The position numbers were made by a program, and so were the translations under genes. The notes under the pieces were generated by a model. The model was not told the DNA's origin. It did no database searches and was given only the letters and a program-made list of their open reading frames with translations. From assembly GCA_017506865.1 (NCBI GenBank), contig JAFCMP010000516.1, positions 248,001 to 312,000 on the forward strand: a stretch of 64,000 bases of DNA, given 5' to 3'. This DNA comes from Tribonema minus. Lineage: Eukaryota > Sar > Xanthophyceae > Tribonematales > Tribonemataceae. Shown one piece after another: positions 1-64,000 of the stretch; within the stretch, counting starts at the first letter, position 1, and each line of letters starts with the position of its first letter.

Positions 1-1258
1 TTTGTCAATGGCGACGGCGACAGCGCCGAGGTGAGGGCTGCCGCTATCAGAGTCAGCGCTCAACACGCAGGCGCAATGGTGACATCCAAAACTGCCGATG
101 CTGCGGCTTGACATTTGAAGAGTGCACTTGCACGAGAGTTGCACGTGTATGCACACACATGTGACATGTGTGCATGCACACACCCTGCTGCTGCTGCTGC
201 TGCTGCTGCCTTCTGCTGCTGACTGAGCAATGCTGCTGCCTGTGTCAGCGCTCATCGCAAGAAGCCACAACAAATACCAGCAGTTGAAACTTCTTGCTTG
301 GTGAGGCATCGGAACTGCGGTACTCTTTGCAATAGCCTCGAGCGTGAGTGCTAACCCCTGACCTCAACTCCAAATTCAGCAGCTTATGCAAATAGCCAAG
401 TACCATTATGCCGGCACGTCACTATCTCAGATGTTTCATTGCTCCACCCCCTTTGCTGAACAGAACGCGGCGCTGGTGGACACGTTTGGCGTGGACGGCA
501 TATGCTGCGGAACTTGACGCAACGGCCACAACGGCGCTACAGTAGTGCTAGCTCCTGACTTCAACTCCAACTTCAAGCACCACTTGCTGACACATCACAC
601 TCTCACCTGCCATGCACCTGCGATGCTTTACGCGCTGTGCCGAACAGAATGCGGCGCTGGTGGACGCCTTCCGCGTGGACGGCATACCTCACTTGGCGCT
701 CATCACGCCCAGGTATGTATGTATGTATCGACGACGTGCACGCAGATCATACCTACCCTATGTGTCATTTCGCCATATCACATGCACCCCGTCCCTGCTT
801 CACAAGTGTGATTTGTACGCGGAAGCCGCCCTTGCATTCCCTGAGGCGCTGTCATGAATCGTGAATTCTCCTTATGAATAAATTTGCGGCGAGTGTCAGC
901 GCCGCCATCGCACGCCCGCGCGCAACCTCAGTACCTACCTGCCTGCCGCGCATTGCTGTCCTTGAACAGCATGCCATTTCCGCTGGTGATTGCCACGGTG
1001 TCACCGCGCATTCACATGACTCTCTTGAGCTCTCTGTCTTTTGCACCATACTACTTTGAAGAAGAAGTATCCCTGATCCGCCTTCATGTGCTGTCTTCCA
1101 TAATTTGCAGGGGTGACGTGGAGACCGCGCTTGTGGGGAATGTTCCTAGAAAGGTCGTGCAAGCGGACCTGAACGCGCTGCTGTCGCGCCAGGACCTCCC
1201 GTACATGGGCTATGACGCTTTCGCCGGCGAGTCCCATGATATCAACGATCGTTTATAG
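1..1258 (+). CDS. HCF164: HCF164-like thylakoid thioredoxin, 3' part of gene
   Basis: The exons are 1-30 (entering from upstream), 648-712 and 1111-1258, with stop at 1256-1258. The spliced protein reads FVNGDGDSAE, then NAALVDAFRVDGIPHLAL, then a tail containing NVPRKVVQADLNALL and LPYMGYDA. This follows the end of plant HCF164, where a Val-x-Gly-Ile-Pro-His segment carries the cis-Pro loop of the thioredoxin fold and is followed by a glycine, an LPR/VPR segment and an IPYA-like tail. HCF164 is a membrane-anchored thioredoxin-like protein of the thylakoid lumen that passes reducing power needed for cytochrome b6f assembly. The CxxC active site would lie upstream of the window. Introns are GT-AG, phases 0 and 2. 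A TlpA/TxlA-type relative is the main alternative. The exons and the cis-Pro motif are seen; the role is inferred from the family. Confidence 0.82.
455..503 (+). repeat. Echo of HCF164-like exon 2 head
   Basis: This stretch in the first intron repeats the acceptor and first ~45 nt of the exon at 648 (gaacag followed by a copy of AALVDAFRVDGI with Ala-Phe-Arg changed to Thr-Phe-Gly). It lies about 190 nt upstream of the real exon, in the same orientation. It is the first instance of the exon-echo pattern seen throughout the window. Confidence 0.8.
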
Positions 1259-2365
1259 GTGGAAGCACCCCCTGCAGCACCACCCCCCCACAGCTCTGTA
1301 CACCCCTGCTGATGGTTAGAACACAAGGGGGTACACGGCTACATATTAGCACTACTGGCTCGGCTTTGAATGTTACACGAGCCGGTGGTAGCAAGGCCTA
1401 GTCATTGGTGGACCCCACACACACACCGCTCCGCCTACGCCTCCCGTCACGCATGCGCGTGCTTCAGGCCGTCTTGCCCATGCTGTCAAGCTTGGCCTGT
1501 GCATGGTGCAAGAGACGCTTCATGCTTGCGAGGGCGGAGTGCTGGTGTTCTGCCCAGCTGACGCCATGAGGTGTAGCAGTGATACTTGACGGATCAGCAT
1601 GAGATGGTTTCCAACCGCCGCCGCTGTGCAGCTCTGCTCAATCTCCGGTTTTTCCTGAGCAATGTGGTGTTGTCACACGGGAGGGTTCATAGCGGGTTGT
1701 CCACCAGCGTGCAGTTGGACGAGCGTGCTACGGCACCCGGGCGCCAGTTTTGTGCAGCTCGTCATGCATGCAAAGTCTGGCCCTTGCCAGCGCAACTGGC
1801 TGGGCTGCGCACTCCGCTTGTGCACAGGTGCACCCAGCGCGCGCATGGCTGTACGATGACCGGCCCTCATGGCGTCTCAATCAGCATAATGGATAATCAG
1901 CAATGTTGTCGACAATGCCATTACTCATCTTCATGGTTCTTGCGGCAGAAGAGGGCCCTGCTTTTGCGCCTCTGTGGCTGGATAATCAGCAATGTTAACT
2001 TGATATTGTCATTGTTCATTATCATCATGGTTATTGTGGGCAAAGAGAGCCCTGCTTGTGGGCCTCTATTTGCCGTTTGTGCTGCTTGATGCACACATTT
2101 TGTCTTGAGACTCTGACCAAAGTGTGAGGCATATGTCAACACCATAGAAGACTGAGCTTGAGCTGATGTCCGACTGTGTCAAGACGCACCTTTGAGAAAA
2201 ACAACAGCACAAAACATTGTCTTGATTCAGGAAAGCTTCCTGCGGATGACAAAACGAGAAGAGAAATTGGGAGGGCAATAAGAAACTTCAACTATATAGA
2301 CTGGAAGTTGAAGCTTCTATTTCAAACAGATCCTGCGTCGTGCTGTTCGCTCGACCTGCTGAATC
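1259..2365. other. Intergenic, with a two-copy tandem repeat
   Basis: No convincing gene is seen. A unit of about 90 nt starting GGATAATCAGCAATGTT occurs twice in tandem, at about 1891-1979 and 1980-2075, with substitutions between copies. The stretch probably contains the 3' UTR of the upstream gene and the promoter of the next. Confidence 0.6.
2293..2299 (+). promoter_or_regulatory. TATA-like box
   Basis: TATATAG lies about 67 bp upstream of the ATG at 2366, in an A/T-rich patch within otherwise GC-rich DNA. It is a plausible core promoter element for the plastid membrane protein gene; this is inferred from position and sequence only. Confidence 0.4.
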
Positions 2366-2992
2366 ATGGCGCCCGGATGCACTGCAGCCGCTGTAGTCCT
2401 GGCGAGTATTCTTGCCGGCACCGCTGTAGCGTTCGTGCCTGGTTCCACGACATCCGTAAACTCACTGCGCCCACAACAAAGATCTTGCGCTGATTCAGCG
2501 CCCTTCTCGCGGTGTGGCGCGGGTGCTACCTCGCGTGCTGCCTTGCATCGGCTTGCTGCCTCCAACGAGGATGAGCTCGTCGAGACCGTGACGCATGCGG
2601 ACACAGCAGCCGAACTGCTCCTACACCCCATCACCGACACGATCGGCTATCGAGTAGGACAGGCAGCATACGGCATCGCCTTCCTCGGCCTCATCGATGG
2701 AGGCTTCAGCGGGGATTGGGTGAAGTTTGGCTACATCAGCGAGGGCCTGGAAGGGCAGCTCAAACTGGCGGCCTATGTCATTGGCGCTGTGCATGTGGCA
2801 TCGGCGATTGCAGCTGCGAGACTGGCCTCCGGTAAGGGACAGAATGCGGCCATCGCTTTTGGCACTGGGCTGGTGACGGGACTGCTGGAGCTGGTGCGGG
2901 TGGCCGGCGTGTATGACGATGGCGTGAAGGCGAAGGCTGTGGAGGCGGCGGCAGTGGCCAACGGTGAGATCCTAATTCATGAGGTTGACTAA
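2366..2992 (+). CDS. Plastid-targeted multi-pass membrane protein, unknown family
   Basis: This is a single open frame of 208 residues. Residues 1-22 form a hydrophobic signal peptide ending in AGTAVA, directly followed by Phe (AVA|FVPG). The next ~45 residues are rich in Ser, Ala and Arg with few acids. This is the bipartite presequence with Phe at +1 used to reach complex red plastids in cryptophytes, haptophytes and heterokonts. The mature part has about three hydrophobic segments, near residues 95-115, 128-150 and 163-182. Codon use is GC-rich like the neighbouring exons. I do not recognise the mature domain. A possible donor (G|GTGAGA, at 2963) near the end means the last ten residues could instead be intron. 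Confidence 0.7.
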   Translation: MAPGCTAAAVVLASILAGTAVAFVPGSTTSVNSLRPQQRSCADSAPFSRCGAGATSRAALHRLAASNEDELVETVTHADTAAELLLHPITDTIGYRVGQAAYGIAFLGLIDGGFSGDWVKFGYISEGLEGQLKLAAYVIGAVHVASAIAAARLASGKGQNAAIAFGTGLVTGLLELVRVAGVYDDGVKAKAVEAAAVANGEILIHEVD

Positions 2993-4314
2993 TGCGAAAA
3001 TCAATTATGTGCCCATCTACTAGCAATGTGGTACAGAGTACATGTGTGTGACCTTCATGTTATGGTTTTGTTGGTACATTTTGAAGAGAGGCGCTTCAAG
3101 TTGCTTTCCGCAACAGAACAGTCGTTCATGGCACAAGTCTGCAGGGTGCATCGTCGCTTGGCCCTGTGCCACTGATATTGAATGATGCGCATGCGCGCGT
3201 GTTTTTTGATATATATGAGCTCATTAAGTACGGTAATTTTTTCATTTAAACACTATTTCATATTCAGCGGAGCTTATGGACCTGCTGCATCACATCAGTT
3301 GCGACATGATTGCTATGTCGTTCTCGTTCCTGAGCTGTGCATTGATGTTTGGCGATGACTGGAGGATGTTTAAGCACTGCAGACACTGCGGGATCGCTGT
3401 TGTATGCCAGTGCTTCTCAAGTGCATCTTTCCAAGATGAATGTATCTCAGATCGGCCTTAATTTTTGCCTATGTATGCTCAAATGCAGCTGAGCGCTGGC
3501 ACATGCTGTGGGGTGTGTATTGTCCCAAAGTAGATTTCTCAACAGCCAGCTTGTTTGGGAGTTCACATCGCGCTTATTTTCCCCTACTGGTGAAATACTG
3601 CATAGCCTGCGAGCACAATATCTAAGACCAGTCTTTGTCGCTCAGCATGATGGCAGAGCTCTAGCTCAAAGTGCAGTGGCGGGTAACAGTGGCGGAGCAA
3701 GAAAGTTGTACTGCAAATCAGGCACTTGATGAAAACGTCAATGCGCTGGATGTAAGTATTATTACATACTGTATTACTGCTACTGCTGCTGCAGCACTCC
3801 GTAAACTGCGGTTTTCGCTCATACATCGTGCTTGGCATTTCGTGCAAACACTGATGCTTCCTGACAAAGCTTGGCATGTTGAAGTTTGTACGGCGTGCGT
3901 ACCTGCATATCTGCAGTTGGTGTGGCAGACTTCATTCCTTACACTGTCAGACGTTGATGAGCATTGTCACTGAGTGCTGCGCCATTGAGTCAAATGATTT
4001 GTCTACATGTGTGTGTGTCAATAGATGCATTTGCATTCAAACGCGGTTTACCTGAGCTCGCGTGCGCCTTCAATGCACAACGCGCTGAGCAATTAAGCAT
4101 TGCAGTCCATCGCCAACGATTGAATCACCTGCACAACAGCTTTTTTCTCGGTTGTACACTGCACTTACAAAAGGAGTGTTACAGCAACCGGATCACTTGA
4201 ACGACTTGCTCAATCAAACGCTGCACTCACAAAAAGCGAGTCACACACATTATTAAGCTTGTCTGGTCTGACCCCCCTATCCCCCCTCCATGCCCAGACC
4301 TGCACAAACCCCCC
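2993..4314. other. Intergenic, no gene seen
   Basis: The composition is more A/T-rich than the exons. Only short frames without codon bias, domains or splice logic are present. It presumably holds the 3' UTR of the upstream gene and the promoter of the next. Confidence 0.5.
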
Positions 4315-6180
4315 ATGCAAACCCAGATCAACTCCCTCGAAATGGACACCACCAACAGCCCCACTGGCCTCATGCTCTCCACGAGCATTCGAGTAAAGGA
4401 GGGCGCGGAGGGGCCGATGAGGAACCTTCTCGAGGAACTTTCCGCAGAAGCGCGCGGCGCGCACGCCTCGACTGTCGCCACCATGGCCGTGAACCAGGAC
4501 CCGGAGGACCGGCGCGCGTTCTTCGTTCTGCAGCGCTTTCCCAGCATGCGCGCCATGTCGTCGTTCCAGACGAGCGCCGCGTTCAAGGTGAAGTTTGTGT
4601 GCTGTGACTTTGTGTGTTGAGCACTGCTGATGAAGCTGCCGGCCTGGTCGTGCAATAGGTGCTCTTGACACATCATATGTGTAATTTCAAGTTGACATGA
4701 GCGTCATGGCAACAGACCGTTCTGCTGCGCGTTTTGGTGCACAGGCGCGTCCCTGCAGCGCTTTTCTTGGCCGGATGATCATGACGTTAGGGTTAGTGTG
4801 CGTTAAACTAGGGTTAGGTTAGGGCTAAGGTTAGGTTAGCTGGACGGCCATGACATTGGCATGTCCCGTCGTGTAGACGTTGTGATTGCATTGATCAGTT
4901 GCGGTACGGCGCTGTACTGCATCGAGTACACTGTAGTACATTGTACCGTAGGCGACGCCTGTGAGACAGGCCTTCTACGGCGCTGCTTGAGAATGGGGTG
5001 ACCATCACCAGACGCTGTCATCGCACGATGGTCCTTGCAGTGCTGCGCTGTACTGTGGTGTAGTACATTGTACGTCTGCACATGCGCTGTACGCTTCTGC
5101 ACAAACCGCACCTGCATCCTTGTCAATGCATGCACACGCCTGCATCGGCCGTACTCACACCCCAAAGCTCTTGTGGTGAAAACTCTACCGACGCCGCTTC
5201 ACAGGCGCTGGCAGTTGTACTTGCTGACCTGACGTCTGTTTGTTATTTTCTTGTGCCAACAGAGCTTCACAACGGCGTCGGAGGCGCTGCTGGAGGAGCC
5301 CATGGGGCTGTACCTGGTGAACGAGCGCAGCGGCAAGATGACAGAACCGGTGTACCCCTTTGGACCGGGCGGGGAAGGAGGTCGCGATGATGCAGTCTAT
5401 TCGAGTCCAGCGAACCTCCAGGTAAGCTGCATGAAGTGGGTAGGCACCGGTTCAATCAGAAGCAGTGCTGCGCTCATTGGGGGAAAACTGGACTTCAAGC
5501 GTGCGGAATCCACAAGTGAAGTGTTTTGACTGGGGCTCAGACCATGCAAGGATGTACAGAGATGATATGAGAGTGCTCGGTATGAGAGCGTTCATAGTAT
5601 AGGAGCGATCCGTCGGCTGGACACACACAGATTGGTCGACGATGCTGCTCTTATATGGTGCCCAACGCCGCTCGCCGCTTCACGACTGATGCATGAACGG
5701 CGGCTATTTTGAAATAGTTTGACAACGCGAAAGCGTATCACAGCCAAAGCAGACGCCGCAAGCGCGTCAGCGCGGCTTATTCGAAGCCAACTTCAATCGA
5801 AGTCAACTTCAATTTACCGTTGCCGAGCAACCCTAGTTGATTACATCGAACCCTGTCACCATGGTTACGGTTAGGCTAGGGTTTGACCTAATCCTACTTG
5901 AGTATCATGACGATGTAAGAGCAATCAATGTGGTGAGGCTGAAGGGGACGGACCCGCTGGTAGCCCCTGTATGATAGAGGAGGGGAGGGCGGTGTCACAT
6001 CTCTCCCAATCTCAGCAGCAATATTTCTCTCACACTGTCCTGCTTCTACGGCAATGACAACGAGGCTCTGCAGATGTCTCACAATGTCGCCCCTGCTCTT
6101 TTGGCTTGTCCCATGCACAGGGGTCGCAATCGCGCGGCATGCGTGACATCAAGTCGCACTCCAAGGACCTGGTCGAGTGA
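4315..6180 (+). CDS. Small ABM-fold (antibiotic biosynthesis monooxygenase-like) protein
   Basis: Three exons are proposed: 4315-4587, 5263-5421 and 6121-6180, both introns in phase 0, giving 163 residues. Exon 1 has a beta-alpha-beta pattern typical of dimeric alpha-beta barrel (ABM) proteins: LSTSIRVKEGAEGPMRNLL, then RAFFVLQRFPSMRAMSSF and TSAAFK. These resemble the 'FVLLERFPS...H..SPHFK' block of the family. Exon 2 gives SFTTASEALLEEPMGLYLV and exon 3 a basic tail ending SKDLVE. Members are cofactor-free monooxygenases or quinol/heme-binding proteins, so the reaction cannot be named. An alternative start is 4342. Exon 3 rests only on frame, acceptor and stop. Telomere-like TTAGGG tracts sit in intron 1 (4783-4840) and, degenerate, in intron 2 near 5870. 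Confidence 0.62.
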
Positions 6181-7009
6181 GTGAGTCCTTGAGTGAGTCG
6201 CCAACGAACAGGGGACATCAACCGCGGCACTGCATATGGGCGCCTCTGCAGCTGAGGGTGGCAAGTGCCACCATTGCTAGGGCACCCGCCAGCCCCCCCT
6301 TCCAAGAAGCTTTTGAAAAGACTGCAGGTGGAACGTGGGGAGTGCGGCGGGGGACGGCGGGGGGGGTGGGGGGTGGGGGCTGATGGGGGACACGGTTGCG
6401 CGTTGCGCGTCTTTCGGGTGCACAACTTAACCATGTCAATGGCGCGCGCACTTTTCTCTCTTGAAGACCTCTGTGCCGCATCTACCATTGCGGGTGGCGG
6501 TATCACACAAGGGGGGGGAGAACGGTTTTTGAGTGAATGCTGCATCGCTTTGCAGTATGATAGGCTTTCTCAATATGATTTTTGACTGTAGGCAGTACAA
6601 TGTGACAGCTATCATCTCATGACAAGAGCTTGGTCCGCCTGGCCGTTTACTGCCGTCTCCATCGTGAGTTCCTCTCGTTGTGGGGGTGATGTGAATGCTG
6701 ATTGACAGCCAAGAAGGGGCTTGTGTGTCATGCACACAATGATGAAAGTGGGTGTTGTGTACAGGTCTGCAACTCGCAGCAGGTACGCATCGGACCGACA
6801 TTTCGAGTTTTCGTGAAACTCTTTTTTTTTTCGATCGCAAGTTGAACAATGATGAGAGCCTGAAAGGCCCGCACGTCAGGAGTAGTGCGTGGGCCAGGCT
6901 GGGCACAGCACACGGTTGCAAGCCTCAGTGGGCAACACCAGCGTCATTCAGCAGCATTCGGTGCCGCTGCAGCGTACACAGCAGCCACTACAGCTACTAG
7001 CGATCAGGC
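6181..7009. other. Intergenic, G-rich patch, no gene seen
   Basis: The stretch contains a G-run-rich patch at about 6335-6385 and a shorter one near 6510. I see no supported exon. It should include the promoter of the gene starting at 7010. Confidence 0.45.
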
Positions 7010-9574
7010 ATGTTATTGAGCTTACTGCAAGGGCTTACACTGGGCTATCGCCCTCGCTCTTTCCGCGTGGTGCGGTTGCTGCACGCCCTGCTGCTGCTGC
7101 AGTCAGCGTCTGACACCGTCAGGCGCAGCGCGGCGGACAGCGTTCATGCAGCCGACCCCAGGATGTACATATTGAAGGACTCAAGCGACGGGCTCTGCTT
7201 GGCAGCCAGCGGCCTGTTCGAGCTGTGCGCGTCGGCGTTCTGGTCTCTGCGAGAGCACGATGGTGTAGGCTTTCAACTCCTCAACTGGTTCGACAAGACG
7301 CAGTGCCTGCGCAAGCGCAGGTGGGGCAACAGGCTTGTCACCAGGGCATCAGGTTGCACTTCAGCGGGAGGCTGGGCTTTCGATGCCTCGGGCAGAGTGG
7401 TCTCTCTGACCGAGGGCGGTTCCAGCAGCAGCTGTATCAAGCGCGATGGCAACAAGGCGAGGGTGGGGCCCTGCTCGGGCCGCACGCACTTGGAGCTGGT
7501 GGAGGTATCGGCACCGGAACCACGTGTAACAGCTTCAACAGCACACGCACCAGTAGCGGCGGTCGAGCCACAGGCTGCCCCTGCGGTATCAGTACCCCCT
7601 GCCGTGGTGGACCGAGTCAGAGAACCCGAATCGGGCAGGCGCTTCCCCCGCCGGCTCTACGGAGGCGACAGCGGCCAGCGCGAGGAGACGCTGCTCGGCG
7701 GAGGCGTATTCACCATGTTTCACATCAACATTTACGGCGTGACCATGTACATCGACGCAGGGGCGGCAGCGGCAGCGCCGGCGCTGAGCGCGTTCAGGGG
7801 GATGGGCGCGGGGGAGATGCGAGATGCCGCGGTGTGGAGCGCGCTCATCGCCAGCAACGACTTCGACAAGTCCCTCGTCGTGCAACTGTCGCTGCCGGTG
7901 CCGACGTGGCAGGTCGTGGCTGCCATGCGCGACGAGTGGGACCTGAGCCAGCCGGAGCAGGTGAGGGTCTGTCTGCTGCGTGTGCGGCGCGTGCTCTTAC
8001 GGCATAGGCAGCGGCGGCGGCGGCGGCGTGCATGTCTGCAGTGTGCTGGTGAAGGCACAGAGCGCGGCGCAAATCGAGGAGCACCACACACTTCAACTCC
8101 AAGTACTCATGAGTACGTCAGCCTCATCACGCCGCATCCACAGAAGGCCCCTTTGCGGCACTTAGGTACTACACATCGGCTTTCACAATTACTGCAGGTG
8201 TGGTCCTTGTCCACCAAGGTTTCGTTTGAGATTCAGGAGGCATTGTGTTTAAGTTAGCCAGCACTGTGCGCACCACAAATGAAAACCTCGCACACATATT
8301 ATTGACCTCGTCGCCGCGTCTACCTCCATTGCAGGAGTTGCTCTCCGAGTCGGCGGCGCGTCACATGCACCGCAAGTGCTGCTCCATCGGCACGGAGCTG
8401 GCCTTCACGTCGCTGCGCGGCGGTGCCGACATGCAGATGTGGCTCAACGGCGAATTGGTGGAGACGCTCCACATGCAGGGACTCGCCAACTCCATCTTCC
8501 GCCAGGTATGGACGTGGTAGATATGACACTGTGAACTTCATCAAAGTTGATGTGGAGCTTGCTGAGATGCTGGACACAGTGAGGGTTGGGTTGGGGTTAG
8601 GGTTAGGGTTAGGGGCAGGTGGAGACGCTCCACATGCAGGGACGCGCCAGCTCCATCTTCCGCCAGGTGTGCTGAGCTGCTGTGCTGCCTGTGCCGTTGC
8701 AACTCAGTCGACTGAGTACTCAGGATGTACTTCGAAGTATGCACATTCAGGGACATGCTCATTTGAACGAGTTTTTCTGTGGAGCTCGCCATGATGCTCA
8801 CTGAATACGCGGAGCGCTGCCAGCTGCCGCATGGCACGAAGGCCACAGTCGGTATGGGGGCCCCCACTTGGTCACTGTGCTACAGTGGTGCACTCGTGCC
8901 ATGAGCCCGCACAGCTGTACTCGCATACGTCCGCCAGCAAGCAGCCACACTACAGAAGCACAGCCTTCAGCACGCACGGCAACAGCGCCAATCCATTCAC
9001 CTGCCACCCCTCCCTTTGCCCCCTTTTTCTTGTCGTCCACCCACAGCATTAATTTGGTTGTTACAGCATTGATTTGATTGTTGACATCGCATCACTGATC
9101 CCCCTCCCCCCCCCCCCCCCTCTCCCCCCCCCTCTGCAGTACCTCGGCGACTTCCCCGTGTCCCCCGGCCTCAAGACCACCGTCGTGGACGGCCTCGCAG
9201 CGCTGCTCAACCCGGCCACCCCCCGCGCCCTCCCCCTCTTCCCCCGCGCCACCGCCCCCCCCCCGCCGCCCCCCCGCTCCCCCCTCCCGCGCCAGCGCGG
9301 CGCCGCGGCAGTAGCGGCAGCCAAGACAGTGCTCAGCGGCTCTGCCAGCGGCAGCGGCGGCAGCAGCGCCGCCGTCGTCCGCGGCGCCGCCACCGCCGCG
9401 CAGCCGCAAGTGTTTGTCGAGAGCACGGCGCCGGTGGCGCAGTACCCCGCGGGCGTCGCGCTGTTTGCGCTGTCGTGCGCCGTCGCGTACATCTACGCGC
9501 TCGGCTACCGCACGGGGCCCGTCGCGGCGGCGGCGGCGAAGCGCGGCGTCCCCGTCGCCGTCGTCCGCGGCTAG
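7010..9574 (+). CDS. Beta-trefoil-like / chalcone-isomerase-like membrane protein
   Basis: The exons are 7010-7960, 8335-8505 and 9140-9574 (phase-0 introns; 518 residues). Residues 1-35 are hydrophobic and basic, possibly a signal. Residues ~50-165 look like a single ricin-type beta-trefoil-like unit (GLCLAASG, FQLLNWFDKTQCLRKRRWGN, SSSSCIKRDGN). Residues ~235-440 are a chalcone-isomerase-like domain: FTMFHINIYGVTMYIDAG, FDKSLVVQLSLPVPTW and, across the exon 2/3 join, FRQYLGDFPVSPGLK, the family's YLG-D-PVSP-K signature. CHI-like proteins bind fatty acids or, in plants, act in flavonoid synthesis; a fatty-acid-binding role is the more likely one in an alga. A C-terminal membrane helix (ALFALSCAVAYIYALGY) follows an Ala/Pro/Ser-rich linker. 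The start is uncertain. The fusion is the notable feature. Confidence 0.82.
8581..8668 (+). repeat. Telomere-like tract plus echo of CHI-like exon 2 tail
   Basis: A TTAGGG-type tract (8584-8619) is directly followed by a copy of the last ~45 nt of exon 2 with its donor (8625-8667). The copy differs at two codons (Leu to Arg and Asn to Ser). It lies in the same orientation within the intron that follows the real exon end at 8505. Confidence 0.85.
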
Positions 9575-11651
9575 CGCGCCGCGGCGGCGGCAGCGGCAGC
9601 GGCAGCAGCGACAGTGGCGGCGGCAGCGGCGGCGGGGATGGCAGCGAGTGGCAGTGGCAGCGGCGGCGGTGGCGATGCGTCGTTTTGCCAGTTGTGGTCG
9701 CCGAGAGACAAGCACTGTCAGCGGCGGCGGCAGCAGCAGTGGCAGCAGCGGCGGTACTGGCAGCAGCAGCGGCGGTCACAGAGGCAGGGGTAGGTATATG
9801 GATGGCTGTCGGGAGCAAATCGTGTACATATCAGGAGTCACCAGCGTGCAGCAGCAGTAGCACCTGGCGGAAAGTGGGCGCAAGTAGCTAGTTGGCAAGG
9901 GTCGGAAGGGGGGGGGGGCAGGGGAGGGCGCTTGCAGCGACAGCGGTGGCACTCGTTGTTCCCCGGGGAGCTGTACGCCACGGCGGCAGTCCCCCGTGTC
10001 TGTTCATGCGGTGATAGAGCGTGGCGGTGAATCGGTGATGCACACACACAGAGATCCGGTATGCGTACGGTACGGTTAGTTCCTCGTCCCGCGCAAGCGG
10101 ATGACGTAGCTGTGAGGGGAGTAGGGGGGTGGTGAAAGGGGGGCGGAGGGGGGGGGGGGGGGGACTCTGGTGTGCACGAACAACTTGGCGTGGCAAACTA
10201 CGAGTGCTGCAGAGCACTGCTGCTTTGGAGATGGTGGTCTGCATGGCCTTCACCGTGCAGACCGCCCAGTGTCGGCTAGCCGCCAGACACACGTGCACCG
10301 TCGGCGCGCGCTGCGCCGCTGCGCGAACTGGAGCGTCACTGCTGCAGTTTGTGCAAACTGCAACTTCAACTGTTGCAGTTTTCCGGTCGCGCGCGCGCCG
10401 CGGCCCGCTGCGCACTGCAGTTTGTGCTGCAAGTGCGCGCGCCCACAGCAGCTCACAATGCGATGGCGCACGCAACACAGCTTTTAGAATACATTTACAA
10501 TGACACACATGTATCACTAGACGCAACATTTAGAGGGGCAACACAGAGCAGCGTTGGGAAGTGGAGACTCCTGCACCCCACTATCCTTCCCCTTGTTCGC
10601 CTTTCTTGCGAACGGGGTGTGGGGGAAGGGCAAGTCAGGAACCCGCATTGTCTCATTTACGCGGGCGATGAATATATTTCATACGTTTCGTGTGCACACG
10701 CTGCTGCTTCTAAACCAGTTCTGTTGTCCTCTTCATCTTACGATGCCAGTGTAGACTGCAGATGGTGCTTTCAGCATGCTCTTGTGGTGCGATACTCTCT
10801 GTGTGCACTTTGTATGGCGTCACATCATGGTCAGGCAACGGGCACTTTGGTAGAAGTGCTTATCATCTGGCCTTGATCACTTCCGATGCAGCGAGTTGGT
10901 GAAATGTACTGTAATGATGTATGCTCGTTGGAACTGGCATGGCACACCACATCGTCACGGATACAAACGACGGTGCGCATGGCGCCTGTGTCTACTCCTA
11001 CCTGAAATCCTGGTGGCAGCATGCCCTGAGTTCAGTGAAGATGATCCTGAGCGCTGCATCAGGATACTACAGTAGGGTGTCCACTGAATGACTTCTTGAG
11101 TGTGTCCTGGTGCTTCTTGTGTGCTGTGTTTTTTAATTAATTCTAGCTCAGGGCGCGAAAGAGACCAGAGTGGATGTCCATGGACTGGCAACCAGAATCT
11201 ACATGTGTCTTCGTGAACAAATTCAAAGCCGCATTGCGCATTGCTGGTCACTTTCACACGACATCGCCATGCATATGGCATCGCCCCCCCCCTCGAAGTC
11301 CTTGTCCATCTGTCCCCCGGGATTCCGCTACGTGTGTCATAACATGCAAAGAGTATGCCATGCGAAGCGCTACCCACAGAGCTGAGCCTATGCGCTCCAG
11401 TGCTATGCCATTTAAGGCTACATGACTGGCTGCGCCGGGCACCGACATCATGATCGCATACTGAACTAGTCAGTGAGTTTAATGAGATCCAGGGTCCATC
11501 ATTCCAGGTTGAAATATTGTGCGTCGTCAGGGTCGTATTATTGACAGGACAAACATCAGAATAAACAGATTTATGAACTACTTCAAGTCCTATGGGAATA
11601 AAACTAGTGAAGTTTATTGTTCGCCAAAAACACAGAGCTGCGAGGGACATC
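9575..11651. other. Intergenic with low-complexity sequence and a palindrome
   Basis: Positions 9580-9785 are a GCA/GGC-rich simple repeat running on from the end of the CHI-like gene. A long G run lies at about 10145-10163. An inverted repeat with arms GCAGTTT and AAACTGC lies near 10347-10364. No frame here has domain-like or splice-consistent character. Confidence 0.5.
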
Positions 11652-12358
11652 ATGAAGGCAGCAACAGTGACGTCCATCATGCTTCATACAAGAGTGCTCG
11701 TCCAGGCATTCCTGGGGCCGCCCACCTCAAAACTTCTCTCCCGTCCTATATATAATCGTACTCCCAGTTTCATGAAAGACAACTCGAACCACGACCACGA
11801 TCACCACGATCAGGAACTGAGGACGAAGCTGGAGGTGCTCACTGTCAGTCAGCAAAACTTAAAGCAGACACCACTGCGCGTCTGGATGAGTTTGCAGAAC
11901 TTGCCAGGGAGAAAGGCAAGGTCTTGCTGCTGGAGCAACAGAACGACGCACTAAAACTGCAGCTCAGGGAGCAGGCCGCCAGCAGTGGGTTCGAGCAACT
12001 CTTTGTTCAGCTGGAAAAAGACCTGAAGGAGCAGCTGGAGGAGAGCAGCAGAGAGGCTCGGGAGCAGCTGGTGGAGAGCAGCAATGAGGCTCGGGAGCAG
12101 CTGGAGGCCCACAAGGCGGAGCTGAAGGCACAGCGGGGGGTTGACAAGGCGGAGCTGAAGGCGCAGATGGAGGTTGACAAGGCGGAGCTGAGGGCGCAGC
12201 GGCTGGCCGACAAGGCGGAGCTGAAGCAGCAGATGGAGGTTGACAAGGCGGAACTGAAGGAGCAGATGAAGGCCGACAAGGCGGAGCTGAAAGATGCTTT
12301 CCAGACGAGCCTTATTTTCGCGGCCATTGTCTACAGCGTGCTGCAATTGGTACTGTAG
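11652..12358 (+). CDS. Coiled-coil, C-terminally membrane-anchored protein (MCUR1/CCDC90-like?)
   Basis: An N-terminal part from ATG 11652 (MKAATVTSIMLHTRVLVQAF) is basic and amphipathic like a mitochondrial presequence and runs into a coiled coil (QELRTKLEVL). From about 11866 the coiled coil continues in the other frame (ADTTARLDEFAELAREKGK, LLEQQNDALKLQ) to the stop at 12356-12358. One missing base in the A run near 11862, or an unrecognised splice, would explain the shift. Residues encoded at ~12110-12295 are 11-residue units of the type DKAELKxQ. The last ~20 residues (SLIFAAIVYSVLQLVL) form a membrane helix. Presequence, coiled coil and C-terminal helix together recall the MCUR1/CCDC90 family of the inner mitochondrial membrane, but no signature proves this. 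A translation start at 11924 would avoid the shift. Confidence 0.5.
12110..12300 (+). repeat. 33-nt in-frame tandem repeat
   Basis: Six imperfect 33-nt units encode 11-residue coiled-coil modules (KAELKAQRGVD, KAELKAQMEVD, KAELRAQRLAD and so on). Expansion by whole units would lengthen the coil without breaking its register, since 11 residues is a hendecad. Confidence 0.85.
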
Positions 12359-13875
12359 GTTTGAAGCTGACGGACAGCGGCTGACGGACGGCGGCTTTCT
12401 GTTGGCGTTGATCACATTCATCGAGCAGCAGCTTTAGGTGCATCAGTATAGCCTTTGATGTCATGCATATGTACATACAGTCTAGTTCATCATCCTGTCC
12501 AGTGGCCATCCTGCCCAATCTGTGAGTTGCTGTTCGTTGCTGATTATGTTCTGCAAGTGCGGCAACTGGCCGTCTGTACTGCCTGCTCTCTCAGTGCAGG
12601 CGTGGCCGCAACCCAAGTCTACACCTGCTCATGATCATTGTTGCGTATGCTCTAACCAACAGTGCATGCCCAGTTGCAACTTAGTATTGGCCTCGTGGAT
12701 GCTGCTCCCCTTGCATTCCTCTCCAAGCTGTTTGCATTGTCACGCCAGTAGCATGTGCATCAACGATCATTTGGAGACTCCGCTTTGGACGCGTGATGAT
12801 GTGCAAGCTCTCTGCACAAATCACGCTATTGCCTTCGAGGTTTGCACAAGATGCACGACTACGTTGGTCACTTTGATGACGCAGACATGTCTTTTGTCTG
12901 ATTCTTACACATAAATGAAAAAGTCACTCATTGCCAAACACACGAGGAGCAATTCTCTGTTCTTTCCACGAGCAGCTTTCCGCAAGCAGCGGCAACGCGC
13001 GCATTCCAAGCCCTTGCATCCCAATACTGCGACATCCCAAAGCGTCATGTCTGGCCAGGTATCATGCAGCCAATGAGTCATGTCCATACAATTCAAGTAA
13101 ACTTTGACTGAACAAACTTCACTAGTTCACACATGAACTTTACTCCAAATCGACAGCCTCCAGCAGCTTCCGCCCCTTCCCCCGATGCTGCCAAGTGACC
13201 CTGTTGCCAAAGTGGCAAGTGTGTAGCAATTATGATCAACGACGTTGTGACCTGAATAGTAGGTCTGTTTGGCCGCCTCTTGGTCGCGGCTGCACCTCTC
13301 AGGATCCTCTGCAGTCTCCGCCGCCCGCTACTGAACTGCGCTTGTGCCTCGCAGCAAGTGACGTCCACCATGAGCGGTAGCTGACGCGTCATAATGTCGT
13401 AGCCGGTGACCGAGAAGGCGCCGGCAGGCAGCACGATGTCCATCCTGCGATTTCCCGAAGACGCCTAGAATGGCGTGTAGTCCTCATCGACTAGTCCTGA
13501 CTTGTACTTGTTGCCGATTCTCGCCTAGGGTGCGAAAAAGCCCGAATGGTGGATGGCCAGCAGTTGCTACCACAATCAACATGTATCTTGTGAACACCAT
13601 GAAAGTGCCTCAATGCGCTCTGACGATCATGTCGACTTTTCGTATTGCATTGAGTGCTAGCAGATGGAGCGGCACGCATGGCACCTGCGCCAGCAAAGAC
13701 CAGCGCGGCGGCAGACAATCTTCCTGTAGGTATTTGGCATGACAAGTACATGGCTGACGCACGGCGAGGCGCAACTGCGCGCTTCCACCACAATTAAAGC
13801 ACACGGCAACACTGCCCCCCCCCACTTCAAACACCCCGTGCCCGCGGCCGCCACAACAAAAACGCAATGCTGCCC
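12359..13875. other. Convergent intergenic region, no gene seen
   Basis: The region lies between the 3' ends of two convergent genes. Only short unsupported frames occur, including a 116-residue minus-strand frame at 13093-13443 without recognisable domains. It presumably holds both 3' UTRs. Confidence 0.45.
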
Positions 13876-16800
13876 TCACAGCACAACAATCCTGGGCGGC
13901 GGCGGTGCAATGGCTTGCTCATACGGGCTAATATACGGCCGGGGCTCAGGCGCCACCCTCTTCCCCCTACGCAGCCGCCCCTCCAGGGTCGGGGCCTCAG
14001 GGGGCGGGCCTAGGAGGAGATCCTCCCTCTCGCCCCCTGCCCCCAAATCCGCGGAACGGCTCTGACGCAGCGGCGCATCTGCTGAGCTGCTGATGCCCCG
14101 TGCGGCGGTGGCGCTGCCGGGGCGGCGCCGCGCACGCGCGCTGCTGCATCTTGAACTTGAAGTTGAGAGGGTTGACGTGCCGTTGAGGCCTGAAAGGCCG
14201 CCCTTGGCGCCCATGGCTTCCTTGAGCAGTTTGGCGGCGCGCGCCTGAGGGGGAGGGGGGGGGGGGGGGGGGGGTCAGCTGTGTGCGGCAACAACGCTCG
14301 GCAAGGGAAGCGGCTACGGAGCTGAACAAGTGCGTTGGGGAAGTATTGGCGTTTCGTTAACCATACGCCATTCCCGTCTCTGAACACGGATGCCACGAGC
14401 GCAGCGAACTCATCATGGCGCAGTGCGCTGGTCACCAGCGGTGGCGCAGCGCTTGGCGCTGGTGCAGTGCTCAGCAGCAACAGCACCGCAACGCTCAGCA
14501 GCCGTGTTGCAGCGCTCAGCAGCGGCAGTGCTGCAGCGCTCAGCAGCAGAGGTGCAGCAGGCCTCAGCAACAATGACGCAGCAGCAGCGGCAGCACTGCA
14601 GCACTCGGCAACAGTGCTGCTGCAGCGTTCAGCATCGGCGACAGCACAGGTCTCAGCAACAGCACCGCTCAGCAGCGGCGGCAGCACAACGTTCCGCAGC
14701 AGCAGCACTCAGCAGCCTCAGCAGCGGCAGCGCGCAGCAGCGGCGGCGCGACTCGCCTTGTTCCTCTTGGCGACGTCCATGATGGCAGCGATGGTGTCGC
14801 GCTGAAGCTTGACAGCGATGGCGCCCTGCCGCCGCTGGTCGGCCAGCCACTGGCGGCGCTTGGCCATGTCCGCGGTGCGCGCGTCCGCCTCGGCGATCTT
14901 GCGCAGCGTCTCGAGCCGGCGGTACTCCTGCAGTTGGGGAGGGGGTGCGGTTGGGGGCGAGGGGGGGGCGGGGGGGGGGGGGGGGTGATGAGAAGGGGTG
15001 CGGGTACGAACACCACAAAACCTGCCTTTCGCAAACTCCCATGTGTGTGCGCATATGCGCAGGGGTGGTTGGCCGTGCGGCACAGGGCAAGGGCAACGCA
15101 GAGATCACTCAATGTTCACGTACTTGCAGTTGGTCAGCGCGGCCGGCGCTTTCGAGCGGCGCACAGACGACCAACAATGGCGCAGTCACCACCGACTGTA
15201 CACCGCAGGCACGCATCAGACTGGTACCGCCTGTGTTGCGTTTGACCCACAGCACTTGTGTTGCACAGGTTGCATATCTTGCGTTCTTCACAAGGTTTCC
15301 GCCCCTCGCGCGGAAGTACATAAAGCGGCGGCGGCGTTTGAGTGGTTGTCGTTGCGACACTTTCAGACTGTCATACGACATGTAGATTCCTTACAGCTAG
15401 ATGCCAATCATCTGGGCTTTTTCGCGCCCGGAGCGAGAATTAATAAAAAGTACATAAAGTACTCATGACTTGCACGGCAGCGCTTGACATGGCCCAGAGT
15501 CGTGCAGTATCGGTCAATGTCTTATTTCACTTGCCTGCGTGCGTGCAACACGCACGGTGCCTTTTCACGCAACAGCGATATTTTGATACTGCCAAGCACC
15601 AGCTTCCTCAGCACGTAAAAATGCATGTAATGTTCATAAATTTTCGCTCAGGGCGCGTATACATTATTACTTGTGTACTGTGAAATATCTGCATGCAATA
15701 TATTCATGTCTTGCAGTTTACTACTGTAAAGAGCGTAGATAACTTGCCTGCATGCGCGCGATGCGCTCCACGTTCTCCTGCTTGAGCTGCTTGTGCAGGT
15801 CATTGCGCTCGCGCTGTATGCGCCGCGCCCTCTCGCGCTCGTCCTGCACGCGTAGGGCCGATGTGACCGTCCGTTGTGAGCACTGATGTATGTACATTGT
15901 ATACGTAGATTACTTGCTTCAGAAGTACATGCGCATGGATGTGCGTTTGTATACGAACCATGTATATATGCGGCGTGCCCTCTCGCGCTCGTTCTGCGCC
16001 ACAGTGTCCAGATACAGTCCATTGTGAGCACTGACGTATGTACACTGTATACGTTGATTACTTGGACGTCAAAAGTATATGCATGGATGTGTGCGTTTGT
16101 ATGCAACTATGTATGCATGCGGCGCGCCCTCTCGCGCTTGTCGTGTGCAGACAACGTCCAGATGCAGTCCATTGTGAGCACTAATACGTGTACACTTCAA
16201 GTACATGAACTTCAAGTGCCTGCATGCATATGAGTGTATGGGCTGGGACAGTGTACAAGTTATGTTTGCGGTTTGCCCTCTTGCGCTCATCCTGCAGCGC
16301 GCAGGGCCCACATTCGAGTACGCCATATTAGAAACATGTGATGTGCACAGTATACACGACAAGTACGCAAAGCGAGCTCACGTACTTCAGAAGTACTTTG
16401 AAGTCTGTACTTGGAGCATGTGAGCTTGGAGGGGTACACAGCTCTGAAGTATACTGTAAAGCAGCGCAAGGGGGAGGCACGTGCCATGCGCACAGTGCCC
16501 AAAAAACACACGTGCGCACGTGCGCGGCACGTCCGCAGATGGCTCATGCGCGCGCTGCCTAACCCTAACCCTAACCCTAACCCTAACCCTAATCCTAACC
16601 CTAACCCTAACCTAACCCTAACCCTAACCCTAACCCTAAGCGCATCCTGCTCTGGGTGCCATAGGCAGAGGGTGCTGACAGCAACATCCTGAGCGGACAG
16701 ATTGCGGTGTGCATGCACAGTCATGCTTTGTGCGAGGCGCAATTTTGACAGTGCCAGCTTTGCAACCTGAACAGCATCAGCGCTCAGCAAAGACAACTCG

Positions 16801-19800
16801 CCACATCAGCATCGCGCGCGTGCCCTGTCTCTACAGCTGCCTAAAGTAAATGTGCCTTATATGAGCCTTGTACCTCAGGCACACACGGAAGCTCACCCTG
16901 TTGTGTGGCGCACGCCGTGGCAGCTACGCCAGCGCGCCACCACTCAAATCAGTGCAGCAACGCTCATTGAACCCGCTGCATGTACTCGCGATGCGCGTCG
17001 AGCACTTCACTTCACCCCCACATAGAACCTATCCGCTACATGACAGGCGCGGCAGCAGCAGCAGCGCGCACCACTGCTGCGCGTAGCGCTCGCGGCGCGC
17101 TGCGGGCGCGGCCGCATACAGCAGCGCTCAGCACAGGCACGGCAGCGGCAGCTCACCTGGACCTGCTGCGCGTACTCGCGCTGCCCCTCAAACAACGAGC
17201 TGCTACTGCAGTACTCCAGCAGCGCTCACCCGCTACACATTCCGCACGTACTGGCGTTATGCGTCAAAATCTGTGAGCTCCTCCTCTAACCCTACTAGTA
17301 ACCCTAACCGCCCTGAACAGGCGTGACTACAGCAGCGCTCAGCTGAACCTGCTGCACGTGTTCGCGCTGCGCGTCAAATGCGGCGAGCTTCTCACCCCGG
17401 TCTCCATGTTGACATGCTGTCAGTACTGCCTATCGCCATATTCAGCCCTTGCCGCAGCGGCGTTTGGCTGATGCTGTCTGTCGCTACACTCAGCCCTTGC
17501 CTTGGCAGCGTTTGTGCTGCTCCGTTATCTCTGAAACGGATTATCATCTGGTTGCGGCAGCAGCGCTCACCTGGACCTGCTGCACGTACTCGCGCTGCAC
17601 GTCAAACGCGGCGAGCTCCTCATCTGACCCTGGCCCTCATCCTATCTTCTCCATGAGAGGTGTCGCGGCAGCAGCAGCCCGCTGCAGCGCGCAGTGCTCG
17701 CGCCGCGCTGTGCACCACGTGAGACAGCACGAGTGCCTCATCACGGCGCCGCGCCTCCGCCTCATGCATGAATGCGGCGGAAGCAGCAGCAGCGCTCACC
17801 TGCACTTGCCGCCTGTGCGCCACGCAACACAGCACACATGCGCACACCGCTCACAGCAGCGCTCACCTGAACCTGCTGCACGAACTCGCGCTGCGCGTCG
17901 AACGCGGCGAGCTCATCGTCGCGGCGCCGCGCGTCCGCCTAACCCTAAGCCAAACCCTAATCCTGTGCTGCCCCACACCGCAGCAGTGCTCACCTGAACC
18001 TGCTGCACGAACTCGCGCTGCGCGTCGAACGCGGCGAGCTCCTCGTCGCGGCGCCGCGCCTCCGCCTCGCGCGCCTGCTGCAGGATGTCGTCGCGGCGCC
18101 GCTCGGCGCGCGCGCGCTCCGCCGCCGCGGCGCGCCGCTCGGCTTCGCGCGCCTCGAGGACGCGTGCTCTGCGATTAGGGTTGAAAATAGAAATAGAGTT
18201 AGAGTAAGGAAGGTTTGGGCTAGGGTTAGACGCCGTGGGTTAGGGTTAGGGTGAGGCGCTCGGCGCGCGCGCGCTCTGCCGCTGCGGCGCGCCGCTCGGC
18301 TTCGCGGGCTTCGAGGACGCGCGCTCTGCAATGAGGGTTTAGGGTTACTTAGGGTTAGGTCAGGGTCATGTTGGGGTTAGGGTTAGGGATACGGTTACAG
18401 TTACATAGATACCGTGGGTGGGCCTTAGGGTGAGGGTGAGAGACTTAGGTCCCGCCGCGGCGCGCCTCTCAGCTTCGCGCGCCTCGAGGACGCGCACTCT
18501 GTGGTCAGGATTAGGGTTAGGGTTAGTGTTAGAGTTAGAGGGAGGATTGAGATTAGGGTCAGGGTTACATAGGGGCAGGGTAGGGTTAGGGTTAGGGTTA
18601 AACGCCGTGGGTTGGGGTCAAGGACGCCGTGGGTTAGGGTCAAGGTGAGGGACCTAAGGTTAGTCCGCCGCGGCGCGGTGCTCGGCTTCGCGCGCTTCAA
18701 GGACGCGCGCTCTGCGGTTGGGGCTCGGGTCGGGGTTAGGGTTAGGTTTAGGGCTAGGGTTAGGGTTGGGATTGGGGTTAGGTCAAGGGAAGGTCGAGGG
18801 ACTTGGGTTGCGCCGCGGTGCGCTGCTCGGCTTCACGCACTTCAAGTACGCGCTCTGCAGTCCAGGTTAGGTTAAAATGAGGGTTAAGGCGAGGGTGAGG
18901 GAGCCAGAGGCTTCTGTTATATTCAGGGCCAGGAGCAGGGTAAGTCGCCGCGGCGCGCCGCTTAAGGATGCGTGCTCTGCCGTTAAGGTGAGGGTTGAAG
19001 TTTGTTTTGTTTGCAATAGGGTTCAGGGTTAAATGCCGTGGGTGAGGGTAGTAAGGGTAACGGACTTAGATTCCGCCGCAGCGCGCCGCTCGGCCTCGCG
19101 CGCCTCGAGCACGCGCGCTCTGCAGTTGGGGTTAGGGTCAGGGTTGGAATTAGGGTTAGGGTTGAGGTCAGGGGTGGATGCCGCCGGTTAGGGTGACAGA
19201 CTTCGGTTCCGCCACAGCGCGATGCTTGACTTCGCAAGCTTCGAGGACGCGTACTGTGCGTTGAAGGTTAGGGTTGAAGTTAAAGTTGGCGTTAGAATTG
19301 GGATAGACGCCATGGGTTAGGGTAAGGGTGAGGTTCCGCCGCAGCGCGCCGCTCGGCTTTGAACGCTTCGAAGACACGTGCTCTGCAGGGGGGGTAACGC
19401 GGTTTGACATTCGGGTGTTAGAGTGAGCAGGGTTGGGGTTAGCTATTGGGGGCTAGGATTAGGGTCAAGGCAAGGGTAAAGATACCGGCCCGCTTCTGCT
19501 TCGGGCGCCTCGAGGACCTGACCCTAACTCCAACCCTAACCCTCATTGTACAACTCTGTGGAGGCCGCCGCAGTTGAGAGGTTGGGGTAAGGGAGTTAGG
19601 GTCGCAGTAGGGTTGGTTTTAGTGTTCTTCATGGGGTTAGGGTTGGGTGAGAATCAGGGTTAGTGTGCCGCCGCAGCGCGCTTCTCAGCCTCATGCGCCT
19701 CAAGCGCGCTCGCCGCCGATGTCGCCAGGACCCGGGTTGGCATGCGCGGCAGCACTACAGGGTCAGCCTTGGCAGCGAAGTTGACGCGAGGACTCAGAAG

Positions 19801-22800
19801 AGGATGTAAAGACTGTGGGTAGGTTAGACTGGGCAAGGATTAGAGTTAGGGTTAGGCAAAGGGTTAAGCATCGCAGCAGCACTCAGCTCAGGCGCAGCGG
19901 CCATGCTCGGCGGCAATTCTCGATGAAACTTTTCTCATGCTACTTGAAGCTGAAGTTCATACTGTGCCTCGTGCTCCGCCTCGCGCGCGCAAAACTCCTC
20001 CAAGCGTCGCGCGTCCGCGCCCGTCGCGGCGCACAGGTTGGCGGCAACTCTATTACAATACACAAAGTCTATATTCCATGCTAGTTCAAGTTGAAGTTCT
20101 CACTGCTGCACCTCATGCTCTGCCTTGCGCGCGCAGAACTTCTCCACGCGCCGCGCGTCCGCGCCCGTCGCAGCGCAAAGGTTGGCGCCACCCATGTACA
20201 ATACCCACATGCACATGCTTGAAGTACACACATATATATATATATATATGTTTTCTAAGCTAGTTCAAGTTGCAGTTCTTACCGTTGCGCCTCATGCTCC
20301 GCCTCGCGCGTGCGGAACTCCTCTACGCGCCGCGCGTCCGCGCGCCCGTCGCGGCGCGCGAACCAGTGGTTTGAATGGCATGCGGTATGTACTTCTGTTC
20401 ATTTTTGCTTGAGGGGCATGTGCCTCGCAATACTTCGACTCGGAAGTCAGAACACACCGTTGCGCCTCGTGCTCTGCCTCGCGCGCGCGGAACTCCTCCA
20501 CGCGGCGCGCATCCGCCCCCGTCGCAGCGCGCAGGTTGGCGGCGATGCGCCCCGCCCTGTCGGCGCGCCGCCGCGCCCGCTGCTCGCGGTCCTGCCGCTG
20601 CATCTCCTCCACCTAAGGGGTACATATGCATGTGTCGGTACCGGGTGTCAAAGTTGAGGTTAGGTCCTGTTTGCCTCCTGGTCCTCAATTGTCGCTTCCT
20701 CTAGCAACACATGCACTAGGCGCCGCGCCCGCTGCTCGCGGTCCTGCCGCTGCATCTCTCACCTAATAGGTATGTATGTATGGTGTCAAGGGTTGAAGTT
20801 GAAGGATGCTGAGCGGTGCTGGCATCAATTTCTGCCTGAGGGCTACAACTTCATAACCTGATCAACGTTGCGATGTGCGTCATTGTCACAGTGCCCTGTC
20901 GGCCTCCACCTAAGGGGTGCGTATGTATGTAGGTATATCGGGGTTGAAGTTGAGGTCAGGTCCTATTTGCCTCCTCTCAGTTTATCACTTCTTCCAGCAA
21001 CACATGTACTCGGCGCCGCGCGCACTGCTCGCGGTCCTGCCGCTGCATCTCCTCCACCTAAGGGGTACGTGTGCATGAGTATCGAGGGTTGAAGTTGAGG
21101 GGAAGCTCAGCGGCTCGGGCGTCAATTGTGCACACCATGGGGGCTGCTAGTTCAAACTCGGGCCGGTGTTGCAGTGCGCACCGCATTGTTTTGGTGCTGA
21201 GACAAATGTGACAGCGCACAGCTCATGTGAAGGTTGGGATCTTTTGCCTCCTGGTTCTGAATTGTCACTTCCCCCAGCAACGCATGCACTAGCCGCGAGT
21301 CTCGTGTCTGCCTGGGTCCCTTCACTGTCGATCTCTGGCACGGTGGTAAGTTATACGCTCTCAGCATGGTTACCGGGGGTTGAAGTTGAAGGAAGGCAAG
21401 CGGCAAGTGGCCATTGTATGTACTCCAGGGGGGTCGCTAGTTTTAACTTGGCCGGTATTGCAGTGCGCACCGCGTTGCTGTGGTTCTGGACCCTCTGCCC
21501 GTGAGGCGTCGCCTGTCTCCCACACCGACTCTGAAGCAGAAACACTGTAGAATGAGCACAGAAATTGCAGCAACCGCTGCAGCTGAGCCCCCGTAATCAT
21601 GCTCATGCGCGCGAAGCTCGGCGCGGTAACTAAAGGTTTCAACTTTTATCCTTTCTCCTTTCCTTTCGTCTTTATCCTTGACCTTAACCCTAAGCTTCGT
21701 GGCTGCAACACTAGCCCTAGTCTCAGCCAGAACCTACCCTACGCCTGACGTCATGTGCGGCCGATGCTGCGATCGAGCGCTGCAGCTCTGCACAGAGAAT
21801 TCTAGTGCGGCCTCAGTCTCGGTGCGCGCAGCAACTCATCTGCTACAACTCGACCTACTCACAACTAGGGCACCGCTTGCAGTGACCCCCCCCACCCCCC
21901 CTTCCTGCAGAGCTCAGCTTGCAGTTATATGGTGGCACCCAGCCCCCCCCGCACATCTGCAAAGCACAACTTAAAGTTGTGCATCAACAGCAGCAGACGC
22001 GGTGTGGATGCTGCGACAGTTTGACCTACTCACAACCAGGGAAGCACTGCAGCGCCAGAGCGCAACGTTACGTCGTGTTTTGACGCCCAGCCACCACACA
22101 CACCCCTGCAAATGTCAGCTTGAACTCGTGCAGATACTGTGAGCACTGTGCACCTCCTGCTGCGCCAACCTCTCTAGGCGCACGGCCTCAAAGCAATAGT
22201 AGCACATTTACGCCACCCGCAAAAACGGCACTACTCAGAGCGACACTCCGCAGAGCTCAACTTGAAGTTGTATGCACCCAGCCACATAATGTCAACTTGA
22301 AATTGTGCATCAACAGCGGCAGATGTTGTGAGCACTGCTGCGCACCTTGGCTGTGCACCTTGGCTGCGCGCCATCCTCACATGCGCCCAGCCCACACACA
22401 CGCCTGCAAAGTTCAACTTGAAGTTATGCATCACGGTCAACGTGAAGTCATGCGGCAGATGTTGTGAGCACTGCGCATCTTGGCTGCGCGCATGGCCTCC
22501 TGCTGCGCCATCCTCTCTAGGCGCATGGCCACACACACGCCTGCACAGCTCAACTTGAAGTTATGCATCAACAGCAGCAGACATCACCTTGGCTGTGCGC
22601 ATGGCCTCCTGCTGCGCCATCCTCTCGAGACGCATGGCCACGCGCCGCCGCTGCTCCTCCGCGATGCGCGCCGTCTGCTGCCGCAGCTCTTCTGCCTGCA
22701 CCAACAGTTACAGTTTCAGTTACTAGTTACAGCGTTTGAGTTTGAGCAGTGGGGACCCCCTGCACGCGCCCTGACTTTGGGCTCCCGCGCACACGCTAGC

Positions 22801-25800
22801 ATGCAACGAAACTAGACAGCCATGCGTACACGCACACAGAATAGCGTGTACAGACGTTAGTTGATTATGCATACCGGCCCTGTACTGACACTGTACTAAC
22901 ACTGTACTGACTCTGTAGTGTCATACAGGCACCGAGCTGCGCTAGGGTCATACAAGTACCGAGATGCATTGTATCGACACCACCTGGGCGCACGCCTGCA
23001 GTCGTACCTTGCGCAACATATGCACATGCCCACATTTACATGTTTATTAATAAGCAAACATACTTACTTGCCGTGCACGCTGACATTTGTACATATAGGT
23101 AAGCACACATACATGCCTACCTTGCGCATGCGTTCTTCTTCGCGTTCGCGCGCCAGCGCGGCGGCCTCCGCCTCCTGCCTGCGCCTTTCATTGAGCAGCT
23201 GCATCTCCTTCTGATGCTGAGCCTGAGCCATGCTGCGCCGCTGATCTTCCTCTGCCTGTGAATCACGACGAATTCATTAATCAACGCTCGATGAATTGAC
23301 ATAGTTGAGCAGCTGCAGCTCCTTCTGGTGCTGCGCCTGAGCCATGCTGCGCCGCTTATCTTCCTCTGCCTGTGAACCACGATGAATTATGAATTGACAT
23401 ACAACGGATTGACATATGGTGCTGCGCCTGCGCCATGCTGCGCCGCTGATCTTCCTCTGCCTGTGAACCACGATGAGTTGGTGACACAACATGATTGACA
23501 TGAACCTGAGTGATGCTGCACCGCTGAGCATCACTTTGTCGCGCCGCTGACCCATGACAGACTCATAAATGTCGCTTTTCATCAGGCCCTGAAAGCAACA
23601 GATGCTTCTGAACACCGACCATGCGCAAGCAGCGGCACAGTGTCTGAATGATGCGGCGCATCAAGTCCTGTCTGCGCACGCTGTTTTGCCGACCATTGAT
23701 TGGAAGAGCCTTTCAACACCTGGGAGTGCCTTCTTGACACGAGTCCTTATTGTTTACATGTGCAAGCATACATGCCTTCATGAAGCTGGCATAGGAACCA
23801 TTGTATGTGCCCCTCCGGCACATGCCTGTGCACACACATTGCATTGTCGGTCCCGGTATTGAGACTGCCATACTAGGAGCACCAGCCAGACTGCTGCCTT
23901 GACTTTGTTCCTTGTCGTGCTGAAGCTGGTGTACCTTCACTAGCTGAGCATCACCTGCTCAAGTGCAGCTGCCAGCAAGTCGTACAGGCTGCTGCCCCTT
24001 CACCGCCAAATGCCACGTGTACTCTGGAGCTCGACCCCATCCCTGCTACATGCATACATGCATATGCGGTGGTGCTGAGCATCGCCCACTCAAGTGCAGC
24101 ACGCCTCAGCTCGCACAGGCGCCGCTCCTCGGCCAGCATATTGGATCCCTCGATACCTTGTTTGGAGTACATACATGACACCAAAGTACATGCTGAGCAT
24201 CACCTGCTCGAGTGCAGCACGCCTCAGCTCGCGCAGGTGATGCTCCCCCTTCAGCTATTCCTCAAACTTCACGATAGAACTTGAAGATGCACATACCCAA
24301 GGATAGGCACGCGGCCACTGAGCATCACCAGCATCACCTGCTGGAGTACAACACACACCTCAGCTCGTCCCCCCGACAGCTGGCCCTAGCCCTTGATACA
24401 CACATAACATTAATAGATGCATGAGTGTAGTGTCACTGAGCATCACCTGCTCAAGTGCAGCATGCCTCAGCTCGCGCAGGCGCCGCTCCTCCGCCACCAC
24501 GCCTAACCCCTGTATATACAGGATTTTACAACACATGCTGAGCATCACCTGCTCAAGTGCAGCACGCCTCAGCTCGCGCAGGCGCCGCTCCTCCGCCACC
24601 ACGCCTACCCCCTGTATATACAGGATTTTACAAAACATGCTGAGCATCACCTGCTCAAGTGCAGCACGCCTCAGCTCGCGCAGGCGCCGCTCCTCCGCCA
24701 GCGCGCGCTGCCTGCGCTCCTTCTCCTTGACGCGCTGCTCCGCTCTCAGCGCCTCCGCCTCCGCCTTGGCTGCTGCCTCCTCCTCCAGTGCTTTTGCCTG
24801 AGACAAAGGGCGCAGAGATAAGCATTGTGATGAGGTAACATAAGAAGATCAATACTTCAACGCTTGAAGTATCTCAGCGCCTCCTCCTCCGCCTTGGCCG
24901 CCGCTTCCTCTTCCAACGCTTTTGCCTGTGGTAGGGGGTGAAGCAGAATTCAATTACTGTGTTGAGGTAACATAAGGATATCAATACTTCAACACTTGAA
25001 GTATCTGCTCCGGTCTCAGCGCCTCCGCCTCCGCCTTGGCCGCCGCTTCCTCTTCCAACGCTTTGACCTGATGGGCAGCGGAACGAACATTGTGATGAGG
25101 TAAGGTCGCAGATCAATACTTCAAGACTTGAAGTATCGCAGTGCCTCCGCCTCCGCCTTGGCTGCCGCTTCCTCCTCCAATGCCTTTGCCTGAGGTCAAG
25201 GGCGCAGCGAATTTATACATCGTGTTGAGATGCCAATGAGAAGAGGACATTACTTCAACACTTGAAGTGTCTGCTCTCAGCGTGTCCGCCTCCGCCTTAG
25301 CTGCCGCTTCCTCCTCCAATGCTTTGGCCTGATGTGCAGTGGAATAAACATTGTGATGACGTAACACGAGAAGATCAATACTTCAACACTTGAAGTATGC
25401 TCGGCCACGTAGATGCACATTAGGTGGTGCTTCGTCCTCCCATGCTTTGCCTGAGGGCAAGGGCGCAGCGAAAGAAAGCATGGTGTTCAATGCACCATAA
25501 TTGATACTTCAACACTTGAAGTGTCTGCTACATGTGTGTTTAGTGGGTGTGTATTAGGCGATACCTCTTAGAGCGCCTCGGCCGCTGCATGCGCAGTTGC
25601 TAAGTCCTCTGTTGCTGATGCCTGCCAGCAGCTTGATGTACATGCTAGCAGCATAAGGTTCTGGTCGAGGACACCTGACAAAAGAAAGATGCTGCCCCTT
25701 GGCTGTATTGTGAAGTAGTATTCTCTCGTTGCATCTGATTGGACAAGTGCCAATGCAATGACTGATCGTGCGCCACATCTCTTTTGGTCAACCACAAACC

Positions 25801-28800
25801 TCAAACAACTGCCATGTCAACGTTCTTGCATGCACAGCTCATTAAAGCCAATTCTTCCTGCAGCTGGCTGTGAATTCCGTCCAATAGAGGAAAAATGTGA
25901 GTCACCACATGAACATCGCAGAACTTCAACACTTGCCTGCAGCTCCCACGCCAGCAGCTGCTCTATTTCCTTTCCCTGGTGCAGATCCATCAGAGGATGT
26001 GCGTCACCACATGAACTTCAGATAACTTCAACACTTGCCTGCAACTCCCACGCCAGCAGCTGCTCTATCTCCTTTTCCTGGCGCCGAAGCATCTTCTCGA
26101 TGCGCTTCTCTTCCATCTCAATGAGCGTCGCGTCACCACTTGAACATCAGAGAACTTCAACACTTGCCTGCAACTCCCACGCCAGCAGCTGCTCTATTTC
26201 CTTTTCCTGGCGCCGCCGCATCTTCTCGATGCGCTTCTCTTCCATCTCAATGAGCGTCGCACCCTGCGCCGCCGCAGCCTGGCTCAAACAGCCGGACAAC
26301 ACAAGAGGCAGTCAGTGATGTACCGCAATGTCATGATGCAGTTGAAGTTTGTTGCGATGCACTTCTCCTCCGTTTCGATGAGCGTCGCGCCCTGCGCTGC
26401 CGCAGCCTGCGTCACACCAGACAAGACGACAAACAGTGATGCGATGAGGATGATGATGACACAGTTGAAGTCGAAGTTTGTTGTGATGCGCTTCTCTTCC
26501 ATTTCGATTAGCGTCGCGCCCTGTGCTGCCGCAGCCTGGCTCATGACAAACAACACGACAGGCAGACAGTGATGTTGTGACGAACCTGAAGTTCGTGGAG
26601 GCTCAGGACAAACAACCGGACATGGAAGTGATGTGGTGTGAAGTTAAAGTTCATTGAGGCTCAGGGCAAACAACCAGAGATTGAACTGGTCTGATGTGGT
26701 AAGATTTGTAAAGTCAATGGCGTGTGTTGAAGGGCAGGCATGTCCATTTTCACAGTGTGACGCAATGGGAGCAGCCATGTCCCATGGCGCGAGTGCATGC
26801 TGTCAGATACTGCTGTAAGACGTGTCGAGGTGGAACATACACGCGTCAAGGCCTCGCTCAGTGCTCAACGCGCACCCACCTTAGCATCTGCTGCAGCGAC
26901 AGTCCCCCCCCCCCCCCCCCCCCCTCACCACCAGGAACCCCGACGCCACCCCCCTGCATTGCCGCCGCCCGCCAACGTTCACCACACCTGCCGGCACTAC
27001 ATCCCGCTATCACAACCGTACTACAGACATTTGAGCGTGCACGTCTAGTTGAGGTACCACTATTTCATCAGGCGTCAGTCAGTGCTCAACGCGCACCCAC
27101 CTTGCGAATCTGTTCAGGGGACAGCCCCCTCGCCGCCAACACACCCCCCTCCGCCGCCGCTGCCGCCAACGCTCATCACAACTGCCGTCATTGCACCCCG
27201 CTACCACAGCTGTACTGCAGACTTTTTCAAAAGCATGCGATTATCCTTCTCCATCACGCCCAAGTCAGTGCTCAACGCGCACCCACCTTGAGCATCTGCT
27301 CCGGGGACAGCCCTCCCACCTCGCCGCCAACAACTGCACCCCCTCCTTCCGCCACCGCCGCCGCCAGCATTCACCACAACCGCCGGCACTGCACCCCGCC
27401 ACCACACTGTACTACAGACATTTAAGCATGCAGTTATGCTTCTTCATCATGCCTAAGTCAGTGCTCAATGCGAGTCAGTGCTCAGTGCGCACCCACCTTG
27501 AGCATCTGCTCCGGGGACAGCCCCCCCCCTTCGCCGCCAGCAACTACTCTCCCTCCTTCCGCCGCCGCCGCCGCCAGCGCCGCCTGCTCCGCTGTCTGCA
27601 GCCGCCGGCGCTCCGCACGGCACAGGCGCATCATCTCGTGGCGGCGCTGCGTGTAGGTCTCGTACCTGGGAGGGGTTGCAAATCTCAATCCTAATGCTTG
27701 CAGTTTATATGGGTGTGCATACATTTGTGTCTTGGTGTAAATTTTCGATCAGCACAAGTTGCGCGTCTGGCCCGAACACGGCGTACGCTTACCACTTCCA
27801 AGTTTGCTCCATCTGCCAACTGCGTCGGTACACGTGTCTCCGTGTAGCACATGTAATCATCGCGTATGGACCCCAACCCTAACACTAACCCTAACCCTAA
27901 ATGCGCATGGGCCTCCTTACCTGACCCGCTGCACATCCGGGTCGAGCGCTGCTCCCAGAAACAGTGCATACTACCAGGGCGTTCCTGAGTAACCAAGTGC
28001 ATAGCCAGAACTGTAACATCTCTATCTCTACCTGAGCCGCTGCACCTCCGGGTCGAGCGCTGCCTCCCAGAAGCTGTCGAGATCGCGCAGCCGCAGGATC
28101 TCAGGGTTGACACCGTGCTTGAGGCACGACTCCGCGGAGCGGGGGGTCATGACCACCTGCGTGCAGAGTGAGCGAGTCAAGTAGAGAGTCCACGAGTCAA
28201 GTCGCTGAGGGTACCTCTGCTGAATGCGTGGGGTCATCATCACCTGTGACAGGGTACATCAGGTAGAGTATGAAGTCAACGAGTCAAGTCGCAGAGGCCG
28301 CTTCAGGCACGCCTCAGCGGAGCGCTGCGTCATGACCACCCGCGCGCAGGAGCAAGTGAGTAGAGTAGAGAGTCGACAAGTCGGGGGTGCCCGCTGGTGC
28401 TGCTTTCACTCTTTGCTCTCATTGGGCCCCGTCGCCTTGTTTCAAGCTAAAGCTGGGTGTTGGTGGTTTGCGCCGCTGCTCAAAAGTGCTGGTGCAAGAC
28501 ACTTGACGCATGCCGTTAAGGTTATGACTCTGCTGTGACCGGCACAGCATGAGGGCAACATGGCCAAGTCGCTTTACTCACAGGTTCATTGACATTGCGG
28601 GGCTCTCTATGGGCAACCATGCGCCATGCCATCGCCTCCAGGCGTGCACACTGGCAGCGGTGGTACAAAAGACTGGTACAGGGTGCAAAGGGCAGCTGCG
28701 TCGCAAGAGCAGCATGCTGTCCTCCTGATTGAGTGGCACACGTTGCTGCCAAGCTGCTTTCAGAATGAGGAAAGCAAAGTCCAAGATACAGGTTAACATG

Positions 28801-29325
28801 CTCGTACTGCAAGTACATGCTCGCTTGGTAGCAGAATCCGTCGATCACCTCTGCGGGTGGCGGGTTGATGCCATTGGCCTGTGTGGTGCTGACACTCAGG
28901 AATATCTCCTCTAAAGTCAGCGCTGGAGCTGTCAGGCGGGTGGCTTTCCTCTTCTTCTTTTTCGTCTCTCTCCTCTGGCTGTGTTTCTCCTCATTGCCCG
29001 AGAGCATTGCAGTGGCACCACTCCCGCCATCACCGATGCCATCAACTCCATCCTTTCTCTCGCTCTGTTGGCGCTGCTCAGGCTGGTCGTCGCTGCATGG
29101 GACACAGCCCTTGTCTGAAGGTTCTAATGCTGGCGGTGCTGGCGCAGCGGGGACACTTTCATTTTCGTAAACGAAACACTCCGCTGGTGCCGCTGGCGGC
29201 GGTGACGCAGGCTCGGCTGCTGAGTCTTCTTCCTCAAAGTCACCTCCATCGCCGTCATAATGGGATGCGCTTTCCTCCATGTTCTCACCGCCTCTGCGAT
29301 GGCTCAGGGCAGCAGCAGCATCCAA
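13876..29325 (-). CDS. CCDC177-like coiled-coil protein
   Basis: Twelve exons are read on the minus strand: 29325-28582, 28156-28032, 27665-27497, 26278-26168, 24797-24651, 23255-23121, 22695-22588, 20612-20458, 18168-17994, 15843-15748, 14927-14757 and 14244-13876. They join in frame to 834 residues. Residues 1-~190 are acidic and low-complexity. Residues ~249-305 contain VVMTPRSAESCLKHGVNP, then RYETYTQRRHEMMRL, closely matching the N-terminal block of CCDC177 (TSPRSLEACARCAVKP followed by YEAYEAERRAKL). The rest is one long Arg/Glu/Ala coiled coil (AEERRLRELRRAALEQ, RDDILQQAREAEARRRDEEL) and a basic disordered tail. Introns after exons 4, 10 and 11 use GC donors (GCAAGT, GCAAGT, GCGAGT). 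Function is unknown in the family; a ciliary or cytoskeletal role is only suggested by the coil and by the BBS7 gene nearby. Joining exon 1 to exon 2 rests on a perfect GTGAGT donor and phase. Confidence 0.72.
14438..14756. repeat. GCAGCA/CAGCGCT simple repeat in intron 11
   Basis: An interrupted CAG/GCA-type repeat with the recurring word CAGCGCTCAGCAG fills most of the short intron between exons 11 and 12 of the CCDC177-like gene. A long G run follows at about 14250-14273, beside the exon 12 acceptor, where it reads as a C-rich pyrimidine tract on the coding strand. Confidence 0.8.
15955..16300 (-). repeat. Echo array of CCDC177-like exon 10 head
   Basis: Three further copies of the exon 10 acceptor and head (around 15970, 16120 and 16272) lie upstream, on the coding strand, of the real exon at 15843. 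Spacing is about 150 nt, and the units share the words TCCATTGTGAGCACTGA and GTATACGT. The most distal copy is the most decayed. Confidence 0.8.
16559..16640. repeat. Interstitial telomere-like array (CCCTAA)n
   Basis: About 13 nearly perfect CCCTAA units lie in intron 9 of the CCDC177-like gene. On the coding (minus) strand they read TTAGGG. This is the longest uninterrupted telomere-like tract of the window and is far from any chromosome end visible here. Confidence 0.95.
16955..17930 (-). repeat. Echo array of CCDC177-like exon 9 tail
   Basis: About seven copies of the last 25-70 nt of exon 9 with its donor (on the plus strand, CACCTG followed by AACCTGCTGCACG or similar) occur near 16960, 17155, 17215, 17335, 17562, 17805 and 17866. 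They lie downstream of the real exon end at 17994 on the coding strand. The copy at 17866 is the longest and closest in sequence. Confidence 0.8.
18175..19715 (-). repeat. Alternating telomere-like repeats and exon 9 head echoes
   Basis: About ten degenerate copies of the exon 9 head (plus-strand words CGCCGCTCGGCTTCGCG and GAGGACGCGCGCTCTGC) lie near 18270, 18460, 18670, 18815, 18948, 19075, 19205, 19337, 19480 and 19672. Each is separated by 70-130 nt of TTAGGG-derived sequence. On the coding strand, CCCTAA-rich sequence comes immediately before each acceptor-like CAG or GCAG. The real exon 9 (18168) has the same arrangement. Confidence 0.85.
19945..20360 (-). repeat. Echo array of CCDC177-like exon 8 tail
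   Basis: Three copies of the last ~70-80 nt of exon 8 with its donor occur around 19970-20045, 20110-20180 and 20285-20358, all downstream of the real end at 20458 on the coding strand. Each adjoins the AGTTCAAGTTGAAGTTC-type palindromic motif. Confidence 0.82.
20715..21065 (-). repeat. Echo array of CCDC177-like exon 8 head
   Basis: Copies of the exon 8 head plus its TTAG acceptor (plus-strand CTGCATCTCCTCCACCTAAG) occur at about 20722-20768 and 21014-21063, with a shorter one near 20905. They lie upstream of the real exon start at 20612 on the coding strand, each followed by a GGGTTGAAGTTGA motif. Confidence 0.8.
22125..22545 (-). repeat. Echo array of CCDC177-like exon 7 tail
   Basis: At least three copies of the exon 7 end (plus-strand GGCCTCCTGCTGCGCCATCCTCTC and shorter pieces) lie near 22150, 22365 and 22470-22525. 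They are separated by CAACTTGAAGTT motifs and GCAGATGTTGTGAGCACTG words, and lie downstream of the real end at 22588 on the coding strand. Confidence 0.75.
23310..23560 (-). repeat. Echo array of CCDC177-like exon 6 head
   Basis: Three copies of the exon 6 acceptor and head (GCAGAGGAAGAT, then CGGCGCAGCATGGC on the coding strand) lie near 23315-23375, 23420-23468 and 23515-23560, upstream of the real exon start at 23255. The distal copy is the most diverged. Confidence 0.82.
23940..24625 (-). repeat. Echo array of CCDC177-like exon 5 tail
   Basis: Copies of the last ~60 nt of exon 5 with its GTGATG donor lie near 24540-24600, 24437-24495, 24195-24240, 24078-24138 and 23944-23965. The two copies nearest the real exon are almost identical and share a CTGTATATACAGGATTTTAC palindromic spacer. 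They encode RLRELRRAALEQ or close variants. Confidence 0.85.
24850..25525 (-). repeat. Exon 5 head echo ladder with 21-bp palindromes
   Basis: Five copies of the exon 5 head (acceptor plus AKALEEEAAAKAEA coding sequence) occur upstream of the real exon start at 24797. A palindrome with arms ATACTTCAA and TTGAAGTAT and a 3-nt loop separates them, at 24852, 24984, 25116, 25249, 25378 and 25504. Spacing is 132, 132, 133, 129 and 126 nt. The 25249 and 25504 palindromes are imperfect. Confidence 0.9.
25925..26545 (-). repeat. Echoes on both sides of CCDC177-like exon 4
   Basis: Downstream (coding sense) echoes of the exon 4 tail lie at about 26036-26150 and 25930-25985 and keep the GCAAGTGTTGAAGTT donor region. 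Upstream echoes of the head lie at about 26365-26410 and 26490-26540 and encode AAAAQGATLIE and variants. The copy at 26150-26036 is nearly full length. Confidence 0.83.
26870..27320 (-). repeat. Echo array of CCDC177-like exon 3 tail
   Basis: Three copies of the exon 3 end plus donor (plus-strand GCGCACCCACCTT then a copy of the SPEQMLK codons) lie at about 27278-27325, 27091-27125 and 26870-26905, downstream of the real end at 27497 on the coding strand. Each is followed by a C-rich stretch and a CACAACCGCCGGCACT-type word. Spacing is about 200 nt. Confidence 0.85.
27868..28360 (-). repeat. Echoes of CCDC177-like exon 2 and telomere-like tract
   Basis: A copy of the exon 2 tail lies at about 27912-27965, beside a CCCTAA tract at 27870-27900. 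Two copies of the exon 2 head with acceptor (VVMTxR codons) lie at about 28205-28255 and 28300-28345. Both sets flank the real exon at 28156-28032. Confidence 0.8.
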
Positions 29326-29848
29326 CCATCAAAGTTGGTGACAGTTACAAAACCGTTTCGAGAAGGCGTGACTCAGACTGTTCTTGATGATGGAGGGGAA
29401 ATTTTTTGCTTACTGTACTGGTTACGTTGCGACAGTGACACATGGAGGCAATACGACGTGCAAGCTTCCTGGGACTCCGTTGGACAACATGTTCATTTAT
29501 CTGATCAGCACTCATTTATTGTGAACAAAAGCACTGTCATAAAAAATCAGGGAAGGATGTGGTCCGCACTCGTTGATTGCCAGCATGCAGGGTTGATGAA
29601 GTGGTGCGCTGTCATATTCCTAAAGCGATGTCTGAAAGCAGATGAGAACTATTCCCGGTAATATGCCATACACACTGGCACAGCAATGCAATGTTCATCT
29701 CATGTGTGTATGGCACAGCAATGCGATGTTCAGCTCATAAGCACAGGCTCGTGCACCACCTGGCGAAACACAGGTTTGCGAGCATACGCCAGAGAGAAAG
29801 AAAACACGAAAGATTGTCTCATCGAGCCGCACATGTCATGAACGCCTG
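29326..29848. other. Intergenic between two minus-strand genes
   Basis: About 520 bp separate the DCP2 stop from the proposed start of the CCDC177-like gene. They should hold the DCP2 3' UTR and the next promoter. No motif stands out. A plus-strand frame at 29260-29661 is not supported. Confidence 0.5.
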
Positions 29849-32800
29849 TCAGGCCATTGCTTCCATGATGCTTGCAACATCAAATCGGAACACGCCGAAG
29901 CACCCGCCATCTGGCGGCGGCGGTGCAGCGGCTGGAGCCTCTTTTTTGCTCCCATCCTTGCGCACACGCTGCTGCTGCTGCTGCTGTGACATTGGCGGCT
30001 GCTGCTGCTGCAGCTGCTGCGCCGGCCGCCTCTGCAGCAGCTGCTGTTGCTGCTGCTGCTGCTGCGCGGGTGCACTGACCCCTGGCCCAGGGACAGCAGC
30101 CTTGCCTGGCTTCTCCCCGCGTTTCGGAGGCCCGGAGGGAGTGCCGACCGCAGGTGCGCCAGTGGAAGCACGCCGCGCTTTCCCTGCTGCTGGTTGCTGC
30201 GGCTGCTGCGGCTGCAACTTTGCCTGCTGCTGTTGCTGCTGCTGTTTGGCGTGCTGCTGCTGCGGCGGCTGCGCAGGCAGCGGCTGCTGCCGCTGCTGCG
30301 CCGAAGCGGGCTGTCCGCGTGACTGCGCCTGCGCCGCTGCTGCCGCAGCTGCTGATTTGTCGGCAGCGGGCTTGCCCCCTGAGCGCTGCTGCCTGCCGCT
30401 CCGCTGCTGATCTCTCTCGAGCCAGCGCGCCTGCGCACAGCACACGAGAAGGTGGCAGGTGATCAACAGTGCGCCTAGGCGTATCAATACGGAGTTTATG
30501 GCTCAAATCCAGTGAGGCTTTAGTTCCCCAACTCTGAACATGGCGCTCACGCCTGCTCCACTCATTGGCGTCAATGGTGCAGTGGTTAAAGACGCCTGGC
30601 GGCAGAGCCAGATCTTTCGCGTGTATGCATGTTGCAGCGCTCCACGCTTTGCATCTTTGTCGCTCCCAGCGTTTGGCAACCGCAACAGCTTTGCTCCCAG
30701 CGGCAGGTGCTTCAGTTGCTCGTGCGCCCAGTGCTCTCTTTTGCTGAAGCAATTAATGGTTTTACTAACTACGTGTGGAGGGGCTTCTTTTTCCACCTTG
30801 CCAGCAGCCTGATGTTGCCCTTAGTCACAACTGGGCGGTGCGGCTGGCTAAACCTAATTCTGACCCTAACCCTGGCAAACCCTGCCGCTAAGGGGACCGA
30901 AGGGCAGCACCAACGGGGCTGCTGCACCACAACAACAAGGTGCGCGTATCAAAACCTCACAGCCTCCTTGTCTAGAGCGCTGCGGCCGCTGATGCAAATG
31001 TGCGATAATGCTCCATTCATGCGTACTCCACCACACACCCCTGCAAGTGGGTCACACCGACAGCCTCGAGCTGCGTGTGCCTTCCGGTACATCCAGAGTC
31101 ATAACATCTTCACCCAAAACCTAAAGTGTAATTTGAACACACAGCCCGTGACCTGAAATCTCCGCTCCAGTCGCACCGGAACGCGCCGTAAGACTGGGCT
31201 TCACAGTGGCAACAACAAGATGACACGACAAAACTTCACAATTGCCTAACTTCAACCGCAGCCCTAAAACTTACTACAAGCGAACCTCAGCCCCCTATCT
31301 GCCCTCTGCAAACCTCACGTGGTGTAAAACCCGACTTTGCAGCTGCATCAACTGCGCATGAAACTTCAACATTTTCAACGCACTTCAACTCTCACCAGGC
31401 GCTTGAGGAGCGGCTCGACGCCGTACGTGTGCTTCGGCAGGTCATCAATGGGGAAAAGCTCTATCGCGCCGATCTCCTTGCGCACGCGCGGTGCAAACTT
31501 CAACTTGCACTTCAACTCACCAGGCACAGAGGAACGGCTGGATGCCTCGCATGAGATGCAAACTTCAACTTGCACTTCAACTCACCAGGCGCTTGAGGAA
31601 TGGCTCGACGGCGTACGTGTGCTTGGGCAGGTCGTCGATGGGGAACCACTCTATCGCGCTGATCTCCTTCCGCACGCGCGGCACAAACTTCAACTTGAAC
31701 TTCAACTCACCCAGCGCTTGAGGAACCGCTCACCGCCGCACGCGTGGCGCAAACTTCAACTTGCACTTTTAACTCACCAGGCGCTTGAGGAATGGCTCCA
31801 CGCCGTATGTGTGCTTGGGCAGGTCGTCGATGGGGAACCACTCAATCGCGCTGATCTCCTTGCGCACGCGCGGCGCAAAGTTGAAGTCCTCCGGCACGTC
31901 CGGCACGATGAACATGGTGCTCTGCTGGCCGTTGGAGAAGAGCGTGATAAAGGCGCGCGGGTCGATGAGCGCTGACGCGTCGAAGCCCGTCTCCTCCAGA
32001 ACCTGCGGAGCAAAGAGGACATGAGCGTATGGTGACTTGCACTTCATTATACTTCTATGGTAACTGCGTTGACGTGTCGAACCCGGTCTCCTCCCAGAAC
32101 CTGCGGAGCAAAGCAGATGTAAGTTTGTGTAGAGAGTAACTTGTACTTCATGATATGGTGATTGTGCCAATTTGTCACTCCAAAACTAAAGCAAACCCCG
32201 GTCTCCGCAAGAACCTGCGGCGCACAGCAAAATCTTCCATGACTTTCTGTCCTTGTATATTGCTGCATCATGATCGTATATAAACTGCGCTGTTGTGTCG
32301 AAACCCGTCTCTTCCGGAACCTGCGGCGCACAGCGGGGTGTGAGTTTGTAAATGTTGGGGAAAAAAAAAACCTGAACCTCATAGACTATAACTGCTGATT
32401 TGTCACTCGCGAGCTGAAGCAACGCCCGGTGTCCTCCAAAACCTGCGGCGCAAAGCGGACATGAACTTAGAATGTAGGAAAGTCACTTGAACTAATGAGC
32501 GCTGAAACCCGTCTCCTCCAGCACCTGCGGCGCAAACGACACACAAGCTTTTGCAGAACGCGACTTGTGCTTCATGACAACAATAGGCGCTAAACCATAG
32601 CGTAGATGCTGCGAAGCAGGCGATGAAAAAAAAAAAATCAGCACAAGACAAGAGACAAGCATCGCAGAGCATCACCTCTCTCGCAGCGGCGACGGCGGGC
32701 GGCTGCGCCTCGTTGATCTTGCCGCGCGGCAGCGTGCGCGAGTTGCCCTTCCAACTGCGCACAATCGTGCGCATCGACTATCAAGAACAACACAAGGCTG

Positions 32801-34697
32801 GCGATGAAAATCAGAACATGATAATAAGCGTCAAACCCTCACCTCTCGCGCAGCGGCGACGGCGGGCGGCTCCGCCTCGTTGATCTTGCCGCGCGGCAGC
32901 GTGCGCGAGTTGCCCTTCCAGCTGCGCACGAGCACGACGCGCGTGCGCGCACGGTTGAGAAGTATGCAGCCCGCCACGGGGATCTGCCCCTTCCACGAGC
33001 GGAACGACTCGAAGAGCTCGTTGTACTCGTCCGTGAGGGGGCGCAGGAGGGGGCAGTGGTCGAAGAGGAGCTTGGCGAAGGACTTCAAGTTGAAGTGCGG
33101 GACGGACGGGTTGTGGTCCGCGATGAAGTCCTCGTAGAACCACCTGCGGGGTGCGATGGGACGGAACAGACATGGGGGACGAGGGCGATTGAGTCTTTCT
33201 GTTATGATACCATCAGCTACCTACCCATCAGCTAATCATCGATTGATTGGTACATACATGCGCCACAGGCCACCTCGACACGGTCCATCAAATGAAGTCA
33301 TTGTAGAACCACCTGCGGGACGCGCGTCCGATAGGCCGGAACAGACATGGGGGACGAGTGCGATTGAGTCTCTCTGCGCCGATACTATCAGCTATTCATC
33401 TCATCAACCGGAACAGGCGTTGGACGAGGGCGATTGAGTCTCTCTGCGCCGATACCATCAGCTATCCATCAGCTCACAATCAGTTGACGACATGCGTGCG
33501 CCGAGGCCACCTCAACCATTCCATATCAAATCGCGGCAAAAGCGGCATTTTCTTTTTGTGTGGTGGCCCCAGCATCTTGCGGGAACTCAGAGAGGAATTT
33601 GATTTCATTTGCGCAGTGCGCATATGAAGCAGCTGTACACTTTATCTGCGGCACCCGATTGAGAATTGGTGGGCAGATAGGCGCAGCCTGCACATGAGAA
33701 TGGCGTGCATGTAGACGCGAGCCTGCTGGCAGTGCTTGGCGTTCCCAGAGTTTGAGTGCAGATTGGCAACAGTGTCAGCACGCTCGAGAGAGAAGAAAAC
33801 GGCGGATGAAGCTTGGTGCTGCGCGCAGCGAAGCTGCACCAAATGGTGTCGTGGTGCATGTGGGAAAGCTGCTTTGCAAACACGGCGGAGTCGCGTCGGC
33901 GCGCATCAAGACCGCGTCCATCGTTTCGGCCACCATGAGCGTCACAGGCGCCGTGAGCAAATCAGCGGTACGCATCGGCGCTGCCGTCGGCGCGTGAGTA
34001 GCAACCAGCATGGTGCCGTAGCGCTTTGCGCAAAAGCACACTTGTTGCAGGAGGTGCGGTCAAAGAATCGCACATCATTGTTTGAGCTGCGCAGGAGTGC
34101 CGTATGCCCTGTCGCCCGTTCCTGATTGATGTGCGCAGCAACCATAGCACTTCACGATGCTGCATCCGCCATAAAAAGAACATTACTCTCATGTGTATCC
34201 AGCCACAACACCACTGGATTTCGCCAGCTAAGATGCACATCAGTGCAGCAGGAGCGAGCCACGCGGCAACAGGTTTTCATTTGGGCATTCTGAGCGCAGC
34301 GCGTGTTGCAGGATCGACCGGTGCAACTGATCTGAGGACTTTGTGCCGTGAAACTTTGTTAAACTCACCATGCCTGCTCCAGCTGTATGAAAAGCCTGTC
34401 GGCGCTGGCCAGCTCCTGCTGGGGCAAGTTCATGATAAACCGTATCTGTATGTCGTCCAGGATTTCGCTCAAATCTCCGCCTGCACCGCCATGCAGCCCC
34501 TGCGCTTGCGAAGGCTCTCTGCTCCTATCCACCGCTGCTGCCACTGCTGCTACGGGCTGTTGCTGTCGTTGCTTCTGCGTCGGTGGTTGAACCAGTGGCT
34601 GCGGAGCCAGCGGAGCCTCCAGTGTACCAGCCTGCAGCATCTGCTGCTGCCAATTGAGGGCCTGGCCACCGCCCTTGCCACTTTTGGTGGAGTCCAT
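29849..34697 (-). CDS. DCP2: mRNA-decapping enzyme subunit 2 (DCP2)
   Basis: The exons are 34697-34369, 33143-32843, 32002-31778 and 30430-29849 (intron phases 2, 0, 0; 478 residues). After a Gln-rich start comes the DCP2 N-terminal domain (DLSEILDDIQIRFIMNLP, then QAWWFYEDFI, FNLKSFAKLLFDHCPLL). The Nudix fold follows (GQIPVAGCILLN, VLVRSWKGN). Its catalytic box G-x5-E-x7-REVLEETGF is complete and split by intron 2 between RE and V. Box B follows (RKEISAIEWFPIDDLPKH, then RLVARWLERD). The last ~170 residues are a Gln/Ala/Pro-rich disordered region ending in a conserved-looking FRFDVASIMEAM. The enzyme hydrolyses the m7G cap of mRNA to m7GDP and 5'-monophosphate RNA in cytoplasmic P-bodies, activated by DCP1. 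The gene is divergent from BBS7, and introns 1-3 carry exon echoes. Confidence 0.95.
29975..30400 (-). repeat. CAG/CTG-rich coding repeats of DCP2 tail
   Basis: Several interrupted CAG runs within DCP2 exon 4 encode Gln tracts of up to nine residues and Ala tracts. Such tracts are common in DCP2 tails and P-body proteins and are likely length-variable. Confidence 0.8.
31384..31745 (-). repeat. Echo array of DCP2 exon 3 tail
   Basis: Four copies of the exon 3 end lie downstream of the real end at 31778 on the coding strand: 31700-31745 (short), 31582-31695 (long), 31509-31560 (decayed) and 31384-31500 (long). The long copies still encode RVRKEIxAIEWFPIDDLPKH or close variants up to KRLV, followed by a donor. 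The seams lie at AAGTTGAAGTTG-type motifs. Confidence 0.9.
32055..32545 (-). repeat. Echo array of DCP2 exon 3 head
   Basis: Five copies of the exon 3 acceptor and head (coding strand GCTCCGCAGGTTCTGG or similar, then GAGACCGGG) lie near 32080, 32200, 32310, 32440 and 32520, upstream of the real exon at 32002. Spacing is about 80-130 nt. Confidence 0.85.
32674..32775 (-). repeat. Near-identical echo of DCP2 exon 2 tail (Nudix box half)
   Basis: This copy of the last ~100 nt of exon 2 with its donor lies about 165 nt downstream of the original. It encodes RSWKGNSRTLPRGKINEA, then Q instead of E at the first conserved Nudix glutamate, then PPAVAAARE. Other differences seen are synonymous (AGC/AGT, CGA/AGA), apart from changes at the edge of the copy. 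Confidence 0.92.
33166..33480 (-). repeat. Tandem repeat and exon 2 head echo in DCP2 intron 1
   Basis: A unit with the words GGAACAGACATGGGGGACGA and GATTGAGTCTCTCTGCGCC occurs about three to four times (33166, 33338, 33410 and nearby). One unit (33296-33330) includes a copy of the exon 2 acceptor and WWFYED codons. It lies upstream of the real exon start at 33143. Confidence 0.8.
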
Positions 34698-34828
34698 TGC
34701 TGTCTGTCTGCCTCCTGCAAGCCTGAACTGCCCCGATCATGATGAACTGCAAACAGGTGACTCGGCGCTGCGCAACTGTTTTGATCTAGTTTTGAGTGAG
34801 TGCAAGCTGTGGGATCGGTGCTGCTGTC
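34698..34828. promoter_or_regulatory. Divergent promoter between DCP2 and BBS7
   Basis: Only 131 bp separate the two start codons, which face away from each other, so both 5' UTRs and core promoters must lie here or overlap the first exons. No TATA box is seen. Confidence 0.65.
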
Positions 34829-37800
34829 ATGGTGGATGCAGACGCCAACAGTGAGCCACATTACCCTAGCGACGTCCCTTTCTCTCTCGATCGCTATGAT
34901 CTGGCCCAAGTTGCCACCACGTCTCACAGAGGCACTCTGGCGCTGCTACCCAGCAAGAAGGGCAAGCAGAAGTTTGTTGTGGGCGATGACGCTGGAGACG
35001 TGAGGGTGTTTGAGATGAAGAGGGGGGAGCTTCAGGAAGCTGCTGTCTATTCGGAGCTAGGAGGTCCCATCACCGCTCTGGCCGTGGATGCCTTGGACAG
35101 AATCTTTGCAACCCAAGGCAGCCGCATAGCGGGGCTGACCAGGAAGGGCAAGGAGTTCTTCAAGATGGGGTCGACTCTCACGGAGACCATGCACCACCTG
35201 GCTGTTGATGGCACGTTCATTTTCACGGGGTGCGAGTTCATCTTCAACCTCTACGACGATGGCAAAGTGAGGAACAGAGTTTAACTGATCCACGACTCAC
35301 GCGAGATCTATGTAATACTTGGAGCCAACAGTGCATGCATTGAGATTGAGGTTGCTACTGTATCCTGTGCGTTGAGTCATATGAGCATGTCGTTAGATGT
35401 TCAGATTTGCATTTTTGATGTGGGGCCCCACAGTTGCATTTGATGGCGGCACTGTCGCTTTCGTGCCAGCTGCTAAGCTTGCTGTTGATTGTTCCTCCTT
35501 GCACAAGATAACACTGCAGTCTGCACACACTGCCCCAACCTAGTGCAAACTTCCAGATGTTGATTTAATAAAATGTTGTAATCTCTGAAATAAAAAAAGT
35601 AGCGCGTGTGTGAAAGCGTGCGCGGTTGCCAAAGTCGCCATGGTTTCGTTTCCATATCAGTGCAAAGCGAAGAAGGACGAAGACCTTTATTTGGTCATGA
35701 TTATGATATGGTCGCTTGATACTTGTGCGACCATTATATCTTGTTCGTAGGCATTCCGAGGCGCCAGGGCTTTCTGTACATCTGTGGGTGTGCGATCAGT
35801 GCTCAGCTGAGTGACGTGTTTAGATACTGTGTTTACTTCCACAGGCAGCGACTGGTGTTACTGGCAATTGTCATTTCACTGTGTCGACGGTGTTACTTGT
35901 GAGCGTGCCACCTCTGCGACGGGCGTGCTGAGCGTTGACACCAGGCAGTGACGCTGAAAACTGTCACTTGTGTGAGAGCAGATTCGCGTCTCCTCATTCG
36001 CATCAACCGCAACTTTGACATCACATCTAGTACCGTAACGGCAGCCGTGCTGGCCACCAGACGCGCTGCCACTCTCACCTCCACCTGCCTTGCAGTTCAC
36101 CCCAGCTTCACCCTAGGCGCACGTTAACGAAGCTGTCTCTGACAAATGACCATCTGTAGCCACCTCTGGCTCACCCCTGCGAGAAGCACCTCCTGGCACT
36201 GCATTTGTCGTCTGTTGCCAATGCTGTCTGCAGCAGAATATCTATGAAATGCGCTGCAAATTCAACTTCAATCGTTAAGGTACACTTCAACTGCGCCCCG
36301 CACAGCGCAGGAGGCTGCTCAACGGAATGTGCTGCAAACTCAACTCCCATCATTATGGCACACTTCCAGTGCGCTCGCACCTCGCAAGAGACTGCTCAAT
36401 GGAATGTGCTGCAAACTCAACTTCAATTACTGCGGCACATTTCAACTGTGCCCGCACCACGCAGAAGACTGCTCAAGGAATTGCGCTGCACACTCAACTT
36501 CAACCAGTACGGTACACTCCAACTACGCCCCACACTGCACAGGAGACTGCTCCATGAACTGCACTGCAAACTCAACTTCAGCAGTCATTACGGTAAACTT
36601 CAACTTCAACCCACGCTGCGTACAGGACGTCGCCTTCCACATGTGCCACGACCGCATCGGCGCGCTGATCGTGGTGCGCGGCATGGCGGGCGACGGCGGC
36701 GCCGTGGCAGTGCTCGGCTGCGCGAATCACAGCGTGATAGTGGTGAGGGGGGGGGACGTGGTCGCTCGCGCATCGGTCTCCGGGCCAGGTGCGCAATTTT
36801 TTGCAATCGCACGGGGAAAATATGTCTGCACGCAGGAGGAATGTTTGCGTCGGTCAGCTGTGTCGCCTGGTGACTTTTTGTGTACTGACGGTGAGGCGGC
36901 ACCGTGGCAGTGCTCGGCTGCGCGAACCACAGCGTGATAGTGGTGAGGGGAGGGGACGTGGTGGCGCGCGCGTCTGTCTCGGGGCCAGGTGCGCAATCGC
37001 TGCAAGTGGGAGGAGAAATGCCTGCACGCAGGCAGAACACTTGCGTTGGTTGGCTGCGCAATTAGCTGATGGATGGTGAGGCGGGGCGAGTGTGCGGGGG
37101 GGGGGGGGGGGGCGAAGAGGGGAGGGGAGAAGGGGGGAGGGCAATGCTGGGGTGTATGTATATGTGTACAACATGCATGTGCTTCACACTGCTGCTACCT
37201 TTGGAAGGTTTTGCTTTCACTGTCCGCATTAGAGGTGTTGTGGCGGAGGCCACGACTCGACAGCGCAGCCAGCGCAACCCCCTCGATGTCCAGTTTACAG
37301 GCGTCTCATTGCCAGCTGGAAGTTCAAAGCGCAGCCGGCGCAGCGTCCTCTGTGTGAAGTTTACAGGTGCCTTATTGACCGTTGGGATTGCAAGTGTTCT
37401 CGGGTGCATGTCGAGGTGCGCGAGTGTGTGCAGTCGTCCTCGGATGGGTTAGGGTTAGGGTTAGGGTTAGGGTTAGCCTAACCCTAACCCTATGACTTCG
37501 TGCGTTGTTCAAAAGGCGCAGACTGTCGGCCTGGGCCACAGGATCCGGTGCAGCGCACCAAACACATGTGCACATGTAAGTATGGGCTGGCTCACAGCAC
37601 TGCACAGCACGCCAACTATTTACTTATAAGCAGCACATGGAAAATAATGTCGCTGTCCATACATTATGCCCGTAACCGCTTAGGTAGGCAAGGGGGTTGG
37701 TGACAAACCCATCTTTAGGCATAAGCACAAACGCGCCTTAAAATGCGCGTGTTGAACGCTGACGCCGATGAGGCACGTCACCCATGCGCGCGTTGAACGC

Positions 37801-40800
37801 TGACACCGATGAGACACGGCACCGATGCACGCCTTGAAGTGCGCGCGTTGAGCGCTGATGCCGATGAGGCACGTCACCCATGTGCGCCTTGAAGTGCGCG
37901 CGTTGTGCGCTGATGCCAATGAGGCACGTCACTGACGCACCTTGAAGTGCGCGCGTTGAGCGCTGACGCCGATGAGGCTGGTCAACCATGTGCAGCTGCG
38001 TCAGCCATGTCATGCAGGTAGGATGTGCAGCTGACGCCAACATTCGTTGGACAAGCAGGGAGCGCGCAAGCCGCCTTGAGTTCAAGTAGAAGTAGATGGC
38101 TTGCAAATACTCGCGTGCATCAAACACACGCGTCGTGCATTTTCCCACGTGCCCCCCCCCCCCAACCCTCCAACCCCCACAACCCCTTGCTCCCATACCT
38201 ACATACCCGCCGCAGTCACAGCGCTGCTCCATGCCGGCAGCGGCCACATATACTACGGCACCGAGGACGGCACGGTGGGCCTGCTTGACTATGCCAACAC
38301 CATTACCGGCGGCGGCAGCGGCAGCGAAAGCATGATCACGTTGCAGGAGATGTGGCTACTAAGTGGCGGCAGCGCTGGGGTGACAGCGCTCGACGCCTGC
38401 GATCTGACGGGAAACGGGCGCGCGGAGCTCGTTGTGGGTCGCGATGACGGCGCCATTCAGGTATGTATACCCTAGCGGTTGAAGTCGCACACATGCAGTA
38501 CTGTCACTGATACATGTTGGAGCTCGTTGTGGGCCGCGATGACGGCGCCATTCAGGTACGTATACCCTACATACCGAAGTGGTTGCAGTGGCATACATAC
38601 GGTGTTTTCACTGGTGCATCTTCAAGCTCGACATGGGCAGCGATGACGGCGCCATTCAGGTATGTATGCCCTACATACCGTAGCAATTGAAGCCGCATAC
38701 ATACAGTACTGTCAATAATATATCGTGAAGCTGGTCATGGGTTACGCTGACGGCCCCATTCAGGCGCACACAAAAAGTACAGCAGATGTATATGCCTACA
38801 AACAGTAATGATGTACACGTATATTCATATAGTAATGATGTAAACGTACGTGCATACAGGTATGTCATTGGGCAGCCAATCAAGGTGATTCGAACATACG
38901 TAGTGCCGAGAATTTGTTTCAGCTGGCACTTGGTAGGTGCTCACAAAGAGCAACAACGACAACAATCGAATTTCAGAAAGCAAAAAGACGCCACGAGGTA
39001 CACAGTGATGAGTTACACAGAAGCTATGAAGTTTGCCAGTGTACAGCTGCAACCGGTGTTCAGCTTGCACTAGGCTAACCCTTTCTGAAAAAACTTGTTA
39101 TAGCACAGTGCTGCATAATCCCTTGGAGCATTCGTGGTGGTGCCATACTCCTATGATCGTCACTGCGCTGGCACAGCGGCAAAACACGGTGTCTCGCGTA
39201 CACACTTCAAGTTCACGCCCATCTGGCGCCATCTCAGCTTGCCCATCTCATCTTGCGGCATTCAACGCCCACAGGTGTTCGGCTTCCCTGCCGCTGCCGA
39301 CGGCGGCAGCGGCGGCAGCAGCGGCGGCGGCACCTTTGCTGCGGGCGGCAGCTTTGCGCAGGGGGCAGAGCGTCTGCTGTTTGAGGCAGCGCTCGGCGAG
39401 AGCGTGCGCGCGCTGCAGTGCGGCGTGGTGAGCGCCGCCGGCTACAAGGAGGTGGTGGTGCTCGGGCTGTCGGGCGCGGTGCGTCACAACCTCAAGTACT
39501 TGAAGTAGATACATTCATGATGGCCGGCGCTTGTGCGGAGCGATATTAAGCCCCACGGTATACATGTGTTGACGGACAGTTGTTGCAGTGGGGGATCGTG
39601 AGCGCTGCCGCCTACAAGGAGGTGGTGGTGCTCGGGCTGTCGGGCACGGTGCGTCATAACCTCAAGTACTTGAAGTCAGGGCAGTTGTGAGTTGAAGTTA
39701 TGGCTGCGCAGGGCGCCGCGCCTGCTTCTGCGTGTTAGCATGGGGTAAAGCAGTGGTGCTGTGATTTGGCTCATGAACGACCTGTGTGAGGTGTCGTCTA
39801 GTTTGCGGTGCACTCACGTTCTTGGCATTTCATGAGTTCCGTAGGACTGTTCAGAAGCAGTAATATCTGCTTAGAACGCAACAAGGCCCAGTTATGTTGA
39901 TGTCAAGCTTGTTACCAGAACCCACGTCCTGCAGAGTATACCTTGTGATTAAGTGTCTCAAAACTCTAGCCTACCCCAAACCCTGTGATCACTTCAGTCG
40001 ATGTACTTCTCCTGAGCAAGACTCACTGGGTGCCACGTTGGGCAAGGCATTGTATGCAATCAAAGCTGGGTGCCACGTTGGGCAAGGCATTGTATGCAAT
40101 CAAAGCTCCTTTGAGTCTCCAAGTCTCCTGGGAATCACCGTGCACAAGAGTCCTCTGTGATAGAAGCTGACAAGCAATGTGGCTTCTGCATTTGGTCCTA
40201 CAGGGTGAATGTGAGCAGGGCAGAGGTGTGATGTGGCAGGGTTAGGTTGGCGACGCATCAGAGTTAGGGCCAGGGTCAGCGTTACTCTTCAAGGGGTGCC
40301 AAACACCCCCCTTTGCCAACGCATGCGACATGTACGGCAGGGACTCTGATAGGGTTAGGGTCAGTCTCTCATCACCCAACCCTAGCTGCGTCCGTGGTCT
40401 ACTGCTGCTCAGTCCCCCATTCATTTGCATGCCGTTCCGGCCGTTGCTAACTTACCCTTACCCTAACTTACCCTAACCCTAAGTTACCCTAACCCTAAGC
40501 AGATCCTTCGCGAATCGTGAGGAATTGTTCATAAATATCAACATCGCTCTTTACCAATGCCCGCCTCGTGCGTGAAACAGAAAAAAAGAGTCCGCATGTT
40601 GTTCAATCAACTCTGGCGATATCTGTGCCCTACTAGCAGCCACAGCTGATGCCCCGAATCCCTGCTTGCAATGCCAACCGTTGCTCGAGAGCAGGTAATC
40701 GGAGCCGCTGGGGCTGTGGCGGTGACTCTCCCCTCAGGTCTTGAACTACGTAATGCATATGTAGGGCTTGTCGCTGACCACATCACGTGCAATTCGTGCG

Positions 40801-43800
40801 GGAGCAGGTGGTCGGCTACACGACGGAGCCGCTGGGGAGGGTGGATGCAGGGGACGAGGGGGGGCGTACAGTGGGCGTCGTGCAGACAGAGAATAGGGTT
40901 CGGCAGTTGCAAAAAGAGGTTCAGGTATGTTGAAATTGAAGTTGCACTTCAACACGATGTTATGCTGTAGGATGATGTGGGATGCGTTGTTGGCATCGTG
41001 CAGACCGAAAACCGGGTTCGGCAGTTACAGAAAGAAGTTCAGGTGTGTGCGAGTTGAAGTTCTGCTCCACATCACTGCAATGTCATGCACAAGCACAACT
41101 TTAGTCGCTTATGGTCGGCTATATGACGGAGCCACTGGGGAGGGTTGACGCAGGAGACAAGGGCGGGCGCACAGTTGGCGTCATGCAGACAGAAAACAGG
41201 GTCCGGCAGTTACAAAAGGAGGTCCAGGTGTGTTGAAGTTGAACTTCTAGTTCAACTTACGTTTGCAGTATGTAACGCTATAGGATGAGGCAGAAGTGCG
41301 CAGTTGACATTGTGTGGACCCAGAACAGGGTTCGGCAGGTACATGAAGAGGTTCAGGCGTGTGGGAGTTGAAGTGGTGCTTCACCATTACACACTAATGT
41401 GTATGTATGTATGTAGAGTTTAAGTGCTCCTGAGCACTGAGATGAGTGAAAGCTGCCACGCATAATGCGATCAGTTCCTATGGCTGCGCAGATGGTGCAG
41501 TCAAGACGAGACAAGATACTTCGGCACAGCCAGAAGGATGTTGAGGTGATGTTGGTATGCCGGAGCAGAAACACGGACATGCTTTCAGAACCAGGAATAC
41601 ACCAGAGCTGCTAATTGCATCCTGTGAGGTCGCAAAACGCCTTTAGTTCATAACGTACTTCAAACGCCGGTACACATACATGTGCTAGCTGTGCAGTTTT
41701 AAAATGCCCAATGTCCATGTCGCTATCGAGTCATGCGACTGCGCAGCGGACACTGAGTGCCGTTGTTGAAGTGGCCAGCACGACACTTGAACATAAGATG
41801 AATTGAATCAGAAGATGAACTGAATCAAAATGCACCTGAACAATATAACTGCAGTTATTAAAGTCCATGGCAAACTTGGCCTTCCTAATTAAGGACTCTG
41901 CTTTGACGCTATTTCATTCGCGCACATCCCCCCCCCCCCCCCCTCCCTCCCCGTCTCAGGAGCTGCAGCGCAAGGTCGCGGCGGAGAGGGAAAAGGCACT
42001 GAGCGCTGCCAAGCTGAGCGCTGCCAAGGGGGGCGAGGGGGGGGGTCCCGCACTCATGCCGCACGTGCAGCCGTTCCAGGCCCTCGCCACCTGCGCGCTC
42101 GACGCGGACGCCGCCGCCTACAGAATGAACGTGGAGATACCCGTGCCGATAGACGTGGTGCTGTTACAGGTTCGTGCGAGTGATTGAATAGCTACGTAGA
42201 TGCAGCCACCCGCAAAATAAACGTGGAGATAGACATGATGCTGTTGCAGGTTCATGTGCGTGAGTGAATGTATATGTGGACGCAACTACCTACAGAATAA
42301 ACGTGGAGATACCCGTGCCAATAGACGTGGTGCTGTTACAGGTTTGTGTGTGATTGCATAAATGTGATTGAATATAAATGTAGACGCAGTCGCCTACAGA
42401 ATAAACGTGGAGATAGAGATACCCGTGCTGATAGACATGGTGCTGTTGCAGGTGCGTGTGTGCGATCAAATATGCGGTGCGTGAGTGATAGATGTGGTGC
42501 TGCTGCATCTTGAACATATGAATTGGCGCAGCCGCCTACAGAATAAACGTGGAGATGCCCGTCCCGGTAGACGTGGTGCTGTTGCAGGTTCGTGTGTTTG
42601 AACAAATTGCGGGAACTTGAAGTGTAGATATGCGCTTGCGGTAGGGCTGACGTTGTGAATGCATCAACGTACGTGCATCCAGCGGCTTCAGTGGGCAAGC
42701 AGTGCTCTTCACATGAGAAGCCGCAGCGGACATGCCGGTGCAGAGATGACAAACTTCAAGTGGAAGTGCAGCTCTCACACACTGCAGGATGTGTTTTGCA
42801 TATTCTGCGCTCAATGCTCATAGACGCAGTGCGCGCATGGCCGGCGTGGGTCAAAAAGCGATGTATGTATACTGTACTGCTGCGAAGTTGGAAGAACAAG
42901 TGGCATGGACGCCATGCAAGGTGGTCGTCTCTCTTCCCGCCTGCAAGCGCGCGACCTACTTTGTGCATGTCGCTAACAATAACGTGCATTGCCGCATCAT
43001 GGCCTGCTACTGCGCGTACAGAGCTCCGCATGGGTTAGGGTTAGGGTTAGGGTTAGGATTAGGGTTAGGGTTTAGGGTTAGGGGTAGGGTTAGCGCTAGG
43101 GTTAGGTGCTATGTCAGATGTCGGCTACTGATGTCATGGCTTGCTCCATCAAATGTCCGCCGCGTGTGTGCACAGAGGTGCTTCCACCTCTGCACGGGGT
43201 TGGCAATAATGTGGCTTCGCACTGCGACTTTTTCATAGTGCTGACAATGGTGTGGCTTGCCATACACACGCAATGTCTGCGTGCTGTTGATGATAGAACG
43301 GCGTGCCGAGCAGTGCATGTTGGCAGAGCTGCGTCCACTTCTGCACAGTGCTGATGAAGGCGTGCCTTGTTCCATCAAAGTGCGGCTCCCTTCACACACA
43401 CACAGCCTTCGTGCACATATAGCCGCCACGCACATATTGCATTGTGCCGCTGATGGCATGGCTCGACCATACACATGATGATGTGTCGCCTGTGTGCGCA
43501 GAGCTCAATTCACCTGGACTTTCTGGACGTCAGCGACGAGTCACAGGCGAGCGCCGTCTGCACCGTGTGCGCGCCCGCCGCCGGCAACGCGGCCGCGCTC
43601 ATGGCGGTCTACAGGTGTCAGGTACATACGTATGTTCGTATATTGTTGTAGTCTCACTTGAATCGCGGGGAAACCCAGATGATTCACATTGAGAGGGTAT
43701 GTACTGTTCACCAGTTGCGGTGTGCGCGCCCGCCGCCGGCAGCGCGGCCGCGCTCATGGCGGTCTGCAGGTGTCAGGTGTGTAATGTTGTATTTCGTCTC

Positions 43801-46800
43801 ACTCAGGACGCGATGAAGCCCAGATGACGAACATCAAGCAGGTATTTGCTGTTTACCTGTTACGAACCGTTGCTGTTCATCCTGTTACGAACAGTTACGG
43901 TATGCGCGCCGGTCGCTGGCAGCGCGCCCACGCTCATGGCGGCGTACTGCCGTCAGGTATGTAAGTACGTACTTGTGATCTTGTATACTTCTACATAGCA
44001 GCCCCAAGGTGGGCTCGGATTGAGAGGCCATGATAAATAAACTCTAGCTGGGCGAGCCTTTAGGGTTAGGGTTAGGGTTAGGGTTAGGGTTAGCCCTGTT
44101 TTTGCAGGTTTGAACACTACTGGACTGTCGGGGCGCAGAGACGGCGGCTCCGCGTTTGGGCCGCACCCCTCACAGCCGATGTCGTCATCTGTTGAACGAA
44201 AGCATATGTATTTGCACAGAAGGAGTGCGCATGTACTGTGTGTTCCGTCTTGCGTAGGACCAATGATGAACATCAAGCAGGCGTGTACGTCTCATTACTT
44301 CTAGGCATGTACTGAGGGCTAGAGTCAGGAATAGAAGTAGGGTCTAGAGTTAAGGTTATCGCTGGGGCTGGAGGTAGAGTTTTACGGGTTTTTTTCATTT
44401 TCGACTGAAAGTGGATGCGAAGATTGGAGTCATGGTGCCGTACACCACCAGCTGAACTAAGGTTAGGGCTGCATTCAGGATTAGGATCATGTAAACATCA
44501 ACTTACAGAAGTTGCTGGCTGCACATCGCCAGCACCCCATGGCGGGCAAATGCTGTGACCGCAACATGAGCACTGATGTCAACAATGAGGCGTCGACAAA
44601 AAGGTGTTGGCAGTTTTGCCTTGACGGTTGAACTCAATGCGTCAGGCCCCCGGGCCCCCCCTCTTGCAGGAGGACAAGTGGCGGCAGCGCTCAATACCCC
44701 TTGATCGACGAGAACGTACGCACAGCCCTAACCCTAACCCTAGGCTTGCACAGGCCCGCGCGGCACGCAAAACGCCATTCGCGCTCTTCCGGACGCTATT
44801 GAGGGCGGGGCGGCACACTAATTCCAACCCTCCCCCCGCCCTCCCTCCCCCCCCCTTCTTCTTTCAGGAGGGCACGCGGCGGCTGATGATTTTGGCGGGC
44901 TCGCAGCCTATGTGTAGGCATGGCATAGGTGTACTTCAACTTGAAGTTTCTATGATGATCAGAGTCACTGCATCCGACGCCTTGCTGCTGCCCCCCCCCC
45001 GCCTCTTTCAGGAGGGCACGCGGCGGCTGATGGTGAGGGCGCGCACGAATTCTAACCCAACAATACCCCCCGCCCCCCCCCCATATCTCTCAGGAGGGCA
45101 CGCGGCGGCTGATGATTAGGGCGCGCACGCAGCCTATGTGATGGCATGGACGTGTGGCGGCTCTGGTGTACTTCACCTTGAAGTTGGTCTGATGCTCATG
45201 TGCATCGGCGCCTTCGCTGCTGTCCCCCCCCCCCCCCCCCCCCGCCCCCCCGCCCCTTTCAGGAGGGCACGCGGCGGCTGATGATCAGGGTGCGCACAAC
45301 AGAGGGCGACAGCGGTGACGTGAGCCTTACGGTGGTGGCACGGCCAGAGGGGGGAGGGGGGGGGGGGGGGGGGGAGGCTCAGGGGGCCATATCCCGCAAG
45401 AACGCGCAGGTCGTTAAGTTCAAGATCCGGCCGCTGAGCCTGCATCACAGGGTGCACGCGGAGAGGGGGCAAGAAGAGGTAGGTATGGGTACCGCATGTT
45501 ATTCAAGTATTGAAGTATACATGCATCTACACCACATTCAGTATGCAAGTCGTGTAGCCTGCTGAGATGTATACGCTCATGCCTACACCACTGAAAAGCA
45601 CTTGATATACTGTGGTAGTACTGTAACCTGCTGAGATGCACCTCCACATGTATGCAAACATGCCTACACCGCTGAGAAGCACCGCTTTCACTGTGAAAGT
45701 ACTAGACTATAGCCTGCTGTAAAAACAACGCAGTCATCAGTCATCCGGGCTTTCTCGCACTCTGAGCGAGAATTAACGAAAAGTACATTATGGTACATTC
45801 ATGGCCTCAACTACCATCACAGTAGAGAGCACCATATTTTGAAATACTTTTCCATCATGTGGGCCCTGCTCACCAACTTCCCTGGGTCGCGCAAAAGTGA
45901 CCTTCAAAAAGCACAATATCACCCATTATAGCGGACTACCATACATTTGCAACATCGCTTCACATTGGCCCTGCGCACTCATTTCCCTGCGCTGCACAGA
46001 AGTGGCCAGAGCCAGGCGAAGAAGCACCGGGCCCCCCCATGAACGAGCTGCGGCTGACCGGGGGGTTTACCCTGGGGGTCGTGCACGACTGGGTGGCGCA
46101 GTGCCTTCCGGGGGTACCCCCTGAGGCGCAGTCGGACACGATGAACTTGAAGTTCAGAAACGCCTTCACGGGCAGCGTGCTGACGTGCCGCTACCGCAAG
46201 GGGGAGGCCGTGGCGCGGAGGTGAGTGGCCAGTTGAAGTTGCCAGTTGAAGTTGAAGTTGAATTGCACGTGCACGGAGCTTAGCACGTGCGTTGAGCGCT
46301 GGCACATGATGTATGAAGCGGCGCTCAGACTGCAGCGCACAACAAGCCCTGCTGGCTTCTGTATCTGTTTTGAAGGCCATCATGCTAATGGTTGTGTACT
46401 TTTTCAAGTTGCGCACTGCGCAAAATGAAGCAGCACTCAGTCTGCAGCGCAGAGTGCTGCCAGTTGCCGTAGCCGCTGTTGTGTGTGACATGGACTGATT
46501 GTGCACTTACTTGTGTACTCGGCATGCACTAGGTGCGGGCGGTACCACTGACCTCACCCAACTAGCGGTCTCTCATCACTGCTTCTCTCATCTGGCACTG
46601 CTTCTGGAGGGACATGTACACTCTCCGTTCGCAAACGCATTTCTTAAGCGCTGTGAAGGGGCATGAGAGTCCAGGTTAGGGAGTCCTAATAGGGACGTCA
46701 GATCCTCATTCGATGGCCTCGGTGTGCCAGACCCCCCATCTGGCAGCTGTTACTCATGACACCTTCCAGTCGCTTCCCCGCCAGCGAACTGTAACTGACT

Positions 46801-49800
46801 TTGGTGATTGCGCTGCATGATTGGTACTGCGTCATTAATGTTCTTGTTGTTGGAAACGAATCAACAGATCGTAGAGCTCCAAGTGACATTATTATTTTTA
46901 TCACGTCAGTCATCATTGCTACTGTATGACTGGTACTGCGTCTGCAGTGACACCCTGCAGTCGCTTCCCCGCCAACTAAATGCAACTGACTTTAGTGATT
47001 ACTCTGCACGATTGGTACTGCGTCATTATTGTTATCATCATCATTACGTCTCGTTTATCGCTATTGTATGATTGGTATCCTGCCTGCAGCGACAGCGCCA
47101 GCGCGCTAGCATGATTGGTACTGCTTCATTACTGTTATTATTATTACATCATTGATTGTTGTTTGTATTGCATTATTGGTAATGTGTCTGCAGCGACAGC
47201 GCCAGCGCGCTGGCCATTCTCCGCGAGGCGTTCGAGACTGGCGCCATACAGCGGCGCATTCACCTGTCGCACAACTATCAGGTGGGTGCAGGAAATGAAA
47301 GGAATCATTACAAAGTTGCAGCATCATGCGATGTAACTGCAACGCATATGAGATGACCTGCTTGTACTGCAAGAAAGGCTTGTGTTTGAGGCGGGCGCCA
47401 TACAGCGTTGTGTTCACCTGTCGCATAACTACCAGGTGGGTGCAGGGAATGAAAGAATTGTGTTCAAACTGCAGCATCATGCAATGTAACTGCAATGCAT
47501 ATGAGATGACCGTCTTGTACTGCAAGAAAGGCTTGTGTTTGAGGCGGGCGCCATACAGCGTCGTGTTCACCTGGTGCATAGCTACCAGGTGGGCGCAGCG
47601 AAGGAGAAACTTCTGTTGGAGCTGCAGTATCATGCAATCCATTTGCAAGGCATCTGAGATGACCCGCTTCTACATGCAACCTGTAAGAAACGCTTCTGTG
47701 TGAGACGGCCGCCGTCCAGCGGCGCAGCCACTTCAAGTTGTGACACCCCTAACCCTAAATCTAACCCCAACCCTGACCTAACCCTAACACTAACCCAATC
47801 TTTACCAATCAGGCTTGTTTGCAGACAGGGGACAGTCAACGCGATTGAGACGCCTTGCGGTGTACAAGAGACAACCAGCGTTGTACCCACAGAGCATCGT
47901 ACCGGCAGCATGGTTTGTTGTAAATGGCCATCAGGTCCGAACGCCGCACTGCTCATCAATAACGCAATCACCTGTCTCACAGCCATTGGGTCGGTGCTAC
48001 TGATGGCGGTGCTCCCGCAGTTGCCAGCCTTGATTGCACACCGTTTTTTAGGAACAAAATTATGTTCACGTCCAATATGATTTGCAGTTTGGACCTCCCA
48101 TCCAACAACCGTAACCTGTGGTTGCAAGAGACATGGCACAGGAGGTGGCAAGCGTGACCTGCACAGACCCGCACAGTACAAAGGCTTACTTTTGTGTCTA
48201 GACTTTCCAATTGACATGTCGTGATGACATAAGTTGCAACTAGGTACATGGGGCTGTCTTGTAGGGCTCGGAAGTAAGGGGCAAGGGTTAGGGTTTCAGT
48301 AAGCAGCCACAAAGTGCACACTATTATTGTACTGTAATGTCCAGATGCCTGTACATGTGAAGGGCGCAGCATTTAGGGGTAGTCTTCTGGCGTCACCCAG
48401 CTCAAGCATACACGCACGGCTGTGTGCTACATTGATTCAAAAGTGCATCGCCTTGTGGGACCGCACTTGATGTTTTCCTCGCACAGGCATCATGATGGCG
48501 CTTCCGCGCTTGACATTGCAAGATGCACGCGACATGTAATCCTCACTAGTTCTCGATGAGGCCAGGTGGCTGATGTCAAGCCTACTATGAGAGTGGCGAC
48601 AAAGTGTCTCGGTGACAAAGTGTCTCGGTGACAAAGTGTCTCAATGGCGATTGACAATCTTCTGAACGACATCGCCGTATGGCATCACCGCATGTACTCT
48701 GAGCTTGCTACTTCAACACTGCCTACTAACTTGAAGTTTTTTCTGCTGCTCCCGCATGCAGCCATGCCGCGCCAGCGTGCCGCGCATGCTAGACCTGCTG
48801 CGACCGAAGCTTGAAGCGCTGCTGGCCCTCTCGCGGCAGCACGCGCTGATCAATGCCATTCGCGAGCTGGCGCAGGCGGAAGGGGGGGGCGGCGGGGGGG
48901 GCTCCCCCCCCTGGCTGTCCCCCGAGTATGCCAACATTCTCGCCAATGCTACCACGATAGAGAAGGTGAGGGTTGGCACTTGGGTTGGGGTGAGCACGAA
49001 GTAGGGCTAGGGCTTGCGTGCGATCAATGCTATCCGCGAGTTGGCACAGGCGGAAGGGGGCGGCGGGGGGCACCCCCCCCCTGGCTGTCCCCCGAGTACG
49101 CCGGCATCCTTGCCAACGCCACCATGAAAAAGAAGGCGAGGGCTAGGGTTGCGGTGAGCACTCAGTAGGGCTAGGGCTTGCGTGCGATCAATGCCATCTG
49201 AGAGCAGGCGGAAGGGGGCGGCGCGGGGGGGGCGCCCGCCCCCTTGCTGTCCCCCGAGTGTGCCAACATTCTCGCCAACGCTATCACGCTATCACGATGG
49301 AGAAGGTCAGGGCTGGCACTAGGGTTGGGGTGAGCACTAAGTAGGGCTAGGGCTTGCGTGCGCTCGATGCCATCTGAGAGCTGGCGCAGGAAGGGGGGGG
49401 CGGCGCCCCCCCCCCCCCCCCTTGGCTATCTCCCGAGTATGCCAACATTCTTGCCAGTGCTACCACAATAGAGAAGGTGAGGGCTGGCACCGTGGTCAGT
49501 GTCTTTTTGTTAGGGTTAGGGTTACGGTCAGCGTGAGGGTTCAACACAGCATTTTGACCCTAAGGTTTTGTGAAATCGTCCCCAGACAGAGAAATGAGCA
49601 ATTAATGTCAGCCAGCAGGCGCCGCGAATGTTGCTGTAGCGTGAGGCAGTTCCGGTGGCGGTCAAGTTCAGCGTGAGGGTGGCACTTGCAGTTCAATCCC
49701 CCTCCCGGACACTAAGCAGAGCGGGCGGTGACAGTGCCTAACCCTAACCCTAACCCTAACCCTGACAGTGCCGTGATCGCAGTAAGGTGAGGCAGTGTCA

Positions 49801-50528
49801 GGTGCGCTGTACTCTGAAGCGTGATGGATTGTGAGGCGTCATGAAGCGACATCGCCGCAAACGCGCTCGCTTGCGCGAAAGAGATGGCGCGCTGGTGCAG
49901 CCGACAGCTGCGCGACGCTGCTGCTGCGCATCCAGGCATGTCAGCGCGCGTATGATGACAGCCGCCACGCAAATTTGCACCTGCACAAGGAACGGCTGCC
50001 GTTGTACAGGTGTTCAGTACGCCTGGACGCACACTGCGCAGGAGACGCCATTGCAATCTTGAGCACTGCGTGTGTGGGCGGCACGGCAGTGGACCACTGT
50101 ATGTATGTATATAGAAGTATATTACCTCGAAGTGTTGTACTTCTAGATTTCTAGATATTAGGTGTGGAAATATGTAATACGTCGTTACAAGATCCGAGCT
50201 TCAGGACCACATGGTCTTCATTCGCGTATGTACTACCCTGTGTGCTGCACACTGCACCGCTTGAACAAGCTACCCCCACCCCTGCATGTCTTACCAGTCC
50301 GGCACTGCAGCTGACTGGTTCACAAACAACACCTTTCTCTGTGTCCCTGAGCAGGAGTTCAAGGCGCGACCACGAGCGTTGGAATATGTAGGCGGCATCA
50401 TTACGGATCTCTTTGTGGACTGGCACAAGCTGCAGGGCCACGACGTCAAGCACAGGATCCCGGATGTGGAAGCAGCAGTGCTCAGCGGTGACCTCGGCGC
50501 CGCCGCCGGTCTTTTCGCGGAGGCGTGA
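34829..50528 (+). CDS. BBS7: BBSome subunit BBS7
   Basis: The twelve exons are 34829-35266, 36626-36788, 38216-38460, 39275-39478, 40808-40924, 41960-42169, 43502-43621, 45263-45478, 46000-46220, 47194-47281, 48762-48965 and 50355-50528. They join in frame to 799 residues (human BBS7 has 715). Exons 1-5 form the N-terminal beta-propeller (YDLAQVATTSHRGTLALLP, ELVVGRDDGAIQVFGFP, VVGYTTEP). Exons 5-6 form a coiled coil (VRQLQKEVQ, ELQRKVAAEREK). Exons 7-9 form the GAE-like domain (AVYRCQ, FKIRPLSLHHRVH, LTGGFTLGVVHDWV). Exons 10-12 form the platform and alpha-helical end (LRPKLEALLALSRQHAL, LSPEYANIL, EYVGGIITDLFVDW), all in human order. BBS7 is part of the octameric coat that moves membrane proteins in cilia, so the organism has cilia. 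Gly-rich inserts (exons 4, 8 and 11) explain the extra length. Intron phases are 0 except after exon 2 (1) and exon 9 (2). Confidence 0.94.
36238..36625 (+). repeat. Five-copy 77-nt array ending in the exon 2 acceptor
   Basis: Units starting near 36246, 36324, 36402, 36478 and 36554 share TGCTGCAAACTCAACTTCAA and an end resembling CCCGCACCACGCAG. The last unit supplies the real acceptor of BBS7 exon 2 (CGTACAG|GAC). The others end in CAG- or AAG-type acceptor-like words. Confidence 0.88.
36893..36988 (+). repeat. Echo of BBS7 exon 2 tail
   Basis: The copy of the last 29 codons plus donor lies 200 nt downstream of the original (36701-36788). Apart from the first codon (Ala to Thr), all seven differences are synonymous. 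The donor and next bases (GTGCGCAAT) are identical. Confidence 0.95.
37446..37491. repeat. Head-to-head telomere-like repeat
   Basis: About five TTAGGG units are followed directly by about two and a half CCCTAA units, an inverted arrangement like a telomere-telomere junction. It lies in BBS7 intron 2. Confidence 0.95.
37739..37990. repeat. Minisatellite in BBS7 intron 2
   Basis: Five imperfect units share GCGCGTTGA(A/G)CGCTGA and GCCGATGAGGCACGTCAC, with spacing of about 45-65 nt. The units contain a TTGAAGTGCGCG word. No relation to a neighbouring exon was found. Confidence 0.85.
38514..38766 (+). repeat. Echo ladder of BBS7 exon 3 tail
   Basis: Three copies of the last ~40 nt of exon 3 and its donor lie at 38516-38554, 38620-38658 and 38727-38764, about 100 nt apart. 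Similarity decays with distance: the first encodes ELVVGRDDGAIQ unchanged, the third is diverged and has GCGCAC at the donor. Confidence 0.9.
39588..39665 (+). repeat. Echo of BBS7 exon 4 tail
   Basis: The copy carries its own acceptor-like TGTTGCAG and encodes VSAAAYKEVVVLGLSGT, then the same donor GTGCGTCA and the same CTCAAGTACTTGAAG palindrome as the original at 39478. Confidence 0.9.
40672..41375 (+). repeat. Array of BBS7 exon 5 copies
   Basis: A head fragment at about 40688-40720 precedes the exon at 40808-40924. Three further copies follow: 40971-41042 (24 codons, own acceptor TGCTGTAG), 41111-41227 (39 codons, acceptor TTTAG at 41104) and a decayed one ending near 41357. Copies two and three are open, in phase 0 and end in GTGTGT donors beside TTGAAGTT motifs. 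Confidence 0.93.
42185..42600 (+). repeat. Echo ladder of BBS7 exon 6 tail
   Basis: Four copies of the last ~57 nt of exon 6 plus donor (ends near 42249, 42341, 42452 and 42588) encode variants of YRMNVEIPVPIDVVLLQ. One lacks four codons and one has two extra, so length changes are in frame. Each is preceded by an acceptor-like CGCAG or GCAACTAC. Confidence 0.92.
43030..43105. repeat. Interstitial telomere-like tract
   Basis: About twelve TTAGGG-type units with some variants lie in BBS7 intron 6. Confidence 0.95.
43700..43960 (+). repeat. Echoes of BBS7 exon 7 tail
   Basis: Two copies of the last ~20 codons with donor lie at 43720-43778 and 43898-43956. The first encodes VCAPAAGSAAALMAVCRCQ (two replacements); the second is more diverged but open. 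Confidence 0.92.
44057..44096. repeat. Interstitial telomere-like tract
   Basis: Six TTAGGG units lie in BBS7 intron 7, between the exon 7 tail echoes and the exon 8 head echoes. A short CCCTAA tract follows at 44727-44742. Confidence 0.95.
44855..45135 (+). repeat. Echo array of BBS7 exon 8 head
   Basis: Three copies of the pyrimidine tract, acceptor and head (TTTCAG|GAGGGCACGCGGC, EGTRRLM codons) lie at about 44855-44905, 44992-45045 and 45070-45130, upstream of the real exon at 45263. An ACTTCAACTTGAAGTT palindrome accompanies the first (44934-44950), and a similar ACTTCACCTTGAAGTT lies at 45170-45185. Confidence 0.93.
46910..47760 (+). repeat. Echoes on both sides of BBS7 exon 10
   Basis: Head copies (CTGCAG|CGACAGCGCCAGCGCGC) lie at about 47083-47107 and, decayed, at 46940. 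Tail copies with donor lie at 47386-47433 and 47543-47588 and encode EAGAIQRxVHLxHxYQ, with a shorter remnant at 47704-47730. The spacer GATTGGTACTGCGTCATTA recurs upstream. Confidence 0.88.
49005..49560 (+). repeat. Echoes of BBS7 exon 11 tail with telomere-like tracts
   Basis: Three copies of the exon 11 second half (from AINAIRELAQAEGG to ANATTIEK) lie at about 49018-49136, 49180-49305 and 49355-49477, about 160 nt apart. GGGCTAGGGCTTGCGTGCG words join them, and a TTAGGG-type tract (49505-49535) follows. The G/C-run lengths vary between copies. Confidence 0.92.
49738..49766. repeat. Short CCCTAA telomere-like tract
   Basis: Four to five CCCTAA units lie in the last BBS7 intron, in opposite orientation to the tract at 49505. 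Confidence 0.9.
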
Positions 50529-51816
50529 ATGCATGGCAATGAATGGTCCGGCGCCCATCGTTGTGATTTCTTGCTTGTCGTTTCACAGTAGATGCGTTGA
50601 ACGGAATTATGACTTCAATACCTTTCTTTCTATCATTGAGAAGCATGTATTGAAGGAGAGTTTGCATGCATTGCCACCGCAGCAGTGGCTGCCATGCTGC
50701 ACTGTCTCAGCTGCGCTACGCACAAGCCACTCGTGTCTGCTGGGGCGTCCAACAACACCATGCTGAACACACGTCATGCTCCCTGCAGATGTTGAAACAC
50801 ATTAATTGTGCAGAACAATAATGGTCAGTTGCGGGCACTATGTGCACCCAAATCAGATCAGAGTCTCAGCGACGCACTTCATGTGCCGCAGAGAATGGTC
50901 TGTCCTCCTGTGGTGAGGGTTTTTGCGGCCTAACAACTGGCAAATACTTGCAAGCAGTTCACAAACAAACATGCTTCGAAGTACACGTGGACTTCTTCAG
51001 AAGGATTGACAAAAACGGTTGCATCATAGCATGTCAATGCAGTGAGATTCGTGACAAATGCAGTGCCATGTCTGCAACGGCAAGTGGCCCTTGAGGGTAC
51101 AGCATGGAGCACTGCTGTCATTGCAGGCCCACACATCGCTGGCGCATGCTGCAGTGCAAGCCTGCGGATTCAGAGACATGCCCACCTCTGTATGTCATGG
51201 ATGTAGAGTTAAGTATGTGCCCAGCCACATTATTGTGTATTGCTTTGCTAGCAACGCTTGTTAGGCTGGCGGAAGGTGCTGAACAGCAAGAGCCCATTAC
51301 CAGTCTGTGTGGGCATCATCCTGTCACAGAAACAGCCATGCAGCGCTATCATGGCAGCGTCTGGGTGGCGAGCAACACATGCATAGTCACCCGGCACGGT
51401 GATTCACATGGGATCATGGGCGAAGGACTCTCTGCGGCTGGTTAAAAGCCTCTGCAGCAGCAAACACTGACCTTGCCCGTCAACATGAGTGTGTCAACCA
51501 TCATTACCTATGAACTGTGCACTGCCAAAGGCAGCAGTGCTCCAGCCCGCCTTCAGTGGTGAAAAAAGCTGCATCGAGGTAGGAATCGAACCCTCAGCTC
51601 TCTCTGCAGCAAAGCAAACATCAGAATGGCGGCAAAAGGCAAGACACACACACTCATTGCTCTGGCCTGCAGCGCCGGTGTTGCTCTCGCAGCAGCATAA
51701 ATTTGACGTCCATATTCTGCTGCTCTTGATTGCCTGCAGCTGCTGTGGTGCACACTTGAGTGGGTGCTGAGACACACACACATCGCCAGGCGGTTCCTGC
51801 TACGACAGCCGCTGTC
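50529..51816. other. Intergenic, BBS7 to TFIIIC subunit
   Basis: The composition is more balanced than that of the introns. No exon or echo is seen. A B-box-like Pol III element lies at 51582-51592 on the minus strand, listed separately. Confidence 0.55.
51562..51592 (-). promoter_or_regulatory. B-box-like Pol III element with T-run
   Basis: The minus strand carries GGTTCGATTCC (51592-51582), a perfect match to the tRNA B-box consensus GGTTCGANTCC. Fourteen nt later comes TTTTTT (51567-51562), like a Pol III terminator. No A-box or cloverleaf is found upstream of it, so this is not a recognisable tRNA. It lies 225 bp before the start codon of a gene whose product family binds B-boxes. Confidence 0.5.
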
Positions 51817-54800
51817 ATGGCGGCGACCGCAGCAGACATCGATACAGAGAGCCTCTGGAGGAGGGCTGTGGAGGAAGTGGCGCTGGAGGGCTCCAGCGGG
51901 TGCACTGCAACAAAGCTTTTTCAGCTGCTATCGCTCAACGATGAGCTGCTACAGCAGTGGCTGTGGCGCACCGTGGTGCAGCAGGATGGGTCTGAGGTGA
52001 CGATTCAGGCGCCTGCAGGGCACGTCAGCGAGGAGCCTGAGGCACAGAGTCCAGCAGGTAAGGTGCTTGCAAACGTCGGCGGAGCAAATAGCTGATAGCG
52101 CCTGACTTGGGTGCGCCGGCAGCAAAGCAGGATCCTGCACGCGGTAGTTGATGCCAGTTGATAACCATGCAGTGCTTGTGTTGCCTCAAAGTTAGGCACA
52201 GAAAATTTTGCGCTGCACCGCAGTCAGCACACATCATCTTCACGCAGACGTGCGCAGTGGCGCCACTGCCCCGGAATATTTGTGCAGCACCAACTGCCAT
52301 TTGCAGCATAATTTGCTACCACCTGAACTCAGTGTCATTGCTGCGTGCATCATGCCAACGCACCGATAAATCATCGTGTACACTGCTTTGCCAACTGCGA
52401 CCATCAAACGCGATACCACTGGTGCTGCGTGCAACGTCGCTACTGCACAGCCCATCGCGGGTTGAACCTGTGCTGTGCTTGCTGTAACTGACATGCTGCA
52501 GCCTCGCGTCCGCTACTTCGTCACCGTTGACGCTGCGTGCAAAGAAGGATGACAACAAAGGTGGCCAGCTTCTCTGCAAACCCTAGCTGCCTCATTATGC
52601 TGAGCGCTGCCTGCGTGCAATGCGGCCGCTGGCATCTGTACACCAATTCACCGCTTACACCCCTGATGCACCAACATACAGACACGCATTGCAGCTTCAC
52701 CGCCGCTCGCACCTCGCTCTCACCACGCCAATGGCAGCAGCGGCGGCGGCAGCAGCAGCGGCGGCGGCGGCAGCGGCGGCGGCGGCAGCAGCGGCGGCAG
52801 TGGAGGACGGAGTGCCAGATGGCAACGTGGTGTTGGTCGCTTCGCATGTGGTGCGCTCTCGCGTTCTCGGCATCATACCGGGGGCGCTGGTGCCCACTGA
52901 TCACTTGAGCGCGGAGAAGGCCAAGGCGAGTCAAACATGAGTCATTTTCTGAGTCAAACACGAGTCGTTCCTGCAAGGAACAGAGGTGTTGCTCGTTCAG
53001 AGCTATGTTGTGTCGCTTTCGCTGCTCCTGTGCTGCGATATGTGTCGAGACTAGCCCGCAGCTGCATCAACATCACCGTGATGCTCGTGCGCAAGCGCCG
53101 CACCTGACACGCAAGCCGACCTGTATGAAGCCCATCTCTCCAGCAGTTAACTCTATGAATTGTCACTTTCATGTCCTCCTCACGCGCGACGCATAGCACC
53201 TAGCAACACCAGTTGAAACCCACCTCTCAGACTCTCGTTCAGGAAAACGTGGACATGCAGTCGCTGGGTGCACACTCTGCGCCCGACGAACCCTAACCCT
53301 AAACCCTACTGCTCGCACATCATCGCACCAGGGCCACATGGACGTGCGGCTCCTGGTCGCAGTTGCGTGCACACGCGGCGCATAGCTCCCATCATGACTA
53401 CTTCTTAATCGACCACTTCAATATGCAGTCGCTGGAGCTGACAATGCGCGCGCTCAGCACGTAATTCATCATAACTGTACACCCGTACTCCCGAACTTCA
53501 ACACAGGACCACCTAGGCATGCGCCTCCTGGACGCGGTGGCGCGCACGCACGGCGCACAGCTGCTATTAGCGCAAGTCTCTAAACCAGGAGCACCTCAAC
53601 ATGCGGTCGCTGGAGCTGACAGCGCGCACGCTCGGCGCCTATTTCATAGTTCTAACCCCAACTATCATTGTCGAAAACAGGACCACATGGACATGCGCCT
53701 CCTGGACGCGGTGGCGCGCACGCGCAGCGCAGAGCACCTCACAACACAGCGCATAGCGCCTATCAACGTACCTCCCACGCCATGACCACCTCGCCACAAG
53801 GCTGCGCACGCTCAAACTCGCCACTGAAACCCCCGCAAACCGAGAAACTCCTCGCAAAACCGCCTCCCAGGACCACATGGACATGCGCCTCTTGGACGCG
53901 GTGGCGCGCACGCGTGGCGCCGGCACGACGCTGCTATTAACGTATCTCCCAAACCAGGAATACGGCTGCCAGGGCCACTAGCGCGCACGCTCGCTTTGCG
54001 ACTCAAACCGTGCTCCTCGCAAAACTTCCTACCAGGACCACATGGACATGCGCCTCCTGGACGCGGTGGCGCGCACGCGCAGCGCACAGCTCCTTTTTCA
54101 AAACATACCTCTCAAACCCTAAAAGCAGCACGGCCTTGCCATAAGGCCGCCGAGTCTGCTAGCGCGCAGGATATGCACCTGACTTGCCCCTCGTACCTTG
54201 CTCGCACCACTTTGCACCAGGACCACATGGACATGCGGCTCTTGGACGCAGTAGCGCGCACGCGCGGCGCCGGCACGACGCTGCGCGAGTGCGCACTGGC
54301 CATCATGCCGCCCCCCGCGGAAGACGCAGTTGCTGATCCCACAGACGCCCTGGCCAAGAAGTTCGAGAAGAGCCTGTACCACAGCTTGGATAGGCTCGTC
54401 GCGCGTGGGCTCGTGTGCAAGCGCCAGCAGTGGGGCAAGGTGAGCGCTGCTGCTACCAAACCTACTGTGTGCTGTTGCCCCGGGTGCTGACCAGGTATGT
54501 AGGTACGGCGTGCTAATCCTAACCCTAACCCTAAGGTCCGCATGGCGCCAGCAGGCGAGTCTGTCATGCCGAGAACTACTCCACCCCGTATGTGGCTTGA
54601 GTGGGGCGAGCGGAGCGTTGTGCTGTTGCCGCTGAGCGCTGCCGGCAGCGGGGCTAGGGTTGGGTTAGGGTTAGGGGCGGGCTGCCGTGCCAGTGCAATT
54701 TGCAGCTCCCACACAGAGCCCAGGTGATCGACGCGAGCGGAAAATAGATGATCAACCTTCTTCACTCAAAATATGTCAGGATCACCCGGGCAAATGTATG

Positions 54801-57800
54801 GAAAGCTTGTCATGTTCACATGATTGAGCAGGATCACTGTGCCTTGTCCTGGTACACGTCTCCGACGTCAACAGAACGCACCTCAAGACTTTGTGACAGC
54901 CGCCTCAACGGGCACGGAGCCACAGGGCTCGTGCGCGGGCGACAGAGCGGTGCAGCGAGCTGAGCACTGCCTTCGCACGCAGTGCTCAGTTGATCAAGAG
55001 AGAAAATGAGCGCTGGCGCCACAGACGCCGTAGGCTTACTGCAGCTCGGGTGCTCGCGCGCAAGGGGTGGCGAAGTGATGGTATGAGCATCGCCCTGCTG
55101 GTGTCAAAAGCGGAAGGAAACGTTGGCCATCGAGGTCCTGTGCTGGCGGCGAATCTGGGCAACTATGCAGCGTTTGACATGACTGACGGTTACGGGGCAG
55201 TTACAGTGAGTGGCAGTTACGCAAAACAACTCGGCATGACGCCAACTACTACTGTCAAAAGCGGCAGGGCACATCGGTCGTCAAAAGCCCTTTGCTGGTG
55301 GCGAAGCAGGCGACCATGGGGAACTTGCGCAGCTTGTGACATGACCGACGGGTACATGGCAGTTACAGTGGCAGTTACGCGAAACAACTCGGCCTGACGT
55401 CAACTATTACTGCCTCAAAGTCTGCGTGCGCCCCTCGCGTGCGCAGACTTGATCTCTTTCTGGCATAATTCGCTTGCGTTGTGGACCAACATCAATCTCT
55501 TTGTGGCGCAATCTGCATGATTCGTTTGCACTGCAGACCAACATCGATCTCTTCCTGGCACGGTTTGCGCCAGAAACCAAGATCAGCCCGCGCGCGAACG
55601 GACACTTCTTCTACGTGCGGCTCACAGAGCTCTTCATGTAAGTTCAACTACGCTCTTGAGCAAACTGTAACTGCGCACGTACCTACCTACCTTACCTCAG
55701 CGCTCAGGTGCAACAACTTTGCCTTTGCCTCTTGGAGTTCATAGAAGTTCAACCTTGCTTTTTGCATGCTTCTGGGGTACTTCGTTATTTTCCACACCTA
55801 TGCAGGACCTGTCTTAATGTCTCTTGAGAGTTTCATTCACTGCGGCGCGCGCGAGGCTGCTGCGCTGCGTGCATACATGAAGCATCACCTACTATACTAC
55901 ACCTACCTGGTAGATGCACTGATGACACCTGACCTGTGTGCATGGAGCACAAATTAATAATTAGACCGTTTCATCGGCTGTGTGCAGGGCGCGATACGTT
56001 GCAGCCGTAACGCTGGGCGACATCAGTGTATTGTAGCTGTGCTGTTGCATACATGACAGTTGTACTGCAGAAAGAGCCACTTTTGAAACTACTCTCGCCG
56101 AGGGCACGAAAAAAAGAAGAAGAATGGTTGATGTCAATACTGCTACCACAATCTGCATGTATCTCGTCGCAAAGTGTCCCAATGCGCTGAGCATCACTGC
56201 CGAACAACATCACCAACCTAAAAGAATTGGAGTACACTTCATTGTGCATATGTGTGGTGCATGCGCTGACAGGCCAGGTCCTGAAATGTGTTGAGCAAGC
56301 GAGAAGTTGCGGCAATGATGCTGGGCGATAGATTGGTGTGCTCTTTCTGTACTGAAGCATACTTGAAGTACATGGAAATGGAAAGTCGTACTTCATGAAG
56401 TACACAGAATTGATAAAAAGTACACCCCATTTGTGTATATGCGTGGTTGCTTGCACTGAACCGCATTCTGCTGGTGCACAGCAAGCGCGAGGTAGCGGCG
56501 ATGGCACTGGGCGACATTGGTTTTATACTCATGCTGTGTTGATGCATACATGAAATGCCTACTTCCTGAAGTACACTCAGTACGTCTTGAAGTACACCTC
56601 ATTCGTGCATATGCGTGGTTACCTACCTGCGCTGAACTGCATTCTGCTTATGCGCAGCAAGCGAGAAGTTGCGGCGATTCCACTGGGCGACATTGCGGAC
56701 ACGTTTGAACTCTCTTCATACGACATCAACCCGCTGATCGCTGCCATCACCACGGGCAACGCCAAGGGCAAGCACCCCTTTGATGTGAGTCTTCAAGTTG
56801 AAGCTGGCACGTCACCAGCTATGTACATACTGCGCGATGCAAGCACCCCTTTGATGGAATCTTCAAGTTGAAGTTTGCACGTCACCAACTTCACACTAGA
56901 CGTCTCGTGATTGCTTGCCTGACGGTCTGCGTTGCGTTTCAGACGCTCTGTGTGGAGTGATCACATGAAGAGTCTGCAGGTGCGCCGATTGATCGCGCAC
57001 ATGTGCAACATCAAGGTCATGCTCAACAGCTGCAGGCTACGCGAGCGCGCGCCGTCGCAGGTTCGGTTGCAGTACAAAGTACATCCATTCATGACGTTAT
57101 TTCATTCGTCATTGACGGCATAAATTCATTCATTCATCATCGTGCAGATGCGCAACACCAAGGTCATGATGGACTCGCTCATTAGCTACAGGCCGCGCGA
57201 GCGGTCCCCATCAGACATTCAATTTCATTCATTTCGACATTTGATTTCATTCATTTGTTCATTCACGGTGTGAATTCATTCACTCATTGTCGTGCAGATG
57301 CGCAACACCAAGGTCACGATGGACTCGCTCGTGAGCTACAGGCCGCGTGAGCGCTCCCCATCGCAGCCGTACAGATTCGACTTTGTCAACGACACGGTCA
57401 GCACGCGCGCATTCGAGACGCGCAGCATTACGGTGGAGGCGGACGAGGGGGGGGAAGGGGGGAGCGTCGAAGCGCAGGTACAGTTGAAGTTGCATGGTTT
57501 CATTTGAAGTTGCATGATTTCAACGGCTTAGACAACTGCGGCGTTGGGGGCACGTGGCGTTCGGCATGAGCCTGTGATTTTTGAAATCAGATGTTCTCTA
57601 TTACGATGTGCACTCATCATCACTCTAGTGGTGATAACTGCTGTTCTTGTGTCGATGTTATGTGCCTGCGATTGACACGGACGAGGGGGGGGAACAGGGG
57701 GGCGTCGAGGCACAGGTACACTTGAAGTTGCATGGTTTTCAGCTGCTCAGAAAACTTTTGTGTTTTGGGCGCGCGTGGCGCTCGGCATGAGCCTGCCTGT

Positions 57801-60800
57801 GTTGGTGCATATATCTATACTCTGGCAAGTGTGTACCATTTACGAATAATACCTCAGAAGAAGTAGCATCAGTGGTTGAGTTGTGCGCAAGAGGGCGACG
57901 CGGGCTGAACATCGTTTCAAGGAGAGTTTGAACTGAAGTCAGGCACAGGGTCCTTGTTGCATTAGGTCATGTTGAGAATGCAAGGCAGCCCCAGATGATC
58001 GATGTCAAATTTTGCCAATTCCTGGAGTCTACAGATGCCCTTGTGACAAAGAGTCTCATCGCATGATGACAACACTTCTGAGACGGGTGTGCGTGTCGAC
58101 ACATAGCATGCATACATACATACATATGTACGTCTTACGAGATGCACATGCTACAGCTGAGGCATGCAGTTATTGCCATGGTGAATACGGATGACAATGG
58201 CGGGGGGGGCACTGCATTTTGAGATGGGGTGAACTGCATTCTGGGATCACCTCTCTCTACACCGTGATGCACGCGCTGCTGCTGCTCGGCCTGTTGAGGA
58301 GGAACGGGGGTTAGGGCTACATGAGGTCCGAACTCAAGATCAATCATATCTATGACAACAACTCATAATTACTCTTTTGTTGATATTGTATGCGCGCGCA
58401 GCCCAGCTTCACACACTTATGTCATTTTTATCATAAAACCTACAATTACTCTTTTTCTCTTTCTATACTTCTATATGTATTTGTTTATGGAAAATAACAA
58501 ATCAAAATGTTTTTGTTGTTGTGCCCATGTATGTGCACGCAGCCCGGCCTCACGTACGACCTCAGCATCGGCGTGCAGGCGGAAATGGTCATACGCGCTG
58601 CGGGCCCCGAAGGCACCACAAAGCGGCACATAATCAACGCGCTCAGCATGGACAGGAGGAGCGGCCGCAAGGTATTAACTTCAACTTGAATTTGCTCCTT
58701 CACAAGGCAGACACTGTTGTTGAAGCTACTCGTATACTACTGGTCGTCTGCGCGGCGGGCGTCGAAAGAGGCGCTCACACAATGCGCTGATTATGCACAG
58801 GTGGAGCGGCCGCAAGGAATTGCTTCAACTTGAACTTGTTGCTTCCCAAAAGGCAGACAGCGTAGTTGAAGTCACAACTATACTGCTGGTCCCGCGGCAG
58901 GCGCCGAAAGAGGCACGTGCTCAATGCGCAGAGCAACCGCAAGGTATCACTTCAACTTTGAAGTTGTTGCTTCAGGCACTTCACGGATAACGTGTTGTTG
59001 AATTTACTCCTGTACTGCCGGTCGTTCCGCTGCGGGCGTCGAAGGCATCACAAAGAGGCACATGCTCAGTGCGCTGAGCTTGGACCGTAGGAGCAGCCGC
59101 AAAGTATCACTTCAAGTTGAACTTGGTGGTTGCGGCGAATATTCACAGGCATGCAGGCAGTGTTCTTGAAGTCAACCATGTGCCTTCGTGCGCAAGCACT
59201 TCATCAACGCGTCGACTCTGGACAGGAGTAGCACCCGCAAGGTACAATTTTAACATGAAGTTTATACTGCCGAACTACTTCTCATACCCCCCCCCCCCAA
59301 ATGATGTCGGCGGCGCCCACGCCACCTCGCCTGGCAGACGCTCGTGACACACTGCTGCCGCAGCGCTGACGACCGCATCGCCGCCGCTGCTGCCGCGCCG
59401 CCGCGCCGCCGCAGATGGAGGAGCTCGCTCACGCTGACAAGATCCGCCTGCACAGGCGCTCCCGCAACAGCGCCCGCACCGTGCTCCACGTCTTCTACTA
59501 TGATCCCGAAGAGACCTCCTCCCTCAATGCGGGCGCCCCCGGGCCTGCCGCCACCGCCGCCGCTGCCGCCGCCGCTGCAGCCGCTGCTGCCGCCGCCGCT
59601 GCCGCCGCCGCCGCCGCTGCGGATGCGCTGCCGCCGCCGCCGGCGGAAGCTGCGGACAGCGCCGACGAGGAGCTGTCTGAGGCGATGCTTCCGCTGATGC
59701 CGATACTGAGCGCTGCTGCTTCGTCTTCAGCGGCGAGTGCTGCTGCTGCTGCTGCCGCTGCCTCGGCGCCCGCTGCTGCTGCTGCTGCTGCAGCTGCGGC
59801 TTCGGTGCCTGTGCCATGGGCAGACGAGGCCGCAGCACCCGCAGAGGACGCAAGCGCGGCGGCAGCAGCAGCGCAGGCACAGGCGGGTGCGGGCGCGGAG
59901 GCGGCGGCGGCGGCGGCGGCAGCAGCAGCGACGCCGCTGGTGCCGGTCGTGACGCCGGGGCTGCGCAACGTGCGCCTGCTGCCGCGCGGCGACCTGGTGA
60001 ACGAGACGGAGGTGCTGCGCAAGGCGTGCCTACACGAGGCGCTGCGCGCGGCGCGCGTCGTGCAGCGCCCGGACCTGCAGCGCGAGGTCAACAGGCTCAT
60101 GTCCGAGAGGTGCGTGTGCTTTGGGTTCGACCCCTCGTTGCTGTTGCTGTCGCTGTACTCTTGGTGTACTCTAGAGGCGCGTGTGGTGTACCAGGCTCAT
60201 GTCCGAGCGAGAGGCGCGCGCTTAGGGTTTTGAGCCCTCGTTTGAACCGTTGCTGTACTCGTGCTGTACTCTTGCTGTACTCGTGGTGTACTCTGGAGGC
60301 GCGCGTCGTGCAGTGCCCGGACCTGCACCGCGAGGTCAACAGGCCCATGTCCGAGAGGTGCGCGGTTTTCATCAATGCAGTTCAAAAGTGACCAACACAA
60401 ACATGCATCACAATGAAAAAGATTACACACACGATCACACACTCCGCGCAGCGGGCGACTCAGTGCGGCATGACGGCTTGCAGAACCTGAATGCTGGGGC
60501 CACTCTCAGTTGCCTAGGTGAAGTTTCAATGACACATTGTTGCCAGAGAGAACGTGTTCAGTTCATCTCTTAAGTTAAACCGATTAATGATTTGATCATG
60601 AGTGACCACTGTTGACTTGAGCGTTGTTGCTGTCGCGTGCGCAGGCACAAGCACCCCAACCCCATCTACCGGTCGACCTTCGAAAAGCTGCTGAGGAAGA
60701 TGGAGGCGGACAAAGAAATCAAAATTGTAAGTGACAATGTGATGTACAATCCTAGCACGCATGTGTACATGTGTACATGTACATATATGTATATACTATA

Positions 60801-63097
60801 TACTTCAAGAAGTATTAAGCTCTTCAGTTTCAGGTACTCTGAAGACAATAATGATGTATACAAGCATATAGGTAAGTACACAGAGTGCCCAAACCCAAAC
60901 CAAACTGGCAGACTGGGTGGAAGTCAAAAGTTGCAAAATTGCAGATGTCATGCATGCCTCTGTCATCAGACGTGTTCACAATGGTTAGTGACAGTGACGT
61001 GGGTGCAGTAGAAACATGCAGCACCCACATTGTCGAAGCGCACCCCGAATGTGTAGCCCGCGCACTGAATACATACACACTTTGTAATACTTGTACTTCT
61101 AGTATACTTAGTGTGACAAACTGTATATATATACCTGTTCCGAGATGTCCTGAGCGTATGTGTAGCCTGAGCACACTTGAAGCTGCACTTTTCACCCCGA
61201 CTGACGCACTTGCTGCAATGATTTTTGTGAAGTTGTTGAGTTGTGTCCGTGATATGAGCAGAGCACACGACCCACCTGACAGGCGTCTGGTAAAGGAAGA
61301 TTCGGTCTTGTTGAAGCGCGTGCGCAAACATCATCCTGTTTCATTGCAGTACGTGAGTACCCGCAGCAATCACGGAGGTCACACTATGCATAACAGTTAT
61401 GTTACGCTATGCGCACCATTTATGTTACGCTAAAACAGTGAAAAACGTTGTTGAAGTTGGCAAGGAGCATCATCCTGTTTCATTGCAGTACGTGAGTACC
61501 CGCAGCAATCACGGAGGGTGGTGCATAAGCGCGGGTGAAGTTGGCGTGGTTGAAGTTGGCAAGGAGCACCCAGCTGCAAAGACGCTCGCAACTGTTGGGA
61601 GGCTGGGACAAATGTGAGGATCCGGGTTGAAGTTAGGGCTCATCCGCGAGGTCGACACCACAAAGTTGAAGTTGATACCAACTTCTGAAAAAAAAACCTT
61701 GACCCTGACCGTAAGGTGCAGATCCCGCGAAGTCTACATCACAAAGGTGAAGTTGATACACCAACTTTATGCCCCTGACCCTGACCCTAAGGCGCAAATC
61801 CCGTGATTTTCACCATCATGGTTTGCTCTCGTCTGCTGGCAGGTGAAGGTGCAGATGCCGATCAAGGGCAGCGAGGAGTCGCACACAAGTGAAGTAGATA
61901 CCAACTTCAAATATACCCCTGACCCTAACCTTGCAAGGCAAGGCCCACGATTCTCACCATCATGATTCGCTCTCGTCTGCTGACAGGTGAAGGTGCAGAT
62001 GCCGATCAAGGGCAGCAAGGAATCGCAGAAGAAGGCACGGCAGGAGACGGCAGCGGCGCAGCGCGCGGCAGCGGCAGCGGCAGCAGCAGCAGCAGCGGCA
62101 GCAGCAGCGCGGGACAGCGGCGCCGAGCACGGTGGCAGCGCTCAACGCGTGTATCCCACGCGCATGGTGGAACTCATACTGGGCATCGACGTGCCCGTTG
62201 AAGAGGTGTGCAGCGCGGCTCAACGCTGGTACCTGTTTGAAGTTGTGATGTGTTGAAGTTTGTGATGCGGAACGCTCGTGCGTTTTGAGCCAACTTTGCA
62301 TGTGTGTTTGTGCGTGGTGAAGCCGCGCGCAGCTCATGCGACGTGCATTTTTGGCAAACTGCAAAGGTAATGATGTGTTTGGAGAGCACCTTTCAAGTCG
62401 CGTGACCAGGCTAGGGCGGCCGCAGTGCGCGGGGCAGCAGCGCTGAGCACTGATGACAGTGACAGCGCTCCGCATGAGTAATACATACCCCGCCGCGTGT
62501 ATCCCCTCTACCTTATCGCACTGACCAACGTCATTCAAGGGATGAATTTGCCTGATGAAGGCAGCGGCAGCTTGTTTTGGTTTGTTCGTTTGAGCACTGA
62601 CTCGTGGGACAGAGCTTTTACCCATCTACGATCGTGGAAACACCCATGTCGATGCTCTCTTACTCACGTACCTCATTGGCGACAGGGGCAGTGAGGGAGA
62701 AGGTCAGGGCAGGCCACAGTGGCAGCGCTTCACAAGTGGCAACGCTCACCCAGATAATTGGACCCCACAGCGTTGGCGCGCGATCATTCAGCCCCGGCGC
62801 TTGATCCCCCCTTGCTGAGCACTGCAACAGCGCTGTCGAGCGGCAGTCGACCGCCTGCGTCGCCTGTAGCGCCAATCACTGAGCACTGTGACAGCGCCTG
62901 CCACACTGTTCACTGCGTCAAATCCTGACCTCAGGCGCAAGCGTACGTGCGCGAAAAGCGCCACGCACTGGACGAGAGGAGGCCCAAGGAGGAGGCGCAG
63001 CAGCAGCAGTCGTCGCCGCTGCTTGTGCCGCTGCGCAAGCGCAAGCGCCGGAAGACGGTGCGCGCGGGCCTGCTGGCGGAGGCCGTCGGGGAGGAGG
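51817..63097 (+). CDS. GTF3C1: TFIIIC largest (B-box-binding) subunit, 3' end beyond window
   Basis: Eleven exons join in frame: 51817-52057, 52738-52925, 54221-54439, 55537-55637, 56658-56784, 57298-57477, 58543-58671, 59415-60109, 60645-60726, 61987-62205 and 62935-63097 (781 codons so far, last phase 1). The order follows human GTF3C1: an N-terminal winged helix (LWRRAVEEVALEGSSGCTAT, LQQWLWRTVV), NVVLVASHVVRSRVLGI (human IIVASQAMRYRALIG), a B-block winged helix (MRLLDAVART, then FEKSLYHSLDRLVARGLV), DLFLARFAPETKIS, an extended helix (GVQAEMVIRAAGPEGTTKRH), RTVLHVFYYDPEE and VNRLMSERHKHP. TFIIIC recruits TFIIIB to tRNA genes by binding the B-box. Poly-Ala tracts in exons 2, 8 and 10 are unusual. 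The exon 2 donor is GCGAGT. The family match is by remembered sequence and is weaker for exons 5-6 and 11. Confidence 0.85.
52738..52805 (+). repeat. Poly-alanine-coding GCG/GCA repeat
   Basis: The tract encodes about 22 Ala at the very start of TFIIIC-subunit exon 2. Similar tracts occur in exon 8 (59550-59930, several runs) and exon 10 (62050-62110). Confidence 0.85.
53235..54085 (+). repeat. Echo array of TFIIIC-subunit exon 3 head
   Basis: Eight copies of acceptor plus head lie upstream of the real exon at 54221: near 53240, 53328, 53415, 53508, 53586, 53680, 53868 and 54033. The better copies keep CAGGACCACATGGACATGCG, encode DHMDMRLLDAVARTR and differ from the real exon only by synonymous changes over those codons. 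The interspersed copies near 53240, 53415 and 53586 carry MQSLELT-type variants. Confidence 0.92.
54512..54680. repeat. Telomere-like short tracts
   Basis: A CCCTAA tract (54514-54535) and a TTAGGG tract (54655-54678) lie in opposite orientation within intron 3 of the TFIIIC subunit gene. Confidence 0.85.
55470..55520 (+). repeat. Echo of TFIIIC-subunit exon 4 head
   Basis: A copy reading TGGACCAACATCAATCTCTT followed by TGTGGCGCAATCTG lies about 55 nt upstream of the real exon head (TNIDLFLARF codons at 55537). Confidence 0.8.
55975..56530 (+). repeat. Echo array of TFIIIC-subunit exon 5 head
   Basis: Three copies of acceptor plus head lie at about 55985-56030, 56293-56335 and 56475-56520, upstream of the real exon at 56658. 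The nearest encodes SKREVAAMALGDI against SKREVAAIPLGDI in the real exon. TACTTCATGAAGTACA-type palindromes accompany the units. Confidence 0.88.
56940..57295 (+). repeat. Echoes of TFIIIC-subunit exon 6 head with TTCA repeats
   Basis: Copies of MRNTKVTMDSLVSYRPRER codons lie at 57148-57213 (close) and 56999-57062 (diverged), before the real exon at 57298. ATTCATTC microsatellite-like spacers with GACGGCATAAATTCATTC words join the units. Confidence 0.9.
57668..57735 (+). repeat. Echo of TFIIIC-subunit exon 6 tail
   Basis: A copy of the last ~45 nt of exon 6 (DEGGEQGGVEAQ codons) with donor GTACAC and the following TTGAAGTTGCATGGTTT lies about 240 nt after the real end at 57477. Confidence 0.9.
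58735..59250 (+). repeat. Echo array of TFIIIC-subunit exon 7 tail
   Basis: Copies of the exon 7 end (HxxxALSxDRRSGRK codons) with AAG|GTA-type or degenerate donors lie near 58760-58818, 58905-58942, 59035-59103 and 59188-59241. The ATCACTTCAAGTTGAACTT palindromic word follows several copies. Confidence 0.88.
60165..60372 (+). repeat. Echoes of TFIIIC-subunit exon 8 tail
   Basis: One shortened copy (60168-60215) and one nearly complete copy (60292-60358, VVQCPDLHREVNRPMSER codons with donor GTGCGC) follow the real end at 60109. A CTGTACTCTTGGTGTACTC unit recurs between them. Confidence 0.9.
61329..61518 (+). repeat. Two-copy unit with adjacent acceptor and donor
   Basis: An identical stretch of about 48 nt occurs at 61329 and 61468 (139 nt apart). 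In each, a strong acceptor (TTTCATTGCAG) is followed after only TAC by a strong donor (GTGAGT). It lies in intron 9 of the TFIIIC subunit gene. Confidence 0.85.
61700..61935 (+). repeat. Echo of TFIIIC-subunit exon 10 head
   Basis: A copy of acceptor plus head (GGCAG|GTGAAGGTGCAGATGC, VKVQMPIKGSEES codons) at 61841-61885 precedes the real exon at 61987, with matching flanks (GTTTGCTCTCGTCTGCTGGC against ATTCGCTCTCGTCTGCTGAC). A shorter relative lies near 61730. Confidence 0.9.
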
Positions 63098-63214
63098 GTA
63101 TGTATACATATATACGGCAGCATACAATTATGAAGCAGCCTGCTTATGCCGAAATAGAAGTACGCAGCCTCCGGCGGCGTCTAGTGCAGTATGAATAGAC
63201 TATGGTGCTTCAAG

Positions 63215-63715
63215 TCCAGGAAGACGGTGCGTGCAGGCCCGCTGGCGGACTGTCGGCGAGGAGGGTATGTATTTGTTACAAAGCAGCACGCTTCAGCAGA
63301 CACATTGTATCTGGCGGAGTATAGTGCAGTACGCACAGCACATGAAGTTCATGAAGACAGTGGGTGCGTGCCCGCTGGCGGAGGCCGTCAGGGAGGGAGG
63401 TGTGTATGATTCACGGAGCAGCACGCTTCGGCAAGACCACATTGCATCTAGTAGATAGACTACAAACAGTGGAATTTGTACTTGACTGAGTAAAGAACAG
63501 TATCTGTGGTGCTAAAAGTGCAGGAAGACGGTGCGCGCGCGCCTGCCGGCGGAGGCCGTCGGCGAGGAGGGTATGATTGAAGCAGCACGCTTCTGCAGTA
63601 ATACGTAGTCTCTGGCGAAAGTATAGTGCAGTATGTGTGGTACTTCAAGTTTATGAAGACAGTGCGTGCGGGCCCGCAGGCGGAGGCCGTGGGCGATGGG
63701 AGGGTATGTATGTAT
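63215..63715 (+). repeat. Echo ladder of TFIIIC-subunit exon 11 tail
   Basis: Four copies of the exon 11 end (KTVRAGLLAEAVGEE codons) with G|GTATG-type donors lie near 63218-63268, 63352-63402, 63521-63573 and 63653-63706, about 130-165 nt apart. Each is followed by a GAAGCAGCACGCTTC inverted repeat and TAGTGCAGTA words. Confidence 0.92.
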
Positions 63716-64000
63716 GCACTTTGAAGCAGCACGCTTCAGCAGGACTACATTGTGTCTGACGGAGTATAGTGCAGTATGTATAGTACAGTAGTAAGGCAAT
63801 GAGGGTAGGCATGCTTCATGGAGCAGCACGCGTCAGCAGTACGCTGTCATGTGTGGCGTACTTCATGTAGGTACTTGCGTCAAGGGCGGGAAACCTCATC
63901 GTACTGACAATGCCATGCATGGCAGTGTGTCCCCTAGTGCGCGCTGTGCCACTCATCTGCGGACAAAATGTGTCCAGCCCTCATGAAGCACTTCTCCTGC
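63716..64000. other. Intron sequence at window end
   Basis: The sequence continues the echo ladder of intron 11 of the TFIIIC subunit gene (GCAGCACGC(T/G)TCAGCAG words). No further exon is recognised, so the gene runs past the window. Confidence 0.6.

Follow-up and report, generated by a model that had tools for sequence, protein, structure and literature searches.

Analysis of the BBS7 gene in the window, by which we mean the whole 64-kb stretch of DNA studied here, suggests that a single copy of exon 5 (copy A) is the working exon and that the other copies, B, C and D, together with flanking relics, are probably by-products of repeated tandem duplication, with C being the one copy that may be, or may have been, usable. 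The exon 5 array exemplifies a wider tendency towards tandem duplication around donors, which BBS7 shares with other genes here; tandem duplications are widespread in this genome, and within BBS7 they cluster at donors.

BBS7 gene model and the exon 5 array

To judge from its predicted product of 793 residues (794 codons including the stop), the gene is a real BBS7. Chain 7 of PDB 6vbu (bovine BBS7), the sole BBS7 chain found in PDB, matches this product with an E value of 2e-97 and is colinear with it across the propeller end and the coiled coil, and PF23743, PF23360, PF23361 and PF23349 all score above the Pfam cut-off, so that the propeller, GAE, platform and hairpin domains of a BBSome subunit are all present. 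The start of exon 10 is the least certain boundary of the model. Within exon 5, the GYTTEP stretch aligns to bovine BBS7, and the Pfam propeller match stops there (residue 356). Copy A alone is colinear with bovine BBS7 and satisfies the alignment without any further copy, which points to A as the working exon 5. Interstitial TTAGGG arrays lie within BBS7 introns at 37433-37488, 43025-43105 and 44050-44105.

The earlier note had described three open, in-phase copies of exon 5, and A, B and C are indeed open with phase 0 at both ends. The array itself is larger, including a fourth copy, D, which had been missed and whose length of 73 nt from its TAG makes it frameshifted, as well as a relic upstream (F) and a tentative relic downstream (E). 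Homology of C to A starts at 41111-41112, making 41111-41227 the counterpart of A. With 117 and 123 nt, respectively, and phase 0, A and C are homologous exons that nearly agree in length and share a frame, as in a mutually exclusive cluster; this does not hold for B (72 nt) or D (frameshifted).

Comparison of the A+B and C+D blocks showed differences at 62 of 292 aligned sites. In a codon tree of the four copies, the topology joining A with C and B with D was better than the two other topologies by 4.8 lnL, placing D as the sister of B. Together, alignment and topology fit a 303-bp block duplication in which A+B gave rise to C+D, in what would have been a later, large step. Allelic or assembly duplication as the source of A and C appears ruled out by the 14 of 39 third positions that differ and by the decay of D. 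As for the short dispersed element upstream of A, 15 of the 17 matches listed are other genome places matching that part of the query; two of the seven aligned matches have the same orientation, and the other five were compared unreversed.

Table 1. Features of BBS7 and its exon copies, in window positions (S, synonymous change; N, replacement change, in copy-versus-exon comparisons)
Feature	Position	Strand	Description	Basis
BBS7 gene	34829..50528	+	12 coding exons	gene model, PDB match, Pfam domains
BBS7 exons 1-4	34829-35266, 36626-36788, 38216-38460, 39275-39478	+		gene model
BBS7 exons 5-8	40808-40924, 41960-42169, 43502-43621, 45263-45478	+		gene model
BBS7 exons 9-12	46012-46220, 47200-47281, 48762-48965, 50355-50528	+		gene model
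Exon 2 copy	36895..36988	+	3' part with donor, 7S:1N vs exon 2	
Exon 3 copies	38519..38763	+	exon end, three copies, donor of the third lost	
Exon 4 copy	39584..39648	+	exon end with donor, one copy	
Relic F	40688..40713	+	acceptor and start of a further upstream copy, with deletion	34 aligned sites, 6 differences
Dispersed element	40708..40792	+	short, upstream of A, adjoins relic F	genome matches
Copy A	40808..40924	+	predicted working exon 5, 39 codons, phase 0-0, acceptor GAGCAG, donor GTATGT	bovine BBS7 alignment
Copy B	40971..41042	+	24-codon partial copy, open, TAG acceptor, GTGTGT donor	
Copy C	41105..41227	+	near-complete, open, TAG acceptor ending 41104, GTGTGT donor	
Block C+D	41111..41413	+	second unit of block duplication of 40808-41110 (A+B), 303 bp	
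Copy D	41284..41356	+	decayed, frameshifted, GC donor, 7S:13N vs A	
Relic E (tentative)	~41485-41548	+	strongly decayed copy	~33% different from A with gaps; weak
Exon 6 copies	42217..42587	+	exon end with donor, four copies	
Exon 7 copies	43717..43956	+	exon end with donor, two copies	
Exon 8 copies	44868..45132	+	acceptor and exon start, three copies upstream of the exon	
Exon 10 copies	47384..47588	+	exon end with donor, two copies	
Exon 11 copies	49022..49473	+	exon end, three copies, two with a stop	

Tandem duplications spanning donors

Self-comparison revealed local tandem copies at nine of the 12 BBS7 exons (2, 3, 4, 5, 6, 7, 8, 10 and 11), and the exon 5 array is not special within the gene. 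The copies cover 27.6% of BBS7 exon bases, or 20.0% when an identity of at least 80% and a distance within 3 kb are required. Repeats span eight of the 11 BBS7 donors, compared to 3.1 expected by shifting (0.27% of 2229 shifts reach eight), and two of the 11 acceptors, compared to 3.2 expected.

Local repeats were also found across the genome, which comprises 158 Mb in 554 contigs. In 20 evenly spaced 10-kb samples from four contigs, a mean of ~11% of bases (range 0 to 49%) lay in local repeats, and in six 10-kb pieces of the window the share was 5.5 to 51%; shuffled sequence had zero local repeats by the same measure. Among 14 kinesin and six tubulin or FtsZ loci, spanning was scored for 12 kinesin introns, of which three had a spanned donor (two in locus L049 and one in locus L051, the latter a low-margin intron call) and one a spanned acceptor. 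The light-harvesting-protein family gave 92 matches in the genome, counted exon by exon. Of three such loci compared with the PDB, one had no hit at 1e-10, whereas the other two matched, after the multi-domain chains of entry 9vfj, chains with names such as ACPI, CAC and light-harvesting complex protein; the source is thus probably an alga whose antenna proteins belong to the red lineage.

Two loci were noted beside this survey. At 100-480 of L049, the end of the kinesin P-loop exon and its donor are tandemly copied. A minus-strand gene at 31301-31980 of the window, which we take to be Dcp2-like, carries donor-spanning exon copies as in BBS7, some still open, and has a NUDIX-like exon with a weak Pfam match under the cut-off.

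On the by-product reading, the segments that were repeatedly duplicated in tandem run from an exon end across the donor into the intron. A copy lying 3' of the real donor and lacking a proper acceptor would be spliced out with the intron at little cost and would then decay, and B and C would be open still because their frames are not yet lost. A copied acceptor upstream, in turn, would compete with the real acceptor and be harmful, potentially explaining why acceptors are spanned less often. If the copies are leftovers of this kind, gene prediction can call exons here that do not exist, and tandem duplication in BBS7 favours exon ends with donors.

Substitution pattern of the copies

The excess of synonymous changes had been the main argument for protein-level selection, on the premise that neutral decay gives mostly replacements. 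The count for C was confirmed, with 14S:4N between 41111-41227 and 40808-40924 over 39 codons and zero indels. For B, the reported 7S:0N holds over its last 15 codons, and all 24 codons give 12S:6N ungapped or 9S:3N gapped; this stretch was set aside as evidence of selection, having been picked after the fact. The premise proved too simple. A working exon contributes only synonymous changes and its copy contributes all, so that a neutral copy should show ~42% S (0.38 to 0.46 by copy). Consistent with this expectation, the 18 control copies (those of the 22 BBS7 comparisons outside exon 5 and exon 2) showed 58S:82N, with 58.4 S expected, and thus fit the neutral copy model.

C departs from this neutral pattern, B and the exon 2 copy depart weakly, and D fits it. 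For C, p was 0.0005-0.0025 at equal rates (kappa 2 to 7), 0.007-0.03 with the exon rate doubled and 0.08-0.16 with the exon rate fourfold. Fisher tests gave p = 0.0014 for C against the 18 controls and p = 0.0045 for C against D. When 155 ungapped and partly overlapping local pairs were ranked by how strongly their differences favour one codon position, A-C came second. The earlier note had called for dN/dS between copies; calculated by hand relative to the exon, it was 0.09 for C, 0.20 for B, 0.06 for the exon 2 copy and 0.66 for D, compared to 0.53 for 15 pooled copies (a set excluding the three exon 8 copies).

Codon models of the four copies gave results that depended on the clock. When A and C were given the same time, and likewise B and D, omega_C was 0.12-0.19, and omega_C = 1 was rejected with p = 0.0003 (F3x4) or 0.002 (equal frequencies); the corresponding p for omega_B = 1 was 0.12 or 0.06, and D looked neutral (omega_D = 1, p = 0.69). 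Pairwise tests under the clock model gave p = 8e-5 for A-C, 0.015 for A-B and 0.09 for B-C. The model without a clock did not reject omega_C = 1 (p = 0.25) and made the branch of A ~15 times as long as that of C; p was 0.036 for omega_B = 1 and 0.06 for B and C being jointly neutral, or 0.017 with D and the inner branch fixed as neutral. The claim of protein-level selection thus survives in part: the S excess of C withstands a neutral model with controls, but neutrality is not rejected once the clock is released.

Several of these observations argue against the by-product reading. C is unlike the controls in its 14S:4N, and its neutrality is rejected with the clock; its third-position GC (0.71) remains close to the value for A (0.74; BBS7 as a whole, 0.80), whereas B (0.54) and D (0.60) fall; the exon 2 copy is also replacement-poor; and phase 0 is retained in A, B and C alike. 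Gene conversion was rejected as an explanation for the few replacements in C, since A and C have diverged at synonymous sites (14 changes in 33.4 sites) no less than the intron beside them (0.22 per site). Calibration by introns serves as secondary evidence only, because several exon 6 and exon 7 copies have both S and N under intron divergence, making introns no safe clock.

One explanation of the S-rich differences in C is chance in a dead copy, picked by eye from many, which would be a sub-case of the by-product reading and not exclusive of it. S-rich dead copies do exist, as shown by a kinesin copy in L049 that has a one-base deletion and a stop and is nevertheless 8S:3N (nine kinesin copies pooled, 18.5S:17.5N). 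Moreover, a bias towards one codon position reached p < 0.01 in seven of the 155 local pairs, and the 7:0 stretch of B was itself post hoc. Against chance stands a family-wise p of 0.0036 over the 22 BBS7 copies (binomial approximation at equal rates, with C taken as 14S:3N over 38 codons), and we regard this explanation as conceivable but somewhat unlikely.

The exon 2 copy is a further candidate for constraint, with few replacements (7S:1N, p = 0.015; 1 N compared to 11 expected from intron divergence). The copy is partial, the intron adjoining it differs by ~27%, and its nearest AG is low-scoring. Tentatively, tandem duplications spanning donors might act as an exon nursery, seeding introns with in-frame copies of which a minority, such as C and the exon 2 copy, would be selected as alternative exons; we consider this unlikely, but if true it would mean that a unicellular alga has alternative exons in a gene for a ciliary protein. 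On any of these readings, BBS7 offers 22 natural exon copies for gauging the speed of copy decay.

Splice signals and possible use of copies B and C

The earlier note had credited each copy with an acceptor, a donor and phase 0, such that any one could be used. Phase 0 and the GT donors of A, B and C stand, but each donor was duplicated along with its copy and is not independent evidence, and usable splice sites fail at the B and C acceptors. Among 29 introns (11 BBS7, seven tubulin or FtsZ and 11 kinesin, called with a margin of at least 5; a less certain kinesin intron, whose acceptor was AAG, was excluded), 27 acceptors were CAG, one was GAG and one was TAG, the type found in B and C. Scored with a 20-position matrix built from these 29 introns only, with percentiles among 817 intronic AGs, the A acceptor reached 5.1 (93rd percentile), the B acceptor -2.5 (36th percentile, with two of the 29 real sites lower), the C acceptor -5.4 (16th percentile, under all 29 real sites) and the D acceptor -1.2 (49th percentile). 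The C acceptor sits in sequence non-homologous to that of A. Five AGs were scored between 41043 and 41115, and 41105 alone gives C in phase without a stop, those at 41054 and 41060 being in phase but hitting a TAG at 41102 and those at 41043 and 41094 being out of phase.

The would-be introns are 46 nt for A-B, 62 nt for B-C and 180 nt for A-C, compared to a shortest length of 181 nt in the 29 introns. The first two are far under this minimum, making A-B or B-C joining unlikely, and by length A or C alone, or A joined with C, are possible. B lacks the GYTTEP stretch at the propeller end that aligns to bovine BBS7 and can therefore hardly replace A. C, if used, would add two residues before this stretch and change TTEP, which is common with bovine BBS7, to MTEP. 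Mutually exclusive or cassette use of the copies, as earlier suggested, thus finds no support in their splice signals; B and C are readable, but their poor signals suggest that they are probably leftovers and not spare exons.

C as a real second exon 5, used instead of A or joined to it across an intron of about the shortest length seen, and kept by protein-level selection, appears improbable. Its substitution counts, phase 0 and full exon length, its omega under the clock model and its place as the outlier among the 22 copies all speak for such use; PMC5740500, moreover, names steric interference at distances below 50 bp among the recognised causes of mutual exclusion. Nevertheless, the acceptor of C lies under all real ones and at the sole suitable AG, TTEP is altered, and neutrality is not rejected without a clock, nor with an exon rate four times the copy rate. 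If C were used, a protist would have an alternative exon for one of its BBSome subunits, within a gene whose copies have decayed to different degrees.

More doubtful still is earlier use of C that was lost recently, whereby usage would have moved between copies, both would bear past constraint, and A alone would be spliced now. This scenario accounts for low replacement together with a poor present acceptor, but the part of C that is homologous to A starts only at exon base 1-2, which suggests that C at no time had the acceptor of A. Inclusion of A, B and C together with a lengthened coiled coil, as the earlier note had also envisaged, is very improbable even though all three lengths are divisible by three and free of stops, given the short A-B and B-C introns, the alignment of bovine BBS7 to one copy only and the likely insertion by C of a propeller end and Gly-rich stretch into a helix. 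Returning to the by-product reading, C is a statistical outlier and the only exon 5 copy that merits an RNA test, yet its acceptor argues against present use.

Relation to known exon duplications

The array resembles tandem exon duplication with mutually exclusive splicing, known from systems such as Dscam and SNAP25 exon 5. As outlined in PMC5740500 and PMC9013439, those systems likewise have tandem, homologous, same-phase copies in a neighbouring intron and spacing that would block joint splicing of neighbours. In contrast, B and C lack credible acceptors, and most of their BBS7 sister copies are partial and decaying. PMC9013439 gives exon duplication shares of ~2% over all human exons and 0.08% over all fly exons; these figures come from another method and whole gene sets, and the 20% in BBS7 concerns a single gene met through its copies.

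A second related system is intron gain through tandem genomic duplication (PMC4974935), in which gene structure is likewise altered by short tandem duplications. The BBS7 duplications differ in spanning existing donors, their copies landing in existing introns with no new intron shown. Our literature searches found no report of widespread donor-spanning exon copies, which does not prove absence. Unannotated intronic exon copies found by WebScipio- or exonerate-type searches (PMC5740500 and PMC9013439) are also exon homologs in adjacent introns; the BBS7 copies differ from these in being mostly exon ends with a donor, at eight of the 11 donors.
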